Part shown: one piece after another, positions 1 through 64,000 of the stretch
Layout: each line of letters starts with the position of its first letter
Numbering within the stretch: position 1 is the stretch's first letter
Assembly: GCF_914271545.1 (NCBI RefSeq)
Contig: NZ_CAJZAH010000001.1
Coordinates: 1,302,001 to 1,366,000, forward strand
Direction of reading: 5' to 3'
From: Cupriavidus respiraculi
GTDB taxonomy: Bacteria; Pseudomonadota; Gammaproteobacteria; Burkholderiales; Burkholderiaceae
Length of the DNA stretch: 64,000 nt
Translations under genes and position numbers: made by a program
The notes under the pieces: generated by a model
What the model saw: the letters and a program-made list of their open reading frames with translations, nothing else
The model's database searches: none
Told to the model about the DNA's origin: nothing

Positions 1-1356
1 GCGGCGTGCGAGCTGGCCACGCTGGACCGCGACAGCGTGCGCAACGTGGCGCTGGCGCACGGCATCTGCCCCTACTACCTCGGCCAGGAACTGGCGCGCT
101 GGAGCGACGTGGTGGTGGCCGACTACAACTACTACTTCGACCGCAGCGCGATGCTGTATGCGCTGACCGCGGCCAACGAATGGCGCGTCAGCGTGCTGGT
201 GGACGAAGCCCACAATCTCGTCGAACGCGCGCGTGGGATGTATTCCGCGGAACTGGACCAGGACACGTTCCGCGGCGTCAGGCGCCACGCGCCGGCCTCG
301 CTGCGTACCGCGATGGACCGCGTCCATCGGCAATGGAATGCGCTGGCGAAGGCGCAGTCCGACGACTACTGTGCCTATCCCACCGTACCCGCTGCGTTCG
401 TGACGGCGCTGGAGCAGGCGGGTGCAGCCCTGCTCGACCACCTCGGAGAACACCCGGCCGAGCACGACGCCGCGTTGCAGCGCTTCTACTTCGACAGCCT
501 GCACTTCTGCCGGCTGGCCGAGCAGATGACGGAGCATTCGCTGTTCGACATCACGCGCCGCGCCGCACGCGGCGCCGCGCGCGCAAGCACGACCGTCTGC
601 GTCCGCAACGTCGTGCCCGCGCCGTTCCTGCGGCCGCGCTTCGCGGCCTCGCATTCGACCACGCTGTTCTCGGCCACGCTGAACCCGCGCGAGTACTACA
701 CCGACATGTTGGGGGTGCCCGAACGCACCGCATGGGTCGAGGTGGCCTCGCCGTTCGAAGCGGACCAGCTGTCGGTCCGCATCGCGCGCCATGTCTCCAC
801 GCGATTCGCCCACCGCGCCCGCTCGATGCCCGATATCGTCGCGCTGATGGGCCGGCAGTACGAAGCCACGCCCGGCAACTATCTCGCCTTCTTCAGCAGC
901 CACGACTATCTGCAGGAGGCCGCGGCGCTGTTCGTGCAACGCTATCCGGACATTCCATGCTGGACCCAGGTGCGCGCGATGAGCGAGGCCGAGCAGCAGC
1001 AGTTCCTGCAGGCATTCCAGCCGGGTGGCCGTGGCATTGGCTTCGCGGTACTGGGCGGCTCCTTCGCCGAAGGCGTGGACCTGCCGGGCGACCGCCTGAT
1101 CGGCGCCTTCGTCGCCACGCTGGGACTACCCCAGTTCAATGCGGTCAACGAGCAGTTTCGCGAGCGCATGGAGCGGCTGTTTCGCCAGGGCTACGAATAC
1201 ACCTACCTGTATCCGGGCCTGCGCAAGGTGGTGCAGGCCGCCGGGCGCGTGATCCGCACCCGGCAGGACCGGGGCGTGGTCCACCTGATCGACGACCGCT
1301 TCGCACGCGCCGAGGTGCGCCCGCTGCTGCCGCGATGGTGGCAGGTGCAGGCATGA
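1..1356 (+). CDS. ATP-dependent DNA helicase, DinG/XPD family (5' truncated by window)
   Basis: The reading frame is open from the first base, so the N-terminal part, with the Walker A motif, lies outside the window. The visible 451 residues carry the DEAH box (VDEAHNL near residue 69) and a C-terminal motif VI of the form QAAGRVIRT, where the arginines sense ATP. Two cysteines at the very start (residues 3 and 23) fit the last ligands of the iron-sulfur cluster of XPD/DinG/YoaA helicases. Such superfamily 2 enzymes unwind DNA 5' to 3' at damaged or R-loop structures. The gene is convergent with the next one, with 81 bases between stops. Family is confident; the choice between DinG, YoaA and the nuclease-fused types is not possible without the N-terminus. 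Confidence 0.9.
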   Translation, partial: AACELATLDRDSVRNVALAHGICPYYLGQELARWSDVVVADYNYYFDRSAMLYALTAANEWRVSVLVDEAHNLVERARGMYSAELDQDTFRGVRRHAPASLRTAMDRVHRQWNALAKAQSDDYCAYPTVPAAFVTALEQAGAALLDHLGEHPAEHDAALQRFYFDSLHFCRLAEQMTEHSLFDITRRAARGAARASTTVCVRNVVPAPFLRPRFAASHSTTLFSATLNPREYYTDMLGVPERTAWVEVASPFEADQLSVRIARHVSTRFAHRARSMPDIVALMGRQYEATPGNYLAFFSSHDYLQEAAALFVQRYPDIPCWTQVRAMSEAEQQQFLQAFQPGGRGIGFAVLGGSFAEGVDLPGDRLIGAFVATLGLPQFNAVNEQFRERMERLFRQGYEYTYLYPGLRKVVQAAGRVIRTRQDRGVVHLIDDRFARAEVRPLLPRWWQVQA

Positions 1357-1362
1357 GCCGGA

Positions 1363-1438
1363 CCGCCGGCGACCCCGCGCGCCGGCGGCCCTCTCGATGC
1401 ACGCGCTACGTTGCCGGTGTCCGGCACGTTGGCAACGT
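1363..1438. terminator. GC-rich hairpins between convergent genes, possible terminator
   Basis: CCGCCGGCG (1363-1371) pairs exactly with CGCCGGCGG (1380-1388), and ACGTTGCC (1408-1415) pairs with GGCAACGT (1431-1438). Neither is followed by a good T run. They lie between two converging genes, so a role in ending transcription is plausible but unproven. Confidence 0.3.
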
Positions 1439-2412
1439 CAGGAGTTCTGGATGCCGCGCTGCTGGATGAAGTCGCCCCATACCTTCGCGTCCGACACCGC
1501 GCGCTGCTTGATGGCACCGGCCGAACCGGACAGCGGCTCCAGATAGAGCCCCGCCAGCTTGTTCCTGACCTGCGCATCGTTGAGGAAGGCCTGCACCGAG
1601 GCGTTCAGGCGAGCGACGATCTTCGGATCCATGTCGGCCGGCCCGAGCAGCGCATACCAGCCCGGCATTACCGGCACATCGAGCCCCGCTTCCCTGACGG
1701 TCGGCACATTGGGAAGCTGCTGCGCGCGCTTCTGACCGACGATCGCCACGGGCACCACGTTGCCGCCGCCGATCTGCGGCAACGCCGCACCCAGCACGCT
1801 CACCATCGCATCCACCTCGCCGCCGATCACGCCGGTCAGTGCCGGGCCCGAGCCCTTGTAGGCCACGTGCGTCAGCTTGATGCCCGCCTTGTCGGCCAGC
1901 ATTTCCATCGCCAGGTGCGTGGAATTGCCGACGCCCGCGCTGCCATAGCTCAGCCCGCCCGGCTTGGTCTTCGCCTTCTCGATGAAGCCGGCCATGGACG
2001 TGATGCCGCTGGCCTTGCTCGCCACCAGCACGAACGGGGTATCCACCACCGGGGCGATGAAGGTGAAGTCCTTCTGCGCGTCATACGGGAGCGACTTGTA
2101 CAGATGCTGGTTGAAGCTGACCTGCGATACGCCGGCGAGCAGCACGGTGTAGCCATCGGCCGGCTGCTTGGCGACGAAGGATGCGCCGATGATGCCGTTG
2201 GCGCCGGGCCGGTTGTCCACGACGACGGACTGCCCGAGATCCTTGCCCAGCTTCTCGCCCAGCAGGCGCGCCACCACGTCGCCGCCCGAACCCGCGGACT
2301 GCGGCACCACGAGACGGATGGGTCGATTCGGAAAACCCTCCTGCGCTTGCACGCCGGCGGCGGTGAATGCGAACACGCCAGCCAGCGCGGCGGAAATCAA
2401 AGGTCGGAACAT
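1438..2412 (-). CDS. Bug/TctC-family tripartite tricarboxylate transporter substrate-binding protein
   Basis: 324 residues, the usual Bug length. An N-terminal signal peptide (MFRPLISAALAGVFAFTAA, cleavage near AQA-QE) is followed by the family signature FPNRPIRLVVPQSAGSGGD and the GANGIIG segment that lines the ligand pocket. Bug proteins are periplasmic receptors that bind small carboxylates or related compounds; many in Cupriavidus and Bordetella are orphans with no TctAB membrane partner, and none is seen here. The gene is divergent from a CocE-type hydrolase, and the 405-base gap between them holds two identical palindromes. A substrate linked to that hydrolase is a fair inference, but the ligand cannot be read from sequence. 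Confidence 0.92.
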   Translation of the reverse strand: MFRPLISAALAGVFAFTAAGVQAQEGFPNRPIRLVVPQSAGSGGDVVARLLGEKLGKDLGQSVVVDNRPGANGIIGASFVAKQPADGYTVLLAGVSQVSFNQHLYKSLPYDAQKDFTFIAPVVDTPFVLVASKASGITSMAGFIEKAKTKPGGLSYGSAGVGNSTHLAMEMLADKAGIKLTHVAYKGSGPALTGVIGGEVDAMVSVLGAALPQIGGGNVVPVAIVGQKRAQQLPNVPTVREAGLDVPVMPGWYALLGPADMDPKIVARLNASVQAFLNDAQVRNKLAGLYLEPLSGSAGAIKQRAVSDAKVWGDFIQQRGIQNS

Positions 2413-2572
2413 CAGTACTTCTCCCGTAAAAATGGAACGCGGTGCAGGCAGGCGGGCGGCGAATGGAGGGCCGCCTCGTTGGGTGTCGTGCGGTGGACCG
2501 GGCTCCCTGCCTGACCTGGACCGATGGTAAGAACTCGTGCGGCGCGCGACCAATACGGAATGCCGATGCCGC

Positions 2573-2589
2573 CATAGGATCGGCCTATG
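2573..2589. promoter_or_regulatory. Palindromic operator candidate, CATAGG-N5-CCTATG, copy 1
   Basis: CATAGG (2573-2578), spacer ATCGG, CCTATG (2584-2589): a perfect 6+6 inverted repeat with a 5-base spacer. A further half-site CATAGG follows at 2594-2599. The same arms with the same spacing recur at 2718-2734. The site lies between the divergent Bug receptor and CocE hydrolase genes, nearer the former. Confidence 0.6.
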
Positions 2590-2717
2590 CCCCCATAGGG
2601 TTTGCACCAATGACGACCATGTGCTGTCCGGCCGCTGGCCTTCATCCTCAAGATGGTGCCGACGTGCACAGCGCTGGTTCGACATTGCACCCCCGGCCCT
2701 GCAACCACTTCGCGGGC

Positions 2718-2734
2718 CATAGGCCGGCCCTATG
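2718..2734. promoter_or_regulatory. Palindromic operator candidate, CATAGG-N5-CCTATG, copy 2
   Basis: CATAGG (2718-2723), spacer CCGGC, CCTATG (2729-2734). Arms and spacer length are identical to copy 1 while the spacer bases differ, which is what selection on a dimeric protein-binding site looks like. It ends 83 bases upstream of the hydrolase start. The two copies are 145 bases apart. Confidence 0.6.
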
Positions 2735-2817
2735 TCCGCATCGCAATTTCGTCTTTCCGCGCCTGCGGAGGCGCTGCTTACCATGCACGCACCCTCACTT
2801 GCCCCGACCCGATTCCC

Positions 2818-4662
2818 ATGTCTGATCGCGATACCCAGGGCAGCGCCTGGAAGGTGCCGGCCTCGGCCTACCTGCAAACCCGTCCCTCGCAGTTCACGGT
2901 GCCGGACCGCCCCGCTTCGCGCCATGTGACGATGCGCGACGGCTGCCGGCTCGCGCTGGACGTCTACGTGCCGCAGCCCGTCGCCGGCGCGGCACACGCG
3001 TCCGCGCCCGGCACCTATCCGACCATCGCAATTTTCACGCCCTATAACCGGCGCTTCCGCCAGAGCGCCCCGGGCGCCGAGCCCAGTCCCAACGCGGCCA
3101 AGTATCGCGATGCCTTCGTGCCGAAGGGGTACGCGGTGGTGGTGGTCGACGTGCGCGGCACCGGCGCGAGCTTCGGCACGCGCGACACGCTGCGCTCGCC
3201 CACCGAGCGCGACGACTATTTCGAGATCGCCGATTGGATCGTGGCCCAGCCATGGTCCAACGGCCGCATCGGCTCGACCGGCATCTCCTATCTCGGCGCG
3301 GCAGCGTGCTTCCTGGCCAGCACGGGCCACCCCGCGGTCAAGGCCATCGCCCCGCTGTTCTCGGTCTCCGATATCTACAGCGAGCAGTTGTATCCGGGCG
3401 GCATGCTGTCCAAGGTCTGGGTCGAGGCCTATGATGACCTGATGGTGGCGCTGGACCAGGACCGGCGCGACATGGTCGCGCGCTTTCCGTACTTCAACGA
3501 TCCGCGCTTCGACGGCCCGGAGCGGGTTGACGACGATACCGACGGCAGCCTGCTGCGGGCCGCCATCGCCGAGCACCGCAACAACTTCACGCTGGCCGAT
3601 CTCGCCCCCGAATTCGCCTTCCGCGACGGCGCCGCGCTGCACGATCCGAAGCTCGATTCCGGCAGTTGCAGCCCTTACCGCTACCTCGACGGCATCGCGC
3701 CGGACGTGGCGGTCTACAACATCTCCGGCTGGTACGACGGCGGCGGCTATGCGAACGGCGCCATCACCCGCTTCCTGTCGCTCCCCACGCACGACAGCCG
3801 GTTGCTGCTGGGACCGTGGGACCACGGCGCGCGCACCAATGTCTCGCCGTGGCGCGAACGTGCCGCCTCGGATTTCCCCTTGCTGGCCGAGGTGCTGCGC
3901 TTCTTCGATCATCATCTGCTGAACATGCCCACCGGGTTGGACGAGGAAGCGCCGGTCCACTACTACAGCATCCACGACAATGCCTGGCACGCCGCGCCGT
4001 CGTGGCCGCCCGCCCCCGCGCACCGGCGTCTCCATCTCGCCGATGGCGGCGAGCTGGCTGCGACGATGCCGGCCGCCGAGGCGCGGCTCGACACCCAGGT
4101 CAGCTTCGACTGGTCCACGGGGCGCAACACGCGCTACGAGCGTCTCGGCGCGGCCAATATCGAGGACTACTACACGGACTGGGACGAGCGCGTTACCGCG
4201 CTGCCTGCCTTCGACACGGCACCGCTTGACGCGCCGCTGGCCATCGCCGGCCATGTCGTGGTGAATCTTCGCATCGCCTCGTCGCAGCCGGACGCCGCGG
4301 TCTTCGTCTATCTGTCCGAAGTCGAGGCATCCGGCCGCGTGCGCTATATCACCGAGGGCATGCTGCGCGCGCTGCATCGCAAGACCGCGCCGTGCCCACC
4401 GGAATACCGCACCACGTGGCCGTACCGGACCTTCGCCGCCGCGGATGCAAGCCGCCTGGTGCCCGGCGAGGCGCAGCCGCTGGAGTTCGCGCTGTTGCCG
4501 GTGGCGTGGGAACTGGCGGCCGGCAGCCGGCTGCGCGTGTCGATCGCGGGAGCGGACCGGGGCCACTTTCCGCAGGTGCCGCACGGGCGGCCGCCGCGCC
4601 TGTCGCTTTGCATCGGCGGCGAGAATGGTTGCCATATCGAGGTGCCGGTCCGCGCCGGGTGA
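2818..4662 (+). CDS. CocE/NonD family hydrolase (X-Pro dipeptidyl-peptidase S15-like)
   Basis: 614 residues from the ATG that follows the AT-richer leader. Order: alpha/beta-hydrolase core with the nucleophile elbow GSTGISYLG (canonical GxSYxG of CocE), preceded by VVVVDVRGTGAS typical of the family; a helical cap; then the C-terminal jelly-roll domain (from about residue 390), which ends in the RLRVSIAGADRGHFPQ signature. Members cleave esters or amides, such as cocaine esterase, acyl-amino acid ester hydrolases and X-Pro peptidases; the substrate here is unknown. There is no signal peptide. It is divergent from a Bug receptor and followed 115 bases later by a LysR gene, which suggests a small uptake-and-hydrolysis unit. 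Confidence 0.88.
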   Translation: MSDRDTQGSAWKVPASAYLQTRPSQFTVPDRPASRHVTMRDGCRLALDVYVPQPVAGAAHASAPGTYPTIAIFTPYNRRFRQSAPGAEPSPNAAKYRDAFVPKGYAVVVVDVRGTGASFGTRDTLRSPTERDDYFEIADWIVAQPWSNGRIGSTGISYLGAAACFLASTGHPAVKAIAPLFSVSDIYSEQLYPGGMLSKVWVEAYDDLMVALDQDRRDMVARFPYFNDPRFDGPERVDDDTDGSLLRAAIAEHRNNFTLADLAPEFAFRDGAALHDPKLDSGSCSPYRYLDGIAPDVAVYNISGWYDGGGYANGAITRFLSLPTHDSRLLLGPWDHGARTNVSPWRERAASDFPLLAEVLRFFDHHLLNMPTGLDEEAPVHYYSIHDNAWHAAPSWPPAPAHRRLHLADGGELAATMPAAEARLDTQVSFDWSTGRNTRYERLGAANIEDYYTDWDERVTALPAFDTAPLDAPLAIAGHVVVNLRIASSQPDAAVFVYLSEVEASGRVRYITEGMLRALHRKTAPCPPEYRTTWPYRTFAAADASRLVPGEAQPLEFALLPVAWELAAGSRLRVSIAGADRGHFPQVPHGRPPRLSLCIGGENGCHIEVPVRAG

Positions 4663-4777
4663 CCCGCCGCGCGGGGAGGCGCGTCCGTGAAGGGTCGGCC
4701 AGGGTGCCGGCGCGGCGCAATGCTACAGTCCGGCCCTGGCCACGCACTCCTTGCCGACGCACCGTCGCCCTCGCAAC

Positions 4778-5728
4778 ATGGACCTCAGACAGCTTCGATA
4801 TTTCGCGCGCATCGTGGAGCTGGAAAGCATCACCGCCGCGGCTGACGCGCTGCATATCGCCCAGCCTTCGCTAAGCCAGCATGTGGCCAATCTGGAGGCC
4901 GAGCTCGAAGCCAAGCTGCTGGTGCGCGGCCCCTTCGGCGCGCGGCCTACCGAAACCGGCCATATCCTGTATCGCCACGCCAAGATGGTGCTGCGCCAGA
5001 TGGAAGAGGCCAAGGCCGCGGTGCGCAACGGCCGCGACGTACCATCGGGCCATGTCAGCGTGGGGCTGCCGACCAGCACCTCGCGCGTGCTGGCGCTGCC
5101 GCTGCTGCGCGCCATCGCCGCGCGCTTTCCCGACGTGACGCTGGAGATCGTCGAAGGCTCCAGCGCGGACCTGGCCGAAGCGCTGGCGCTGCAGAAGCTG
5201 GACGTGGCGATCGCGATGGACGTGCAAGCCCGCCCCAACATGCAGTCCGTCGCGCTGCTGGACGAGGCGCTGATGCTGGTTGGCAAACCCATTGCGCATC
5301 GCGACCACACCGTCACGCTGGCCGAGGTGGCGGCGCTGCCGCTGCTGTTGCCGAGCTTTCCCAACTCGGTACGGGTGTTGTCCGACCGCGCGTTCGTCAG
5401 CGCAGGGCTGCAATGCCAGCTGGTCGCCGAAACCAGCGCCGTATCGGTCTTGCTCTCGGCCGTGCGTGCGGGCATGGGCTGGACCATCCTGCCCTGGTCG
5501 GCGCTGGCGGCCGAGGACGACCACGGGCTGGTGAGCCTGCGCATCTCCGACGCCGTGCTCAAGCGCCGCGTGAGCCTGTGCATCTCGGCCTCGGCGCGCC
5601 AGAGTCTGGCCTGCCGCTCGGTGGAGCAGGCCCTGCTGACGCTGGTCACCGAGCTCGTCGACACCGGCCAGTGGCTGGAAGTCGAACTGCTGCGGCCCAG
5701 GCCGACGGAGAACACCGCCGGGGCCTGA
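4778..5728 (+). CDS. LysR-family transcriptional regulator (Nac/Cbl-like subgroup)
   Basis: 316 residues, standard LysR length. The N-terminal winged helix-turn-helix begins MDLRQLRYFARIVELESI and contains AAADALHIAQPSLSQHV, a recognition helix close to the Nac-like branch. The rest is the two-lobed periplasmic-binding-protein-like effector domain. The ATG at 4778 puts the HTH at residue 1, as is usual; an upstream in-frame TTG would add nine unconserved residues. It points away from the CocE hydrolase and is convergent with the GST gene (12 bases between stops), so its target is not settled by divergent pairing; the hydrolase or Bug genes upstream are candidates. Confidence 0.9.
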   Translation: MDLRQLRYFARIVELESITAAADALHIAQPSLSQHVANLEAELEAKLLVRGPFGARPTETGHILYRHAKMVLRQMEEAKAAVRNGRDVPSGHVSVGLPTSTSRVLALPLLRAIAARFPDVTLEIVEGSSADLAEALALQKLDVAIAMDVQARPNMQSVALLDEALMLVGKPIAHRDHTVTLAEVAALPLLLPSFPNSVRVLSDRAFVSAGLQCQLVAETSAVSVLLSAVRAGMGWTILPWSALAAEDDHGLVSLRISDAVLKRRVSLCISASARQSLACRSVEQALLTLVTELVDTGQWLEVELLRPRPTENTAGA

Positions 5729-5740
5729 GCCGGCCCGCCG

Positions 5741-6442
5741 TCAGGCCCGCAAACGGCCGCGCAACGCTTCCAGCGCCACGTGGCCCGCGAACCCGCCGGT
5801 AGTGCTCGCAGGCCGCTTGCGCTCGATGGCATCGGCGAACGCCACGGCAGGGTCGCGCCGAAGGGATTGCAGGTGACGGTGCAGGTGGGGGTAGGTCTCG
5901 ACGTTCAGCACACGGTGGTATTCCGCCCAGCGCGCGATCCCCGCGAAGTAGGCATCCGCCACCGTGCGCTTGTCGCCCCCGTCGATCCATTGCCTTGTGG
6001 CGAGCAGCCCGTCCAGATAGCGGCATGCGGCGGCTACCTGCTTGCGCCCGAGCTCGCGCAGCATCGCCTGCCTGGGAGGATCGGCCTCCATTTCGTAGGC
6101 CGTCCATAGCGGCGCGAAGGCGTGGAAAAAATCCGTGTTCAGGTAGGCCAGCGTCTGGTTGAGCCGGTCATACGCGGCCGTGCCCTGCGCATAGCCGAGC
6201 CGATGGTCGTCGCGGGCCGCCAGATGCAGCAGGATGGCGCCGCTTTCGTTGATCACCCGGTCGTCCTCCGTCAGGAACGAAGGGGTGAGGTTCAGCGGAT
6301 TGACGTGCGCGTACAACGCCGGCCAGGGATGCTCCAGCATCTCGATGCGGCTCAGGCGGTAGGGAATCCCCAGCCATTCCAGCGCGACGATGCTGCCGAA
6401 GGAGCAGCCCTGCGGTACACCATAGAAAAGTACGGGATCCAT
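5741..6442 (-). CDS. Glutathione S-transferase family protein
   Basis: 233 residues: an N-terminal thioredoxin-like domain (MDPVLFYGVPQGCSFGSIV, then the NPLNLTPSF cis-proline loop and NESGAILLHLA, where the ES pair contacts the gamma-glutamyl group of glutathione), then an all-helical C-terminal domain from about residue 90. The active-site region around VPQGCSFGS has Ser and Cys as candidate catalytic residues. GSTs of this soil-bacterial type conjugate or reduce electrophiles. It is divergent from the LysR gene at 6569, with a perfect short palindrome between them, the standard arrangement for a LysR and its target. Confidence 0.88.
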   Translation of the reverse strand: MDPVLFYGVPQGCSFGSIVALEWLGIPYRLSRIEMLEHPWPALYAHVNPLNLTPSFLTEDDRVINESGAILLHLAARDDHRLGYAQGTAAYDRLNQTLAYLNTDFFHAFAPLWTAYEMEADPPRQAMLRELGRKQVAAACRYLDGLLATRQWIDGGDKRTVADAYFAGIARWAEYHRVLNVETYPHLHRHLQSLRRDPAVAFADAIERKRPASTTGGFAGHVALEALRGRLRA

Positions 6443-6478
6443 CGTGGTTCTTTCCTGATCGTTGAGGAGTCTTCGGTC

Positions 6479-6493
6479 CGCACAGGTTGTGCG
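6479..6493. promoter_or_regulatory. Palindrome CGCACA-N3-TGTGCG in the GST/LysR divergent promoter region
   Basis: CGCACA (6479-6484), GGT, TGTGCG (6488-6493) is a perfect inverted repeat of 15 bases lying 37 bases upstream of the GST start and 76 upstream of the LysR start. It is placed where a LysR regulator would act on both promoters. It is not a strict T-N11-A box, so assignment to LysR is inferred from position. Confidence 0.45.
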
Positions 6494-6568
6494 TCCGACC
6501 TACGCAGGAAAGATATAGGCGTGGACGCTGCCGCGATAGACGGGATTCTGTAGACTCACCGTCCATAT

Positions 6569-7504
6569 ATGCAGACGACGCGAGTGCCCGTGCTAAATCT
6601 CAATGACCTCTATGTCTTCGCCAGGGTGGTGGACCACGGCGGCTTCGCCGCCGCGTCCCGCGCGCTGGGGCTGCCCAAGTCGACGCTGAGCAAGCGCGTG
6701 GCGGAACTGGAGCGCCATCTGGGCGCGCGGCTGATCCAGCGGACCTCGCGCAGCTTCGCCATGACGGACACCGGCCGGGCCTTTTACCGCCATGCCGCCG
6801 CGATGCTGATCGAGGCGGAGGCGGCGGAACAACTGGTGCAGGGCCGCCTGGCCGAGCCCAGCGGCGTGCTGCGCCTGACCAGTTCGGTGACCACCGCGCA
6901 ATTGCTGCTGGCGGACGTGCTGCCCGAGCTGTCGCGCCGATATCCCCGGATGCAGGTGATGCTGCATGCCACCGACCGCTTCGTGGACCTGGTGCACGAG
7001 GGGTTCGACATTGCCGTGCGCGACCATGCCGCGCCGTTGCCCGATTCCGATCTCGTGCAGCGCCGCGTCGGCTTCGAGCCCTTTCATCTGGTCGCCTCCC
7101 CCGCGTACCTGGCGCAGCGCGGCGTTCCGGCCGGGCCGGACGACATCGCCGGGCACGATGGACTGTTGACCGCGCTGAACGCCACGGCGCCCGGCGAAGC
7201 CGCATGGCGCCTCAGGCACGACGGCGGCGAGCAGGCGCTGGCCAGTCCGTGCCCCCGTTTTTTCGCCAACGAGCCCAACACGCTGCTGCGCGCGGCGACG
7301 TCGGGGCTAGGCATCGCCTGCCTGCCCGACAGCCTGTGCGCGCCGGCGCTCGCCGCCGGTGAGTTATCCCGCGTGCTGCCGGCATGGACCGCCGGCGGCA
7401 TGACCACGACGTTGCTGGTATCGCACCGGCGCGGTCAGCTGCCGGCGGTACGGGCCGCGCTGGACTTCCTGGCCGACGCGATCGGCGGACGGCGCGCGGT
7501 GTAG
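6569..7504 (+). CDS. LysR-family transcriptional regulator, probable regulator of the divergent GST gene
   Basis: 311 residues. The HTH (LNLNDLYVFARVVDHGGFAA, then SRALGLPKSTLSKRVAELE) starts about ten residues in, followed by the effector-binding domain with LVASPAYLAQRG and the C-terminal LLVSHRRGQLPAVRAALDF typical of the DsdC/AaeR-like branch. The start ATG at 6569 is the only sensible one; a strong Shine-Dalgarno is not visible. Divergent with the GST gene, 126 bases apart; convergent with the MFS gene at 7518. Confidence 0.9.
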   Translation: MQTTRVPVLNLNDLYVFARVVDHGGFAAASRALGLPKSTLSKRVAELERHLGARLIQRTSRSFAMTDTGRAFYRHAAAMLIEAEAAEQLVQGRLAEPSGVLRLTSSVTTAQLLLADVLPELSRRYPRMQVMLHATDRFVDLVHEGFDIAVRDHAAPLPDSDLVQRRVGFEPFHLVASPAYLAQRGVPAGPDDIAGHDGLLTALNATAPGEAAWRLRHDGGEQALASPCPRFFANEPNTLLRAATSGLGIACLPDSLCAPALAAGELSRVLPAWTAGGMTTTLLVSHRRGQLPAVRAALDFLADAIGGRRAV

Positions 7505-7517
7505 CGCGGGTCCGCCG

Positions 7518-8753
7518 TCAGCAGGCCCGCGCCGCCGCGGCGCCAGGCGCCGCGCGCCCGCTGCGTTCCAGCCGCACGCTCCACAGCGCCACCGCCAGCG
7601 CGGCCAGCGGTGCCAGCGCGGCGACCCACGGCAGCGCGGTCAGTCCCGCGCCATGGGCGATCACCACGCCGCCGAGCCACGCGCCGGCGCCATTGCCGAG
7701 ATTGAACGCCGCGATGTTGAAGCTGGACGCCAGGTTCTGTCCCGGTCCGGCCGCGTACCGCAGCACACGCAGCTGCAGCGGCGACACGGTCGCGAACGCG
7801 GCAATCCCGAGCAGGCCGACGAACGCGACGATCGCGACCTGGCTGTGCAGAGCGAAGGTCATCGCCGCCAGCACCAGCGTCAGTGCCAACAGCGTTCCCA
7901 GCACGGCGCGCGTGGGCCGGTGGTCGGCCAGGCGACCGCCGAGCAGATTGCCGACGATCATCCCCGCGCCGAACAGCAGCAGGATCGGCGACACCATGCT
8001 CTCGCCGAACCCGGCCACCTGTGTCAGCAGCGGCTGCACGAAGGTGATCACCGCGAAGATGCCGGTGGACTGCAGCACGGTCATCGCCAGACCCAGCAGC
8101 ACCTGCGGCCGCGCCATCGTCCGCAGTTCGTCGGCCAGCGCCACCGGGGCGCTGTCGTCGCGGCTGCGCTGCACCAGCAGCGCGATCACCAGGAACGAGA
8201 CCACGCCGATCGCCGTCATGGCCCAGAACGTCGAGCGCCAGCCAAGGTGCAGGCCGAGCCAGGCGCCGGCCGGCATGCCCAGCAGCGTCGCCAGCGTCAG
8301 GCCCGAGAACATGATGGAGATGGCGGACGCGCGCCGCTCGGGCGGCACCAGGCCGGTGGCCACCACAGCGCCGACGCCGAAGAAGGTGCCGTGGGTCAGC
8401 GACGTGAACACCCGCGCGATCATCAGCGTGGTGTAGTCCGGCGCGAGCGCGCAGGCCGCGTTGCCAACGGTGTAGATGGCCATCAGCCCGAGCAGCACGG
8501 CCTTGCGGGGCATCCGGCGGGTCAGCAGGGTGAGCACGGGGGCGCCGGCGAACACACCGAGCGCATAGCCGGACACCAGCATGCCGGCGGCGGCGATGGT
8601 GACGTCCAGGTCCGCCGCCACCTGCAGCAGCAGACCCATGATGACGAATTCCGCGCAGCCGATGCCGAACGAGCCGGCGGTCAGCGCATAGAGCCCCATG
8701 GGCAGGCCGGAGCGTCCGGCGGAGGATGAGGAAGGCGAAGCGGTGGCAGGCAT
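7518..8753 (-). CDS. MFS transporter, AraJ/YdhP-type drug or sugar efflux family
   Basis: 411 residues with about 12 hydrophobic segments. The first segment has LTAGSFGIGCAEFVIMGLL, typical of the AraJ/NepI/Bcr-like DHA1 branch; the loop 2-3 motif appears as TRRMPRK, and FFGVGAVVATGLVPPERRASAISIMFSG marks segments 4-5. Such carriers export drugs or small metabolites by proton antiport. It is divergent from a LysR gene, 97 bases away, a pairing that usually means LysR control in response to the exported compound. The start ATG follows a Ser-rich cytoplasmic tail. The substrate is unknown. Confidence 0.88.
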   Translation of the reverse strand: MPATASPSSSSAGRSGLPMGLYALTAGSFGIGCAEFVIMGLLLQVAADLDVTIAAAGMLVSGYALGVFAGAPVLTLLTRRMPRKAVLLGLMAIYTVGNAACALAPDYTTLMIARVFTSLTHGTFFGVGAVVATGLVPPERRASAISIMFSGLTLATLLGMPAGAWLGLHLGWRSTFWAMTAIGVVSFLVIALLVQRSRDDSAPVALADELRTMARPQVLLGLAMTVLQSTGIFAVITFVQPLLTQVAGFGESMVSPILLLFGAGMIVGNLLGGRLADHRPTRAVLGTLLALTLVLAAMTFALHSQVAIVAFVGLLGIAAFATVSPLQLRVLRYAAGPGQNLASSFNIAAFNLGNGAGAWLGGVVIAHGAGLTALPWVAALAPLAALAVALWSVRLERSGRAAPGAAAARAC

Positions 8754-8850
8754 AAAGCGGTTCTCCCGAGGAAGGCCGCAGTGTGCGGCTTTGCATCTTC
8801 AGTGAAAACCGGCATGATCCATAAACACTTTCAGTCTTCTGTTGATAATC

Positions 8851-9765
8851 ATGGATCGCATCGGGGATATCGGCCTCTTCCTGCGCGTGCTGGACCTCGG
8901 CTCCATCAGCGCCGCCGCACGCGCCCTCGGCCTGTCGGTGGCGGTGGCAAGCCAGCGGCTGAAACGGCTCGAGCGCGAACTGGGCGTGCCGCTGCTGCAC
9001 CGGACCACGCGGCAGCTGCATGCGACGCCGGAAGGCGCCATCCTCGCGGAACAGGGACGGGCGCTCATCGAAGACCTGGAAGCGCTGGGGGGCTCCCTGC
9101 GCCAGGCCGGCACCGGAGTCGCCGGCACGCTGCGCATCACCACCGCGGCATCGTTTGGCCGCCAGTACATCTCGCCGCTGCTGCCGGAATTCATGGCGCG
9201 GCATCCTGGCCTGAACCTGAGCATCAACCTGACCGACCAGGTGCTCGATCTCGTCGGCGCCGGCATCGACCTGGCGATCCGTATCGGCACGCTGGACGAC
9301 TCCACGCTGGTCGCGCGCAAGATCGCCAACAACCGGCGCGTGCTGTGCGCCTCCCCGGAGTACCTGCGCCGCCACGGCACGCCGGCGACACCGCAGGACC
9401 TGACCGCGCACGAATGCCTGCTGCAGGCAGGCGCGCACGGCCGGCACGACACGTGGCGCCTTGGCGACGGCCACGGTGGCGAGACCACGGTGCGGGTGCG
9501 CGGCCGTATCGAGAGCAATGCCGGCGAACTGCTTGCGGACGCCGCGCTGGCCGGCCTCGGCATCGCGCAGCATTCCGTATGGCATGTGTGGCGCGAGCTG
9601 CGCGACGGCCGGCTGGTGCAGGTGCTGCCCGGCTACCCGATTCCGGATACCGGCATCTATGCGGTCATGCCCCAGCGGCGGCTGGTGCCGCCACGCGTCA
9701 GGGCGTTCGTCGAGTTCCTCGCGCAGGCGCTGGGGGACAACCCGCCGTGGGAGGCGCGGCGGTGA
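8851..9765 (+). CDS. LysR-family transcriptional regulator, divergent from MFS exporter
   Basis: 304 residues. The HTH is at the extreme N-terminus (MDRIGDIGLFLRVLDLGSIS, then ALGLSVAVASQRLKRLE), with AARALGLS marking the first helix, and the effector domain carries the RTTRQLHATPEG linker and a C-terminal AVMPQRRLVPPRVRAFVEFL typical of the DsdC/CrgA-like branch. The ATG at 8851 is chosen over an in-frame TTG three codons upstream because it matches family starts. The 97-base gap to the MFS gene contains the palindrome TTCA-G-TGAA but no clear T-N11-A box. CrgA-like members often autorepress and control aldehyde or quinone responses; that is family knowledge only. Confidence 0.9.
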   Translation: MDRIGDIGLFLRVLDLGSISAAARALGLSVAVASQRLKRLERELGVPLLHRTTRQLHATPEGAILAEQGRALIEDLEALGGSLRQAGTGVAGTLRITTAASFGRQYISPLLPEFMARHPGLNLSINLTDQVLDLVGAGIDLAIRIGTLDDSTLVARKIANNRRVLCASPEYLRRHGTPATPQDLTAHECLLQAGAHGRHDTWRLGDGHGGETTVRVRGRIESNAGELLADAALAGLGIAQHSVWHVWRELRDGRLVQVLPGYPIPDTGIYAVMPQRRLVPPRVRAFVEFLAQALGDNPPWEARR

Positions 9766-9787
9766 CGCGACGCCCTGCCCGTCGCCA

Positions 9788-10705
9788 TCATGCCGCCCGC
9801 CGCCCCAGCGACGCCGGAGGCGAGCGCACCGCATCGAGCACGATCGACGCCAGCCGTTCCGCGGCCGGCGTCGCAGCGGAAGGGGCCCGCAACAGCACGA
9901 GCGGCAGGGCGGGCAGCGCCGGCAGGCCATCACGGCGGGCATCGAGCACCGTCACGCTGGCCGGCACGCCATAGTCGGTGCGCACGGTCACGCCCAGGCC
10001 GGCCGCGGCGGCGGCCCACAGCCCCGACAGACTGGGGCTGGTGAAGGCGATACGCCACGGAATGTGCGCCCGATCCAGGGCCGCCGTCGCGGCCGAAAAG
10101 AACGCGCAAGGACGGTCGAACGCGACCAGTGGCAACGGCTCGCCGCTCGATGGCCGCCATGCCGCGGTGGCCGAGCCGATCCAGCGCATTGGCGCCTCGG
10201 CCACGAGCTCCCGCGACACCCCGGCGCGCGCGTCCGCCGCGCTGGTCGCGGCGTCGCCCCACACCAGGGCGAAGTCCAGCTCGCGCGCGCCGATGCGTGC
10301 CAGCAATTCCACGTTGCGGGCGACTCGCGCCTCGATGCGCACCTTGGGATGGGCCCGCGCAAAGCGGCCCAGGACGTCGGGCAGCATCGCCTCGCCGAAG
10401 TCCTCCTGCAGGCCCAGACGCATCCAGCCGTCCAGTTCCGCGCCGCGCGTTGCGGCGGCTGCCTCGTCGTTCAGCTCGACCATGCGGCGGGCGTAGTCGA
10501 GCAGTGTCCGGCCGGCATCGGTCAGCGCCAGCCCCCTGCCCGACTTGCGAAACAGCGGGACACCGGCCTGCTCCTCCAGCTTCTTCATCTGCGCACTGAC
10601 GGCGGAGGTGGACCTTCCGACCCGGTCGGCGGCGCGGGCGAAGCTGCCGAGGTCGACGCCGGTCACGAAGCTGCGCAGCGCCGCGAGATCGAAATTGGTG
10701 CCCAT
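9788..10705 (-). CDS. LysR-family transcriptional regulator
   Basis: 305 residues. The HTH segment is FDLAALRSFVTGVDLGSFA followed by DRVGRSTSAVSAQMKKLEEQ, and the effector domain is shorter on recognisable features. The subgroup resembles regulators beside MFS carriers in Burkholderiales. It converges with the previous LysR gene (22 bases between stops) and is divergent from the MFS gene at 10807, 101 bases away, with a CGCAA-N4-TTGCG palindrome in the gap. Control of that carrier is the simple inference. Confidence 0.9.
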   Translation of the reverse strand: MGTNFDLAALRSFVTGVDLGSFARAADRVGRSTSAVSAQMKKLEEQAGVPLFRKSGRGLALTDAGRTLLDYARRMVELNDEAAAATRGAELDGWMRLGLQEDFGEAMLPDVLGRFARAHPKVRIEARVARNVELLARIGARELDFALVWGDAATSAADARAGVSRELVAEAPMRWIGSATAAWRPSSGEPLPLVAFDRPCAFFSAATAALDRAHIPWRIAFTSPSLSGLWAAAAAGLGVTVRTDYGVPASVTVLDARRDGLPALPALPLVLLRAPSAATPAAERLASIVLDAVRSPPASLGRRAA

Positions 10706-10733
10706 GAACCATCCTGCTTTGTTGAACGATCAC

Positions 10734-10747
10734 CGCAATTCTTTGCG
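10734..10747. promoter_or_regulatory. Palindrome CGCAA-N4-TTGCG in the LysR/MFS divergent promoter region
   Basis: CGCAA (10734-10738), TTCT, TTGCG (10743-10747), flanked by ATC and GAT that extend the symmetry partly. It sits 29 bases upstream of the LysR start and 60 upstream of the MFS start, the expected place for a LysR operator. Assignment is positional. Confidence 0.4.
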
Positions 10748-10806
10748 ATATTCAGGACGGACGCAAGCGGCGACACTATGCCCGTCTTCTCGTTCAGGAC
10801 CAGGCA

Positions 10807-12099
10807 ATGCAAAGTCACCGCCCCGCCGCCCTGGCGCCCGCCCGGGTCCCGGCTCCCATCCCAGCCCCTTCGCCGGCCAGCGCCGCCCCTTCCTCCCATC
10901 GCTGGAAAGTCCTCGGCGTCGGCGTGGCCGCCAACGTGAGCTTTTCGGCCGCCGCCGCCGGCATTCCCACCACCGCGGTCTGGCTGCGCGCCGATTACCA
11001 CCTCGGCAATGCGCAGCTCGGACTCGTGCTCGGCTCGCTGGGACTCGGCGTGGCGTTGTCCGAACTGCCGTGGGGCCTGGCCACGGACCGCTGGGGCGAC
11101 CGTCGCGTGCTGCTGACCGGCCTGCTGGCCACCGCCATCGCGTTGCTCGCCATGGCCGTCTTCATCGTCCCGTCCGGCCCCGCCGTGCCCGGCGTGGCAT
11201 GGGTGGCCACCGCCATGGCCTGCGTCGGCCTGCTCGGCGGCAGCGTCAACGGCTCCAGCGGCCGCGCCGTCATGCGCTGGTTCGGGCAAGGCGAACGAGG
11301 GTTCGCCATGAGCGTGCGGCAGACGGCGGTGCCGCTCGGCGGCGGCCTCGGCGCGCTGCTGCTGCCGTTGCTCGCGGCCTCTCATGGCTTCGTGTGGGTC
11401 TATGGCACGCTGGCCATGCTGTGCGCGGTATCGCTGGTCCTGGCATGGCGCTGGCTGCATGAGCCGCCCGGCATCCAGCACGCCCCGTCCCGCGACGCCG
11501 TGCACTGCCGCGGGCCCCTTCGCGACCCCGGCATCTGGCGTGTGGTCTGGGGCATCGGCATCCTGTGCGTGCCGCAATTCGCCATCCTGACGTTCGCCAC
11601 CGTGTTCCTGCACGACACCGTCCATCTGGGGGTAGCCGGCATTGCAGCGACCATGGCGGCCATTCAGCTGGGCGCGGCCATCACGCGGCTGTGGAGCGGC
11701 CGCCTGACCGACCGGCGCGGCAACCGTCGCAGCTTCCTGCGCGCCGCGACGCTGGTCGCGGCGGCCTCGTTCGTGGCACTGGCCGCGATGTCCCTGCAAG
11801 GATGGACCACCGCGGCCCTTGCGATAGCGGGCACCATCGCCGCCGGCATCTGCGTCTCCGCGTGGCATGGCGTCGCCTACGCGGAACTGGCGACGATGGC
11901 CGGTCCCGAGCGCGCCGGCACCGCGCTGGGCATGGCGAACACCATCGTATACCTCGGCCTGTTCGTCACCCCGCTGGCCATTGCGCATTGGCTGCCGTTG
12001 GCGTCATGGAGCGGCGTGTGGTTTGCGGTGGCCGTGTGCGGACTAGCGGCCTATCCGCTCTTTCCGCGGCCGTCGACTACCCCGCGCGGGGATCGCTAG
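10807..12099 (+). CDS. MFS transporter (CynX/NarK-like, 12 TM)
   Basis: 430 residues. A Pro/Ala-rich cytoplasmic N-terminus (about 45 residues) precedes 12 hydrophobic segments; loop 2-3 reads GLATDRWGDRRVLLTG, the conserved MFS motif A. A long loop after segment 6 (EPPGIQHAPSRDAVHCRG) separates the two halves, and loop 8-9 reads RLTDRRGNRRSFL, motif A repeated. The closest recognised family is cyanate/oxalate-type anion or metabolite carriers, but the substrate cannot be read. Divergent LysR partner at 9788. Confidence 0.85.
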   Translation: MQSHRPAALAPARVPAPIPAPSPASAAPSSHRWKVLGVGVAANVSFSAAAAGIPTTAVWLRADYHLGNAQLGLVLGSLGLGVALSELPWGLATDRWGDRRVLLTGLLATAIALLAMAVFIVPSGPAVPGVAWVATAMACVGLLGGSVNGSSGRAVMRWFGQGERGFAMSVRQTAVPLGGGLGALLLPLLAASHGFVWVYGTLAMLCAVSLVLAWRWLHEPPGIQHAPSRDAVHCRGPLRDPGIWRVVWGIGILCVPQFAILTFATVFLHDTVHLGVAGIAATMAAIQLGAAITRLWSGRLTDRRGNRRSFLRAATLVAAASFVALAAMSLQGWTTAALAIAGTIAAGICVSAWHGVAYAELATMAGPERAGTALGMANTIVYLGLFVTPLAIAHWLPLASWSGVWFAVAVCGLAAYPLFPRPSTTPRGDR

Positions 12100-12178
12100 G
12101 CCACGATCGCGGCATGCGAGGCGGCGAACGCACGCCCCGCTGGGGGGTCATACCGCAACACGCCAACTGGGAGACAGC

Positions 12179-12691
12179 ATGCATCTCGAAGGTTCCTGCC
12201 ACTGCGGCGCGGTCAGCTTCACCGTCGAAGCGTTCGCCCCCTATCCCTACATGCACTGCCACTGCTCGATCTGCCGCAAGACGGCCGGCGGCGGCGGCTA
12301 CGCCATCAATATCGGGGCCCACAACGACACGCTGAAGGTGCGGGGCAGCAAGTACCTCGGCGTCTATCAGGCCATCATGCGCGAGCCCGGCAAGCGCGCG
12401 ACACGCTCGCCGGCGCGGCGCAACTTCTGCATCAAGTGCGGCAGCGCGCTGTGGCTCTGGGACCCGCGCTGGCCGGACATGCTGTATCCCCATGCCTCCG
12501 CCATCGACACCCCGCTGCCCCGCCCGCCCGAGGTCGTCGAGGCCTCGCTGGAGTCGGTCGCACCCTGGGTCGACGTGCCGCGCGGCAAGGGCCACGTGCA
12601 TTGCGACACGTGGCCGGAGGAGTCGCTGGCGGAATGGCATGCGCGGCATGGGTTCACGCAGGCGGCAGGGGGAAGTGGGGATGGGGACTGA
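12179..12691 (+). CDS. GFA-family (Mss4-like, zinc-binding) protein
   Basis: 170 residues. The zinc-binding cysteines of the glutathione-dependent formaldehyde-activating (GFA) fold are all present: SCHCG (C7, C9), HCHCSICRK (C27, C29, C32) and FCIKCGS (C94, C97). The founding member helps form S-hydroxymethylglutathione, but most GFA proteins have no proven reaction. A GGGAGA Shine-Dalgarno lies just ahead of the ATG. The protein ends in a Gly/Asp-rich tail. It stands alone between the MFS gene and the nuclease gene, with no formaldehyde dehydrogenase nearby. Confidence 0.85.
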   Translation: MHLEGSCHCGAVSFTVEAFAPYPYMHCHCSICRKTAGGGGYAINIGAHNDTLKVRGSKYLGVYQAIMREPGKRATRSPARRNFCIKCGSALWLWDPRWPDMLYPHASAIDTPLPRPPEVVEASLESVAPWVDVPRGKGHVHCDTWPEESLAEWHARHGFTQAAGGSGDGD

Positions 12692-12837
12692 CGGCCAATC
12701 ACCGTCGGTGTGTCGAAGAATGGGCAGACGGTTCGCACGCCCTGATGGGAGTCCTATTCCGGCATTGCCGCCGGTGCGGCGGATCCGGATAATCGGGCGG
12801 ATGCCGGCCGCGCCGGACCGCCGACCACCCTTGACGA

Positions 12838-13923
12838 ATGCCCGACGACACATTGCTATCTGCCGACTACGCAACCTGGCTGGCCGACCTCAGGAATCGC
12901 GTTGAAGCGGCTCGTCGCCGCGCCGCGCTGTCGGTGAACCGCGAGCTTGTCTCCCTGTATTGGCAAATCGGGCGCGACATCCTCGATCGACAGCAGCAGC
13001 AGGGCTGGGGCGCACGTGTCATCGACAAGCTGGCACACGACCTGCGAGCTGCGTTTCCTGACATGAAAGGGTTCTCTCCGCGCAACCTGAAGTACATGCG
13101 CGCGCTCGCGGAAGCCTGGCCGACCGGCGAATTTGTGCAGCAGGCTGCTGCACAATTACCGTGGTTTCACCTTTGCACACTGCTCGACAAGATAAAAACC
13201 AGTGAACTGAGGGAGTGGTATGCCCTCCGTGCCGCCGAAAACGGCTGGTCCCGCAACGTCTTGGCAATGCAGATCGAAACCCGCCTGCACGAACGCGAGG
13301 GCCGGGCCATCACCAATTTCGCCGACCGTCTCCCGGCGGCCCAGTCGGATCTCGCGCGCGACGCACTGAAAGACCCCTACATCTTCGATTTCCTTGGCCT
13401 GACTGAAAGGGCGCAGGAACGCGATATCGAGCGGGCCTTGACGGAACATATCACCCGCTTCCTTTTGGAACTGGGAGCTGGTTTCGCCTTTGTCGGACGC
13501 CAATACCGGCTCGAAGTCGGTGGCGACGAATTTTTTATCGATCTCCTGTTCTACCACCTGAAGCTACGCTGCTATGTGGTGGTGGAACTCAAGACCACAC
13601 CGTTCAAGCCCGAATATGCAGGACAGCTCAACTTTTACCTCTCCGCCATCGATGCCCAGGTAAAGACGGACAAGGACAACGCGTCGATCGGTCTTCTGCT
13701 ATGCAAGGAGAACAACCGGCTCGTCGCTGAATATGCATTGCGGGGGATTGCCAAGCCGATGGGGGTCGCGGAATATCAACTAATGCGGGAAATCCCCGCG
13801 CCTCTTACAACCGACCTTCCGTCCATTGAGGCGATCGAAGCGGAACTTGGGGCAGAAGCCGCCGCGCGCGATCTCGCGGCCGCAGACCCCGGCAACAGCA
13901 TGACGCCCTCTAACGACAACTAG
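12838..13923 (+). CDS. PDDEXK nuclease domain protein, YhcG/DUF1016 family
   Basis: 361 residues. The N-terminal DUF1016 helical domain (residues about 10-170) has VNRELVSLYWQIGRDIL and GFSPRNLKYMRALAEAWP; the C-terminal PD-(D/E)XK fold has EFFIDLLFYH (D235), VVVELKT (E250, K252) and AGQLNFYLSA (Q263), so the catalytic set is complete. The family is patchily distributed and often sits near restriction-modification or mobile genes, but its biochemical role is not settled. Base use is less G+C-rich than the neighbours, with codons such as AAA, ATA and TTT more frequent, suggesting transfer. Its stop overlaps the stop of the convergent TetR gene by sharing CTAG. No partner methylase, toxin or transposase is seen. 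Confidence 0.88.
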   Translation: MPDDTLLSADYATWLADLRNRVEAARRRAALSVNRELVSLYWQIGRDILDRQQQQGWGARVIDKLAHDLRAAFPDMKGFSPRNLKYMRALAEAWPTGEFVQQAAAQLPWFHLCTLLDKIKTSELREWYALRAAENGWSRNVLAMQIETRLHEREGRAITNFADRLPAAQSDLARDALKDPYIFDFLGLTERAQERDIERALTEHITRFLLELGAGFAFVGRQYRLEVGGDEFFIDLLFYHLKLRCYVVVELKTTPFKPEYAGQLNFYLSAIDAQVKTDKDNASIGLLLCKENNRLVAEYALRGIAKPMGVAEYQLMREIPAPLTTDLPSIEAIEAELGAEAAARDLAAADPGNSMTPSNDN

Positions 13924-14507
13924 TCCAACGCCCGCTCCACAATCCTGACCATCGCCGCCCGGATCGCCACCGCGTCGCCGCCGGCGTCGATGGCCAACGC
14001 GGCGCGGTCGAATGCCGCCGACAGCAGCGTGGCAAGCGCGTCGACGGTAACGGGCGGACTCGGCCCGTCGCCCAACGCCGCCTCCAACCCCTCCCGCAGC
14101 GTCCTGCCCGCATGCGCCTCGTCCAGCGCGAAGATCTCCGCGCTGCCCAGCACGGCCGGCCCGTCGATCAGTAGTAGTCGGGTGCGCCCCGGCACCGTCA
14201 TCGCATCCAGATAAGCCTTGCTGCCGGCGACCAGCGCCTTGCGCGCGGAGCGCGTGTTGGGCGCCGCGGCCTCGATCTCGGCCGCGACGGCGCGGGCTTC
14301 CTCTTCCAGCACGGCGCGGAACAGGTCCTGCTTGTCGGCGAAATGGTGGTACAGCGCGCCGCGGGTGATGCCGGCCGCCGCGACGATCGCCGGCGTGGAC
14401 GTGGCGGCATAGCCCTTGTCGATGAAGGCGGCCCTCGCCGCGGCGAGCAAGGCGCCGCGGGTGGCTTCGGTGCGCTCGCGGTTGGAGCGGCTGCTTTTAT
14501 TTTGCAT
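13920..14507 (-). CDS. TetR-family repressor, adjacent to VOC gene
   Basis: 195 residues from the ATG at 14507 (MQNKSSRSNRERTEATRGAL). The HTH is AAAGITRGALYHHFADKQDL near residues 40-60; the C-terminal domain, with LLLIDGPAVLG, matches the TetR_C group seen beside glyoxalase or antibiotic-resistance-like genes. A longer upstream reading is rejected because it would run through the operator. The gene is divergent from the VOC gene at 14578, and a perfect 17-base palindrome touches its start codon, with a second copy nearby, strongly implying self-repression and control of the VOC gene. Confidence 0.92.
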   Translation of the reverse strand: MQNKSSRSNRERTEATRGALLAAARAAFIDKGYAATSTPAIVAAAGITRGALYHHFADKQDLFRAVLEEEARAVAAEIEAAAPNTRSARKALVAGSKAYLDAMTVPGRTRLLLIDGPAVLGSAEIFALDEAHAGRTLREGLEAALGDGPSPPVTVDALATLLSAAFDRAALAIDAGGDAVAIRAAMVRIVERALD

Positions 14508-14524
14508 ACATACAGCCTGTATGT
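14508..14524. promoter_or_regulatory. TetR operator, perfect palindrome ACATACAG-C-CTGTATGT
   Basis: A perfect 8+8 inverted repeat about a central C, directly abutting the TetR start codon. It is placed to block the TetR promoter or initiation. A second, two-mismatch copy lies 31 bases further on. The half-site ACATACAG resembles operators of TetR repressors in proteobacteria in form, not as a named consensus. Confidence 0.8.
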
Positions 14525-14538
14525 TATAACTCGAGAAA

Positions 14539-14555
14539 AGATACAGCCTGCATGT
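14539..14555. promoter_or_regulatory. Second TetR operator copy, AGATACAG-C-CTGCATGT
   Basis: Differs from the copy at 14508 by one base in each arm and is centred 31 bases away, about three helical turns, so both can be bound on one DNA face. It ends 22 bases before the VOC start codon, where it would cover that promoter or leader. Confidence 0.7.
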
Positions 14556-14577
14556 TAATCGAACCGGAGGACGCACG

Positions 14578-15009
14578 ATGAAAACCACCAGCTTCTACCC
14601 CGTCATCATGACCGGCGACGTCGCCGGCACCGCCGCCTTCTACCAGCGGCATTTCGGCTTCCAGGCGCTGTTTTCCGCGGACTGGTACGTGCACCTGCAG
14701 TCGCGCGAGGATGCTGGCGTCAACCTCGCCATCCTTGACGGCCAGCACCACACCATCCCGGAGGTGGGCCGCTCGCGCGCGTCCGGCGTCATCCTGAACT
14801 TCGAGGTCGACGACCCGGACGCTGTGTACCGGGACCTGCAGGCGGCCGGCCTGCCCATCCTGCTCACGCTGCGGGACGAGGACTTCGGCCAGCGCCACTT
14901 CATCACCGCGGATCCGAACGGGGTGCTGATCGACGTGATCAAGCCGATTCCGCCGAGCGCGGAATTTGCCGCCGCCTACGAGGCCGGCGCGGTGCCTGGC
15001 GCCGACTGA
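14578..15009 (+). CDS. VOC family (glyoxalase/bleomycin-resistance-like) protein
   Basis: 143 residues with two beta-alpha-beta-beta-beta modules: the first from [23 protein letters not shown], the second with [20 protein letters not shown] and [14 protein letters not shown], where the final acidic residue region lines the metal site. Members bind or transform small hydrophobic or electrophilic compounds. GGAGG lies seven bases ahead of the ATG. Its placement behind two TetR operators suggests ligand-induced expression. A dioxygenase, resistance or isomerase activity cannot be told apart. Confidence 0.88.
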
Positions 15010-15037
15010 ATCGCCAGGCAGCCCATGCGGAAACGGC

Positions 15038-15934
15038 CTAGAGCACGCCCATTTGCCGCAGCGCGGCGCGGGTGATATCGAAGCGCGCTTTGGCATGCTC
15101 GGGCCGGGTGATGTCCAGGTTGATCGCGAACAGATAGGACTCGCCCCCGCGCTCGACCCAACCGATCCACCAGCCGACATCCGGGCTGACGTTGTCGGCC
15201 CATCCCGTCTTGCCGCGCAGCGTGTAGTCCGCCGTGCTCTCGTTGACCATGATGCTCTTGACCTGTGCGTAGGTGCGCGGCGAGAACGGCAGCGACTCCG
15301 CGACGAGTTGGCGCAGGAAATCGATCTGGTCGTAGGCCGTCACCCGCAGCTTGCCGTTGAGCCAGAACTGGTCGATGGGGCCGCTCAGGTCCTGGTTGCC
15401 ATAGCGGGCCGCCGCGAAGTAGCGCTGGTAGGGCGCCCGCCCGACGCGGCGGGCCAGCGTCTGATAGGCCGGCACGCACGAGTTCGGAAAGGCCACGCGT
15501 AGCGGCACGTCGGCATTGCAGGCGGCCGGCAGCACGGCCTTGCCGCCAACCAGATGCACCCGGCCATTCCACGGCAGCCGGTCGTTGTCCACATCCTTGA
15601 CCGCGCCGGTTTCCAGGCCGATCAGCGAATTGAAGATCTTGAAGGTGGACGCCGGCACGTAGCCGCGCGCGGCGCGCTCCGGGTTGTAGGCATGCAGCCG
15701 GTCGCGCCTTGGGTCGTAGATCAGCAGCGTGCCGTCGGTGCCGGCCGCCTGGAACAGCGCTGCGGCGTCGAGCGGCACGGCCGGCTTGCCGCGGGCGGGA
15801 CTGCTCAGTGGCGATGAGCTGGGAATGGCTTCCCGGGCGGCAGACGTGCCGTCGCCGGACTGGGCGTGTGCCATCGTGCCGAGGCACAGCGCCAGCGACA
15901 ACGAAAGGGCAAGACGAAGGGGGTATCTGGACAT
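15038..15934 (-). CDS. Class D (OXA-type) beta-lactamase
   Basis: 298 residues. Signal peptide MSRYPLRLALSLSLALCLG with cleavage near AHA-QS, so it is periplasmic. The catalytic set is complete: S96-T-F-K99 (nucleophile and carbamylated lysine), S152-C-V154, Y178-G-N180, W191 (stabilises the carbamate), K242-T-G244. The stretch between residues 125 and 150 is longer than in OXA-10, with a cysteine at 139 near C153. Chromosomal OXA enzymes are common in Ralstonia and relatives; the hydrolysis spectrum cannot be read. The start ATG at 15934 fits the signal peptide; longer readings do not. There is no regulator next to it, and the neighbouring VOC gene converges on it. Confidence 0.93.
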   Translation of the reverse strand: MSRYPLRLALSLSLALCLGTMAHAQSGDGTSAAREAIPSSSPLSSPARGKPAVPLDAAALFQAAGTDGTLLIYDPRRDRLHAYNPERAARGYVPASTFKIFNSLIGLETGAVKDVDNDRLPWNGRVHLVGGKAVLPAACNADVPLRVAFPNSCVPAYQTLARRVGRAPYQRYFAAARYGNQDLSGPIDQFWLNGKLRVTAYDQIDFLRQLVAESLPFSPRTYAQVKSIMVNESTADYTLRGKTGWADNVSPDVGWWIGWVERGGESYLFAINLDITRPEHAKARFDITRAALRQMGVL

Positions 15935-16125
15935 GGTCTTCTTATGGATATCGTCTGGGTTCGCGGATATCCCGCTGCAGGAAGGAGCGGGACGACTGGG
16001 AGCCAGGCCTGGCACACGAGGCGCAGCATAGGAGCGCCGCAACGCGAAGCCAAGGCGGCTATCCGTAACCTCCGTAACATGGCATGCTGGCGCCTCGTAA
16101 CGAACGCCGTCTTGCGCCCTCCCTC

Positions 16126-17775
16126 ATGCCAGTCACCACCATCGACCTGTCGCCGCCCTACCGGGTCAACGGCGAGCCGGCACGCTACCAGTCGCTGTGG
16201 CTGCTGGCCCGCGTCTGCCTGGCCGCGCGCACGGGCGGCTGCGCCGTGTCGGCCGCTCAGTTGCAGGCGCGCTTTCCCGATGCGGCCAATATCCGCATGC
16301 TGGTCTCGCGCGCATTTGCGGATTTCGCGCGCTGGGGCGTGCCGGTGGGCTGGGGACCCGATCGCGGCGCCGGGGTCGCCCACCTGAATCCCGCGCGACG
16401 AAGCCGGGGACCGTTCTGGATCGAGGCGGCGGCCTGCAAGCGGCTGCGCTTCACGCTCGGCACACGCCCCGCCGCGGACGATGCGCTCGCGCGTTTCCTC
16501 GGCCCCGGCAGCACCGACAACGGCGCGCGCGATGCGCGGGACCGCGAGGGCGACGGCCTTGCCTACGTGATGCGCGACATCAGCTACTGGAGCCATCTCA
16601 CGCAGGCGATGCGCGACATGCAGGACGGTGCGGGCGGGGGCACGCAGCATGGCATCCACGCGCTGCGGGCCGCCCAGCGCCGCGCCACCGACGACTTCCA
16701 GCATGCCTTCGCACTGCTCAAGGAAAGCCTCGCGTGGCGGCGTGCCGACGACCTCGCGCGCAGCCGCACGGCGCTGCGGCGCTTCGACCGTATCGTCGGC
16801 ACCGGCATGGTCGACAGCGCGCTGCCGACCTTCGCCGCGATGGCGCGCGTGGTCCGCGCCTGGGAGCACTATGCCGGCAACCGCTTCGACGCCGCGCGGG
16901 CAGAACTGGACAGCCTCGAAGCCGAACCGGCGCTGGCGCCTGTGGTGCGCTACAACCCCCGCGTGCGGTTCGAAGCGCTCAACCTCGGCGCGCTGATCCA
17001 CAAGGCAGTCGCCATCCGCGACATGGACTGGGAACCGCAGGTGGCGCGGCAGGCCGCGGCCTTGGCGGTGGCGGGCTTCTCCGGTGCGTTGCAGTCGGCC
17101 TATGAGGCCGACTCCGTCGATGCCGCACAGCACGTGGCGGCCAATATCGGCCTGTGCCTGTGGCTGTTCTGGAATCATCGGCTGGTCGATCCGGAACGCG
17201 CGTGGCCGGCCGGGCAGGTGCAGCGGCAGGCCGTGCGCTGGCTCGGCCTGTCGGAATGGATCTGCGACCGCTTCGGCGTGGGCGGGGGCTCGGCATGGAA
17301 CATCATCTTCCTGCTGCGCATCGCCCGCGGCAACTGCGTGCCCGTGGCGAGTGCGTCGGGCCCGACGATCGACGCGTTCCGCGCGCAGCAGCCCTTGTCG
17401 CTGGCCGAGGCCGTCGACGCCCTGCGACCGTTTCACGCGCCGTTCTCGCGCGCCAAGGGCTTCATCAGCTGGTCCTCGCTGGCCGGCTTCGCGCTGGACG
17501 AGCACGACGCCGGACACGTGCACTACGGCGCCCTGCAACTGGCCAACCTGTTGTTGGAGGCAAGCTGGTTCCGCGCCTACGAGCAAGGCATCACGCCATC
17601 GGCCTGCGAGGCCGTGGAAAGGCTGGCCGGGCAACTGGGCGCGCTGCGGCCGGCGGAGCGGCGCTTTTTCGGCGCGGCCATCGACGCGCTGCCGGGCGAA
17701 TTGCAGGCCGCCGCCGCGGACGCGGCGCGCGCGGCGCGGGGCAAACGCCGGCCGGCGCCGGCGCGGGCCGCCTGA
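16126..17775 (+). CDS. Uncharacterised large protein, possible helical-repeat protein
   Basis: 549 residues from the ATG at 16126; an ATG at 16084 would add 14 residues without support. I do not recognise the family. Residues about 20-80 (VCLAARTGGCAVSAAQLQ and on) could be a winged-helix-like domain; residues 190-330 look like alpha-helical repeats (for example AFALLKESLAWRRADDLARS and FAAMARVVRAWEHYAGNRFD), and the C-terminal third is also helical and Ala/Arg-rich. There are no transmembrane segments or signal peptide. It lies 66 bases upstream of a PBP gene on the same strand, so the two may be co-transcribed. Function unknown. Confidence 0.75.
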   Translation: MPVTTIDLSPPYRVNGEPARYQSLWLLARVCLAARTGGCAVSAAQLQARFPDAANIRMLVSRAFADFARWGVPVGWGPDRGAGVAHLNPARRSRGPFWIEAAACKRLRFTLGTRPAADDALARFLGPGSTDNGARDARDREGDGLAYVMRDISYWSHLTQAMRDMQDGAGGGTQHGIHALRAAQRRATDDFQHAFALLKESLAWRRADDLARSRTALRRFDRIVGTGMVDSALPTFAAMARVVRAWEHYAGNRFDAARAELDSLEAEPALAPVVRYNPRVRFEALNLGALIHKAVAIRDMDWEPQVARQAAALAVAGFSGALQSAYEADSVDAAQHVAANIGLCLWLFWNHRLVDPERAWPAGQVQRQAVRWLGLSEWICDRFGVGGGSAWNIIFLLRIARGNCVPVASASGPTIDAFRAQQPLSLAEAVDALRPFHAPFSRAKGFISWSSLAGFALDEHDAGHVHYGALQLANLLLEASWFRAYEQGITPSACEAVERLAGQLGALRPAERRFFGAAIDALPGELQAAAADAARAARGKRRPAPARAA

Positions 17776-17840
17776 CCCGCGGCCGGGCGTCCCGGCCCAT
17801 TTGGTAGCATGCGGACTTTTCCGCGAGATGGAATGCCAGC

Positions 17841-20525
17841 GTGAAGCGCCCCAACGAAGCACCGCCGCAAGACACCCCAGAGAACACGTCGGCGCCCGCG
17901 GACCGCACACTCGAGCCCGGATCCGACCTGCCCGGGCGCATGCCGGTCGGCGCCCGCGCACAAGGCGCCGCAAGCCGCATCTGGCAGCGGCTGAGGCATC
18001 CCACGTGGCGGGGCGTGGCGATCGCGGCGGGGGCCGTGCCGGCCCTGCTGGCGGTGTACGCGCTGATCCTGATACCCTTCACGCCCGGCATCAGCGATAT
18101 CCGCAAGGCCAAGCTGGAGCAACCAGCGCAGGTGCTGTCCGCCGACGGCAAGGAACTGGCCGTCTTCAAGCGCGCCAACCGCGACTGGGTCAAGCTGGCC
18201 GATATCTCGCCCAACGTGATCGCCGCGTTGATCTCGACCGAGGACCACCGCTTCTACCAGCACCATGGACTGGACTGGCGGCGCACCGCTTCCGCCGCGC
18301 TGCTGACCTTCTCCGGCGATCGCCAGGGCGGCTCCACGATCACGCAGCAGCTGGCCCGCAATCTCTACCCGGACGAGGTGGGCCGCGCGCCGACCTTCAC
18401 CCGCAAGCTGAAGGAGGCCATCACCGCCTTCAAGATCGAGGCCCTGTACACCAAGGACGAGATCCTCGAGACCTACCTGAACACGGTGCCGTTCCTGTAC
18501 AACGCCTACGGCATCGAGATGGCGGCGCGCACCTATTTCGACAAGTCGGCCGACCAGCTCGACGTGCTCGAGAGCGCCACGCTGATCGGCATGCTCAAGG
18601 GCACCAGCTACTACAACCCGGTGCTCAATCCCGAGCGCGCCGTGGAGCGGCGCAACATCGTGCTGGGGCAGATGGTCAAGCGCGACCGGCTCGACGCCGC
18701 GCGCTACGAGGCGCTGAAGAAGCGGCCGCTGCGCATCGACTTCGAGCGGCAGACCGCGCCCAACGGACCCGCGCCGCACTTCGCGCAGCACCTGCGCAAG
18801 TGGCTGATCGCGTGGGCCGACAGCAACGACTACAACATCTACACCGACGGCCTGGTCGTGCACACCACCATCGACTCGCGGCTGCAGGCGCTGGCCAACC
18901 AGGCCGTGGCGCGCCAGGGCGAGCGGCTGCAGGGCGTGGCCAACGCGGTGTGGTCACCGCGCTCCGCCTGGGGCAACAACCGCGAGCTGGTGCACGCCTT
19001 CGTGCGGGAGACGCGCGAATACCAGGCGGCGATCGAGGCGGGCCAGAGCGAGGAGCAGGCGCTCAAAAGCCTGCTGGCGGACGCGGCGTTCATGCGCACA
19101 CTGCGCGAGCAGAAGACCATGATCCAGGCGGGCTTTCTGGCGCTGGACCCGGTCAGCGGGCAGATCAAGGCGTGGGTCGGCAGCCGGGATTTCGCCAGCG
19201 ACGCGTTCGACCACGTGCAACAGGCACGGCGCCAGCCGGGTTCCACGTTCAAGCCCTTCGTCTACGGCGCGGCCTTCGAGCAGGGCACCAGTCCCGACAC
19301 CACGCTGGTCGATCAGGTGGTGGAAATTCCGCTCTCCGGCGGCGAGGTATGGCGCCCCAGCGATGCCACGCCGCCCAGCGGCCGCCCCATGACCCTGCGC
19401 GATGGCCTCGTCTATTCGCGCAACACCATCACCGCGCAACTGATGCAGAGCGTGGGGCCGAACCGCGTCGCCCGTCTGGCGCGCGCGATGGGCGTGCGGC
19501 ACAGCGAGCTCGATGTCGTGCCCTCGCTCGCGCTGGGCACCAGCCCCGTGACGCTGAAGGAAATGGTGTCCTCCTACGGCACCATCGCCAACGGCGGCAG
19601 CTATATCGAGCCCACCATGGTGCTGCGCATCGAGGACCGCGACGGCAACGTGCTCGAGGAATTCCACCCGCCCGCGGCGGAGCGCGCGCTGCCGGCGCGC
19701 GCGGCCCACACGTTGCTGGACGTGATGCGCGACGTCGTCGAGCGCGGCACCGGCTCGAGCATCCGCCGTCGCTATGGCATCCGCGCGGACGTGGCCGGCA
19801 AGACCGGCACCACGCAGGACAACGCCGACGGCTGGTTCATCCTGATGCATCCGCAACTGGTGGCGGGCGCCTGGGTGGGCTTCAATGACAGCCGCATCAC
19901 GCTGCGCAGCGACTACTGGGGCCAGGGCGCCCACAGTGCGCTGCCGATGGTGGGCGACTTCTTCCAGCGTTCGCTGCGCGCCAGGGTCATCGATGCGCGG
20001 GTACGGTTTGCCGAACACCAGGAATCCAGCTTCTTCGATCCGGTGATGAAGCAGATCCAGGGCTGGTTCGAAGACCCGGCCGCGCCGGCATCCGAGGCGG
20101 AACCGGCGCCCGTACCGCGCCGCACGGCCCCACCGGTCGACGTACCGACCGAAGCGGCAACCGCTGCGGAGCCCGCGCCGTCGGCGCCGGAGGAAACGAT
20201 CGAGCCGGCACAGGAAGCGCCCGGTTCCACGCCGCTCGAGACCGGCGCGCAACAGGTGTTCCGGCAGGCCGACGGATCGGCACCGCTGGCGCCGCCCGCC
20301 TCGGCGCCCGCGCCGGTTCCTTCCCCGGCTTCCCCGGCGCCGCAGACGGTCCCGCGGCCAGCGCAACAGCAAGCACAGCCACCACAGCAAACACAGCAGC
20401 AGCAGCAGCAGCAGCCGTCAACGCCGTCGCCGCCGCAGCCGTCCGCCGTGCAACCGGACGTGCCGCCATCGAACCCGCCGGTTCCGGCGGTGCCAGCGGA
20501 GCCCGCTCCGGCGACCGCGCCGTAA
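17841..20525 (+). CDS. Class A penicillin-binding protein (PBP1A-like transglycosylase/transpeptidase)
   Basis: 894 residues, GTG start. One transmembrane helix (about residues 58-80) follows a Pro-rich cytoplasmic tail. The GT51 glycosyltransferase domain has EDHRF (E134) and GGSTITQQLARNLY (163-176); the transpeptidase domain has S468-T-F-K471, S526-R-N528 and K654-T-G656. It therefore polymerises and cross-links peptidoglycan at the periplasmic face. The last 160 residues are Pro/Ala/Gln-rich and disordered and include a run of seven glutamines encoded by seven consecutive CAG codons. The upstream unknown gene at 16126 may be in the same transcript; the LysR gene begins 20 bases after the stop. 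Confidence 0.93.
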   Translation: MKRPNEAPPQDTPENTSAPADRTLEPGSDLPGRMPVGARAQGAASRIWQRLRHPTWRGVAIAAGAVPALLAVYALILIPFTPGISDIRKAKLEQPAQVLSADGKELAVFKRANRDWVKLADISPNVIAALISTEDHRFYQHHGLDWRRTASAALLTFSGDRQGGSTITQQLARNLYPDEVGRAPTFTRKLKEAITAFKIEALYTKDEILETYLNTVPFLYNAYGIEMAARTYFDKSADQLDVLESATLIGMLKGTSYYNPVLNPERAVERRNIVLGQMVKRDRLDAARYEALKKRPLRIDFERQTAPNGPAPHFAQHLRKWLIAWADSNDYNIYTDGLVVHTTIDSRLQALANQAVARQGERLQGVANAVWSPRSAWGNNRELVHAFVRETREYQAAIEAGQSEEQALKSLLADAAFMRTLREQKTMIQAGFLALDPVSGQIKAWVGSRDFASDAFDHVQQARRQPGSTFKPFVYGAAFEQGTSPDTTLVDQVVEIPLSGGEVWRPSDATPPSGRPMTLRDGLVYSRNTITAQLMQSVGPNRVARLARAMGVRHSELDVVPSLALGTSPVTLKEMVSSYGTIANGGSYIEPTMVLRIEDRDGNVLEEFHPPAAERALPARAAHTLLDVMRDVVERGTGSSIRRRYGIRADVAGKTGTTQDNADGWFILMHPQLVAGAWVGFNDSRITLRSDYWGQGAHSALPMVGDFFQRSLRARVIDARVRFAEHQESSFFDPVMKQIQGWFEDPAAPASEAEPAPVPRRTAPPVDVPTEAATAAEPAPSAPEETIEPAQEAPGSTPLETGAQQVFRQADGSAPLAPPASAPAPVPSPASPAPQTVPRPAQQQAQPPQQTQQQQQQQPSTPSPPQPSAVQPDVPPSNPPVPAVPAEPAPATAP
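20394..20414 (+). repeat. (CAG)7 trinucleotide tract inside the PBP gene
   Basis: Seven perfect CAG units encode seven glutamines in the disordered C-terminal tail of the PBP. Being in frame, slippage would change tail length without breaking the protein. Confidence 0.85.
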
Positions 20526-20545
20526 GCATTCGAGGAGGAACACGC

Positions 20546-21472
20546 ATGCGCTACGAACTGACGGACCTGCGGCTGTTCCAGGCCATCGCGGAAGCCCAGA
20601 GCCTGTCCAGCGGCGCAGCCGCCGTGCATATCACCGCGTCGGCCGCCAGTTACCGGCTGAAGAATCTCGAACAGGCGATGGGCACGGCGCTGTTCGTGCG
20701 CAACTCGCGCGGCATGGACCTGACGCCGGCCGGCGAGACGCTGCTGCGCCACGTGCGCGAGCTGCTGCTGGGGGTGGAGCGCATGCACGGCGAGGTGGGG
20801 CGGTTTTCCGCGGGATTGAAGGGGCATATCCGCCTGCTGGCGAACAGCAGCTCGCTCAACGGCTTCCTGCTACCCAGCGTCGGCCGCTTCCTGCTCGCGC
20901 ATCCCGACGTCAATATCGATCTGGAGGAGAGGTCGAGCCAGGCGATTCTGAACGCCATCGCGGCGCAGGAGGCCGATATCGGCGTGATGGCCGGCGAGTT
21001 CGACACGGCCGGCGTGCGCGCCATGCCCTATGCGGTGGACGAACTGATTCTCGCCGTACCCCTCGGGCATCCGCTCGCCGCGCAGGATGCGCTGCGCTTC
21101 GGCGCCGCGCTGGCATTCGACTTCGTCTGCATGAGCCGCGCGAGCAGCAACTTCCAGTTCCTGCGAGAGAATGCCCAGCGCCTGGGCAAGAGCCCCAATG
21201 TCCGGCTGCATGCGCACAGCTTCGAGGCGGTATTGTCGCTGGTGCAGGCCGGTGTCGGCGTGGCACTGGTACCGCGCAGCGTCGCGGCCGCCGTGCTGGC
21301 CACGGGCCGCATCTGCGCGGTCCGGCTCGCGGAACCGTGGGCGCGGCGAAAGCTGCATCTGATCGTGCGCGCAGACGGCAAGCTGCCCGCCTTCGCGTCC
21401 GCTTTCGCGCAATTCCTGCTCGAGGATCCCGAGGTGGCGGCCACCCGCGAGCCGGGCACCGCCGCGGACTAG
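20546..21472 (+). CDS. LysR-family transcriptional regulator near a CoA catabolic module
   Basis: 308 residues. HTH: LTDLRLFQAIAEAQSLSS followed by HITASAASYRLKNLEQ, then an effector domain with AVPLGHPLAAQDALRFG and a C-terminal RKLHLIVRADGKLPAFASAF. A strong GAGGAGG Shine-Dalgarno lies nine bases ahead of the ATG. It follows the PBP gene by 20 bases and converges on the enoyl-CoA hydratase gene (four bases between stops), so it is placed beside, not divergent from, the hydratase/Bug/CoA-transferase set it may regulate. Confidence 0.9.
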   Translation: MRYELTDLRLFQAIAEAQSLSSGAAAVHITASAASYRLKNLEQAMGTALFVRNSRGMDLTPAGETLLRHVRELLLGVERMHGEVGRFSAGLKGHIRLLANSSSLNGFLLPSVGRFLLAHPDVNIDLEERSSQAILNAIAAQEADIGVMAGEFDTAGVRAMPYAVDELILAVPLGHPLAAQDALRFGAALAFDFVCMSRASSNFQFLRENAQRLGKSPNVRLHAHSFEAVLSLVQAGVGVALVPRSVAAAVLATGRICAVRLAEPWARRKLHLIVRADGKLPAFASAFAQFLLEDPEVAATREPGTAAD

Positions 21473-21476
21473 GCGC

Positions 21477-22268
21477 TCAGCGCTTGCGGTCCAGAAATTC
21501 CTGCATATAGCGCCGCGGCTCGCCAGTCTCGAAGGCGCTGCCGAACTCCGCCACGCTGCGCGCGATGGATTCGTCCAGCGGCGCGTCCTCCCATTCGCGC
21601 AGCAGGCGCTTCTGCTGGCGCACCACGGCGGGACCAAACCCGGCAAGCAGCGCGGCAACGCGTGCCACTTCCGCATCGAGCTCGGCCAGCGGCACGACAC
21701 GGCTGACCAGCCCCCAAGACAGCGCCTCGGGCGCGTCGACGACCTCGCCCGTCAGCAGCAGCCACTGGGCGCGCGCATTGCCGACCAACCGGGGCAGCAG
21801 CGCGGCATGGATGACGGACGGAATGCCGACCTTCACCTCCGGCATGCCCAGGTGGGCATTGTCCGCGGCAATGCGGATGTCGCAAGCCAGCGCCAGCTCC
21901 AGCCCGCCGCCGAGGCACCAGCCGGGCATGCGCGCGATCACGGGCACCGGGAAATGCCGCAGGGCATCGCACAGGCCGCGCAGTCCGGAGATAAAGCGCT
22001 CGGCGCTGTCCCGTTCGAGCGCCGCCATCTCCTTGATGTCGGCCCCGCCGATAAAGCCCTTCTCGCCCGCCCCCTGCACGACCAGCACGCGGGTGCGCGC
22101 ATCGCTCGCGAGTTCGGCCACCGCGCGCGTCAGCGCGGCGATCACCGGAGTGCCCAGGATATTCAGGGATCCGGCATCGCGTATGGTCAGCGTGGCGATG
22201 CCGCGCTCGTCGATGGCCGTATCCGCGTAGCGGCGCGTTTCCAATTGCGTGTCGTCTGCCTGGCTCAT
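21477..22268 (-). CDS. Enoyl-CoA hydratase/isomerase family protein
   Basis: 263 residues of the crotonase fold. The oxyanion hole segments are GAGEKGFIGGADIKEMAAL and PGWCLGGGLELALACDIRIA; the catalytic-position glutamate lies in GMPEVKVGIPS. The second active-site glutamate is not clear, so hydratase, isomerase or hydrolase activity remains open. It is the last gene of a likely minus-strand operon: CoA-transferase, Bug receptor, then this gene, starting 17 bases after the Bug stop. A role in breakdown of a carboxylic acid activated as its CoA ester is inferred. Confidence 0.9.
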   Translation of the reverse strand: MSQADDTQLETRRYADTAIDERGIATLTIRDAGSLNILGTPVIAALTRAVAELASDARTRVLVVQGAGEKGFIGGADIKEMAALERDSAERFISGLRGLCDALRHFPVPVIARMPGWCLGGGLELALACDIRIAADNAHLGMPEVKVGIPSVIHAALLPRLVGNARAQWLLLTGEVVDAPEALSWGLVSRVVPLAELDAEVARVAALLAGFGPAVVRQQKRLLREWEDAPLDESIARSVAEFGSAFETGEPRRYMQEFLDRKR

Positions 22269-22285
22269 GGTGTCCGCCCCTTACG

Positions 22286-23260
22286 TTATTGCAGCTTGGT
22301 GAAATGGATGTCCTGGACGACCTTCTTCCAGTGCTGGTTCTGCGCGCGCACCAGATCGCCGAAGGCCTTGCGCGACATCGGCGCCGGAATCGCGCCCTGC
22401 TTTTCGATGGCGGCCACCACCTCCGGCTCGGCCAGTACCTGACGCACCGCGGCGTTGAGCCGGTCGAGCACGGCGTCGGGCGTGCCTGCCGGCGCGCCGA
22501 GGCCAAACCAGGACGGATTGTTCATGGCCGGCAAGCCGGCTTCGGCATAGGTCGGCACGTTGGGCAGCACCTTGAGCCGCTGCTTGGCGGCCACCGCCAG
22601 CGGACGCAGCCGTCCGCCCTGGATCAGGCCCGAGGACGAGGGGATATTGTCGAAGACCACCTGGATCTGGCCCGCCACCGCATCGTTGAGCGCCGGTCCC
22701 AGGCCCTTGTACGGAACATGCAGCATGCGCGTGCCCGTCTCGTTCATGAACAGTTCGCCATTCATGTGGCTCAGGCCGCCGTTGCCCGACGAGCCGAACG
22801 AGTACTTGCCGGGTTCGGCCTTCAGCAGCTTGATGAAGCCCGCGAGATCGTTGGCCGGAAAGGCGGGATTGACCACCAGCACGTTCGGCACATCGGCCAG
22901 GTTGCTGATCGGCGCGAAGTCCTTGACCGGGTCGTATGGCGTCTTCGCATAGACGTTCGGGTTGACGGCATGCGAGCTTTCCACCTGCATCACCAGCGTG
23001 TAGCCATCGGCCGGCTGCTTGGCCGCGTACGCGCTGCCCACCGCACCGCCGGCGCCGGGGCGGTTCTCGATCACCACGGGCTGCGTCAGCACCGCGCCCA
23101 GGCGCGTGCCGACGATGCGGGCAATGATGTCGGTGGTGCCGCCAGCCGCATAGGGCACGATCAGCTTGATCGGCTTGTCGGGATAGGTCGCGGCGTGGGC
23201 GCCGCTGGTCAGGCCGGCCGTGGCGAGCAGGCAGGCGATGGCGAGGTGGGTTCGGGTCAT
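22286..23260 (-). CDS. Bug/TctC-family periplasmic substrate-binding protein
   Basis: 324 residues. Signal peptide MTRTHLAIACLLATAGLTSG with cleavage near AHA-AT, then YPDKPIKLIVPYAAGGTTD and RPGAGGAVGSAYAAKQPADG, the hallmark Bug segments; FGSSGNGGLSHMNGELF and MLHVPYKGLGPALNDAVAG form the second lobe. It captures a small carboxylate in the periplasm. It lies between a family III CoA-transferase and an enoyl-CoA hydratase, so its ligand is probably the acid that these enzymes process. No TctA/TctB membrane genes are in the window. Confidence 0.93.
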   Translation of the reverse strand: MTRTHLAIACLLATAGLTSGAHAATYPDKPIKLIVPYAAGGTTDIIARIVGTRLGAVLTQPVVIENRPGAGGAVGSAYAAKQPADGYTLVMQVESSHAVNPNVYAKTPYDPVKDFAPISNLADVPNVLVVNPAFPANDLAGFIKLLKAEPGKYSFGSSGNGGLSHMNGELFMNETGTRMLHVPYKGLGPALNDAVAGQIQVVFDNIPSSSGLIQGGRLRPLAVAAKQRLKVLPNVPTYAEAGLPAMNNPSWFGLGAPAGTPDAVLDRLNAAVRQVLAEPEVVAAIEKQGAIPAPMSRKAFGDLVRAQNQHWKKVVQDIHFTKLQ

Positions 23261-23385
23261 GCGATGTCTCCGTCTTTCAAGCGTGGTGTGTTGTGGTTCG
23301 TGTTGCGGCTCGGGTGGTCGTGCGATGCGAGGTGACCAGCCACGCCGGTGGCCGCCACGGCAACCGCGGTAACCGGCGTGGCCGC

Positions 23386-24549
23386 CTATGCCACCCGACC
23401 GTGCTCACCGAGCAGCGGCGGCGGCATCGGCGGGGTGCCGTCGCCAGCGGCGCCGGCCAGCATCGGATTGCGCACCATCGGAATGCGCCCCGCCACCGGG
23501 TGCCGGGCGAACTGCAGCAGCTTGCGGTGGCGCACCTGGGGATGGTCGAATACCTCGCGCAGCGTATGGATCGGTCCCCACGGCACCCCGGCCGCATCGA
23601 ACGCGGCCGTCCAGTCGGCACGGGTGCGCGTGGGGAACACATCGGCGAGCATGGCGCGCAGCGCCGGAAGATTGTCGATGCGCGCGGAATTGGTGGCGTA
23701 GCGCGGATCGGTGGCGAGCTCGGGCCGCCCGGCAACGCCGCAGAAGCGGACGAACTGCGCATCGTTGCCGATCGCCAGGATCAGGTGGCCGTCGGCGCAG
23801 CGGAAGACCTCATAGGGCGCGCAGTTCGGATGCGCGTTGCCGCTTCGCTTCGGGTTCTCGCCCGACACCAGATAGTTGCTGCCCTGGTTGGCGTTCATCG
23901 CCACCGCGACATCGAGCAGCGCGATATCGAGGCGCGCGCCGCGGCCCGTGGTGTGGCGCTGGTACAGGGCTGCGAGCACGGCGGAAGTGGCGTACATGCC
24001 GGTGGTCAGATCCACCACCGCCACGCCGGTACGCAGCGGTCCCGCCCCCGGCTCGCCGTCGGGCTGGCCGGTATAGCTCATCAGCCCGCCCATGCCCTGG
24101 AACACGTAGTCGTATCCCGGCTTGTCCGCCATCGGCCCGCTCTGGCCGAAGCCGGTGATGGACAGATAGATCAGGCGCGGATTGAGCGCCTGCAGCGATT
24201 CGGCATCCAGTCCATAGCGCCGCAGCGTGCCCGCCTTGAAGTTCTCCACCAGCACGTCGGCCTGCAGCACCAGCCGGCGGATTTCCTCGGCACCTTCCGG
24301 CGTGGCGTAGTCGATCGCCACCGAGCGCTTGCCACGGTTGCAGCAGATGAAATAGGCAGACAGGCGCTCGTCGCTGTCGGTGGCCTGCAGATAAGGCGGC
24401 CCCCATCCGCGCGTGTCGTCGCCGCGCAGGGGGTGCTCGACCTTGGTGACCTGCGCCCCCAGGTCGGCGAGGTTCTGCGTGCACCATGGCCCCGCCAGGA
24501 TGCGCGACAGGTCCAGCACCTTGATCCCTTCCAGGGCCCTCTCCAGCAT
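23386..24549 (-). CDS. CaiB/BaiF family III CoA-transferase
   Basis: 387 residues. The N-terminus MLERALEGIKVLDLSRILAG is the classic family III start; the nucleotide-binding part has LADLGAQVTKVEHP and the catalytic aspartate sits in KPGYDYVFQGMGG. The C-terminal half closes the interlocked dimer. The enzyme moves CoA from a donor such as succinyl-CoA to an acid. The ATG at 24549 has GGAG seven bases ahead; longer readings lack similarity. First gene of the operon with the Bug receptor (125 bases downstream) and the enoyl-CoA hydratase. Confidence 0.93.
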   Translation of the reverse strand: MLERALEGIKVLDLSRILAGPWCTQNLADLGAQVTKVEHPLRGDDTRGWGPPYLQATDSDERLSAYFICCNRGKRSVAIDYATPEGAEEIRRLVLQADVLVENFKAGTLRRYGLDAESLQALNPRLIYLSITGFGQSGPMADKPGYDYVFQGMGGLMSYTGQPDGEPGAGPLRTGVAVVDLTTGMYATSAVLAALYQRHTTGRGARLDIALLDVAVAMNANQGSNYLVSGENPKRSGNAHPNCAPYEVFRCADGHLILAIGNDAQFVRFCGVAGRPELATDPRYATNSARIDNLPALRAMLADVFPTRTRADWTAAFDAAGVPWGPIHTLREVFDHPQVRHRKLLQFARHPVAGRIPMVRNPMLAGAAGDGTPPMPPPLLGEHGRVA

Positions 24550-24674
24550 GGCGACTCCGCATCGAAAACACTGCGGCCGAGTATAGGGAGGGGGTAGCCG
24601 GCGGGCCAGTTCAATGTATCGAACGAAGCGTTCGCGGGATTCGAACGGGCGCCGCGACGGGGCGGCGCCGGCGC

Positions 24675-25040
24675 CTACTCCGCGGGCGACTGGCAGAAGC
24701 GGATGCGATTGCCGAACGGGTCCGCGATCTCCATGACGCGCCCCCAAGGCACATCCTCGATGCCCGGCTTGGCATAGGTGTATTGGCGGCCCGCAAGCTC
24801 CTCGTGCAGCGCCTCGATATCGTCCACCAGCACGAACATCGCGGAGCCGGGCGTGGCGTCGCCATGATGCTCGCTCAGGTGCAGCGTCAGGTCGCCGCGG
24901 CGCACCTGTAGATACAGCGGGAAATTGTCGTCGAAGCGGTGTTCCCACTCGACCTCGAAACCGAGGAAGTCCACATAGAACTCTTTCGCCTTGGCCTCGG
25001 AAAAGATGCGGACGATGGGAATGGCAGGGGTCATGTGCAT
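24675..25040 (-). CDS. VOC/glyoxalase superfamily protein
   Basis: 121 residues: IPIVRIFSEAKAKEFYVDFLGF, then FVLVDDIEALHEELAGRQ and MEIADPFGNRIRFCQ, matching the bleomycin-resistance-like VOC group of about 120 residues that works as a homodimer. AGGA lies six bases before the first ATG; a second in-frame ATG two codons later is possible. It is upstream of the CoA-transferase gene by 125 bases on the same strand and could begin the same transcript, but the function is not specific. Confidence 0.87.
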   Translation of the reverse strand: MHMTPAIPIVRIFSEAKAKEFYVDFLGFEVEWEHRFDDNFPLYLQVRRGDLTLHLSEHHGDATPGSAMFVLVDDIEALHEELAGRQYTYAKPGIEDVPWGRVMEIADPFGNRIRFCQSPAE

Positions 25041-25258
25041 CGGCTGTCCTCGATGTCGGTTGGATGCGTAGCAGTCTATACGAGCGCGAGGGCCGGGAAG
25101 GCGGCCAGCGCTCTCGCGCCCGTCGCGGTAGACTCTCGCGACGATATCGGACGCCCCGCGTGCAAGCCTACTCCGGTTCCGCCGGCGACATGCCCCGGCC
25201 GGTGCCCGCGCCTTCTCTCCCCGACCCCGGCCGAAGCCGGATCACAGAGGACCTTTCC

Positions 25259-26374
25259 ATGAGCCGACTATTCGAACCCCTGTCCCTGGGCGAACTGCAA
25301 CTGGCCAACCGCATCGCGATCGCGCCGATGTGCCAGTACTCCGCCGACGAGGGCAACGCCACCGACTGGCACATGATCCACCTGGGCAGCCTGGCGCTCT
25401 CCGGCGCTGGGCTGATGATCCTGGAGGCCACGGCGGTCTCCCCCGAGGGCCGCATCAGCCCCTATGACCTGGGCCTGTACTCGGACGAGAACGAAGCCGC
25501 GCTGGGCCGCGTGCTGGCGGCCGTGCGCAAGCACTCGCCCATCGCCGTGGGCATCCAGCTCGGGCACGCCGGCCGCAAGGGTTCGAGCCAGGCTCCGTGG
25601 GACGGCGGCAGCCAGATCGCACCCGACGCGCCGCTCGGCTGGCACACGGTGGCGCCTTCGGCGCTCGCCCATGCGCAGGGCGAGATCCCGCCGGCCGCGC
25701 TGGACCGCGCGGGGCTGGACAAGGTGCGGGACGACTTCGTCGCCGCGGCGCGCCGCGCGGACCGGCTCGGCATCGATGGCATCGAGATCCATGCCGCGCA
25801 CGGCTACCTGCTGCATCAGTTCCTGTCGCCGCTCGCCAACAAGCGCGACGACGAATACGGCGGCAGCCTGGAGAACCGCATGCGGTTTCCGCTCGAGGTG
25901 TTCGACGCGGTCCGCGCGGCCTTTGCCGCGCACAAGCCGGTGTGGATGCGCATCTCCGCCACCGACTGGGTGCCGGATGGCTGGGACATCGAGGGCACGG
26001 TGGCACTGTCGAAGATTCTGAAGACGCGCGGCTGCGCGGCCATCCATGTCACCACCGGCGGCGTGTCGCCCGCGCAGGCCATCAAGCTGGGGCCAGGGTA
26101 CCAGGTGCCCTATGCCCAGCGCGTCAAGGCGGAAGTCGGTCTGCCCACGATGGCCGTGGGCCTCATCACCGAGCCCGAGCAGGCGGAAGCCATCATCGCG
26201 AATGGCGAGGCGGACATGGTGTCGCTCGCGCGCGCCATGCTCTACGATCCGCGCTGGCCGTGGCATGCCGCCGCCCGGCTGGGCGCGCACGTCAACGCCC
26301 CCAAGCAGTACTGGCGCTCGCAGCCGCGCGAATTCAAGGACCTGTTCGCGGGCTCCAGCTTCGGCCAGCGCTGA
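25259..26374 (+). CDS. NADH:flavin oxidoreductase, OYE family (YqjM/XenA-like)
   Basis: 371 residues, a TIM barrel with FMN. LFEPLSLGELQLANRIAIAP and MCQYSADEG identify the YqjM/XenA type, where that cysteine tunes flavin potential; HAAHGYLLHQFLSP and RDDEYGGSLENRMRF are the substrate-binding and FMN-binding signatures. A tryptophan in the region WRSQPRE near the C-terminus fits the dimer-contact tail. The enzyme reduces activated C=C bonds or nitro groups using NAD(P)H. It is followed 25 bases later by a small VOC gene on the same strand, likely co-transcribed. Confidence 0.93.
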   Translation: MSRLFEPLSLGELQLANRIAIAPMCQYSADEGNATDWHMIHLGSLALSGAGLMILEATAVSPEGRISPYDLGLYSDENEAALGRVLAAVRKHSPIAVGIQLGHAGRKGSSQAPWDGGSQIAPDAPLGWHTVAPSALAHAQGEIPPAALDRAGLDKVRDDFVAAARRADRLGIDGIEIHAAHGYLLHQFLSPLANKRDDEYGGSLENRMRFPLEVFDAVRAAFAAHKPVWMRISATDWVPDGWDIEGTVALSKILKTRGCAAIHVTTGGVSPAQAIKLGPGYQVPYAQRVKAEVGLPTMAVGLITEPEQAEAIIANGEADMVSLARAMLYDPRWPWHAAARLGAHVNAPKQYWRSQPREFKDLFAGSSFGQR

Positions 26375-26399
26375 ACGCCCGCGGCCACAGGAGACATCG

Positions 26400-26762
26400 A
26401 TGACCGTCCGACGCATCGTCGCGAACCTGCCGGCGGCAGATCCCAATGCCGCGCGCGCCTTCTACCAGTCGCTGCTCGGTCTGGAGGTGATCATGGACCA
26501 TGGCTGGCTGCTGACCTTCGGCGGCGACGGCACCGCCCGTCCCCAGGTCAGCATTGCGTCCGAAGGCGGATCGGGCACGCCGGTGCCCGCGCTGTCGATC
26601 GAAGTCGATGACGTCGATGCCGTCTACCGGCGCGCGTGCGACGGCGGTCTCGACATCCGCTATGCATTGACCGACGAGCCCTGGGGCGTGCGGCGCTTTT
26701 TCGTGTGCGACCCCTTCGGCAACGTGATCAACGTCCTGTCTCATCTGCCCGCCGCCCCCTAG
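26400..26762 (+). CDS. VOC/glyoxalase superfamily protein
   Basis: 120 residues. IVANLPAADPNAARAFYQSL opens the first module, ALSIEVDDVDAVYRRACDGG and FVCDPFGNVINVLSH form the second. AGGAGA lies six bases before the ATG. Close spacing to the OYE reductase suggests one operon handling an enone or similar compound. The stop is 28 bases from the end of the convergent LysR gene. Confidence 0.88.
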   Translation: MTVRRIVANLPAADPNAARAFYQSLLGLEVIMDHGWLLTFGGDGTARPQVSIASEGGSGTPVPALSIEVDDVDAVYRRACDGGLDIRYALTDEPWGVRRFFVCDPFGNVINVLSHLPAAP

Positions 26763-26790
26763 CCGTGCATCGCAGGCGCGGCGCGCACCG

Positions 26791-27660
26791 CTATTCGTCG
26801 GTGACCATCCTGCGCACCCACTCGTGCACGAGGCGGACCTGTGGCGAGGCGTCATAGCGCGTCGATGCCATCAGGAAATAGCGATGCTCCGACGCGACGG
26901 AGATGGGCGAGAGCCGCACGAGCTGGCCGGTGCGCAGCGGATGCACCAGCAGCGAGCGCCTGCCGCAGGCGATACCCTGTCCGCGCATGGCGGCATCGAG
27001 CATCAGGCCGGTATCGGTGAAGGTCGTTACCCGGTTGCCACGCGGCACCGGGACCCCGGCTTCGCGGCACCACCGGTCCCACCCATGCCGCGTGTGGGCC
27101 AGCATCATCGCGCCTTCGAGCAGCGCCGGCATGGCGCGATGGCGCAGAGAGCCCAGATAGCCGGGCGCCGCCACGGGGAACCAGTCGTCGTGCCCCAGGT
27201 CCAGATGCGGCTCGTCGGGACGCGCGCGCGTGAAGCGCAGCGCGATATCGGCCTCGCCCTGCCGCGGCACGATGAGGCGGCTCGTCGGGTCGATCTCGAT
27301 GCAGATCTGCGGATGGCTGCGCTGGAAGTCGGGCAGCGCGGGCAGCAGGCGGAAGCGCGCGAACGATGGCAGCAGGCTCACGCGCACGACATTGGCATCG
27401 CCCACCGGCGCGAACGCGCCACCGAGGGTGGCCAGCGCCTTGCGCACCGGCACCAGCAGGCGCTCGGCGTCGGGTGTCGGCGTCACGCTGCGCGTGGTGC
27501 GCGCGAACAGCGCCATGCCGCACAACTGTTCCAGTTCGCGAATGCGGTGGCTGACGGTACTGTGGGCCACCGCCAGTTCCTCGGCGGCGCGATGAAAACT
27601 GCCGAGCCGCGCGACGGCTTCGAAGGCGAGCAGCAGGGGAATCGGCGGAATATGGTTCAT
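26791..27660 (-). CDS. LysR-family regulator, GcvA-like
   Basis: 289 residues. The N-terminus IPPIPLLLAFEAVARLGSFH with AAEELAVAHSTVSHRIRELE is the GcvA/TrpI/AmpR-type HTH; the effector domain has SFARFRLLPALPDFQRSHPQ and GIACGRRSLLVHPL. The ATG at 27660 matches the family; the longer upstream reading is not supported. It converges on the OYE-VOC pair, so its target is uncertain. The gene behind it, a small membrane protein, is on the same strand 79 bases upstream. Confidence 0.9.
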   Translation of the reverse strand: MNHIPPIPLLLAFEAVARLGSFHRAAEELAVAHSTVSHRIRELEQLCGMALFARTTRSVTPTPDAERLLVPVRKALATLGGAFAPVGDANVVRVSLLPSFARFRLLPALPDFQRSHPQICIEIDPTSRLIVPRQGEADIALRFTRARPDEPHLDLGHDDWFPVAAPGYLGSLRHRAMPALLEGAMMLAHTRHGWDRWCREAGVPVPRGNRVTTFTDTGLMLDAAMRGQGIACGRRSLLVHPLRTGQLVRLSPISVASEHRYFLMASTRYDASPQVRLVHEWVRRMVTDE

Positions 27661-27739
27661 GGCGGGGCCACCGGCGCGGCGGGCACGGCCTTGGGGCGGG
27701 CCGGATTCCCCGGCCGCGCGGGCCATGTTCGATGCGCGA

Positions 27740-27991
27740 TCATAGCGCACGCCGCGCGCGCCATGTCCAACCGAGCAGCGCCACGAAGCCGACCGGGCCC
27801 CATACGTTGAGCAGTTCGTCCACTGCGGGCAGCAGCGGCCGCGCAGCGAGCGCCTGCCCGCCGGCATGGGCCGTCTCCATGGCGATCAGCACGAGCCAAG
27901 CGGATTGCAGCGGCAGACTGGCCGTGCGTGCGTACCCGAAGGCAACGGCCGCCGCGACGGGCAACAAGGCAATGGCAAGCAGGGAAAGCAT
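27740..27991 (-). CDS. Small hydrophobic membrane protein, unknown function
   Basis: 83 residues. Two to three hydrophobic helices can be seen: LSLLAIALLPVAAAVAFGY, SAWLVLIAMETAHAG and VWGPVGFVALLGW, the last before a positive end (TWRARRAL), which suggests an inner-membrane protein with a cytoplasmic C-terminus. GAGGAG lies seven bases before the chosen ATG at 27991. I do not recognise a family. It precedes the LysR gene on the same strand. Confidence 0.6.
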   Translation of the reverse strand: MLSLLAIALLPVAAAVAFGYARTASLPLQSAWLVLIAMETAHAGGQALAARPLLPAVDELLNVWGPVGFVALLGWTWRARRAL

Positions 27992-28157
27992 GGCGCGCTC
28001 CTCGTGGACGGGGTCGATCCGTGGCATCGATGCCCGCCACTGTAGAGCCATGGCTTGCCTGCGTTGATGAAAGATGCGGCGGCATTGGTCAGCGTCACCC
28101 ACCAATGTGCGCGGTGCAAGCGCACCCCGCATGCGTGGACGGCGCTTCCCAAAAGCA

Positions 28158-28183
28158 AGCGGTCCGGCGAATGCCGGACCGCT
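28158..28183 (-). terminator. Strong hairpin, probable terminator for the DUF2188 genes
   Basis: AGCGGTCCGGC (28158-28168), loop GAAT, GCCGGACCGCT (28173-28183): a perfect 11-base-pair stem. Read on the minus strand it is followed by TGCTTTTGG, a weak T run, about 73 bases after the stop of the DUF2188 gene at 28256. Confidence 0.6.
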
Positions 28184-28255
28184 GGGTTCCCGAAGGGAAG
28201 ACGTGGGGTGGAATGGGCCGGTGGCGCGATGCGCGACCGTGCACCGGGCGGCGGG

Positions 28256-28489
28256 CTAGGCGAAAGCCGCCGCGCGAAGATGGTTCACTGGCATCAGCGG
28301 CTGCACGGCCTGCGGCGTCGCACCACAGTCGTCCTCGACCCGGCATTCCACCTTCTGCCGCCGCGCCGCCGCCATGCCGATCCGGACCGCCTCGTCGCGG
28401 CTGGCATGATGGGAAATCGCGAGCGCGGACCCTTCGACCTTCAAGTCCCAGCCGGCCTTGGCCGGCACCACGTAGAAATTGCGAGACAT
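28256..28489 (-). CDS. DUF2188 domain protein (copy 1)
   Basis: 77 residues. NFYVVPAKAGWDLKVEGSAL followed by ISHHASRDEAVRIGMAAARRQK matches the short DUF2188 fold: a two-strand start with a conserved Trp, then the helix with an A...A(R/K) pattern. The family is small, soluble and of unknown function. GGAG lies about twelve bases before the ATG. A paralogue follows at 28568 on the same strand, sharing V(I)P-AGW/EGW, SHHA and RRQKVE segments, so the pair arose by duplication. Confidence 0.8.
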   Translation of the reverse strand: MSRNFYVVPAKAGWDLKVEGSALAISHHASRDEAVRIGMAAARRQKVECRVEDDCGATPQAVQPLMPVNHLRAAAFA

Positions 28490-28567
28490 CGCGTTCTTCT
28501 CCGAGGAGTGGAAAGGAGCGATATGGATGTTAGAAAGGAAGTCGTGGCGTCAATATAAGCGTCCGTC

Positions 28568-28825
28568 CTACATGGCCATGCCGAAGGGCATGCCGGTGCG
28601 GTATTCCAGACTATCGCGCCACGAGGGCGTGGCCGGGGCCACCGGCGCCTTCTCCACGCGCCCATCGGCGGTGTGCAGCATCAACTCGACCTTCTGCCGC
28701 CTCGCGAGCGCGGCCCCGGCCTTGACGGCCTCTTCCGGCGTGGCATGGTGGGACTCGGCATAGCGTGCGCCAAGCCGGGTCACGTCCCAGCCTTCGCGAT
28801 AGGGGATGACATGAATGGGTTCCAT
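28568..28825 (-). CDS. DUF2188 domain protein (copy 2)
   Basis: 85 residues: EPIHVIPYREGWDVTRLGAR, then SHHATPEEAVKAGAALARRQ, the same fold and order as the copy at 28256. The C-terminal tails differ (here VEKAPVAPATPSWRDSLEYR). GGGAGAA lies five bases before the ATG. The two genes are separated by 78 bases and are probably one transcript ending at the 28158 hairpin. Confidence 0.78.
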   Translation of the reverse strand: MEPIHVIPYREGWDVTRLGARYAESHHATPEEAVKAGAALARRQKVELMLHTADGRVEKAPVAPATPSWRDSLEYRTGMPFGMAM

Positions 28826-28970
28826 CGCATTGTTCTCCCAGGATGACGATGGTCCATTGTGCGCCCGCACGCAGCCGCTCCAGTATCCGGCGCTGTCCGA
28901 CACGGACAAGCGCCTCGCGCGGTTTGCGCATGGCACCATGCTACGATCCGCGCCACTCAACGAGGACCAC

Positions 28971-29144
28971 ATGTTCACCTGCCAAAACCAATCCTGCCAA
29001 ACCACCTGGGAACGTAAGGACGTGACCGTAGTCAACGAAGGCCAGGGGCCGCTTTTCCGCTGTCCCATCTGCGGCGCGCGCAATATGCTGGTGGCCAAGA
29101 CCCGGCCCGACGGCGAAGTCGTCTACACGCAGCGCCGGTCCTAG
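28971..29144 (+). CDS. Small zinc-ribbon protein
   Basis: 57 residues from the ATG at 28971, with GAGG seven bases ahead. Two cysteine pairs, CQNQSC and CPIC, about 30 residues apart, form a zinc ribbon; the C-terminus is basic (YTQRRS). Such short ribbons may bind nucleic acid or a protein partner; no role can be assigned. It is divergent from the DUF2188 pair and 44 bases upstream of the MFS gene. Confidence 0.75.
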   Translation: MFTCQNQSCQTTWERKDVTVVNEGQGPLFRCPICGARNMLVAKTRPDGEVVYTQRRS

Positions 29145-29188
29145 CCACCCCCGGAGTCTTCGTCCTCCGGCCCGCGGAGGATGCCCGT

Positions 29189-30646
29189 TTGTCCAGCGCT
29201 CCCGTCCAGACCAGCGACAGCGCCCACATCGCGCATACCGATATCCCGGCCCGCCTGGATCGCCTGCCGTGGTCGCGCTGGCACTGGCGCGTGGTGCTGG
29301 CCCTCGGGGTGGCATGGGTGCTGGACGGGCTCGAAGTCACGCTGGTCGGCTCGCTGGGCGGCGTGCTGCACCGCGACGACACGCTGGGCCTGAGCGCGAC
29401 CCAGTTCGGCTGGTCCGGCTCGCTCTATATCGCCGGCGCCGTCATGGGCGCACTGGTCTTCGGCCGGCTGGCCGACCGGCTGGGGCGCAAGAAGCTGTTC
29501 ATCGCCACCCTGGCCATCTATATGGTGGCGACGCTCGCCACGGCGTTCTCCCCCAATTTCGCCTTCTTCGCGGTATGCCGGTTCGCCACCGGCCTGGGCA
29601 TCGGCGGCGAATACGCGGCCATCAACTCCGCCATCGATGAACTGATCCCGGCCCGGATCCGCGGCCGCGTGAGCCTGGCCATCAACGGCAGCTTCTGGCT
29701 CGGGGCCGCGCTGGGCGCGTGCCTCAGCCTCGTGCTGCTGGACGAACGCGTGCTGGGCCCGGCGTTAGGATGGCGGGTGGGCTTCGCGCTCGGCGCGGTG
29801 CTGTCCATCGCCATCCTGATGGTGCGCCGCGACGTGCCGGAGAGCCCCCGGTGGCTGATCGCGCATGGCCGCGGCGACGAGGCGCGGCGCATTCTCGACC
29901 GGATCGAGGCTGAGATCGTCGCGCGCGGGGGCGCGTTGCCGCCGGTATCGGGGCCGCCCGTTCCGGTGGGACGCGGCTCGCCGCCACTGCGAAAGATCCT
30001 GCGCGTCATGCTGCACCAGTACCGCATCCGCAGCGTGGTGGCGCTGGCGCTGATGATCTCGCAGGCGTTCTTCTACAACGCGATCTTCTTCACTTACGCG
30101 CTGGTGCTGACACGCTTCTACGCCGTGCCCGAAGCCCGCGTCGCGCTCTACATCTTCCCCTTCGCGCTGGGCAACGTGCTGGGTCCCCTGTTGCTGGGCC
30201 CCCTGTTCGACCGGGTCGGACGGCGCAGCATGATCGGGCTGACCTATGTGCTCTCCGGCATCGGCCTGGCGCTGACCGGATGGGCCTTCGTCAACGGCTG
30301 GCTCGATGCGCGCAGCCAGGCGCTGTGCTGGTCGGCTGTGTTTTTCCTCGCCTCGGCGGCCGCGAGTTCGGCCTACCTGACCGTCAGCGAGGTCTTTCCG
30401 CTGCAGATGCGGGCGCTGGCCATCTCGATCTTCTTCGCCATCGGCACCGGCGCCGGCGGCTTTGCGGCGCCCGCGCTGTTCGGCGCTCTGATCGAGAGCG
30501 GCAGCCGCGAGGCGGTCGCCGCCGGCTACGCACTGGGCGCCGCGCTCGTGGTGGCGGCGGGCCTGCTGGCTTGGCGCTTTGCCGTCGACGCCGAGCGCAA
30601 GCCGCTGGAAGACGTGGCGGCACCCATGAGCGCCGACGACGGCTAG
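29189..30646 (+). CDS. MFS transporter, metabolite/sugar:proton symporter type
   Basis: 485 residues, 12 transmembrane helices. The first helix region WVLDGLEVTLVGSLGGVL (Asp in helix 1) and RLADRLGRKKLFIATL in loop 2-3 match the aromatic-acid/NiaP-like and sugar porter clan, which also has the helix 4-5 sequence RFATGLGIGGEYAAINSAID and the ESPRW motif after helix 6. It probably imports an organic acid or sugar-like metabolite with protons. The start is a TTG with CGGAGG eight bases upstream; no in-frame ATG is available there. Confidence 0.9.
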   Translation: MSSAPVQTSDSAHIAHTDIPARLDRLPWSRWHWRVVLALGVAWVLDGLEVTLVGSLGGVLHRDDTLGLSATQFGWSGSLYIAGAVMGALVFGRLADRLGRKKLFIATLAIYMVATLATAFSPNFAFFAVCRFATGLGIGGEYAAINSAIDELIPARIRGRVSLAINGSFWLGAALGACLSLVLLDERVLGPALGWRVGFALGAVLSIAILMVRRDVPESPRWLIAHGRGDEARRILDRIEAEIVARGGALPPVSGPPVPVGRGSPPLRKILRVMLHQYRIRSVVALALMISQAFFYNAIFFTYALVLTRFYAVPEARVALYIFPFALGNVLGPLLLGPLFDRVGRRSMIGLTYVLSGIGLALTGWAFVNGWLDARSQALCWSAVFFLASAAASSAYLTVSEVFPLQMRALAISIFFAIGTGAGGFAAPALFGALIESGSREAVAAGYALGAALVVAAGLLAWRFAVDAERKPLEDVAAPMSADDG

Positions 30647-30797
30647 CGTGGCAATGGTGCGCACGGGCGCGAGCGGGTCACCCTCGGGAAAACCCTCGGC
30701 CCGCGGATGTCGATTTCGGCGTGCGCGGATCGACTAGCCAATAAGACAGCCACCGTATGACACGGCGCTGTCGCCACCGAACCCCAAGGAGATAGCG

Positions 30798-31232
30798 ATG
30801 CGATTCATGGTCATTGTGAAGGCGAACCAGGACAGCGAAGCGGGCGTCATGCCGAGCGAACACGTGCTCGCGGCAATGGGCAAGTACAACGAGGAACTGG
30901 TGAACGCCGGCATCATGCTGGCGGGCGAGGGCCTGCACCCGAGTTCGAAGGGCGTGCGCGTCAAGCTCACCGGCAAGGACGCCATGGTCACCGACGGCCC
31001 GTTCGCGGAAACCAAGGAGCTGATCGCCGGTTTCTGGATCTGGAAGGTCAAGTCGCGCGAGGAGGCGATCGAGTGGGCCAAGCGCTGCCCGAACGCGGAA
31101 GGCGAAGTGTTCGAGCTGGAGCTGCGCCAGATCTTCGAGGCCGAGGACTTCGGCGCAGAATTCACGCCGGAACTGCGCGAGCAGGAGGAGCGGCTGCGCG
31201 CGCGCATCGCCGCGGATGGCGGCTCGCAGTAG
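30798..31232 (+). CDS. YciI/DGPF-domain protein
   Basis: 144 residues. MRFMVIVKANQDSEAG and VTDGPFAETKELIAGFWIWK give the YciI-like ferredoxin fold with the DGPF signature; EEAIEWAKRCPNAEGEVFEL follows. Members often sit beside extracytoplasmic sigma factors (as SnoaL/PCP-type partners), but none is here. A strong AAGGAG lies eight bases before the ATG. Enzymatic role unproven. Confidence 0.9.
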   Translation: MRFMVIVKANQDSEAGVMPSEHVLAAMGKYNEELVNAGIMLAGEGLHPSSKGVRVKLTGKDAMVTDGPFAETKELIAGFWIWKVKSREEAIEWAKRCPNAEGEVFELELRQIFEAEDFGAEFTPELREQEERLRARIAADGGSQ

Positions 31233-31441
31233 GAATGCGCGCGGCCCGGGCCGGCCGGCCTCGGGGCAAAGGCGACTTCTTGCGGCAACCATGACAATTC
31301 CGGCTGTCGCCGTGCTCAGAATTAAAAAAGCTGAAATGGCAAATTTCACGGCGCTGCCATACATTGCAGACATAGTTGCCATGCATGCGCGGGCCGCCTT
31401 TCGGCCGCGGTCCCGCCTTGCCCCTGACAGGAGCGCGGACC

Positions 31442-31663
31442 ATGTCCGGACCCGAACCATTCGCCGAAGAACGCGACGTCCCGTGGGAAGCCGACGGGTC
31501 GCCGCCGCCCGGAACGCCAGCCCCGGCCGCTGTGTACTACCGGCTGCCCGATACGCCCGAAGGGCACCATATCAAGGAGTACGCAAGCGGGCTGCGCCAG
31601 CTGGTCCGCTTCGTCGGCGTCGAGGAGCAGGTGGTCAGGTACAGCCTGACCGACCCCGGCTGA
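31442..31663 (+). CDS. Small hypothetical protein
   Basis: 73 residues, acidic N-terminus (EPFAEERDVPWEADG), Pro-rich middle, then LPDTPEGHHIKEYASGLRQL and a short strand-like end. GGAG lies about ten bases before the ATG, and a good Rho-independent terminator follows the stop by 36 bases, which supports a real transcript. No family recognised. Confidence 0.55.
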   Translation: MSGPEPFAEERDVPWEADGSPPPGTPAPAAVYYRLPDTPEGHHIKEYASGLRQLVRFVGVEEQVVRYSLTDPG

Positions 31664-31698
31664 CCCCGTCTCCCCCTGCCCAATGGACAGGACTGCAG

Positions 31699-31725
31699 GC
31701 CCGCATGAAATGCGGGCTTTTTTTT
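31699..31725 (+). terminator. Rho-independent terminator after the 31442 gene
   Basis: GCCCGCAT (31699-31706), GAA, ATGCGGGC (31710-31717) followed by eight T residues (31718-31725): a textbook intrinsic terminator. Confidence 0.9.
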
Positions 31726-32038
31726 GCGCCGCCGGCAGACCTGCGTGCGTGGACCGGCAGGCGGTTGCTTGTCGCACATCGGCTTGCGGCGGCCGTTGCA
31801 GGGTAGCAAGCCCGCCGGTTTCGGGTCATGCATCGCGACCGATAGTGGTCTGAACCGGTGCATTCCTGCGAACTCATTTGGTTTTCGGATTTCTCGCATC
31901 GCGCAATGGCGAGGCCGTGGTTATCCTGCACCCACATTTCCAACGCTTCCGGCTGGTTCCCGTTTGGTCGCAAGCCGAGGACATGTGCGCAGGCCTTGCG
32001 CCGTAGATACCGTGGCGCAGTGTCGGCGTCTTTTCAGC
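31726..32038 (+). other. Non-coding stretch between two terminators
   Basis: About 310 bases with no convincing gene on either strand and a base composition less G+C-rich than coding DNA here. It ends at a second strong terminator at 32039-32069, which has no gene in front of it. It could be a small RNA gene or a long 5' leader with attenuation for the response regulator. No tRNA-like fold or riboswitch was recognised. Confidence 0.4.
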
Positions 32039-32069
32039 GCCGCACGACCTTCTCGTGCGGCGTTTTTTT
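32039..32069 (+). terminator. Intrinsic terminator with no gene in front of it
   Basis: GCCGCACGA (32039-32047), loop CCTTC, TCGTGCGGC (32053-32061), G, then seven T residues (32063-32069). A perfect nine-pair stem, 81 bases upstream of the response-regulator start and 314 bases downstream of the previous terminator. Confidence 0.85.
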
Positions 32070-32149
32070 CTTCGGGGTGCGGCACGCCTTCGCCGGCCAT
32101 CGCGGCGGGGAGCGGCGTCGCGATCGTCCCCGCGCACAGGAATCGAACC

Positions 32150-32818
32150 ATGGCCTTCAAGATACTGGTCGCCGACGACCACCCCGCCATCGCGCTCGCC
32201 ATCCGCAATGTGCTGGAATGCGAAATCGGCTGGGAGGTCTGCGACGACGTGACCACCGTCGACGATCTCGTCCGCGGCATTGCCACCCACCAGCCCAACG
32301 TGGTGGTGACCGACTACCACATGCCCGGCAGCGCGACCAAGGACGGACTGCGCATGCTCAACAGCCTGCGCCGTTGCGAGCCGACGCCCGCCATTGTCGT
32401 CTTCACCATGATGACGAACGCGATGATCCTGCGCGCGATGGTGGATCTGCCGGTGCAGGGCCTGCTGCTCAAGGACTCGCCGCTGGACGAACTGGTCAAG
32501 GCGCTGCGGCGCGTGCAGCGCGGCCTGCGCTATATCGGCAAGTCGGCCGCGGCCGTGCTGGCACAGGCCCGCGCCTTCTATCCCTGTGGCGACGATGGGC
32601 GCATGAAGCGCCCGCTGTCGGTGCGCGAGACCGAGGTGCTGCGGCTGTACCTGACCGGCAAGTCGGTGACGCAGATCGCCGGCGTGCTCAGCCGCAGCGT
32701 CAAGACGATCAGCCGCCAGAAGAACTGCGCCATGCAGAAGCTGGGCGCCACCAACGACCGCGAACTGTTCGACTTCGCGGCGCGCCAGGATCTGGTATTG
32801 CCGGCCAATACCGGCTGA
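32150..32818 (+). CDS. LuxR-family two-component response regulator (RcsB/NarL-like)
   Basis: 222 residues. Receiver domain with ILVADDHPAIALAIRNVL, phospho-acceptor D55 in VVTDYHMPG and conserved K108 in LLLKDSPL; then a LuxR-type HTH at about 150-205 (LSVRETEVLRLYLTGKSVTQ and SRSVKTISRQKNCAMQKLG). The KTISRQK wording is RcsB-like. No sensor kinase is adjacent, so it is an orphan in this window. An unexplained terminator precedes it; the gene at 32949 follows on the same strand after 130 bases. Confidence 0.92.
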   Translation: MAFKILVADDHPAIALAIRNVLECEIGWEVCDDVTTVDDLVRGIATHQPNVVVTDYHMPGSATKDGLRMLNSLRRCEPTPAIVVFTMMTNAMILRAMVDLPVQGLLLKDSPLDELVKALRRVQRGLRYIGKSAAAVLAQARAFYPCGDDGRMKRPLSVRETEVLRLYLTGKSVTQIAGVLSRSVKTISRQKNCAMQKLGATNDRELFDFAARQDLVLPANTG

Positions 32819-32948
32819 GGCGCGGCGCACGGGCGAAGCGGCGGGCGGGACGGCGCAAGCGGGCGATATAATCGCCGCGCCTCTCTCCTTCCCCTTTTCC
32901 ACCTCATTGGCGGCCAGGACCACGGTCCGGGTCCGCTGCCGCAACGCC

Positions 32949-34274
32949 ATGCCCCATTCCGCTTCGCCCGAACGCTCCGCACTGCGTGTGCCCGCCCTGC
33001 TGGTCGCCGCCCCCGCGTCCGGCCAGGGCAAGACGACGGTGACCGCGGCGCTGGCGCGTCTGCATGCGCGCGCCGGCCGCCGCGTGCGCATCTTCAAGAC
33101 CGGCCCCGATTTTCTGGACCCGACCATCCTTGCCGCGGCCAGCGGCACCGCCGTCCACAACATCGATTTGTGGATGACGGGCATCGACGACGCGAAGGCG
33201 CGGCTGGCCGAGGCCGCCCGGACTGCCGACCTGATCCTCGTGGAAGGGGTCATGGGACTGCACGATGGCGAGCCCAGCAGCGCGGATGTGGCCCGTCGCT
33301 TCGGGCTGCCGGTATTGAGCGTGATCCAGGCCGGGGCGATGGCGCAGACCTTCGGCGCGCTCGCGCTGGGGCTTGCCAGCTATGGGGAGCCGCTGGCGGC
33401 CATGCACGTGCTTGCCAACGGGGTGGGATCGGAGCGCCATGCCGGCATGCTGGCGGCCAGCCTGCCGGCGCATATCGGCTGGGCTGGCGCCATCGCCCGG
33501 GATGCCGAGGCGGCATTGCCGGAACGGCATCTCGGCCTGCTGTCGGCCGACGAGATGCCCGACCTGCCCGCGCGCCTGGACCGCCTCGCCGATGCGCTCG
33601 CCGGCCTGCCCATCGCGCGGCTTCCGGAACCGGTCGCCATCGACGACGTGCCGCCACCGGCGGCGCTGCCTGACCTGCTGGGCGGCGTGACCATCGCGGT
33701 CGCGCGCGACGCGGCATTTCGCTTTATCTATCCGGCCAATCTGGATACGCTGCGCGCACTCGGCGCGCGCGTGGTGGAATTCTCGCCGCTGGCGCAGACC
33801 CATCTGCCGCCGTGCGATGCGCTGTGGCTGCCGGGTGGCTACCCCGAACTGCATGCCGCCGCGCTGGCCGCGAACGGGCCGATGCTGGCCGCCTTGCGCG
33901 ATGCGCACCGCGCCGGCATGCCGATGCTGGCCGAATGCGGCGGCATGATGGCCTTGTTCGACACGCTGGTCGACAAGGCCGGCGCCGCCCATGCCATGGC
34001 CGCGCTGCTACCCGGCACGGTGCGGATGCAGCGCCGTCTGGCTGCGCTGGGCCACCAGCAGGTCGCCCTGCCGGAGGGCGCGTTGCGCGGCCATACCTTC
34101 CACTATTCGACCGCCGACAGCCCGCTCACGCCGCTGTGCCACGCGCGTTCGCCGCGCGATGGCGGCCAGGGCGAGGCGGTGTTCCGCCACGGAGCGCTGA
34201 CGGCCAGCTACGCCCATCTGTACTTTCCGTCCAATCCCCTCGCGGTGGCGGCGCTGTTCCGCCGCCACGGCTGA
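32949..34274 (+). CDS. cobB: Cobyrinate a,c-diamide synthase
   Basis: 441 residues. P-loop PASGQGKTTVTAALARLH (residues 22-38), then TGPDFLDPTILAAASG, and the C-terminal class I glutamine amidotransferase domain with nucleophile C330 in LAECGGMMALFD. It amidates the a and c side chains of (hydrogeno)cobyrinic acid, using glutamine and ATP, in adenosylcobalamin synthesis. The ATG at 32949 is preferred over an upstream GTG/TTG. No other cobalamin gene and no cobalamin riboswitch is found near it, which is unusual for this gene. A TATAAT box lies at 32867-32872 upstream, without a clear -35. Confidence 0.92.
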   Translation: MPHSASPERSALRVPALLVAAPASGQGKTTVTAALARLHARAGRRVRIFKTGPDFLDPTILAAASGTAVHNIDLWMTGIDDAKARLAEAARTADLILVEGVMGLHDGEPSSADVARRFGLPVLSVIQAGAMAQTFGALALGLASYGEPLAAMHVLANGVGSERHAGMLAASLPAHIGWAGAIARDAEAALPERHLGLLSADEMPDLPARLDRLADALAGLPIARLPEPVAIDDVPPPAALPDLLGGVTIAVARDAAFRFIYPANLDTLRALGARVVEFSPLAQTHLPPCDALWLPGGYPELHAAALAANGPMLAALRDAHRAGMPMLAECGGMMALFDTLVDKAGAAHAMAALLPGTVRMQRRLAALGHQQVALPEGALRGHTFHYSTADSPLTPLCHARSPRDGGQGEAVFRHGALTASYAHLYFPSNPLAVAALFRRHG

Positions 34275-34281
34275 GCCGCCG

Positions 34282-35778
34282 CTATTGCGGGTCGCGGGCG
34301 GGCAGGCCCAGTTGCGGCTCGATGAACTGCGGCTTGTCCCGGGTCTCGGCCGCGCGCTTCTCCCAGAACACCGCGTTGGGAATGTCGAGCGGCAGCGGCG
34401 AGAACTGCGGATCGCGCCCGGCCCGCTTTTGCGCTTCGTAGTCGCGCAGCGCCTTGAGCGCCGGCTTCTGCAGGATCAGGATCGCCACGATATTGAGCCA
34501 GGCCATCAGGCCGACGCCGATATCGCCCAGCGCCCACGCGACCGTGGCGGTCTTCACGCAGCCGTACAGCGTCGCGGCCAGAATGGCGATCTTCAGCAGG
34601 AACACGGCCCACGGGCGATGCAGCTTGCGGTTGATATAGGCCACGTTGGTCTCGGCGATGTAGTAGTACGCCACGATCGTGGTAAAGGCGAAGAAAAACA
34701 GTGCGATGGCGACGAAGGCCGCGCCAAAGCCGGGCAGCACGCTTTCCACCGCCTGCTGGGTATAGCCGGGTCCCGCCTCCATGCCGGCGATGCCGGTATG
34801 CAGTTTCTCGCCCGCGGTGCCCACCACGTTATAGGCGCCGGTGATCAGCACCATGAAGGCGGTGGCCGAGCAGACGAACAGCGTGTCGACGTAGACCGAG
34901 AACGCCTGCACCAGACCTTGCTTGGCAGGGTGCGACACTTCGGCGGCGGCCGACGGATGCGGGCCTGTGCCCTGTCCCGCCTCGTTGGAATAGACGCCGC
35001 GCTTGACGCCCCACTGGATCGCCATGCCGATCACGGCGCCGAAAGCGGGCTCGAAGCCGAACGCGCTGCGGAAGATCAGCGAGATGACGCCCGGCAACTG
35101 GTCGATATTCAGCGCGACGATCACGCAGGCCACCAGGATGTAGCCCAGCGCCATGAAAGGCACCACGATTTCGGCAAACTTGGCGATGCGCTTGACGCCG
35201 CCGAAGATGATCAGCCCCAGCAGGATGACCAGCACCGCGCCCGTGACGGCGGGATCGATGCCGAAGGAATTGTTCATGCCGGCGGCGATGCTGTTCGACT
35301 GCACCCCGGGCATCAGCAGGCCGCAGGCCACGATGGTCGCCACGGCGAATATCCACGCGTACCAGCGCGTGCCCAGGCCCTTCTCGATGTAGTACGCGGG
35401 ACCGCCGCGATACTGGCCGTCGACGCTTTCCTTGTAGATCTGCGCTAGCGTCGATTCGATATAGGCGGTGCTGGCGCCGAGGAAGGCCATCACCCACATC
35501 CAGAACACCGCGCCCGGTCCGCCGAACGTAATGGCGGTGGCGACGCCGGCGATATTGCCGGTGCCGACCCGGCCGGAGAGCGACATGGCCAGCGCCTGGA
35601 AGGGGCTGACACCCTGGGCCGACGACTTGCCGTCCAGCATCAGCCGGATCATTTCGAAGAAGTGGCGCACCTGGGCAAAGCGCGTGCGGATCGAAAAATA
35701 CAGGCCGACGCCCAGGCATAGATAGACCAGCGCAGGGCTCCAGACGATGGCGTTGACGGCGTCCACAATGTCGTTCAT
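34282..35778 (-). CDS. Alanine/glycine:cation symporter family (AGCS) protein
   Basis: 498 residues with about 11 transmembrane helices. SLSGRVGTGNIAGVATAITF and GGPGAVFWMWVMAFLGASTA are the family signatures, and RRGVYSNEAGQGTGPH-type sequence (here VKRGVYSNEAGQGTGPHPSA) is the AGCS hallmark. It imports alanine or glycine with sodium. The C-terminal 60 residues are cytoplasmic and less conserved. It converges with cobB (seven bases between stops). The upstream 430-base region is non-coding. Confidence 0.94.
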   Translation of the reverse strand: MNDIVDAVNAIVWSPALVYLCLGVGLYFSIRTRFAQVRHFFEMIRLMLDGKSSAQGVSPFQALAMSLSGRVGTGNIAGVATAITFGGPGAVFWMWVMAFLGASTAYIESTLAQIYKESVDGQYRGGPAYYIEKGLGTRWYAWIFAVATIVACGLLMPGVQSNSIAAGMNNSFGIDPAVTGAVLVILLGLIIFGGVKRIAKFAEIVVPFMALGYILVACVIVALNIDQLPGVISLIFRSAFGFEPAFGAVIGMAIQWGVKRGVYSNEAGQGTGPHPSAAAEVSHPAKQGLVQAFSVYVDTLFVCSATAFMVLITGAYNVVGTAGEKLHTGIAGMEAGPGYTQQAVESVLPGFGAAFVAIALFFFAFTTIVAYYYIAETNVAYINRKLHRPWAVFLLKIAILAATLYGCVKTATVAWALGDIGVGLMAWLNIVAILILQKPALKALRDYEAQKRAGRDPQFSPLPLDIPNAVFWEKRAAETRDKPQFIEPQLGLPARDPQ

Positions 35779-36208
35779 GGCGGTGTCTCCGAGAGATCGG
35801 TATGGCGGAAAGGGCGTAACGATACCGCAAAGGCGTCCGCATTCGATATCGGACGGCTTCTGAAATGGTAGTAGCGCCGCATGCTGCAGTGCGCCATCCC
35901 CTTCCGCAATGCCGCTGTTTGGCCCCCTGCGGCTGCTTTGGCAGCCTTTCCTTGCTTTTCGGCCGTTCTCCTCGCCGCGCGATTCTTCTTCCTCGGCTCA
36001 CGCGAGCTGTCATCCGATCCGGCCGATGCGGCGTTATCGCTTGTGTCGACTCGAAACAATTCCGCCGCGCACGGTGCGGTTTTTACGTCGACACGCATCA
36101 AGTTACAGAACTGTTTCATCTCCGGGCACGTTTCGGCACTCCGGAACCCCGGCCGGGGGGCGTAACCTCATTCCATCGCAACATTGCTCTAGCAGCGCAG
36201 AGGAAAAT
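35779..36208. other. Non-coding divergent region
   Basis: 430 bases without a supported gene. It holds inverted repeats CGGTAT-N18-ATACCG (35798-35827) and CGTCCG-N10-CGGACG (35834-35855), close to the symporter start, and a weak hairpin with five T residues near 36065-36084. Roles as operators are possible; none is assigned. Confidence 0.35.
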
Positions 36209-36823
36209 ATGTCTGAACGCATCATCCTGCTCGACGTCCCCGGGGTTCTGTATTCCACCCGCTCGGCCGCTCGGCTCGGCGGCATCCCGGACTCGGGCAC
36301 GCTGCGCGACGTCAAGCTGTTCGATCCGATTGCCCTGGGTTTCATCCGGCGCCTGTTCGGCCTGACCGGCGCACGCGTGGTGCTGTCCGACAGTTGGCGC
36401 CGCGGCACCCCGGCCGCCATTCTGGGACAACTGGACCTGCAGGTCGAAGCCATGATGCCCCCCGTCGAGGGCGGTCCCGGCGCCGAGATCGCGGCCTATC
36501 TGGCGAGCCGGCCGGCTCCGCAGGGCTACGTGATTTTCACCAGCCGGCCCGAAGCCATGCCGGCCGGCCTGGGCGCAAACCTCGTTGCCGTGGATCCGGC
36601 CCAGGGGCTGACGCTGGATAACTTCAAGCAGGCGCTGGACGTGCTCGGCGTGGCCTGCCCGTCCACCCTGTATCCGCAGCCGGCGGCGGACGCCGGCCTG
36701 CAGGCTCGGCTGCTGCAGCTGCGCCAGCAGGCCAGGACCGCGGCCCGCGCGGCGATCGGCCACGAACTGCCGCTGCCCGACACCGCGGACCGCCTGCGCG
36801 CCGCCGCGCTGGCGCACGCATAG
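36209..36823 (+). CDS. HAD-like domain protein with degenerate first motif
   Basis: 204 residues. The N-terminus MSERIILLDVPGVLYS aligns with HAD motif I (DxDGxL) but the second Asp is Pro; VVLSDSWRR is like motif II of the HAD domain found in Swiss-Army-Knife RNA repair proteins. The C-terminal 80 residues are helical. AGGA lies five bases before the ATG. With D9 kept but the second Asp lost, phosphatase activity is doubtful; a binding role is possible. It is followed by a strong bidirectional terminator. Confidence 0.65.
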   Translation: MSERIILLDVPGVLYSTRSAARLGGIPDSGTLRDVKLFDPIALGFIRRLFGLTGARVVLSDSWRRGTPAAILGQLDLQVEAMMPPVEGGPGAEIAAYLASRPAPQGYVIFTSRPEAMPAGLGANLVAVDPAQGLTLDNFKQALDVLGVACPSTLYPQPAADAGLQARLLQLRQQARTAARAAIGHELPLPDTADRLRAAALAHA

Positions 36824-36873
36824 GCGGCGCGGCACCGCCGCCAGGCGACCGTGCGCACGCAGTGCGCATCGAA

Positions 36874-36907
36874 GCAAAACGCCCCGGCCCCGTCCGGGGC
36901 GTTTTGC
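36874..36907. terminator. Bidirectional intrinsic terminator
   Basis: GCAAAACGCCCCGG (36874-36887), loop CCCCGT, CCGGGGCGTTTTGC (36894-36907): a perfect 14-pair stem with an A run on one side and TTTT on the other, so it can act in both directions. It closes the HAD-like gene. Confidence 0.88.
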
Positions 36908-36999
36908 CGTACGCCGCGCCTCCGGCCCCCTCGCCATCCCGCATAGCCAACGCCGCGTGCCCTCTGCATAATGCCGCCATCCGGCAAGCGGGAGGGGAC

Positions 37000-37896
37000 A
37001 TGAACGTTGCACACCGCCGCAGCTGGGCACGGGCCGCCCTCGCAGCCCCGGCCTGGCTGGGGACCGCGCTCTGTGCCATGGCATCGGCCCAGACGGCGCC
37101 GGCACCGTCGCTCGCGTCCGTGCCATCGGCATCCGCATCGTTGGCGGCCGGTGCGGCGGCCACGGTAGAGCGCCCGCCCGTGTGCGATGCGCCCTGGTTC
37201 CGCAGCGGCGCCCGGGCGCAGCTCGAAGCCGACGGCGACATGCCCATGTCCATCACCATGCGCGTGCGCCATCCCAGCGCGAGTCCGGAAGGCTGCTCCG
37301 CCTGGATCGATATCCAGTCCAAGTCCGCGCTGGCCGCGATCATGGGTCCGCCGGTCATCATGGACCAGGTGCACAAGATCACGTTCGACCGGCTCGACGG
37401 CTCGCCCGATGGCCGCATCAGCAGCCAGCGTGCCACCATCAACGCCCAGGCCCGCTACACGCGGCTGTTCGGCGAGGCCTCGTTCCAGGGCACCGGCATG
37501 TTCGCCTACGCCGGGCACGACATCCGCGAGGGCGCCACGCTGGCCGGCGAGATGCTCAGGTCCAGCGCCGACCTGTCGATCCACACCCTCGCCACCGACG
37601 AGCAGGTCACGACCATCCGCGTGCCGCACGCGTCCATCTATATCGGCGAGCGCCACGTGGGCCGCAGGCAGACCATCGACACCGCGCTCGGCCGCCGCGA
37701 ATGCCTGCCCATAACGTACGACAAGCACACGTCGCTGGGGCTGGTCTATATCGGCGAGGAGGTCGAGGAACTGGAGCCGTTCACGATGCAGGTAACCGAC
37801 TGGTACTGTCCGTCGGAGGCGTTCGTGCTGCGCACCGTGATCAAGCAGGACGGCAAGGCCCAGGAAATCGATACGACCGCGATCGGCGCGCAGTAG
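37000..37896 (+). CDS. Secreted or periplasmic protein of unknown function
   Basis: 298 residues. GGAGGGG directly before the ATG. The N-terminus NVAHRRSWARAALAAPAWLG and cleavage near ASA-QT form a signal peptide, followed by a low-complexity Ala/Ser linker. The mature part is rich in beta-strand-like sequence (for example SITMRVRHPSASPEG, ITFDRLDGSPDGRISS) and has four cysteines that may form disulfides. No family recognised. It lies 170 bases upstream of the divergent PBP gene on the same strand, so a periplasmic partnership is possible. Confidence 0.7.
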   Translation: MNVAHRRSWARAALAAPAWLGTALCAMASAQTAPAPSLASVPSASASLAAGAAATVERPPVCDAPWFRSGARAQLEADGDMPMSITMRVRHPSASPEGCSAWIDIQSKSALAAIMGPPVIMDQVHKITFDRLDGSPDGRISSQRATINAQARYTRLFGEASFQGTGMFAYAGHDIREGATLAGEMLRSSADLSIHTLATDEQVTTIRVPHASIYIGERHVGRRQTIDTALGRRECLPITYDKHTSLGLVYIGEEVEELEPFTMQVTDWYCPSEAFVLRTVIKQDGKAQEIDTTAIGAQ

Positions 37897-38066
37897 CGCC
37901 CGCGTCGGATGCCGTAGACCTCACAAACTAGGGACATTCCCGAAATCGGCGAAGTTTTTGCGCAACAGCCATACTCAAGCGCCCCGGTTTCCCCCGATAC
38001 TATGGCGACAGGTGGGGCGTCTCGCCCTACCCGATCCGATCACCACGCATCATCCGAATCCGAACC

Positions 38067-41000
38067 GTGTCGCGGCGTGCATGGCGTTATGTTCTAGTGC
38101 TGGCCATCGTGGGCAGCGCCTGCTATGTTGTCGCTCACCTGATCGCCGACGAGGTCAGGACATCGCGCTGGCAGGCACACTATCTGTCGCAGTTCGGCAA
38201 GCGACTGAGCTATGCCGCGCAGCCCGGCCCCAGCGACAGCATCCGCTTTCCGCAAAGCGGTCCCTACGACCACCGCCTGGGCTATTCCAGCATTCCGCAT
38301 TACACCGAACGGCTCGAGGCACGCGGCTTCGTGCGCGAGGCGCAGGTCCGCATGTCGCCCGACCTGCTCGAATACCTGAACATGGGCTTGTTCGCGCCCT
38401 ATCGCGAGAAGACGCAGGCGGGCCTCGAACTGCTCGACTGCAATGACCGCGCGGTATCGCGGCAGCGCTTCCCGCAGCGCGAGTATGCGGGCATCGGCGA
38501 CGTGCCCGTGCTGCTGAGCAAGGCGCTGCTGTTCGTCGAGAACCAGGGCCTGCTCAATCCCGAATACCCGACCCGCAATCCCGCACTGGACTGGCGCCGG
38601 CTCTCGCGGGCGAGCCTGGACCAGATGCTGCGCATCGTCGACAAGTCGCGCGACACGCCGGGCGGCAGCACGCTCGCGACGCAGATAGAAAAGTATCGCC
38701 ATTCCCCCGAGGGCCGCACCACGTCGGTCTCGGAGAAATTCCGGCAGATGGGCTCGGCCTCGGTGCGCGCCTATCTGGACGGGCCCGATAGCGTGCGGGC
38801 GCGCGAACGGATCGTGGTGGACTACCTGAACACGGTGCCATTGGCCGCGCGCAACGGCTACGGCGAAGTCCACGGCATCGGCGACGGCATGTGGTACTGG
38901 TACGGCGAGGACTTCGACGAATACAACGAACTGCTGCGCGCGGCCGCGCGCGGCACGCCCGGCAAGCGCGAGGCCCAGGTCTTCAAGCAGGCGCTGTCGC
39001 TGATCATCGCGCAGCGCCGGCCGTCCTACCACCTGCGCGGCTACGAGACCGGCCTGGAGCCGCTGACCGACAGCTATATCCGCCTGCTCGCCAACGCGGG
39101 CGCGATCTCGCCGGAGCTGCGCGACGCCGCGCTGGCTGCCTCGCTGCACCGCACCCCGCCCCCGGGCCGCGACGACACCGAGCCGTTCGTCACACGCAAG
39201 GCCGTCAACCAGGTGCGCGCCGACCTCTCGCGCGTGATCGGCATCCAGAGCCGCTACGATCTGGACCGGCTGGACCTGACCGTCGGCAGCAGCATCAATA
39301 CGGATGCGCAACGCGTGGTGACGGACGTCCTGCTGAAGCTGCGCGACAAGCAGGGCGCCCGCGAACTCGGCCTGTACGGGCACAACATGCTGCGCGACCA
39401 CGACGACCCCTCGCGCCTGAACGCGAGCTTCACGCTGTTCGAGCGTGTAGGCAACGTGAGCTTCCTGCGCGTGCAGGCAGACAATATCGACCAGCCGTTC
39501 GACCTGAACAGCGGCGCACGGCTCAATCTGGGCTCGACCGCGAAGCTGCGCACGCTGGTCACCTACCTGGAGATCGTGGCCGAACTGCACGATCGCTTCG
39601 GCGGCCTCACGCGCGCCGAACTGCTGGCGCTGCCGGTGGCGCCGCAGGATGGCCTGAGCCGCTGGGCCGTCGACTATCTGGCCAAGGCCAAGGACGCGGA
39701 GCGCGACCGGCCCGCGATGCTCGAAGCGGCGATGGAGCGCAAGTACGCCGGCGGCGCCGGCGAGGCGTTCTTCACCGGCGGCGGCCTGCAGGCGTTCAGC
39801 AATTTCGAGCGCTCGGAAACCGTGCCTAACATGACCGTGCGCCGGGCCTTCCAGCACTCGGTCAACCTGGTGTTCGTCCGCATGATGCGCGACATCGTGC
39901 GCTACGAGATCTATCGCGCCCATCCGGACGCCGCCGACATGCTGGCGGATCGCGCCGCACCCGAGCGGCGCGTGTGGCTCGAGCGCTTCGCCGATCAGGA
40001 AGGCAGCGCCTTCCTGACGGGCTTCTATCGCCGCTACCAGGGCCTCGATCACGAGCGCCGGATGGCGGTGCTGCTGCAGCGTACCAAGCCCATCGCGGTG
40101 CGCACGGCGGTGTCGCTGCGCAGTGGCGACCCCGATATCGACGAGCAGCGCTTCGCCCGACTGATGCGCGAGAAGCTGCCGCAATCGGGCCTCGATGACG
40201 AAGACCTCTCCACGCTGTACCGCAAGTACGCCAAGGACAAGTTCTCGCTCAACGATCGGGGCTACCTGTCCAAGGTGCATCCGCTGGAGCTGTGGCTGGT
40301 CGACTATCTGCGCGAGCGGCCGGATGCGACGCTCGAACAGGTGCTGCGCGACAGCGCCGAGGTCCGCCAGGAAACCTATAGCTGGCTGTTCAAGACGCGC
40401 AGCAAGTACGGACAGGACAACCGCATCCGCACGCTGCTGGAGCAGGACGCCTTCGTCAAGATCGGCGAGCGGTGGCGCCGCCTGGGCTACCCGTTCGAGA
40501 CGCTGACGCCTTCCTACGGCACTGCGATCGGCGCCTCCGGCGATCGTCCCGCCGCGCTGTCCGAGCTGATCGGCATCGTGCTGAGCGGCGGCGTGCAGCC
40601 CTATACCGAAACGCTTCGGCGGCTGGACTTCGCGGTGGGAACGCCCTACGAGACGCGCTTCGCACTGCGCCCGCTGGCGCGCCAGCGGCTGCTGCCGCAG
40701 GACGTGGCCACGGTGGTACGGCGCTCGCTCACCGATGTGGTCGAGAGCGGCACCGCGCGGTCGATGCTCGGCGCGTTCCCGCCCGACCCGCGGCTCGCGC
40801 TCGGCGGCAAGACCGGCACCGGCGACCATCGCCATATGGTCTATGGACGCGGCGGGCGCGTGATCGCGGTCAAGACCGTCAGCCGCTCGGCCACCTTCGT
40901 GTTCGCACTGGGCGACCGCTACTTCGGCACCGTCACGCTGCATGTGCGCGGGCCCGAGGCGGCGCGCTACGCGTTCACCAGCGCCCTGTCGTTGCGCCTG

Positions 41001-41078
41001 CTGCGCGGCCTGGCCCCCAGCATCGTCGCGATGAACACGCCCGCCGACGCGTCGGCCTCCCTGCGCTGCAAGCACTGA
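38067..41078 (+). CDS. Divergent bifunctional penicillin-binding protein (transglycosylase/transpeptidase)
   Basis: 1003 residues, GTG start. One N-terminal transmembrane helix (about 7-27). The GT51-like part keeps a glutamate in LLFVENQGLLNPE (E158) where normal PBPs have EDxxF, and GGSTLATQIEKY (199-210) in place of GGSTITQQ. The transpeptidase triad is S490-T-A-K493, S598-V-N600 and K915-T-G917. The gap between the second and third motifs is about 315 residues, against 126 in the PBP at 17841, so an insert of nearly 190 residues (about 610-800) is present. It acts in the periplasm on peptidoglycan if active. Such proteins occur in Burkholderiales; their role is not settled. Confidence 0.85.
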   Translation: MSRRAWRYVLVLAIVGSACYVVAHLIADEVRTSRWQAHYLSQFGKRLSYAAQPGPSDSIRFPQSGPYDHRLGYSSIPHYTERLEARGFVREAQVRMSPDLLEYLNMGLFAPYREKTQAGLELLDCNDRAVSRQRFPQREYAGIGDVPVLLSKALLFVENQGLLNPEYPTRNPALDWRRLSRASLDQMLRIVDKSRDTPGGSTLATQIEKYRHSPEGRTTSVSEKFRQMGSASVRAYLDGPDSVRARERIVVDYLNTVPLAARNGYGEVHGIGDGMWYWYGEDFDEYNELLRAAARGTPGKREAQVFKQALSLIIAQRRPSYHLRGYETGLEPLTDSYIRLLANAGAISPELRDAALAASLHRTPPPGRDDTEPFVTRKAVNQVRADLSRVIGIQSRYDLDRLDLTVGSSINTDAQRVVTDVLLKLRDKQGARELGLYGHNMLRDHDDPSRLNASFTLFERVGNVSFLRVQADNIDQPFDLNSGARLNLGSTAKLRTLVTYLEIVAELHDRFGGLTRAELLALPVAPQDGLSRWAVDYLAKAKDAERDRPAMLEAAMERKYAGGAGEAFFTGGGLQAFSNFERSETVPNMTVRRAFQHSVNLVFVRMMRDIVRYEIYRAHPDAADMLADRAAPERRVWLERFADQEGSAFLTGFYRRYQGLDHERRMAVLLQRTKPIAVRTAVSLRSGDPDIDEQRFARLMREKLPQSGLDDEDLSTLYRKYAKDKFSLNDRGYLSKVHPLELWLVDYLRERPDATLEQVLRDSAEVRQETYSWLFKTRSKYGQDNRIRTLLEQDAFVKIGERWRRLGYPFETLTPSYGTAIGASGDRPAALSELIGIVLSGGVQPYTETLRRLDFAVGTPYETRFALRPLARQRLLPQDVATVVRRSLTDVVESGTARSMLGAFPPDPRLALGGKTGTGDHRHMVYGRGGRVIAVKTVSRSATFVFALGDRYFGTVTLHVRGPEAARYAFTSALSLRLLRGLAPSIVAMNTPADASASLRCKH

Positions 41079-41254
41079 CGTACACCCGCGGGCCCCGCAC
41101 GCGGCCCTTGTGTTCGGTGTCCCACCAAGCCGGCGCTCCGGGGCGCCCCCAACGCGGTCCGCCGGCTTTACCGCACGCTTCGCACGTGCCTACCATTGCC
41201 TGACAACAAGAAGCACCACGATACATGCCAGGCAATGGCAGGGGGAGCGGGTCG

Positions 41255-42085
41255 TTGGACAACTACATCGAAGAATATTGTGCGCGCATCCGGCGGGCGG
41301 GCGCGGGTTCCGTGATCGGCAAGCCCGTGGTGGTGGAACGCAATGCGTCCTACATCATGAGCTACGTGCCATTCGAACACACCAACCCCGAAGCGCGGCT
41401 GGCAGTGGTCAGCACGACCCCGGGCCATACGCATGTGAAGCTCGCCGCCAGGCTGACGGAGTCGCTGTTGCGCGCGCACTCGCCGGGACGCACCATCCAG
41501 CGCGAAAACAAGCGTCAGGTCGAGCTGGGCGGGCCGCTGGTGCGTCCAAACCTGATCCGGATGCTGGACCATTTCGGCATCCCGCCGCTGGTTGGCGTGG
41601 AATCGGCCAGGTCGCTGTGGGACGAGGACTTCGCGCTGCTGCAGCCGATGGCGCTGCTGCCCCATGCCACCACGCGCCGCGGGCTGGCCTTCGATGGCAC
41701 GCTGGAGGAACTGCTGCGCGAGCCGATGCTGCGGCACGCATTCGATACCCTCTTCCTGCCCCAGCTTGCCCGCCTGCCGCAGGACGCGCTTTGCATCGGA
41801 CTCGGACGTACGGCATGGGCGGGGCTGTGCCATGCCGCCGAACGCGGCGCGATCTCCCGTAAGCAGTTGCTGGGCATGATGCCGGTGCCGGCACGCGCCG
41901 GCAGCATGGTCAGGTACTTTCTGGGCGAGGTGGCGGCGCGCGACCTGTCGAAGAACGATCCGGTTCGTCACCGCACCGCGTGGCTGGACGAGGCGCGCGA
42001 CGCGCTGACGGCGCGGGTGCGCGCGCTCGCACAGGCCGCGCGTCCGGACGCGCCCGGACCTGCCATGGCCAGCGTGGTGGCCTGA
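41255..42085 (+). CDS. Uncharacterised protein, weak resemblance to uracil-DNA glycosylase fold
   Basis: 276 residues from a TTG at 41255 that has GGGGGAG seven bases ahead; an ATG at 41225 would add ten residues without a good Shine-Dalgarno. The order of segments AVVSTTPGHTHVKLA, LLPHATTRRG, ALCIGLGRTAWAGL and MMPVPARAGSMVRYFLGE recalls the four motifs of UDG-superfamily enzymes, with the GINPG-like turn near residue 60 and the HPS-like loop replaced by PVPARAG. The match is partial and could be chance. It follows the divergent PBP by 176 bases. Confidence 0.6.
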   Translation: MDNYIEEYCARIRRAGAGSVIGKPVVVERNASYIMSYVPFEHTNPEARLAVVSTTPGHTHVKLAARLTESLLRAHSPGRTIQRENKRQVELGGPLVRPNLIRMLDHFGIPPLVGVESARSLWDEDFALLQPMALLPHATTRRGLAFDGTLEELLREPMLRHAFDTLFLPQLARLPQDALCIGLGRTAWAGLCHAAERGAISRKQLLGMMPVPARAGSMVRYFLGEVAARDLSKNDPVRHRTAWLDEARDALTARVRALAQAARPDAPGPAMASVVA

Positions 42086-42106
42086 GCGGCAGCGAGCCGC
42101 AGGGGC

Positions 42107-43135
42107 CTATAGCGCCGGCGCGGTGGCGGCCACCAGCTGGCGCCCGGCTTCGGCGGCGATCTCGAACGAGCGCAACCGCGCCCGGTGGTCGTAGATCTGC
42201 GCGGTCAGCATCAGCTCGTCGGGGCGCAGGTCGTCCACGAACTGCTGCATGCCGGCCCTGACCGTCTCGGGGCTACCCACCACCGAACAGGCCAGCGAGC
42301 GGCGGATATGCGCGGCCTCGGTCTCGTTCCACATCGACTCGATATCGTCGACCGGCGGCCGGATGCGGCCGGGCGTGCCGCGCACCAGCGCGAGGAACTG
42401 CTGCTGCAGCGAAGAGAACAGCCGCCGCGCCTCGTCGTCGGTATCGGCGCCGAACACATTCAGGCCCAGCATCACGTAGGGCTTGTCCAGCGTGGCGGAC
42501 GGCCGGAAGGTGCGGCGATACAGGTCCACCGCCTGGCGCATGAAGCCCGGAGCGAAGTGGGAGGCAAAGGCGAACGGCAGCCCCATCGAGGCCGAGAGCT
42601 GGGCGCTGAACAGGCTCGACCCGAGCAGCCACAGCGGCACCTTCAGTCCCGCGCCGGGCACGGCGCGCAGGCGCTGACCCGGGCGCGGGTCGTCGAAGTA
42701 CGCCTGCAGCTCCTCCACGTCCTGCGGGAACGTATCAGCGGTATCGTGCGTGGCGCTGCGGCGCAACGCACGCGCGGTCATCTGGTCGCTGCCCGGCGCG
42801 CGGCCCAGGCCCAGGTCGATCCGGCCGGGGAACAGCGCCTCCAGCGTGCCGAACTGCTCGGCGATCACCAGCGGTGAGTGGTTCGGCAGCATGATGCCGC
42901 CGGAGCCGACGCGGATGGTGGACGTACCGTTGGCCACGAAGCCGATCAGCACGGAGGTGGCGGCGCTGGCGATGCCGGGCATGTTGTGATGCTCGGCGAG
43001 CCAGTAGCGCCGGTAGCCCCAGCGTTCCGCGTGCTGGGCCAGGTCCAGCGAATGGCGCATCGACTCGCCCGCGTCGCCGCCTTCGGGAATGGGCGACAGG
43101 TCGAGCAGGGAATAAGGTACGGAGCTGGCTTGCAT
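42107..43135 (-). CDS. LLM-class flavin-dependent oxidoreductase (luciferase-like monooxygenase)
   Basis: 342 residues. [20 protein letters not shown] and [19 protein letters not shown] are the signature of group 1 luciferase-like enzymes, followed by [20 protein letters not shown] and the C-terminal [15 protein letters not shown], a segment that closes the TIM barrel. Members use reduced FMN and oxygen, or act as flavin reductases; the substrate is not known. The ATG at 43135 fits the family, with AAGGAAA ahead. It is divergent from a TetR gene, its likely regulator. Confidence 0.92.
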
Positions 43136-43189
43136 GCGGCTTTCCTTGGCGGCACGCAGGAACATCGCGGACCGCAACTATTTCAGAAC

Positions 43190-43243
43190 GATCACTATAT
43201 TAATCAGGGCTGGCGCCGGTGGCAACGCAAAAATATAATGACC
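43190..43243. promoter_or_regulatory. Inverted repeats in the LLM/TetR divergent region
   Basis: GATCACTATAT (43190-43200) and ATATAATGACC (43233-43243) are inverted copies matching at 9 of 11 positions, 32 bases apart. The region is A+T-rich for this genome and lies between the two divergent starts, the second arm overlapping the start of the TetR gene. Candidate TetR operator halves or promoter elements. Confidence 0.35.
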
Positions 43244-43246
43244 ACT

Positions 43247-43858
43247 ATGGAAAAGAGTCTATCGGCCCCCGCGCGGGGCAGGCCCCGCCAGTTCGATCGC
43301 GACGAAGCGCTGGCCAAGGCCGTATCGCTGTTCTGGCGCCACGGCTATGCCTCGACGTCGATCGCCGCGCTGACCGATGCGATGGCGATCACGGCGCCCA
43401 GCCTGTATGCGGCCTTCGGCAGCAAGGAGCAGTTGTTCTACGAGGCCGTGGACCGCTACGCGGACACGCATGGCGCGCAGCTGTACGCGCCGCTCGCGGC
43501 CGAGGGCCCGGCGCGCGACGCGATCCGCGCGCTGCTGCACGCGGCCGCGACATCGTTCTCGGCCAAGGGAAATCCCGCGGGATGCTTCTTGATGGCGGGG
43601 ACCAGCCACGCCGCCGACTGCGCATATATCGAGCAGACGCTGACGAAGCGGCGCCGGGAAAAGGAGCGGGCGATGCAGGCGCGCATCCAGCGCGGCATCG
43701 ACGCCGGCGAACTGCCCGCCGATACCAGCGCGGCGCAGCTCGCGAAGTACTTCCATACCGTGATGCAGGGCATGTCGATGCAGGCGCGCGACGGGGCGTC
43801 GCGGGCGGCTCTCGTGGCCATCGCCGATACCGCGATGCTGGCCTGGCCCGGACGCTAG
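43247..43858 (+). CDS. TetR-family regulator (AcrR/ComR-like), likely controls the LLM gene
   Basis: 203 residues. GRPRQFDRDEALAKAVSLFW and ALTDAMAITAPSLYAAFGSK form the TetR HTH of the C-terminal TetR_C_16-like group, which also has AGCFLMAG in the ligand domain. Two in-frame ATGs three codons apart (43238 and 43247) are possible and neither has a clear Shine-Dalgarno, which suggests a leaderless or near-leaderless mRNA. It is divergent from the LLM gene, and its stop is one base from the stop of the convergent DedA gene. Confidence 0.9.
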   Translation: MEKSLSAPARGRPRQFDRDEALAKAVSLFWRHGYASTSIAALTDAMAITAPSLYAAFGSKEQLFYEAVDRYADTHGAQLYAPLAAEGPARDAIRALLHAAATSFSAKGNPAGCFLMAGTSHAADCAYIEQTLTKRRREKERAMQARIQRGIDAGELPADTSAAQLAKYFHTVMQGMSMQARDGASRAALVAIADTAMLAWPGR

Positions 43859-43859
43859 C

Positions 43860-44846
43860 TCAGCGTACCGGCTTTGCGTCGCGGGCCAGGTCCGCCTCGC
43901 TCTGGGCGCCATCGTCCTCCTGGCCGGCCTGGCCATGCAGGCGCCACCACTCCTCGAAGCCGCCGGCCAGTGCCCACGTGTTGCCGTAGCCGGCGCGCTT
44001 GAGCCGCTCGGCGAGGATGGCCGCCGAGACCTCGTTGGGACACGAGCAGTAGATCACGATATCGGCCGTCTCCGGGTGCCCGGCGAGAACCTCCAGCGGC
44101 GAGTCCGGATCGACCACCAATGCGCCTGGAATGCGGTCCAGCGCGTCGTCGCCGTGCGAGCGGACATCGAGCACCACCGGCAGGCGGTCCGCCATGCGGC
44201 GCGCCTCCAGTTCGGTCACCGTCATGCGCGGAATCCGCCGCGTCCGGCGCAACAGCCGGATGCGCAGCCAGGCGCGCCAGCCCACGAAGGCGACCAGCGC
44301 GGCCAGCACGGCGAGCAGCGCCAGATGGCCATAGTGGCTGAAGGCGGCGAGGATGGCGTCGATGAAGTCGCTGAAAGCCACGCCCACCATCAGCGCGGCG
44401 CCGGCCCATACCACCGCGCCGATGGCGTCGTAGAACAGGAAGACCGCGAACGGCGTGGCGGTCATGCCCGCCATGGCGGTGGACAGCGCGCCCGCGCCGG
44501 GCAGCAGCTTGGCGAACACCAGCGAGCGCGGTCCCAGCCGGATATACAGCGACTGGGTCTGGCGGATGCAGGCATCGGGCGACAGCGACACTTTGCAGAT
44601 CGTACGCAGCATCGGCTGCCCGAGCCGCTTGCCGGCGAAGTACCACAGCGTATCGGCGATCAGGCAGGCCGCGACGACGGCGCCCAGCACCGCCGCCAGC
44701 GAGGGGCCGCCCTCGCGCATGCTCAGGGCGCCGGAGACGAACAGCATCGGGTAGGCCGGGATCGGCGCCCCGGCCTGCTCGATCAGTACATTCAGGAACA
44801 CCAGCATCAACCCATGGGTTTCCAGCAGGACTTGCAATTCACCCAC
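43860..44846 (-). CDS. DedA/SNARE-associated membrane protein fused to a rhodanese domain
   Basis: 328 residues from a GTG with GGAGGT four bases ahead. The N-terminal 215 residues are a DedA domain with five to six hydrophobic segments and the conserved FAKLLPGAGALSTAMAG stretch (the R/G...P pattern of the family). Residues about 225-310 are a rhodanese domain with the loop IYCSCPNEVSA, whose second cysteine position can carry persulfide. DedA proteins support membrane-potential-linked lipid transport; the rhodanese is an add-on seen in some proteobacteria. Stop adjoins the TetR stop. Confidence 0.88.
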   Translation of the reverse strand: MGELQVLLETHGLMLVFLNVLIEQAGAPIPAYPMLFVSGALSMREGGPSLAAVLGAVVAACLIADTLWYFAGKRLGQPMLRTICKVSLSPDACIRQTQSLYIRLGPRSLVFAKLLPGAGALSTAMAGMTATPFAVFLFYDAIGAVVWAGAALMVGVAFSDFIDAILAAFSHYGHLALLAVLAALVAFVGWRAWLRIRLLRRTRRIPRMTVTELEARRMADRLPVVLDVRSHGDDALDRIPGALVVDPDSPLEVLAGHPETADIVIYCSCPNEVSAAILAERLKRAGYGNTWALAGGFEEWWRLHGQAGQEDDGAQSEADLARDAKPVR

Positions 44847-45115
44847 CACGACCTCCGTATTTGGCCCGCGCGCGGCGCAGGCGCGCCGCGGCAAGGCAGT
44901 AGTGTGCCAGCCCGGGCGGCACTGTAGCCAGCGCGCGCTTGCATGGCGGCGTCAAATCCATTGAACATCACTGGTGCGGCCGCGGGAACAATGCGCCGCG
45001 CCCCCGGCAGAGGAGCAAGGCGGCGCGCGGTACGCTTCTTAATGTCGGGCGCCCATGGCATGATGGCGGCAAGGCGGCGCGGACTCCCCTTGCCGCCCAC
45101 AACTGGGAGATGCAT

Positions 45116-45367
45116 ATGATGTCATTCCTCGGTACGGTGCTGGTCGGTGTGGTGGTCGGCCTGATCGCTCGGGCGATCAAGCCCGGCGATGACAAGATGG
45201 GCTGGATCCTGACGATCCTGCTCGGCATCGCGGGCTCGCTGGTCGCGGGCTACGTCGGACGCGCGGCGGGCTGGTATCAGCCGGGCGAGCCGGCAGGCTG
45301 GATCGCCTCGGTGATCGGCGCCATCGTGCTGCTGCTGATCTACGGCATGGTGCGACGCAAGGCCTGA
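45116..45367 (+). CDS. GlsB/YeaQ/YmgE family small membrane protein
   Basis: 83 residues with three hydrophobic helices: FLGTVLVGVVVGLIARAI, ILTILLGIAGSLVAGYVGR and WIASVIGAIVLLLIYGMV, ending in MVRRKA. The family (transglycosylase-associated, GlsB) is widespread and linked to stress or cell-envelope function. GGGAG sits six bases before the ATG at 45116; further ATGs at 45110 and 45119 are in frame. The 269-base gap upstream shows no gene. Confidence 0.85.
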   Translation: MMSFLGTVLVGVVVGLIARAIKPGDDKMGWILTILLGIAGSLVAGYVGRAAGWYQPGEPAGWIASVIGAIVLLLIYGMVRRKA

Positions 45368-45377
45368 CGCACTCCAC

Positions 45378-45408
45378 GCGGGGACGGGCGACACGCCCCG
45401 CTCCCCGC
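45378..45408. terminator. Imperfect GC-rich hairpin between convergent genes
   Basis: GCGGGGA-C-GGGCG pairs with CGCCC-CGC-TCCCCGC across a small loop. No T run. It lies between the GlsB gene and the convergent BTAD regulator, a likely transcription end for both. Confidence 0.35.
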
Positions 45409-45458
45409 ATTCCCGCCTCCCGCTATCCTCACGCCCCGAGCGTTCCGTCTCGCGGGCA

Positions 45459-48400
45459 CTATCCCTGCGGCCGTCCTATCGCGGCCAGTGCCGCGTCGAT
45501 GCGGTACAGCGGCTCGATCAGGCCCACGTCGAGCGCCTGCTGCCGCAATGCGCGCAAGCGCGCCATCACCGCCTCGTCGGCGCCGCCGCGCCCAGCCGCG
45601 GCCAGCGCGCGCGTGCGCTCCACCAGGAAGGTCGCCCACGGAAAGGGCTCCCGGCTGATATAGGCTTCGAGTTCCGACGCGTAGCGCTCCGCGTCGTCCC
45701 ACCTTCCCGCGTCCAGCGAGACCTCGATCGCTGCCTCGTGCAGATCGAGATAGCAATGGCTGACACAGCCCTGCGCCAGGATGGCGACGCCCTGCTCCAG
45801 CGCGCGCCGCTGCTTGTCCGGGTCGCGCGTCGTGCGGGCGATAAAGCCAAGGATGGTGGGGCCCGAATAACGCACCCCGGAAGCGTGCCCGAGCGCGAGC
45901 GCCTCGTCGAGCATGGGCTCGGCCTCATCGACACGCTCCTGCTTGCCCACGGCGAGGCCGACCCGGGCCATCAGTTCGGCCTCGAAGCGGCGTGCGCCCA
46001 GCCGGTGGGCGACGGCCAGCGCCCGCCGTCCCATCGCCTCTGCCTTGACCCAGTCGCCGATCCACTGCTCGACCGATACCATCACGTCGCAGCCAAGGAT
46101 TTCGATGCGCGCGTCACCGATGCGCCGGGCGATGCGCAAGGCCTCCTCGCACGCGGTCAACGCGCCGCGCACATCGTTGCAGTACAGGCACAGCGCGCCG
46201 ATCATCGGCAGGTTGGCGCCCTCGATGCGGATAAAGCCGCGTGCCCGGGCCAGCTCCACGCAGCGCTCGAAATGCGTGCGGGCGGTCAACATGCGGCCCT
46301 GCTGGTAATACGCATCGCCCAGTCCGCCGAGCGCGCGCGCGGCCGCCAGCGGCGAGCCGGCGGCGTCGGCATGATGCAGCGCACGCTGGTGCGCGGCCAG
46401 GCAGGCCTCCAGATTGCCCACCGGGAAATGGACATTGCCGCGCAGCGACTCGATCTGCGCGAGCACATCGGGCCCGCCACGCGCCGCCGCCGCGCGCTGG
46501 GCCTCGTCCAGCGCGTGCAGCGCCTCCTCGTAGCGATCCAGCAGCCGCTGCGCGGACGCCACGCCGATCCACGCGCGCGCCCGCTGGGCATCGTCCGCGG
46601 CGGACTCCACGGCCTGCCGGAACGCCGCCAGCGACTCGGCGGGCTGGCCCAGATCGAGCGTCAGTTCCCCGCGCAGGCACGCCAGCGACTGGCGTGCCGC
46701 GCCGTCGCCCGCGATGCGCAGCGCGCGGTTGGTCAGCCGCAGCGCGCGCTCGTTGCGGAAATGCGCCGCCTCGTGGCGCGCCGCGAGTTCATAGGCACGC
46801 GCCGCGCCGGGATCGTTGGCGGCGTCCAGATGCTCGGCGTACAGCGCCGGATCGCGTCCTTCGTACCAGCCGGCCGCGCGCCGGTGCAGGTCCAGGCGGC
46901 GCGACTTCAGCAGCGACGCGTAGACCGCCTCGTGGATCAATGCGTGCATGAACAGGTAGTCCTCCCCCTCCGGCCTCGCCATGGCGTGCTGGACCAGCCG
47001 TTCGCACGAATAGCCGGCGTCGTCGAGCACATGCCGCAGCGCCGCCGGCGCAAAGCGCTGTCCCAGTACGGCCGCCGCCTGCAGCGCCTGCCGCTCGGCA
47101 TGCGGCAGGCGATCCAGCCGTGCCAGCACGATGCTTTGCAGCGTGCCGGGCAGCGCCTCGTCCTCGGCATGGCCGTTCCCCGGCGCCGCGACATTGCGCA
47201 GCAGCTGATCGAGGAAAAGCGGGTTGCCCTCCGCCCGGCGGATGCACGAGTCGGCGAGCGCCGGGTCCAGGCTGCGATAGCGCGCCGCCAGCTGGCGCGC
47301 CTCCGCGTCGTTGAGGGGGCCGAGGTCGATGGTGGTAAAGGCCGCGCCCGACGCCGCCGCGCGCCACGCGTTGTCGAGCGGGTCCTGTTCGGCGCGCACG
47401 GTCAGCGCGAGAGTGAAGCGGTTGACGCGCGTGGCGCAAGCGAGCTGCGCCAGGCATTCCAGGAGCGCGGGCTCTGCCCAATGCACGTCCTCGAACACCA
47501 CGAGCAGCGCCTTGCCGGCGCTCCGGCGCGTGGCCAGCGTGGTGACGAAGCGATGCACGCCGCGCTGGCGCGAGGCCGCATCCATCGCCGCCAATGCGGC
47601 GGCCTGCGACGGCGGCTGCGCCAGCTCGAGCAGGTCGTACGCGAACGGAATATCGTCCTCTTCGACCTGCCCCTGGCTCACCGCGCGCGCCACCAGCGTG
47701 GCCCGTGCCTGGGCGTCCGTGCCGGGCGCGACGCCGAGCAGGCTGCGCACCAGCACACGCAGCGGATCGCCGCTGCTGCCCGCGCCGAAGTCCAGCACCA
47801 GCGCGCGATGCGCCTCCAGCCCGTGCTCGCGCGCCAGCGCGACGAAGCGCTCGGCCAACCGGCTCTTGCCGATGCCGGCCTCGCCGCGAATCACCACCAC
47901 GCGGCCGCGGCCCGAGCGCAGGCAGTCGTCGGCGACGCCGGCCAGTTGCAGCAGCTCGCCCTGGCGGCCGACGAAGGCGTGCTGCGGCGGCATCTCGTCC
48001 GCGCTGAGCAGGCGCCGCACCCGCCAGAGCTTGATTGGCTCCGGAACGCCCGGCATGGTCATGTCCGCGACGAAGTCGGTTTCCAGCCGGCCGGGCAGCG
48101 CGAGGCAAACCCGGTTGGACACCAGCGTCTGTCCGGGCTGCGCGTGTTCCATGACCTGCACCGCCACGCTGACCGGCGCGCCGGTCAGCGTCATGCCGGC
48201 CTCGCCGAACGCCGCCAGCACCTGTCCGCTCGCGGCGCCGACGCGCGCCAGCAGGCCGCCACCGGCCGGCAGATCGCGCAGCGCGCCGTGCAGGGCCACC
48301 GCCATGTGCAGCGCGCGCTCCGCGTCGTTGCCGTGGGCGACCGGCACCCCGAACACCACGGTCATCCGCGGCCCGATATCCGCGGTCAGCCGGCCGCCGC

Positions 48401-49475
48401 ACGCGGCCGCCAGCGACCTGGCCCGTTCGCGCCAGCGCGAGAGCACGTCGTGCAACTGCTCGGGGTCGATGCCGGCGGCCTCGGCGGCGGCGTCATCGAT
48501 GCTGGCCACCACCACCACGGCGTGGCGCAGTTCGGGACCGGATGGTGCGATCGGCAGCTGCTGCGCTGCCGCTGCGGGCGGCGACGGCGCGGGGCGCGCC
48601 GGAGCGATGGCGGGTCCGGCCTCCGATGGCGTGGGCCCGGCGGTCGTGGGAGTCGTGGCGGGCCCGTCCGCCATGTCGCCCGGCGCCGCGAGCGCCGTGT
48701 CCCGCGGCGGGGCTTCCCCGCGCGGCGGTGCCGGCGCGCCGCGCCGCGCGCGCAGGATGGCGCGATGCAGCGCCTCTGTCTCCGGCTCGGGCGATACGCC
48801 CAGCTCCCGTTGCAAGGCGCCGTGGCAAAGCCGGTACTGCTTCAGCGCGAGAGCCTGCCGGCCCTGCTTGTCGTACAGCCGCATCAAGGACCGGTGCGCG
48901 CCCTCGTTCAGCGTATCGAAGGACAACAGGCGCACGGCGGTGGCGATGGCGCGGTCCGCCTCGCCCGACTGTTCGTAATGGGCAAGCAGGCGGCCCAGCG
49001 CGTCGAGCGCCACGCCGCGCAGCCGCTCGCGTTCGATGGCCAGCCAGTGGTCGAATGCCGGCGCGGCGGCATGCACGCCTTCGAGCAGATCGCCACGGTA
49101 CAGCGCGATCGCCTGCTCCAGCGCGGCAGGCGTGCCGTCCCGCAGGCAGCGTTCGAACTCGACCACATCGACCTGGGCGCGGCACAGCCCCACGCGATCC
49201 GCGTCGGCGACCAGGGCCTGCTGCGCCTGCAGCCCGGCGTCCTCCAGCGCCTTGCGCACCGCCGACAGCGCCTGGCGCAGGCTGGTGCGGGCCTGCTCGG
49301 CATTGCTGTCGGCCCAGAACAGCGCGGCAAGCTTGTCGCGCGGCTGGGCCCGGCCTTGGGACAACGCGAGGTAGGCGAGCAGCGCGCGCGCCTTGCGCGC
49401 GCTCAGCGGGAGGGGAGTACCGTCGGGCGAACCGATATACAGGCCGCCGAGCAGATCGAGACGAAGGTCGGCCAT
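45459..49475 (-). CDS. Multidomain BTAD transcriptional regulator with cyclase-like, AAA ATPase and TPR domains
   Basis: 1338 residues. Order: an OmpR-like winged helix (MADLRLDLLGGLYIGSPDGT, residues 1-95), BTAD helical domain (to about 245), Pro/Ala-rich linker (250-315), a class III cyclase homology domain (316-490) with ASIDDAAAEAA and GRLTADIGPRMTVVFG but without the two metal-binding aspartates in canonical context, then a STAND/AAA-type ATPase with Walker A VIRGEAGIGKSRLAE and Walker B VVFEDVHWAE, and a long TPR-like helical C-terminus (840-1330). This is the AfsR/SARP-cyclase layout common in Burkholderiales. A signal integrator is inferred. It is divergent from the TTC38-like gene, with repeated TTTCACG motifs between. 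Confidence 0.9.
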   Translation of the reverse strand: MADLRLDLLGGLYIGSPDGTPLPLSARKARALLAYLALSQGRAQPRDKLAALFWADSNAEQARTSLRQALSAVRKALEDAGLQAQQALVADADRVGLCRAQVDVVEFERCLRDGTPAALEQAIALYRGDLLEGVHAAAPAFDHWLAIERERLRGVALDALGRLLAHYEQSGEADRAIATAVRLLSFDTLNEGAHRSLMRLYDKQGRQALALKQYRLCHGALQRELGVSPEPETEALHRAILRARRGAPAPPRGEAPPRDTALAAPGDMADGPATTPTTAGPTPSEAGPAIAPARPAPSPPAAAAQQLPIAPSGPELRHAVVVVASIDDAAAEAAGIDPEQLHDVLSRWRERARSLAAACGGRLTADIGPRMTVVFGVPVAHGNDAERALHMAVALHGALRDLPAGGGLLARVGAASGQVLAAFGEAGMTLTGAPVSVAVQVMEHAQPGQTLVSNRVCLALPGRLETDFVADMTMPGVPEPIKLWRVRRLLSADEMPPQHAFVGRQGELLQLAGVADDCLRSGRGRVVVIRGEAGIGKSRLAERFVALAREHGLEAHRALVLDFGAGSSGDPLRVLVRSLLGVAPGTDAQARATLVARAVSQGQVEEDDIPFAYDLLELAQPPSQAAALAAMDAASRQRGVHRFVTTLATRRSAGKALLVVFEDVHWAEPALLECLAQLACATRVNRFTLALTVRAEQDPLDNAWRAAASGAAFTTIDLGPLNDAEARQLAARYRSLDPALADSCIRRAEGNPLFLDQLLRNVAAPGNGHAEDEALPGTLQSIVLARLDRLPHAERQALQAAAVLGQRFAPAALRHVLDDAGYSCERLVQHAMARPEGEDYLFMHALIHEAVYASLLKSRRLDLHRRAAGWYEGRDPALYAEHLDAANDPGAARAYELAARHEAAHFRNERALRLTNRALRIAGDGAARQSLACLRGELTLDLGQPAESLAAFRQAVESAADDAQRARAWIGVASAQRLLDRYEEALHALDEAQRAAAARGGPDVLAQIESLRGNVHFPVGNLEACLAAHQRALHHADAAGSPLAAARALGGLGDAYYQQGRMLTARTHFERCVELARARGFIRIEGANLPMIGALCLYCNDVRGALTACEEALRIARRIGDARIEILGCDVMVSVEQWIGDWVKAEAMGRRALAVAHRLGARRFEAELMARVGLAVGKQERVDEAEPMLDEALALGHASGVRYSGPTILGFIARTTRDPDKQRRALEQGVAILAQGCVSHCYLDLHEAAIEVSLDAGRWDDAERYASELEAYISREPFPWATFLVERTRALAAAGRGGADEAVMARLRALRQQALDVGLIEPLYRIDAALAAIGRPQG

Positions 49476-49557
49476 GGCGTTGGGGGCTGGAAAGTTCCGT
49501 TATAGGCCACTGCGGCGCCCCCTGCGACGCGGAAAATCGCCCATAGCGCACCCGAAA

Positions 49558-49672
49558 CGTGAAAAGTTCGAATCGGCGCGCTTTCACGCTTTTCACGGCG
49601 TGCGCGCGGCGCGTTTACGGTGAATGCCGTTTGCGAGACTGCGCGTTCTTGCGCCAGATTCGAACTTTCACG
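49558..49672. promoter_or_regulatory. Cluster of TTTCACG motifs with an inverted repeat
   Basis: TTTCACG occurs at 49582-49588, 49591-49597 and 49666-49672 on the plus strand and at 49558-49564 on the minus strand. The outer copies belong to a longer near-perfect inverted repeat: CGTGAAAAGTTCGAATC (49558-49574) against GATTCGAACTTTCACG (49657-49672), which differs by one T. The middle two are direct repeats nine bases apart. The cluster lies in a 431-base gap between the BTAD regulator and the TTC38-like gene, so it is a probable operator, though the regulator that binds it is unknown. Confidence 0.6.
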
Positions 49673-49906
49673 CTTCTTTGACGCTGGCGCCTACGGCACG
49701 CTCACGGCCCGCGCCTACCCTGCCTGATACCGGGTCCCGCTCCTCTTGCTTGGCAAGCACCCCCGCACCTCCCCGGTGCCACGGCGTTCCAGCGACGACT
49801 TCGGTGTTTGGGCATCGGCCATCGCATGCGTCTCCGCTCCCGGCGGCGCCCCCGATGGCGCAGGTCTGGCCCACTGAAACTCTGTCGAACCAGCAAGGAT
49901 TGCGTC

Positions 49907-51277
49907 ATGGTACACACTGATTTGCGGCATCTTTCCGTCTCTTCCCGGAACGCCAGCTCGCTGGAACGTTTCGAGGCCGCACTGGAACTGCTTCACGGTT
50001 ATTACGGGGACCCGCTGACCCTGGTCGACCACGCCATCGCGGAAGACCCGGACTTCGTCATGGGTCACGCGCTGCGCGCGGGACTGATGATCACCGCCGG
50101 CGACGGCGCGGTGCTGCCGTTCCTGCGGCAAAGCGTCGAGGCCGGCGAGGCACTGCACAGCCTGGCCAACGAGCGCGAGCGCCGCCATATCGCCGCGGCG
50201 CGCGCCTGGCTCGATGGCGACTTCTCCCGTTCGGTGCGCCTGTACGGCGACATCGTGATCGACTACCCACGCGACAGCCTGGCGCTGCAGATCGCGCATA
50301 TCGGCGATTTCCTGCTGGGCCAATCGACCATGCTGCGCGATCGCATCGCTCAGGTGCTGCCGCACTGGAACGCGGGCGTACCCGGCTTCGGCTACGTGCT
50401 CGGCATGCATGCCTTCGGCCTGGAGGAAACGCACCTGTACGGCCAGGCCGAGGAGCGCGGCCGCTTCGCGCTGGAGCTGAACCATCGCGATCCGTGGGCC
50501 ATCCATGCCGTGGCGCACGTGATGGAGATGCAAGGCCGCCAGGAAGCCGGCATCGAATGGCTCAGCGCGCGCGAGGCCGACTGGTCGCAGGACAACATGA
50601 TGGCCGTGCACAACTGGTGGCACCTGGCGCTGTTCTATCTGGAACTGGGGCAGACCGACTGCGTGCTGGCGCTGTATGACAAGCGCATCCGCGACAGCCG
50701 CTCGTCGGTCGCGCTGGATCTGATCGACGCCTCGGCCATGCTGTGGCGCCTGCATCTGCGCGGCGTCGACGTGGGCAACCGCTGGCACGAGGTGGCCGAC
50801 GCCTGGCAGGCGCGTGGCGCGGAGGGGCTGTCGGCATTCAACGACGCGCATGCGGCCATGGCCTACCTGGGCGACGACCGCGCCGACGCCTTCCAGGCTC
50901 TGATGGCGAGCATGCGCCGCGCGGCGGCGGGCCATGGCACCAACGCCATGATGACGCGCGAGGTGGGGCTGCCGCTGGCCGAGGCGCTGATCGCCTTCGA
51001 GGCGTGCGACTACGATCATGCGGTGGAACTGCTGATGCAGATCCGCGTGATCGCGCACCGTTTCGGAGGCAGCCACGCGCAGCGCGACCTCATCAACCTG
51101 ACGCTGATCGAGGCGGCGCTGCGTGGCGGCCGCGCCAACCTCGCCTGCGCCCTGGCCGCCGAGCGCATGGAGCTGCGGCCGATGAATCCGAGCCTGAGCA
51201 AGCTCGCCCAGCGCGCCTCGGCGCTGTATCGGGAGGCGGCGGACGCCAGCGAGATGCCCCAGGCAAAGGCGGCATAA
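49907..51277 (+). CDS. TTC38-like tetratricopeptide repeat protein
   Basis: 456 residues. The sequence WAIHAVAHVMEMQGRQEAGI and MMAVHNWWHLALFYLELGQT, with tryptophan and histidine-rich helix pairs, is the hallmark of the tetratricopeptide repeat protein 38 family, also found in animals. About eight helical hairpins are seen and no signal peptide or membrane segment. AAGGA lies about eight bases before the ATG. It is divergent from the BTAD regulator, and both sit around a shared motif cluster, so co-regulation is likely. Biochemical role unknown. Confidence 0.85.
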   Translation: MVHTDLRHLSVSSRNASSLERFEAALELLHGYYGDPLTLVDHAIAEDPDFVMGHALRAGLMITAGDGAVLPFLRQSVEAGEALHSLANERERRHIAAARAWLDGDFSRSVRLYGDIVIDYPRDSLALQIAHIGDFLLGQSTMLRDRIAQVLPHWNAGVPGFGYVLGMHAFGLEETHLYGQAEERGRFALELNHRDPWAIHAVAHVMEMQGRQEAGIEWLSAREADWSQDNMMAVHNWWHLALFYLELGQTDCVLALYDKRIRDSRSSVALDLIDASAMLWRLHLRGVDVGNRWHEVADAWQARGAEGLSAFNDAHAAMAYLGDDRADAFQALMASMRRAAAGHGTNAMMTREVGLPLAEALIAFEACDYDHAVELLMQIRVIAHRFGGSHAQRDLINLTLIEAALRGGRANLACALAAERMELRPMNPSLSKLAQRASALYREAADASEMPQAKAA

Positions 51278-51502
51278 CCCGCGGCGGCGGGCGGCGGCGG
51301 GCGTACGCCGGCCAGTCACGGCAGGCCGCCGGGAAACGCACAGCAGGAGGAGGGCAACAAGAGGACGGGGCCGGCGGCATGCGATCCGCCGGCCCACCGT
51401 CCCTCGCCCCTGGCCGGGGCCGCGGGCCATTTGTCCGTACGACGCGTTGCGGTTTAAGATGCGCGATTATCGAACAATCGCCCACCCGGCAACGTCCCGT
51501 CC

Positions 51503-52351
51503 ATGGCCGCCTCTCTCCCCCTCGGCGCGGCGCTGGCCCGCGTCGATACCTTGCGCACGGCCAACCCCAAGCTCGATCAACTCGACGGCTTTTCCGGCGA
51601 TCCCAACTTCATGCTCTCCCTCGCGCGCGGCCTGACGGTGCTCGAGGCATTTTCCGAGCGCAAGCGCCCGCTGACGATCTCGCAGGTCGCCCAGCGCACG
51701 CGCCTGTCCCGCGCCTCGGTCAGGCGGTGTCTCTACACGCTGGAGCAGCTGGGCTACGTCAGCCAGGAGGGCGGCCAGTTCGCGCTGCGCCCGCGCGTGC
51801 TGCACCTGGGCCATGCCTACTTCTCGTCGACCTCGCTGGTCTCGCTGGCGCAACCGGTGCTCGACGCGCTCAGCGCGACCATCGACGCCACCTGCGCGCT
51901 GGCCATCCTCGACGACACCGACATCCTGTACCTGGTGCGCTCGGAAGTGCAGCGGGTACTCACCCACGCGCTCGGCATGGGCAGCCGCCTGCCGGCGTAC
52001 TGCACCTCCAGCGGGCGCCTGCTGCTCGCGCATCTGCCGCCCGCCGCGCTGGAGCAGTTCTTCGCGCGGGCCGAACTGCGGCCGCGCACGACGCAGACCA
52101 AGATTTCGCGGGCCCAACTGGAGCTCGCCTTCGCCAGCGCGCGCGAGCTGGACTATGTGCTGGTCGACGAGGAACTGGAGCCGGGCCTGCGGGCGATCGC
52201 CGTGCCGGTGCGCTCGCTCGAAGGCCAGGTGGTGGCCGGCATCAGCGTGAGCGTGCGGTCCGCCGATGCGAGCGAGCAGGAGATGGTGCTGCGCCTGCTG
52301 CCGGCCATGCGGGATGCGGCGGCCGATATCGGGCAAATGATCGCAACGTGA
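51503..52351 (+). CDS. IclR-family transcriptional regulator (PcaR/PobR-like)
   Basis: 282 residues. An N-terminal extension of about 35 residues precedes the HTH (FMLSLARGLTVLEAFSERKR, then QVAQRTRLSRASVRRCLYTL), followed by the IclR effector domain with YCTSSGRLLLAHLPP and AIAVPVRSLEGQVVAGISVS. The layout and length fit the PcaR/PobR/CatR group that controls aromatic-acid pathways. No aromatic catabolism genes lie in this window, so the target is elsewhere or unknown. 225 bases separate it from the TPR gene. Confidence 0.92.
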   Translation: MAASLPLGAALARVDTLRTANPKLDQLDGFSGDPNFMLSLARGLTVLEAFSERKRPLTISQVAQRTRLSRASVRRCLYTLEQLGYVSQEGGQFALRPRVLHLGHAYFSSTSLVSLAQPVLDALSATIDATCALAILDDTDILYLVRSEVQRVLTHALGMGSRLPAYCTSSGRLLLAHLPPAALEQFFARAELRPRTTQTKISRAQLELAFASARELDYVLVDEELEPGLRAIAVPVRSLEGQVVAGISVSVRSADASEQEMVLRLLPAMRDAAADIGQMIAT

Positions 52352-52644
52352 CAGATTGCGCCGGAGGCGCTTGTCGCATCCTTACGACACGGTTGGCGAT
52401 ATTGGCACGGTGGCGTCGCGGGCGTCATACGGGGCGTTTCCCCCGCGCCGCGTCCCGCACTCCGGGCGCTTCTTCGGCGAACAGGCGCGCTTTAGCCGCC
52501 ACAGACGGGGGGTCGGCGCGGGAATTGGCCGAAGAAACCCTCGATGCTTTGTCAATCGGAACGCGTGGAGTTTGGATAGAATCCACGATCATTGGCGAAA
52601 ATCGACAGATTGCGCCGAGTTAATGACTTCCACGCAACATCGAT

Positions 52645-52875
52645 ATGACTTTCGACGACATCTCGCTTGGCGCTATCGTCGCAGACCTGCGTACCGGGGA
52701 ACGGCCGTTGATGCCGGCGGAGCAGGCCTATCTGGCGGAGTTGCGACAGCGTATCGCTGCCGGCTCCGAAAACCTCTGGACGATCCTGGAAGACGCCGGC
52801 ATGCCGTCGAATGGCCGCTTCTCGACCGACGTCGCCATGGCGCTCACGATGGTCGCGCAGACCAAGCCCCAGTAA
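52645..52875 (+). CDS. Small hypothetical protein
   Basis: 76 residues: MTFDDISLGAIVADLRTGER, then helix-like LAELRQRIAAGSENLWTILED and a short end. The frame is complete but no good Shine-Dalgarno is seen. No family recognised. The stop is 76 bases from that of the convergent ycgR gene. The 293-base region before it is non-coding. Confidence 0.5.
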   Translation: MTFDDISLGAIVADLRTGERPLMPAEQAYLAELRQRIAAGSENLWTILEDAGMPSNGRFSTDVAMALTMVAQTKPQ

Positions 52876-52951
52876 GACCGCAAGCCAGCGCCCGCTCAGG
52901 GGCGCTTCGTCGCATCGCTGGTCGGGTCCGCACGCAGCGGACCGTCTCTCT

Positions 52952-53707
52952 TCAGCCGCGGTGGGCCAGTTCCAGTGCGAACACCAGGCGTTGCAGCGTG
53001 TTCTCGACCCGTCCGTCCACATTGGCGAACGAGCAGCCGAAATGGTGGATCGCGCTTTCGTCGCGTCCCACCAGCCAGTGCCCTACCACCACCAGATCCA
53101 ACTCGAGCTTGCCCAGCTCGCGGAAATCGAGCTTGGCGCGGGCCATCTTCGTGCCCAACGGCAGTACCTCGTCGCTGACGGTCTTGCTGCGCAGGCCGGC
53201 GCCGGACAACGACAGGTCCGAGATATCGAGCTGCACCGACTTGCCCCCATCGAGGCGCACCTCGCAGCTGTAGCCGCGCGTGACCAGCGTGCGCGCGCGG
53301 AAATGGCGGCGGCGCTGGAAGTGGTAGACCTTGTCGGGGAATGGCGCGCTGAACGCCGGGCCGCCTTCGTACTGGACCGGCGTGGGATTGCCGACCACGA
53401 AGTTGACGGGCACGCCGCGCAGCGAGGCGGAGAAGGCGTTCTCGGACGAGCCCTGCACGGCCTCCGACTCGCTATCGGTGCGGCACCAGTCGAAGATGAA
53501 CGAGCGGCTGGCTGGATCGACCTTCAGCACCGTGGTAACCGTTTCCACGCCGCGCGCGGCCCGCACGTTGATGATGCACTTCTGCCACGACAGGTCCCGC
53601 AGCACCGTGCCGATCTGCGAGCTGTGGGTCAGCCGGTAGCGGTCGTCGTCTGACGAGGACGCCGCGCTCTCGGCCGGGGACGAATCGGTGGACGGTGTGA
53701 GACTCAT
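52952..53707 (-). CDS. ycgR: YcgR-like flagellar brake / PilZ-domain c-di-GMP receptor
   Basis: 251 residues. The N-terminal YcgR domain (about 25-125; GTVLRDLSWQKCIINVRA) is followed by a PilZ domain with the c-di-GMP-binding RxxxR motif QRRRHFRAR (R133-R137) and the D/NxSxxG motif DLSLSGAG (D164-G169). On binding c-di-GMP these proteins slow the flagellar motor. No flagellar genes are next to it. The ATG at 53707 is the first in frame with the domain; the longer reading upstream is not supported. Confidence 0.9.
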   Translation of the reverse strand: MSLTPSTDSSPAESAASSSDDDRYRLTHSSQIGTVLRDLSWQKCIINVRAARGVETVTTVLKVDPASRSFIFDWCRTDSESEAVQGSSENAFSASLRGVPVNFVVGNPTPVQYEGGPAFSAPFPDKVYHFQRRRHFRARTLVTRGYSCEVRLDGGKSVQLDISDLSLSGAGLRSKTVSDEVLPLGTKMARAKLDFRELGKLELDLVVVGHWLVGRDESAIHHFGCSFANVDGRVENTLQRLVFALELAHRG

Positions 53708-53937
53708 GAAATCACGCAATGCCTGAAAGGTTGCCGGCAGATCGCGAATACGCGGCAACGGGGTGGGATCGGCGGGCCAGTGCGACCACCGGCAAGCAGC
53801 GCCGCATGGTAAGCGCGCCGCCCGGGACGGCGCAAGGGGCCGCCCCGGGGAATCGCGCATCGTCGCACGAAGCGCAGACTCTATGGCAGAAACGGCGTCG
53901 TGCGGTGAAACTTTAGCCAGACTTGCGGGGGGTTGCC

Positions 53938-53966
53938 ATGCCGCGGCGGCCCGCGGCGCGCGGCAT
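53938..53966 (-). terminator. Hairpin after the ogt gene
   Basis: ATGCCGCG (53938-53945) pairs with CGCGGCAT (53959-53966) around a GC-rich loop. No T run on the minus strand. It is 17 bases past the ogt stop and could stabilise or end that transcript. Confidence 0.3.
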
Positions 53967-53983
53967 CACCGCGCGGGCGGCTG

Positions 53984-54547
53984 TCAGGGCCGCAATATCG
54001 CCATGGCCGGTGCGCCATCGGCACCGGTGTGCCGGCGCAGCAGCGGCAGCTCCGGCGCCGTGGCGACGCCCTCGAGCCGCAGCAGCGCGCGCTTGCGATC
54101 CGTGCCCCCGGCATAGCCGGTCAGGTCGCCGGCGGCGCCGACTACCCGGTGACAAGGCACCATCACGGACAAGGGGTTGCGCCCCACCGCGCCGCCGACG
54201 GCGCGCGCGTGCGTGGGGGGCAGGCCCAGCTCCGCGGCGAGGGCGCGGTACGAGACCGTCGCACCGAACGGAATGCCAGCCAGCGCCTGCCATACCGCCT
54301 GCTGGAAGGCGGTGCCGGACGGATGCATCGGTACGGAGAACCGCTGCCGCACGCCGGCGAAGTATTCGGTCAGTTCGTCCGCGGCGCGGTCAAGCAATGC
54401 CCGGTTGCCAGGCGCGTGCGCATCGGGCTGGACCACGTCGGGCGGATAGTATTTCTGGCCGGTGAAAAACACGCCGGTCAGCCGCTCCTGCCTTGCCCGC
54501 AGCAATACCTCGCCAAGCGGGCTGGCAACGATGCGATAGCTATTCAT
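53984..54547 (-). CDS. ogt: Methylated-DNA--protein-cysteine S-methyltransferase
   Basis: 187 residues. The alkyl-accepting cysteine is C132 in VPCHRVVG, with the HTH arginine finger in RALAAELGLPPTHARAVGGA and the N-terminal ribonuclease-like domain. It removes O6-alkylguanine and O4-alkylthymine by transfer to itself. Its start overlaps the stop of the Ada-AlkA gene in ATGA (54544-54547), so the two are translated together. Typical Ogt length is about 170-190. Confidence 0.94.
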   Translation of the reverse strand: MNSYRIVASPLGEVLLRARQERLTGVFFTGQKYYPPDVVQPDAHAPGNRALLDRAADELTEYFAGVRQRFSVPMHPSGTAFQQAVWQALAGIPFGATVSYRALAAELGLPPTHARAVGGAVGRNPLSVMVPCHRVVGAAGDLTGYAGGTDRKRALLRLEGVATAPELPLLRRHTGADGAPAMAILRP

Positions 54548-56001
54548 GTCGGCTCTCCTGTCTGAATGTCCTGGTAGCGCTGCCACACGTGCATGGCGGC
54601 GTAGGCGCGCCACGGCGCCCAGCGCGCCGCGTGCTGCTTCATCGCGCCGATGGTGTGGATGCCCAGCGTCTTGCGCAGCGCATAGTCGGTGGTAGGAAAG
54701 GCGTCGGGCCAGCCCAGCGCGCGCATCGCGATGTACTGGGCGGTCCAGTCGCCCACGCCTTCGATCGCGCGCAGCCGCGCCACGGTCTCCTCCGGCGGCG
54801 CGCTGGGATCCAGTGGCAGACGCCCCGCCTCGACCTCGCGGGCGATGGCGGCGATGGCCCGCCCCTTGGGCGCCGATACGCCGGCGGCGGCCCACTGACC
54901 GCCGGCCAGCGACGCGAGGCTGCCCGCCGTGGGAAAGCACCGCAGCAGCGAACCCGCCGGCGTGGGCAGCGGCGCGCCGTGGCACCGCGCCAGTTCGGCG
55001 AGAATCGCCCGGGCCTGCCGGACCGAGATCACCTGGCCCACCACGGCGCGCACCGCGATCTCGAAGCCGTCGACCGCCCCGGGCAGCCGCATGCCGGGCG
55101 TGGCATCGGCCAGGGCACCCAGGTGGCGGTCGACGATATCGGGCCGGCAGCCCAGGTCGCACAGCCGGCGCACCCTGCCCAGCGCCTGCGGAATCGCATG
55201 TGCCAGCGAGCCGGACAGCGTGACGCGCAGCACATGGCGCTGGGGCACATCGGCGATCCGGACCCAGCCGGCATGGCGGCGGCCGCCGCTTTCCAGAGCC
55301 AGCGTGCGGGCATAGTGGCCATCGGCGACGTGTTCGACGCCCTGCACCGCACGCGCGGCGAGAAAGTCGAGCCACGCCTGCCAGGCGAAGGGCGGGCGGT
55401 AGCCGAGCTCGAACACCAGCTCGTCGGCCGGCAGCCCGCCGTCCGCGCGCTTGCGCATCGCCGTGGGCGCCAGACCGTAGCGCGACTTCAGCACGTCATT
55501 GAAACGTCGCACGCTGCCGAAGCCGGAGGCCAGCGCCACCTCGGTCACCGGCAGCGCCGTATCCGTCAGCAGCCGTTTTGCCAGCAGCAGCCGTTGGGTC
55601 TGGGCATATTCCAGTACAGTTACGCCGAACTGGGCGAGGAACAGCCGGCGCAGATGGCGCTCCGTCACGCCGATTCGCGCGGCCAGCGCCGCGACGCCCG
55701 CCTCGGCCATGAAACCCTCGTCGATCAGCATGGCCGCCGCCTGCGCGAGCCTGCCGGACAGTTCGGCGGCACCCTGCCCGGGGGCCAGTTCGGGGCGGCA
55801 GCGCAGGCAGGGCCGGTAACCGTGTTTCTCCGCGGCGGCCGCGGTGCCAAAAAACGTGCAATTTTCCGGCTTGGGCGTGCGCACGGTGCAAACTGGCCGA
55901 CAATAGATGCCGGTCGAGGACACACCCACGAAGAAGCGTCCGTCGAACCGGCGATCGTGCGAGACGACTGCCTTGTAACATGTGTCGGGGTCGAGGTTCA
56001 T
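54544..56001 (-). CDS. Ada-AraC-AlkA fusion: methylphosphotriester sensor and 3-methyladenine DNA glycosylase
   Basis: 485 residues. An Ada-type zinc domain (C34, C38, C65, C68; FVGVSSTGIYCRPVC) with C34 as the likely methyl acceptor, an AraC HTH pair (about 75-185; AARIGVTERHLRRLFLAQFG and VTEVALASGFGSVRRFND), an AlkA N-terminal domain, and a HhH-GPD glycosylase domain with GVGDWTAQYIAMRALG and a catalytic aspartate in FPTTDYAL. It combines sensing of alkyl-phosphotriesters with excision of alkylated bases. No Ada box was recognised upstream. Coupled with ogt downstream. Confidence 0.93.
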   Translation of the reverse strand: MNLDPDTCYKAVVSHDRRFDGRFFVGVSSTGIYCRPVCTVRTPKPENCTFFGTAAAAEKHGYRPCLRCRPELAPGQGAAELSGRLAQAAAMLIDEGFMAEAGVAALAARIGVTERHLRRLFLAQFGVTVLEYAQTQRLLLAKRLLTDTALPVTEVALASGFGSVRRFNDVLKSRYGLAPTAMRKRADGGLPADELVFELGYRPPFAWQAWLDFLAARAVQGVEHVADGHYARTLALESGGRRHAGWVRIADVPQRHVLRVTLSGSLAHAIPQALGRVRRLCDLGCRPDIVDRHLGALADATPGMRLPGAVDGFEIAVRAVVGQVISVRQARAILAELARCHGAPLPTPAGSLLRCFPTAGSLASLAGGQWAAAGVSAPKGRAIAAIAREVEAGRLPLDPSAPPEETVARLRAIEGVGDWTAQYIAMRALGWPDAFPTTDYALRKTLGIHTIGAMKQHAARWAPWRAYAAMHVWQRYQDIQTGEPT

Positions 56002-56131
56002 GCGTCCATCGTACCTTGACGGAGACTCAAGACTAGCTGGAATCGGACACGCGAGCGGCGCCCGCTCCGCGCTGTCCTGGCCGCCCTCCCCTTGGCACCG
56101 CCATTAATGCTTGCCGGGGCTGGGTTTCTAA

Positions 56132-56147
56132 CTGTATATTCGTACAG
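56132..56147. promoter_or_regulatory. LexA box (SOS operator)
   Basis: CTGTATATTCGTACAG fits the proteobacterial LexA consensus CTGT-N8-ACAG, with outer symmetry ACTGTA-N6-TACAGT (56131-56148). It lies 23 bases upstream of the ATG at 56171, where it would block the promoter. Confidence 0.85.
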
Positions 56148-56170
56148 TGTTTTGTCACAAAGAGGTATGG

Positions 56171-56545
56171 ATGGCAATCGTGCGAGCTGGCAGCAAGACC
56201 GAGGCGCTCAGGCTCCTTGCGTCGAAGGATGTGCTGGCCCTTGAGCTGGACTATGAGACTGGATGGCAGGACGCCGTCGAACTTGGCCGCCTCGGCGAGA
56301 AGCGCGGCATCAAGGTGCAATACCGCGGTCAGGAAAGTATCGCGGTTCGCTCGCGCGAAGCCCTGATCGACGGGCTCGCCAAACCCAAGACCACGTTCCG
56401 GCAGCGCAACCTGTATTGCCAGTTCGATCTGGGCGCCCTGCCCGATCACGAATTGCAGGAACTGGAAGCCAAGGCCAGCCGTCTGGGCGACTACATCCTG
56501 GCGGGACACCTGCTGCGACAGATCGACGGCACCTGGCCGCAATAA
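56171..56545 (+). CDS. Uncharacterised SOS-box gene
   Basis: 124 residues from the ATG at 56171, with AGAGG five bases ahead. No family recognised. It has an alpha/beta look in the first 70 residues (MAIVRAGSKTEALRLLASKD, then DAVELGRLGEKRGIKVQYRG) and a helical C-terminus with a single cysteine (RNLYCQFDLGALPDHELQEL). No signal peptide or membrane segment. A LexA box upstream makes it a candidate damage-induced gene, and the neighbouring minus-strand genes are Ada-AlkA and Ogt. The product could be a regulator, a nuclease partner or a cell-division brake; nothing in the sequence decides. Confidence 0.75.
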   Translation: MAIVRAGSKTEALRLLASKDVLALELDYETGWQDAVELGRLGEKRGIKVQYRGQESIAVRSREALIDGLAKPKTTFRQRNLYCQFDLGALPDHELQELEAKASRLGDYILAGHLLRQIDGTWPQ

Positions 56546-56947
56546 TCCGCATGGGCCTCGTGGTCCCATCGCGGGTTCGCCGTTCGACGCGACACGCCCA
56601 ATGCCGCGTCCGGGGACGGTCTTCCGGCCACTGACTTCCGGCTGACACTTTCAGCGTATTTCCGAAAGAAAGACGTTTTTCCGCGGTTCAGCATGGGCTC
56701 TTCCATTGCAGCCCGTGTCGCATTCCGCGACCTCACCCCGCACTACCCGCTGTTCCGCACGCGCCGTCCCGCGCCGCCTCCCGTATTGCGCCCCTGCGCC
56801 GATACGGCCCCCGCATCCGGACAGCCTGCGCAAAACGACACGAACACACAGCGGGCGAGCACCGGGCCGCATGGCCGCTCACCGGGGCAACAAGAAGACG
56901 CAAGGCCGACAAGAAAAAGCAGAAACGGTCAGGAGACCCGAAACACG
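56546..56947. other. Non-coding stretch
   Basis: 402 bases. Nothing convincing as a gene on either strand. A direct repeat CTTCCGGC occurs at 56621-56628 and 56635-56642, 14 bases apart. A frame open to the regulator that follows reaches up to 56693, but its composition and lack of a Shine-Dalgarno do not support coding there. Confidence 0.4.
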
Positions 56948-57478
56948 ATGTCAGCTGATCTGTACGAAGCCAGGGAGCCGCTGGTGCGGTGCCTGAACGA
57001 GACGCTCGCGGTCTGGGAAACGACGTTGGACCGCACTCTCTCCCAATCCGGGGTATCGCTGAAGGAGTGGCGCCTGCTCGGTTATCTCGCCAGCGGCGAC
57101 CGGCTGGGACCGGCCAGCAACGACGAATCGCGGCAGACCCCGCGCGCCGCGCCGCGCGAGCCCGATCCCTGGCTCAACGCGGCCGAGTTCGAGGCGATGA
57201 TCGAAAGGCTGGAAGAGGAAGGATGGCTGGTGCGCGAGGATGCCGACGAACGCATCCGGCCGGTGCCGGTCATTGCGCAGGCGGCCAGCCAGCGCATGCA
57301 GCGCGTGGGCCAGTCCATCAAGGCGCTGCAGTCGGTGTGGGTCTCCGCGCTGAGCCGCGAGGAGCGGGCCACCATGATCACGTATCTGAGCCGGATGCAG
57401 CGCCAGCTGGATGCGTATGCGAAGCGGCGGCAGCCGAGCGAGGATGGTGCCGCGGCGGCAGATGGGGAGGAGGGTTAG
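56948..57478 (+). CDS. MarR-like winged-helix regulator
   Basis: 176 residues. The first helix (LYEAREPLVRCLNETLAVWE) and GVSLKEWRLLGYLASGD are MarR-like dimer and HTH parts, and the wing region AAEFEAMIERLEEEGWLVRE with DADERIRPVPVIAQAASQRM fits. The recognition helix is less typical because a Pro/Arg-rich segment (about residues 58-74) breaks the fold. GGAG lies about a dozen bases before the ATG. Its stop is followed by a repeated-hairpin element and then by the convergent acyl-CoA dehydrogenase gene. Confidence 0.7.
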   Translation: MSADLYEAREPLVRCLNETLAVWETTLDRTLSQSGVSLKEWRLLGYLASGDRLGPASNDESRQTPRAAPREPDPWLNAAEFEAMIERLEEEGWLVREDADERIRPVPVIAQAASQRMQRVGQSIKALQSVWVSALSREERATMITYLSRMQRQLDAYAKRRQPSEDGAAAADGEEG

Positions 57479-57522
57479 CAGGCGGGCGTTGGCAGGCTGG
57501 CGGGCCGCCACCCTCATCCCGA

Positions 57523-57546
57523 CCCTCTCCCGCGGGCGGGAGAGGG
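57523..57546. repeat. REP-like hairpin (copy 1)
   Basis: CCCTCTCCCGC (57523-57533) pairs with GCGGGAGAGGG (57536-57546), preceded by CCCTCATCCCGA. Related hairpins occur at 59891 and 59956, so this is a dispersed element that lies between convergent genes. Confidence 0.7.
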
Positions 57547-57601
57547 AGAACACGGTCGGTTCGCCCCGGGCGTGAGGAGACCGCCCGCCGGCGCCCAACA
57601 A

Positions 57602-58759
57602 TCAATCGCGCAGCAATTGCTTCGCAATGATCATCTGCTGGATCTGCGTCGTGCCTTCATACAGGCGCAGCAGACGCACGTCGCGATAGAAGCGTTCGGC
57701 CTTGTATTCCGCAATATAGCCGGCGCCGCCGTGGATCTGCACCGCGCGGTCCGCCACGCGGCCCACCATTTCCGTACAGAACATCTTCGTGCACGAGGCC
57801 AGCATGCTGACCTCGGGATCGCTCTTGCCCGGCGTCTTGGCGTCGTAGCGCTGGGCGCAATCGCGCACCATCGACAGGCCGGCGTACAGTTCGGCGCGGC
57901 TGTCGGCCAGCATGCCCTGGATCAGCTGGAAGTCACCGATCGGATGGCCGAACTGGCGGCGCTCCTTCGCGTACGCCACGGCATCGTCGAGCAGGCGCTC
58001 GGCCATGCCGCAGGCCAGCGCCGACAGGTGCAGGCGGCCACGATCGAGCACCTTCATCGCCGTCTTGAAGCCCACGCCCGGCACGCCGCCGATGATATTG
58101 GCCGCCGGCACGCGCACGTTCTCCAGCACCACATCGCACGTCTTGGTGCCGCGCTGGCCCATCTTCTTGTCCGGCTTGCCCAGCGAGATCCCCGGCGTGT
58201 CGGCCGGCACGATGAAGGACGAAATGCCGGATGCGCCCGGGCCGCCGGTGCGCGCCATCAGCGTGAAGGCGCCGGCGCGCGGGGCGTTGGTGATGAAGCG
58301 CTTGGTGCCGTTGATCACATAGTGGTCGCCGTCCAGCTCGGCCTTGGTCTGCAGCGAGGCGGCGTCGGAGCCGGCATTGGGCTCGGTCAGCGCAAACGAG
58401 ATGATCAGTTCGCCGCTGGCGATCTTCGGCAGATACGCCTGCTTCTGCTCCTCGGTGCCGTCCATCAGGATGCCCTGCGAGCCGATGCCGACGTTGGTGC
58501 CGAAGACGGAGCGGAACGCCAGCGCGGTATGGCCGAGGTCATAGACCACATCGCATTCCTGCGCCATCGACAGGCCGATGCCGCCGTAGTTTTCCGGGAT
58601 GGAGATGCCGAACAGGCCCATCTCCTTCATGTCGGAGACGATGTCCGCCGGCACGTCGTCGGTTTCCTCGAGGATGTCTTCGGCGGGTTTGAGGCGCTCG
58701 TCGATAAAGCGCTGCACCGAGGCGCGCAGCAGCGAGAAGGATTCGGCGTCGAGGGTCAT
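57602..58759 (-). CDS. Acyl-CoA dehydrogenase
   Basis: 385 residues. FAD-binding ALTEPNAGSDAASLQTKAEL and FITNAPRAGAFTLMA, the IHGGAGYIAEYKAERFYRD helix and the catalytic glutamate E368 in LYEGTTQIQQ near the C-terminus, the usual position for short/medium-chain enzymes. It oxidises an acyl-CoA to the 2-enoyl-CoA, passing electrons to ETF. The ATG at 58759 fits family starts. It is divergent from a LysR gene, with an 11-base direct repeat in the promoter gap. Confidence 0.94.
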   Translation of the reverse strand: MTLDAESFSLLRASVQRFIDERLKPAEDILEETDDVPADIVSDMKEMGLFGISIPENYGGIGLSMAQECDVVYDLGHTALAFRSVFGTNVGIGSQGILMDGTEEQKQAYLPKIASGELIISFALTEPNAGSDAASLQTKAELDGDHYVINGTKRFITNAPRAGAFTLMARTGGPGASGISSFIVPADTPGISLGKPDKKMGQRGTKTCDVVLENVRVPAANIIGGVPGVGFKTAMKVLDRGRLHLSALACGMAERLLDDAVAYAKERRQFGHPIGDFQLIQGMLADSRAELYAGLSMVRDCAQRYDAKTPGKSDPEVSMLASCTKMFCTEMVGRVADRAVQIHGGAGYIAEYKAERFYRDVRLLRLYEGTTQIQQMIIAKQLLRD

Positions 58760-58826
58760 GGCGGTCTCCGTGGGTGTCCGTGGGCACGGCATCGTGCGAT
58801 GGTCGTCATGGTACGCCGCCGGGCGA

Positions 58827-58878
58827 TTTTGACAATCCACGCCAGCTTGGACAGAATGGATAGTCTTTTTTGACAATC
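58827..58878. promoter_or_regulatory. Direct repeat TTTTGACAATC in acyl-CoA dehydrogenase/LysR promoter region
   Basis: TTTTGACAATC occurs at 58827-58837 and 58868-58878, 41 bases apart (about four turns). The first copy also forms GATT-N5-AATC (58825-58837) and contains a perfect TTGACA -35 element at 58829-58834, with CAGAAT at 58852-58857 after 17 bases, a good promoter for the LysR gene. Confidence 0.55.
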
Positions 58879-58927
58879 AATGGTGGCGCCCCATCGCCGG
58901 CTGCGTCGCCCTTTCCCCCCACCTCCC

Positions 58928-59866
58928 ATGGACCTGAACGCCCTGCGCCTGTTCGTCGATATCGTCGACGCCGGCAATCTGTCGGCCGCCGCCCGCAAGC
59001 TGAAGATGACCCGCGCCAATGTCAGCTACCGGCTCAAGGCGCTGGAGGAGGAACTAGGCGTGCAACTGCTGCGCCGGACCACACGGCATGTGGAACCCAC
59101 GCCGGTGGGCGCGGGGCTCTACGAGCACGGACGCAACATCCTCGGCGAGGTGGCGGCCGCCAATGCGCTGATCAGCAGCATGGGCAAGACGCTGCAGGGC
59201 CACGTGCGGCTGTCGGTGCCGACCGGCCTGGGCCATTCGCTGCTGTCTCCGCTGCTGGTGCAGTTCAAGCACCGGTATCCGGACATCACGCTCGACGTGG
59301 TGTTCGACAACCGCATCCACAATCTGGTCTCCGAGGACGTCGAAGTGGCGCTGCGCATCATCTCCACGCCGCCAGACTCTGTGGTGGCCACCGAGATCGG
59401 CGAGGTGGACTGGCTGGTGTGCGGGTCGCCCGGCTACCTGGCGACGCACGAGCCGCCGCGCGAACTGGTCGATCTGAAGCGGCACGGCATCGTCTGCGCC
59501 TCGCCCATCGGGCAGAAGCTCAAGGTATTCGGCACGCGCGATCCTTCGCCGCATGCGCCGCGCGACCATGTGCTGCTCGAACCCACGCTGAGCTCGGAGA
59601 ACTTCGCCTTTCTGAAGGAGGCCGTGATCGGGGACGTGGGGCTCGGCCTGTTTCCGCTGTACGCGGTGGGCGCGGAGATCGAGGCCGGGACGCTGGTGTC
59701 CGTGCTGCCGGATTACCGCATCAGCCTGTTCGGCAGCCGGCTTTATATGCTGACCATGCCGAACCGATACCAGACGATGGCGACGCGGTGTCTGCTGACG
59801 TTTTTGAAGGGGGAATTGCAGGCGGCTTGGCCGCGGCTGGGGGTGAGGACCGAACCGTCGCATTGA
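58928..59866 (+). CDS. LysR-family regulator divergent from the acyl-CoA dehydrogenase
   Basis: 312 residues. HTH MDLNALRLFVDIVDAGNLSA and ARKLKMTRANVSYRLKALEE, then the RTTRHVEPTPVG linker of the CrgA-like group and an effector domain ending LLTFLKGELQAAWP. The ATG at 58928 puts the HTH at residue 1. Divergent from the acyl-CoA dehydrogenase 168 bases away. Convergent with the Bug gene at 60036; a paired hairpin element lies between. Confidence 0.91.
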   Translation: MDLNALRLFVDIVDAGNLSAAARKLKMTRANVSYRLKALEEELGVQLLRRTTRHVEPTPVGAGLYEHGRNILGEVAAANALISSMGKTLQGHVRLSVPTGLGHSLLSPLLVQFKHRYPDITLDVVFDNRIHNLVSEDVEVALRIISTPPDSVVATEIGEVDWLVCGSPGYLATHEPPRELVDLKRHGIVCASPIGQKLKVFGTRDPSPHAPRDHVLLEPTLSSENFAFLKEAVIGDVGLGLFPLYAVGAEIEAGTLVSVLPDYRISLFGSRLYMLTMPNRYQTMATRCLLTFLKGELQAAWPRLGVRTEPSH

Positions 59867-59874
59867 GCGGGCGG

Positions 59875-60003
59875 TCACCCTCACCCCCGGCCCCTCTCCC
59901 GCTGGCGGGAGAGGGGAGCAAACCTGCTGGCTTCGGATCGCGTTTCGGTGTTCTTCCCTCTCCCGCACGCGGGAGAGGGGCGAGGGGCGGGGGTGAGGGT
60001 GAC
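59875..60003. repeat. Composite REP-like element: two hairpins inside outer inverted arms
   Basis: Two hairpins CCCCTCTCCCGC/GCGGGAGAGGGG (59891-59916) and CCCTCTCCCGC/GCGGGAGAGGG (59956-59979) lie inside outer arms TCACCCTCACCCCCG (about 59875-59889) and the inverse near 59988-60002. The whole acts as a large palindrome of about 128 bases between two converging genes. Same hairpin core as 57523. Confidence 0.7.
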
Positions 60004-60035
60004 CGCATCCACGAGCCCCGCCGCCAATCCGCGCA

Positions 60036-61022
60036 TCACTGCATCGTCAACCCCGACTGCTTCACCAGCTGCTCCGTGCGCGGGATCTCCGCGTCGACCA
60101 TCGCCCGGAAGTCCGCCACGCTGCCGCCGCGCGGTTCCGCGCCGGTGGCGGCGAGCTTGTCGCGGAACGCCGGATCGGCCAGCTGCCTGTTGATCGACGC
60201 ATTGAGTTTGGCCACCACGTCGGCCGGCGTGCCCTTGGGCGCGACGATGCCATACCACGGCGCGATGTCGTAGCCGGGATAGCCCTGCTCCGCGATGGTG
60301 GGCACGTCCGGCGCCATCGCCGAGCGTTTCGCGTTGGAGACGCCCAGCGCGCGCAGCTTGCCTGCCTTGACGTACGGCAGCCCGGTCATGATGGTGTCGA
60401 AGTACATCGACACCTGGCCCGAGAGCAGCGCCGGAATCGCTTCGCCGGCGCCCTTGTACGGCACGTGCACGATGTCGATGCCGGCCATGGCCTTGAGCAT
60501 CTCTCCCGCCATGTGCGAGGTCGTGCCCGCGCCGAACGAGGCATAGGTGAGCTTGCCGGGATTGGCCTTGGCGTAGGCCACCATCTCCGGCAGCGTCTTG
60601 AACGGCAGCGACGGATGGGACAGCAGGATATTCGGCGTGAAGGCCACTACCGCGACCTTCTCGAACGCATCCGGGTCGTAGCTCAGTTTCTTGTACAGGA
60701 AGCGGTTGGTGACCATAGACGCCGGCCCCGACATCAGCAGCGTATAGCCGTCGCCCGGCGCACGCGCCGCGGCCTCGCTGCCGATCATGGCGGCGGCGCC
60801 CGGTTTGTTCTCGATCACGAAGCTCTGGCCATACTCCTTGGCCAGCGCCTGCCCGAGCTGGCGCGTGATCAGGTCGGTGGCGGCGCCCGGATTGAACGGC
60901 ACGACGATCTTCACCGGCTGCCGTGGCCACGCGGAATCGGCATGACCGGGCAACGATGCGGTGAGGCCGGCAAGCGCGGCGACGGCGAGACAGGCTCGGA
61001 GAAGGCGGAAACGGACTGGCAT
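60036..61022 (-). CDS. Bug/TctC-family periplasmic substrate-binding protein
   Basis: 328 residues. The ATG at 61022 has AGAGGT six bases ahead; an ATG two codons upstream is too close to it. Signal peptide MPVRFRLLRACLAVAALAG with cleavage near GHA-DS, then WPRQPVKIVVPFNPGAATDL and NKPGAAAMIGSEAAARAPGD. The second lobe has TYASFGAGTTSHMAGEMLKA and IVHVPYKGAGEAIP. Ligand unknown. It follows the aldehyde dehydrogenase operon on the same strand after a 304-base gap, and precedes a LysR gene that converges on it. Confidence 0.92.
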   Translation of the reverse strand: MPVRFRLLRACLAVAALAGLTASLPGHADSAWPRQPVKIVVPFNPGAATDLITRQLGQALAKEYGQSFVIENKPGAAAMIGSEAAARAPGDGYTLLMSGPASMVTNRFLYKKLSYDPDAFEKVAVVAFTPNILLSHPSLPFKTLPEMVAYAKANPGKLTYASFGAGTTSHMAGEMLKAMAGIDIVHVPYKGAGEAIPALLSGQVSMYFDTIMTGLPYVKAGKLRALGVSNAKRSAMAPDVPTIAEQGYPGYDIAPWYGIVAPKGTPADVVAKLNASINRQLADPAFRDKLAATGAEPRGGSVADFRAMVDAEIPRTEQLVKQSGLTMQ

Positions 61023-61326
61023 CGACATACCTCTGTTGAGCGAAGGAAATGCGTCCTGCCCGGGGGCCGGACGAAAGAGCATGGCAGCGAACGGTCGCCG
61101 CCATGCGCACGGGGCCATGCATCGCAACAGCCGTGCCATGCGAATCGCGCCCCGGAGCGCGCGAAATCCCGCAGAAAACGGCTTAAAACGGGCGTACGTC
61201 TCCCGCCGGACTCGATGGCTCGAGGCCGGCCCACACCGCGCACGCCGTGCGCACCATCGTGTCCGCATCGCGCTCGCGGACGCGGCATGGCGCACCGCTT
61301 GGGGGCGCCGCGCCGCGATCGGATGT
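61023..61326. other. Non-coding stretch between aldehyde dehydrogenase and Bug genes
   Basis: 304 bases with no supported gene. A hairpin CGTCC...GGACG (61052-61073) with inner GC pairs lies just upstream of the Bug start and could attenuate the transcript from the upstream operon. Nothing else stands out. Confidence 0.35.
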
Positions 61327-62841
61327 CTACGCCAGACTGATCCAGGTGGTCTTCAGATCGGTGTACTTGTCCAGCGCATGCAGCGACTTGTCGCGACCGG
61401 AGCCCGACTGCTTCACGCCGCCGAAGGGCACGGTGATATCGCCATCCATGTAGCAGTTGACCCAGACCAGCCCGGCGCGCAGCTGCCTCGAGACGCGATG
61501 CGCGCGCGCGAGGTTCGATGTCCACAGGCCGGAACCCAGCCCGTACGGAGAATCGTTGGCCATGCGCAGCGCTTGCTCTTCGGTATCGAACACGGTCACC
61601 GCAAGCACGGGGCCGAAGATCTCCTCGCGGACGATGGACAGCGTCTGCGCCGGGCATTCGAAAATCGTGGGCTGCACGAAGTAGCCGCCGCTGTCGTCGC
61701 GCACGCGGGCGCCGCCCATGCGCAGGCGCGCGCCCTCGCGCTGGCCGGCCGCGACATAGGACATCACCCGGTCGAGCTGGCGCGCATCGACGATGGCGCC
61801 CATCGCGGACGCGGGGTCCAGCGGATCGCCCGGCTGCATGCGCGCGGCGCACGCCTCGAGCTTTTCCATGAATGCGTCGTAAATCCCGCGCTGCACGTAC
61901 AGCCGCGAGCCCGCGATGCAGATCTCGCCCTGGTTGTTGAAGATGCCGATGGCCGCCGCCTGCGCCGCGCGGTCCAGGTCTGGACAGTCGTCGAACACGA
62001 TATGCGGCGACTTGCCGCCGCATTCGAGCCATACCCGCTTCAGGTTCGACTGGCCCGCATACTCCATGAAGCGCTTGCCGGTGGCCGTCGATCCGGTGAA
62101 GGCGATGCAGTCCACGTCGGGATGCAGACCCAGCGCCTGTCCGGCCTGTGCGCCCAGGCCCGGCACCACGTTCAGCACGCCTGCTGGAATGCCAGCCTGC
62201 GCGGCCAGCTCGGCCAGGCGCAGCGCGGTCAGCGGCGATTGCTCGGCCGGCTTGAGCACCACGCTGTTGCCGGCGGCCAGCGCGGGCGCCACCTTCCAGC
62301 TGGCCATCAGGAGCGGATAATTCCACGGCACCACGGCCGCCACCACGCCCAGCGGCTCGCGCGTAATGGTGGCCAGCACGTTGGCATCGGTGGGCGCGAT
62401 CTCGTCGTAGATCTTGTCGATCGCCTCCGCGTACCACGCATAGGTGCGGGCACATTCCGGAATGTCGTACAGCAGCGTATCGGCGATGGGCTTGCCCATG
62501 TCCAGCGTTTCCAGCAGCGCCAGTTCCTCGCGATGCGTCTCGATCAGGGCCGCCAGCCGCAGCAGCACGGCCTTGCGCTCGCGCCGCGGCATCGCGGCCC
62601 AGACGCCCTGCTCGAACGCCCTGCGCGCCGCCGCGACGGCGCGGTCCACATCGGCCTGGCCGCACGCGGCGACCCGGGCCAGCAGCGCGCCAGTCGCCGG
62701 GTAGATGCTGTCGAAGGTGGCGCCGTCGGCGGCATCGCACCATGCGCCGTCGATATAGGCCTGGCTGCGCAGGCCGCCGCTGCCGCCGGCCAGCGCCTGG
62801 GCGCGCTCGCGCCAGTAGGACAGATCGTGAAGTTCGCTCAT
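61327..62841 (-). CDS. Aldehyde dehydrogenase (PuuC/BetB-like, NAD(P)+ dependent)
   Basis: 504 residues. NAD-binding VVPWNYP with N174, catalytic E273 in LECGGKSP, and nucleophile C308 in NQGEICIAGSRL. The layout is close to gamma-glutamyl-gamma-aminobutyraldehyde dehydrogenase (PuuC) and betaine aldehyde types. It oxidises an aldehyde to an acid. Its ATG overlaps the stop of the EamA gene by four bases (ATGA), so translation is coupled. A role with the upstream M20 hydrolase and EamA carrier in an amine or amino-acid route is inferred. Confidence 0.93.
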   Translation of the reverse strand: MSELHDLSYWRERAQALAGGSGGLRSQAYIDGAWCDAADGATFDSIYPATGALLARVAACGQADVDRAVAAARRAFEQGVWAAMPRRERKAVLLRLAALIETHREELALLETLDMGKPIADTLLYDIPECARTYAWYAEAIDKIYDEIAPTDANVLATITREPLGVVAAVVPWNYPLLMASWKVAPALAAGNSVVLKPAEQSPLTALRLAELAAQAGIPAGVLNVVPGLGAQAGQALGLHPDVDCIAFTGSTATGKRFMEYAGQSNLKRVWLECGGKSPHIVFDDCPDLDRAAQAAAIGIFNNQGEICIAGSRLYVQRGIYDAFMEKLEACAARMQPGDPLDPASAMGAIVDARQLDRVMSYVAAGQREGARLRMGGARVRDDSGGYFVQPTIFECPAQTLSIVREEIFGPVLAVTVFDTEEQALRMANDSPYGLGSGLWTSNLARAHRVSRQLRAGLVWVNCYMDGDITVPFGGVKQSGSGRDKSLHALDKYTDLKTTWISLA

Positions 62842-63767
62842 GGGGATTGCCTCGAATCAAGGGAGGAAGGGGCGCGTGCGAGGCGCAGTCCGCGCGCCGG
62901 CAGGGTCAGCGACAGCCCGGCGGCGACGATCAGCGCGATGCCGGCCAGCGCCGGTCCATCCGGCCAGCGGCCGAACCACCATGCGCTGTAGACCAGCGCC
63001 AGCAGCAGATGGAAATAGTTCAGCGGCGCCAGCGTGGAGGCCGGCGCACGTTGCAACGCCAGGATCAAGAGCACCTGGGCCAGCGCGCTCATGAAGCCCA
63101 TCGCCAGGATCGCCATCCAGTCGACGAGACCGGGCCACACCGCGGGGAGGAAGAACGGCGCGGGCAGCGCGGTGGCGATCATGCAGATCACGGCCGCGAA
63201 GCCGTACTGCACCTGCGCATCGACCTTGCCCGCCATGCGCCGCGTCAGCAGCTGCAGCAGCGCATAGCCCAGCATGGCGGCCACCATCAGCGCCGTGCCG
63301 AGCCACGACAGCTGCCCGCCCGGGCGCACGATCAGCAGCATGCCGGCGAAGCCGGTGGCCACCGCGAGCCACTGGCGCGCGCCGACGCGCTCGGCCAGCA
63401 GCCAGGGCGACAGCGCGACCACCACCAGCGGCGCCATGAAGTAGATCGCCGTGGCCTCGGCCAGCGGCATCCACAGCAGCGCGGTCATGAAGCAGGTGCC
63501 CATGACGGCCAGCATCAGTCCGCGCAGCGTGAGCAGGCCGCGGTGCGGCGTGCGCCAGAAGCGCAGCCGCCCCGAGCCGGCGAGCATCGCCAGGGCCACG
63601 GCCATCGTGGCCGCGTAGCGTACGACGTTGAGAAAGGGCGCGGGATAGCGGCCGACCAGATGCTTGGCGGTGGCGTCCACGGTCGCAAACAGCATCACCG
63701 CGCAGAGGAAGAGCGCGCCGCCGCGCCACCAGCCCTCGCCGCCGTCGCGGCCCGCGGCGGCGCTCAC
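62838..63767 (-). CDS. EamA/DMT-superfamily transporter
   Basis: 309 residues from a GTG that overlaps the previous stop (GTGA, 63764-63767). About ten hydrophobic helices in two EamA repeats: the first with FLCAVMLFATVDATAKHLVG, the second with GFAAVICMIATALPAPFF and GLSLTLPARGLRLARAP at the end. Such RhaT/YdcZ-like carriers export or import small metabolites. Start by GTG is inferred from the coupling overlap. Next gene downstream is the aldehyde dehydrogenase. Confidence 0.87.
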   Translation of the reverse strand: MSAAAGRDGGEGWWRGGALFLCAVMLFATVDATAKHLVGRYPAPFLNVVRYAATMAVALAMLAGSGRLRFWRTPHRGLLTLRGLMLAVMGTCFMTALLWMPLAEATAIYFMAPLVVVALSPWLLAERVGARQWLAVATGFAGMLLIVRPGGQLSWLGTALMVAAMLGYALLQLLTRRMAGKVDAQVQYGFAAVICMIATALPAPFFLPAVWPGLVDWMAILAMGFMSALAQVLLILALQRAPASTLAPLNYFHLLLALVYSAWWFGRWPDGPALAGIALIVAAGLSLTLPARGLRLARAPSSLDSRQSP

Positions 63768-64000
63768 GTGCCCGCCCGCGCCACCATGGCGCCGAGCAGC
63801 ACGTTGGCCCCGGCCTCCAGATGCTCCGGCCTGGCGTCTTCGATCTCGTTGTGGCTGATGCCGTCCTTGCACGGCACGAAGATCATCGCCGTGGGCGCGA
63901 CGCTGGCCATATAGACCGCGTCGTGGCCCGCGCCGGTCACGATGTCCTGATGGCTGTAGCCGCGGGCCGCGGCCTCGCTGCGCACATGGCCGATCAGTTC
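63764..64000 (-). CDS. M20-family amidohydrolase (Zn-dependent hydantoinase/carbamoylase type), 5' end beyond window
   Basis: 78 residues of the C-terminus are visible and the frame runs off the window edge. GAGHDAVYMASVAPTAMIFV and GISHNEIEDARPEHLEAGAN are the conserved end of N-carbamoyl-L-amino acid hydrolase / allantoate amidohydrolase proteins, including the metal-site histidine. It would release an amino acid or ureido compound. It is first in a coupled operon with the EamA carrier and aldehyde dehydrogenase. Confidence 0.88.
   Translation of the reverse strand, partial: ELIGHVRSEAAARGYSHQDIVTGAGHDAVYMASVAPTAMIFVPCKDGISHNEIEDARPEHLEAGANVLLGAMVARAGT

Follow-up and report, generated by a model that had tools for sequence, protein, structure and literature searches.

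An uncharacterised gene for a protein of 124 residues in Cupriavidus respiraculi lies behind a promoter whose −10 hexamer is embedded in a LexA-type box, and box and gene have been kept together in nearly all sampled genomes of the genus. The gene is very likely under LexA control, as judged from this arrangement and its conservation. The fuller proposal, that it is a LexA-repressed SOS gene whose product serves as a nonenzymatic accessory factor, falls somewhat short of an even chance and is put forward tentatively.

A LexA-type box overlaps the promoter of the gene

The following features were located in the window, that is, the whole stretch of 64,000 nucleotides that was analysed:

56111..56140, + strand: sigma-70-like promoter (−35 TTGCCG at 56111-56116, −10 TATATT at 56135-56140), from a consensus scan
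56132..56147, + strand: LexA-type box CTGTATATTCGTACAG, from motif scans and kept in orthologue upstream regions
56161..56165, + strand: Shine-Dalgarno-like AGAGG, read from the sequence
56171..56545 (stop codon included), + strand: protein-coding gene of 124 residues, uncharacterised family, from dN/dS, family searches and AlphaFold2

The box is the sole instance of CTGT-N8-ACAG in the window, where 0.29 sites are expected per shuffle. When the exact 16-mer was searched with up to three mismatches, it again found only itself, with 0.06 sites expected. A sequence-only reading of this DNA had described a LexA-consensus box ending 23 bases before an unrecognised gene at 56171; both are real, the gap between the end of the box and the ATG is indeed 23 bases, and AGAGG could serve as the Shine-Dalgarno sequence that had been claimed (GAGG precedes the ATG also in most of the relatives whose upstream sequence was printed). 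A consensus scan of 55950-57000 returned two promoter-like sites versus 0.2 in shuffles, and the −10 hexamer of the promoter listed above sits inside the box. The reading frame is a real coding gene, its dN/dS against eight chosen relatives ranging between 0.08 and 0.22; it has one match in its own genome.

The box is kept in all orthologous upstream regions compared

Orthologues with 73% identity or more were present in 38 of 40 sampled Cupriavidus genomes; the two exceptions, G011 (54% complete) and G023, contained copies of 65% and 68% identity only. A box was found within 200 bases at 29 of the 30 loci L001-L030. When the 260 bases upstream of 75 orthologues (including the C. respiraculi gene itself, and with some genomes repeated) were reduced to 52 distinct sequences, every one of them had kept the box; the named orthologues among the loci compared are nearly all from Cupriavidus. 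The distance between box and ATG was 24 bases in 42 cases, 23 in four, 25 in three, and 19, 26, and 196 in one each, that is, 51 of the 52 boxes fall 19-26 bases before the ATG. An alternative, longer frame (132 residues) starting with GTG at 56147 was rejected because relatives retain the ATG of 56171 while this distance varies. The 196-base case is C. basilensis KF708 (L128, 4789-5003), in which ∼170 bases of extra sequence separate an intact box from the gene, and where control may have been lost or changed. With KF708 left out, 51 promoters were aligned, and 14 of the 16 box positions were invariant, as were an A before and a T after the box. TTG preceded the −10 hexamer by 17 bases in 50 of the 51, and by one base more in the remaining one; in the window, this distance is 18 bases.

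As the box is kept in 52 of 52 regions, overlaps the −10 hexamer, and is accompanied by conserved TTG spacing, we infer that LexA represses the gene and that DNA damage induces it. Because the relatives also keep its SOS switch, the gene very probably belongs to the damage response. A palindrome arisen by chance, with the gene outside LexA control, is scarcely credible, because the 52 distinct regions keep the box amid varying flanks, however common the bare pattern is (at least one site in 26 of 100 window shuffles, and 31 sites in the genome versus 19 for the reversed pattern).

The same genomic count makes the bare motif weak evidence when taken alone. Eighteen of the 30 other sites, spread over 15 stretches, were inspected; they were selected because their cores were A+T-rich or resembled a LexA site in other ways. 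NCBIfam assigned names to eight genes in these stretches. Above the cut-off, the genes behind boxes encode RecA, ImuA, a repair-type radical SAM protein (TIGR03916), the radical SAM protein PA0069, and LexA (TIGR00498, 229 bits against a cut-off of 110.95), which has two boxes of its own, so the genome carries a LexA repressor with the same type of operator. The remaining names, with NCBIfam scores below the cut-off, are an error-prone DNA polymerase, which follows a box and whose frame is truncated where the stretch ends, and helicases resembling Rad3/DinG and UvrD/PcrA. A box at C1:1300999 (L077), ∼1 kb ahead of the window, stands 35 bases upstream of a Rad3/DinG-like helicase gene. The recA box is ∼230 bases from recA and on its other side faces a response-regulator gene. 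Two inspected sites (L078:1208 and L085) had G+C-rich or unconvincing cores and no evident SOS gene.

Two further families without a Pfam match also stand behind such boxes. An 87-residue protein is encoded by four copies in the C. respiraculi genome, each with the box present:

C2:454656 (L079)
C2:460366 (L080)
C2:631610 (L081)
C11:31869 (L088)

It was matched in 30 of 40 genomes of the genus, and 26 of the 29 best-match upstream regions contained a perfect box within 150 bases. A 120-residue protein is encoded behind two tandem boxes (C1:1210213 and C1:1210232; L076), and relatives of it occur in 60 of the 150 Burkholderiaceae genomes sampled, representing 9 of 25 genera; in many of these, the match extends across a stop close to the C-terminus, the homology having ended before it. 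This suggests that part of the SOS regulon of C. respiraculi is uncharacterised. In addition, a 131-residue protein without a Pfam match is encoded 15 bases behind a box at C2:436448 (L078), and a 128-residue frame similar to it is found near the 87-residue gene of L088.

The protein belongs to no recognised family

As had been claimed from the sequence, the 124-residue protein has no recognised family: it matched none in Pfam, NCBIfam, or PHROGs at E up to 10, and no PDB chain sequence. Pfam includes models for RecX, DinI, PsiB, and SulA; among the nine weak families matched by any of 59 relatives, none of these four was found. Structure prediction, which the sequence-only reading had proposed, gave with AlphaFold2 a confident single-domain α/β fold (pLDDT 91.9). 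Fold comparison of this model with VIA-align yielded no strong structural match, and RecX, DinI, PsiB, and SulA were not among the best 50 entries, an absence that does not argue against a shared fold. The protein is predicted to be soluble, with a mass of 14 kD, a pI of 6.7, and a mean hydropathy of −0.39. The order of strands and helices had raised the idea of an internal duplication, which was rejected because a profile comparison of the two halves scored 8.9, below each of the ten best among 100 column-shuffled controls (12.8-17.0). Phage origin was likewise rejected, as a search of a phage collection returned no match; viral contigs contained no confirmed homologue, and the lone match, a short stretch within a 1329-residue frame, was taken for chance.

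Gene neighbourhood

Two repair genes precede the gene in the window:

53984-54547, opposite strand to the 124-residue gene: Ogt (Pfam)
54544-56001, opposite strand to the 124-residue gene: Ada-AlkA (Pfam)

Pfam thus agrees with the identity of these neighbours as first named. Beyond the gene follow a 176-residue gene (no Pfam match at E up to 1e-5) and then an acyl-CoA dehydrogenase gene; the next gene on the same strand starts 402 bases on, and none lies close behind the homologue at locus L108 either. Orthologue context was compared at 36 loci with longer flanks, one of which had just 2.8 kb upstream. Acyl-CoA dehydrogenase was matched downstream at 35 of them and M16 peptidase at 31; ada was found at 32, but 3.1-3.7 kb upstream, never within 1 kb, and in 28 cases with the M16 peptidase gene between it and the orthologue. 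Partnership with Ada-AlkA was therefore rejected, and the adjacency in the window is ascribed to local rearrangement. Hence, what carries the SOS-gene reading is the presence of the box, the fact that it overlaps the −10 hexamer, and its retention in the orthologues, and not the argument from Ada-AlkA and Ogt with which the reading had been supported.

Other members of the family

In many genomes, the orthologue is accompanied by further copies, mostly of 60-70% identity and often on plasmids. The family was present in 21 of 150 Burkholderiaceae genomes (2 of 25 genera), in 2 of 300 genomes of an order sample, and in 1 of 369 of a class sample, this one being C. respiraculi itself. The 80 named-genome matches kept of 89 belong to Cupriavidus, Ralstonia, or "Burkholderiaceae bacterium 16", and 22 plasmid records with a member comprise 18 from Cupriavidus, two from Aeromonas, and two from Vibrio.

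Members below 72% identity contributed 58 distinct upstream regions, two of which contained a perfect box in their last 260 bases (L164, from Ralstonia sp. A12, and L062, from a genome taken to be Ralstonia); three of the 58 came from gamma-proteobacterial plasmids, and some of the matches were partial. Ten Ralstonia-type loci were chosen for comparison; in nine of them, which represent six different copies, the gene is preceded by an in-frame leader of the pattern MMQTGQV..MPSR, and 121-190 bases ahead of this leader begins a box that is perfect, has one mismatch, or is decayed. L059 did not match. This putative leader, between LexA-like box and core gene, was seen at L133, L138, L156, L164, L062, and L068. 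In a quick tree, 27 of whose 58 inner branches were unresolved, the four named Ralstonia copies of the leader type grouped together (SH-aLRT 88), within a 41-row clade apart from the Cupriavidus orthologues (SH-aLRT 98). SOS control may have two origins in the family, or may have been lost in the mobile copies. A scan of ten genes neighbouring the Ralstonia boxed copies revealed no common partner: five had no match, and the others matched TniQ-like, guanylate cyclase, outer-membrane efflux, CBM96, and DNA ligase families.

Proposed role of the protein

In the reading that we favour tentatively, LexA, by occupying 56132-56147, would mask the −10 hexamer and bar RNA polymerase; upon damage, RecA filaments would trigger self-cleavage of LexA, which would allow synthesis of a short message for one 14-kD soluble α/β protein. 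During damage, the latter would assist some DNA- or nucleoid-related process as a nonenzymatic accessory (binding) factor. Its gene is the chromosomally fixed representative of the family, whose remaining copies are often carried by plasmids or repeats and frequently have a gene of the H-NS family next to them. Consistent with a LexA-regulated accessory factor are the boxes before the SOS genes of the same genome, the lack of a match to an enzyme family, and the H-NS and recA neighbours of some relatives described below. Against it stand the 31 of 45 paralogue loci without a near divergent H-NS gene, and the fact that the H-NS and recA neighbours concern relatives of the gene. Strictly conserved polar residues (D27, Y28, K73, T75, Q78, R79, and D107) would also be compatible with an enzymatic role. 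Of the roles that the sequence-only reading had put forward (nuclease partner, division brake, or recombination modulator), only the last has a hint in its favour, the Vibrio plasmid homologue described below; Pfam supplied no family similarity that would point to any of the three.

RecX, DinI, and plasmid-borne PsiB are small modulators of RecA or of the SOS response, and the protein could, though this is unlikely, be another one, adjusting RecA filaments or the cleavage of LexA while being unrelated to them in sequence. Its small size, LexA control, and the plasmid location of many relatives would suit such a function. On plasmid p380 of V. coralliilyticus, moreover, a RecA gene (PF00154, E 8e-54), the plasmid's only RecA match, is followed after 92 bases by a homologue on the same strand. 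However, recA was not found on two other gamma-proteobacterial plasmids with a homologue, pFE10 and pAER-f909, and the six related plasmid recA genes inspected, out of 1161 matching records, had no family member next to them, so a recA neighbour as a rule was rejected; the absence of any Pfam match also speaks against this function. Besides RecA, strong Pfam matches among the neighbours of gamma-proteobacterial and plasmid copies were DUF7281, PHB_depo_C, and peptidase M16 (L108).

A partner or antagonist of H-NS-type silencers, whose plasmid copies would cooperate with the H-NS gene next to them and whose LexA-controlled copy would alter the silencing of acquired DNA after damage, is a rather improbable identity of the protein. 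It draws on 45 named-genome paralogue loci, 14 of which have a divergent gene of the H-NS family no more than 1.5 kb upstream, versus 0 of 35 orthologue loci; elsewhere in the ∼10-kb locus, H-NS occurred at 8 of 45 and 3 of 35, respectively. A gene for a 297-residue protein without a Pfam match follows at 6 of the 45 paralogue loci and at none of the 35 orthologue loci. In genome G023, five of seven copies belong to a dispersed unit of ∼2.3 kb consisting of an H-NS gene (PF00816), the paralogue, and the 297-residue gene; these units (L235-L239) are 90.6-91.5% identical to L237, one is interrupted, and no terminal inverted repeat was seen by eye at their aligned ends. Yet it is the LexA-controlled orthologues that lack the near H-NS neighbour, the divergent H-NS genes may merely silence the cassette, and the 45 paralogue loci come from few genera and are nonindependent. 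Equally doubtful is the broader idea that the orphan family couples DNA damage to nucleoid control, its mobile copies travelling with H-NS silencers and one fixed Cupriavidus copy standing under LexA, so that damage would change the silencing of acquired DNA (or RecA behaviour).

Several plasmid copies among the records H5-H18 bear the RefSeq label "PHA-granule associated protein 4", without visible support. A polyhydroxyalkanoate-granule protein, as this name implies, is highly improbable: Pfam and NCBIfam, searched at E up to 10, offered neither a phasin nor any other matching family, the phrase was not found in the literature searched, and SOS control would be odd for a granule protein.

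What the gene adds to the Cupriavidus SOS regulon, a conserved predicted LexA target found in 38 of the 40 genomes sampled, is solid but modest. Cupriavidus is used in biotechnology and in metal-resistance work, and the idea is directly testable. If the hints regarding H-NS or RecA were true, damage signalling would be connected with the control of mobile DNA.

Relation to known systems

Among titles and abstract openings in the literature on SOS in Cupriavidus, Ralstonia, and H-NS, none concerns the 124-residue gene; the accessible part of PMC2864759 names lexA and recA of CH34. As regards fold, an XPF/ERCC1 nuclease-like central domain is a tentative candidate for one of the nearest known systems. 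RecX, DinI, and PsiB resemble the protein in small size, in SOS control or plasmid carriage, and in one recA neighbour, but neither they nor SulA share Pfam sequence similarity with it. The part of PMC3323433 available describes a predicted LexA-regulated hypothetical gene, "hypA", in beta-proteobacteria with several chromosomes, which is like the present gene in its predicted control, the lack of an assigned function, and the bacterial group. The 124-residue family occurs in 2 of 25 genera and the 120-residue, two-box gene of C. respiraculi in 9; we infer that the latter fits that portion of the text better, and it is possibly "hypA" itself. From described LexA targets, the 124-residue gene differs in that its product belongs to no described family and its control is predicted from sequence. 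In operator type, in the overlap with the promoter, and in the occurrence of the same motif before lexA, recA, imuA, and the error-prone polymerase gene, it conforms to the beta-proteobacterial LexA regulon with its CTGT-N8-ACAG operators.
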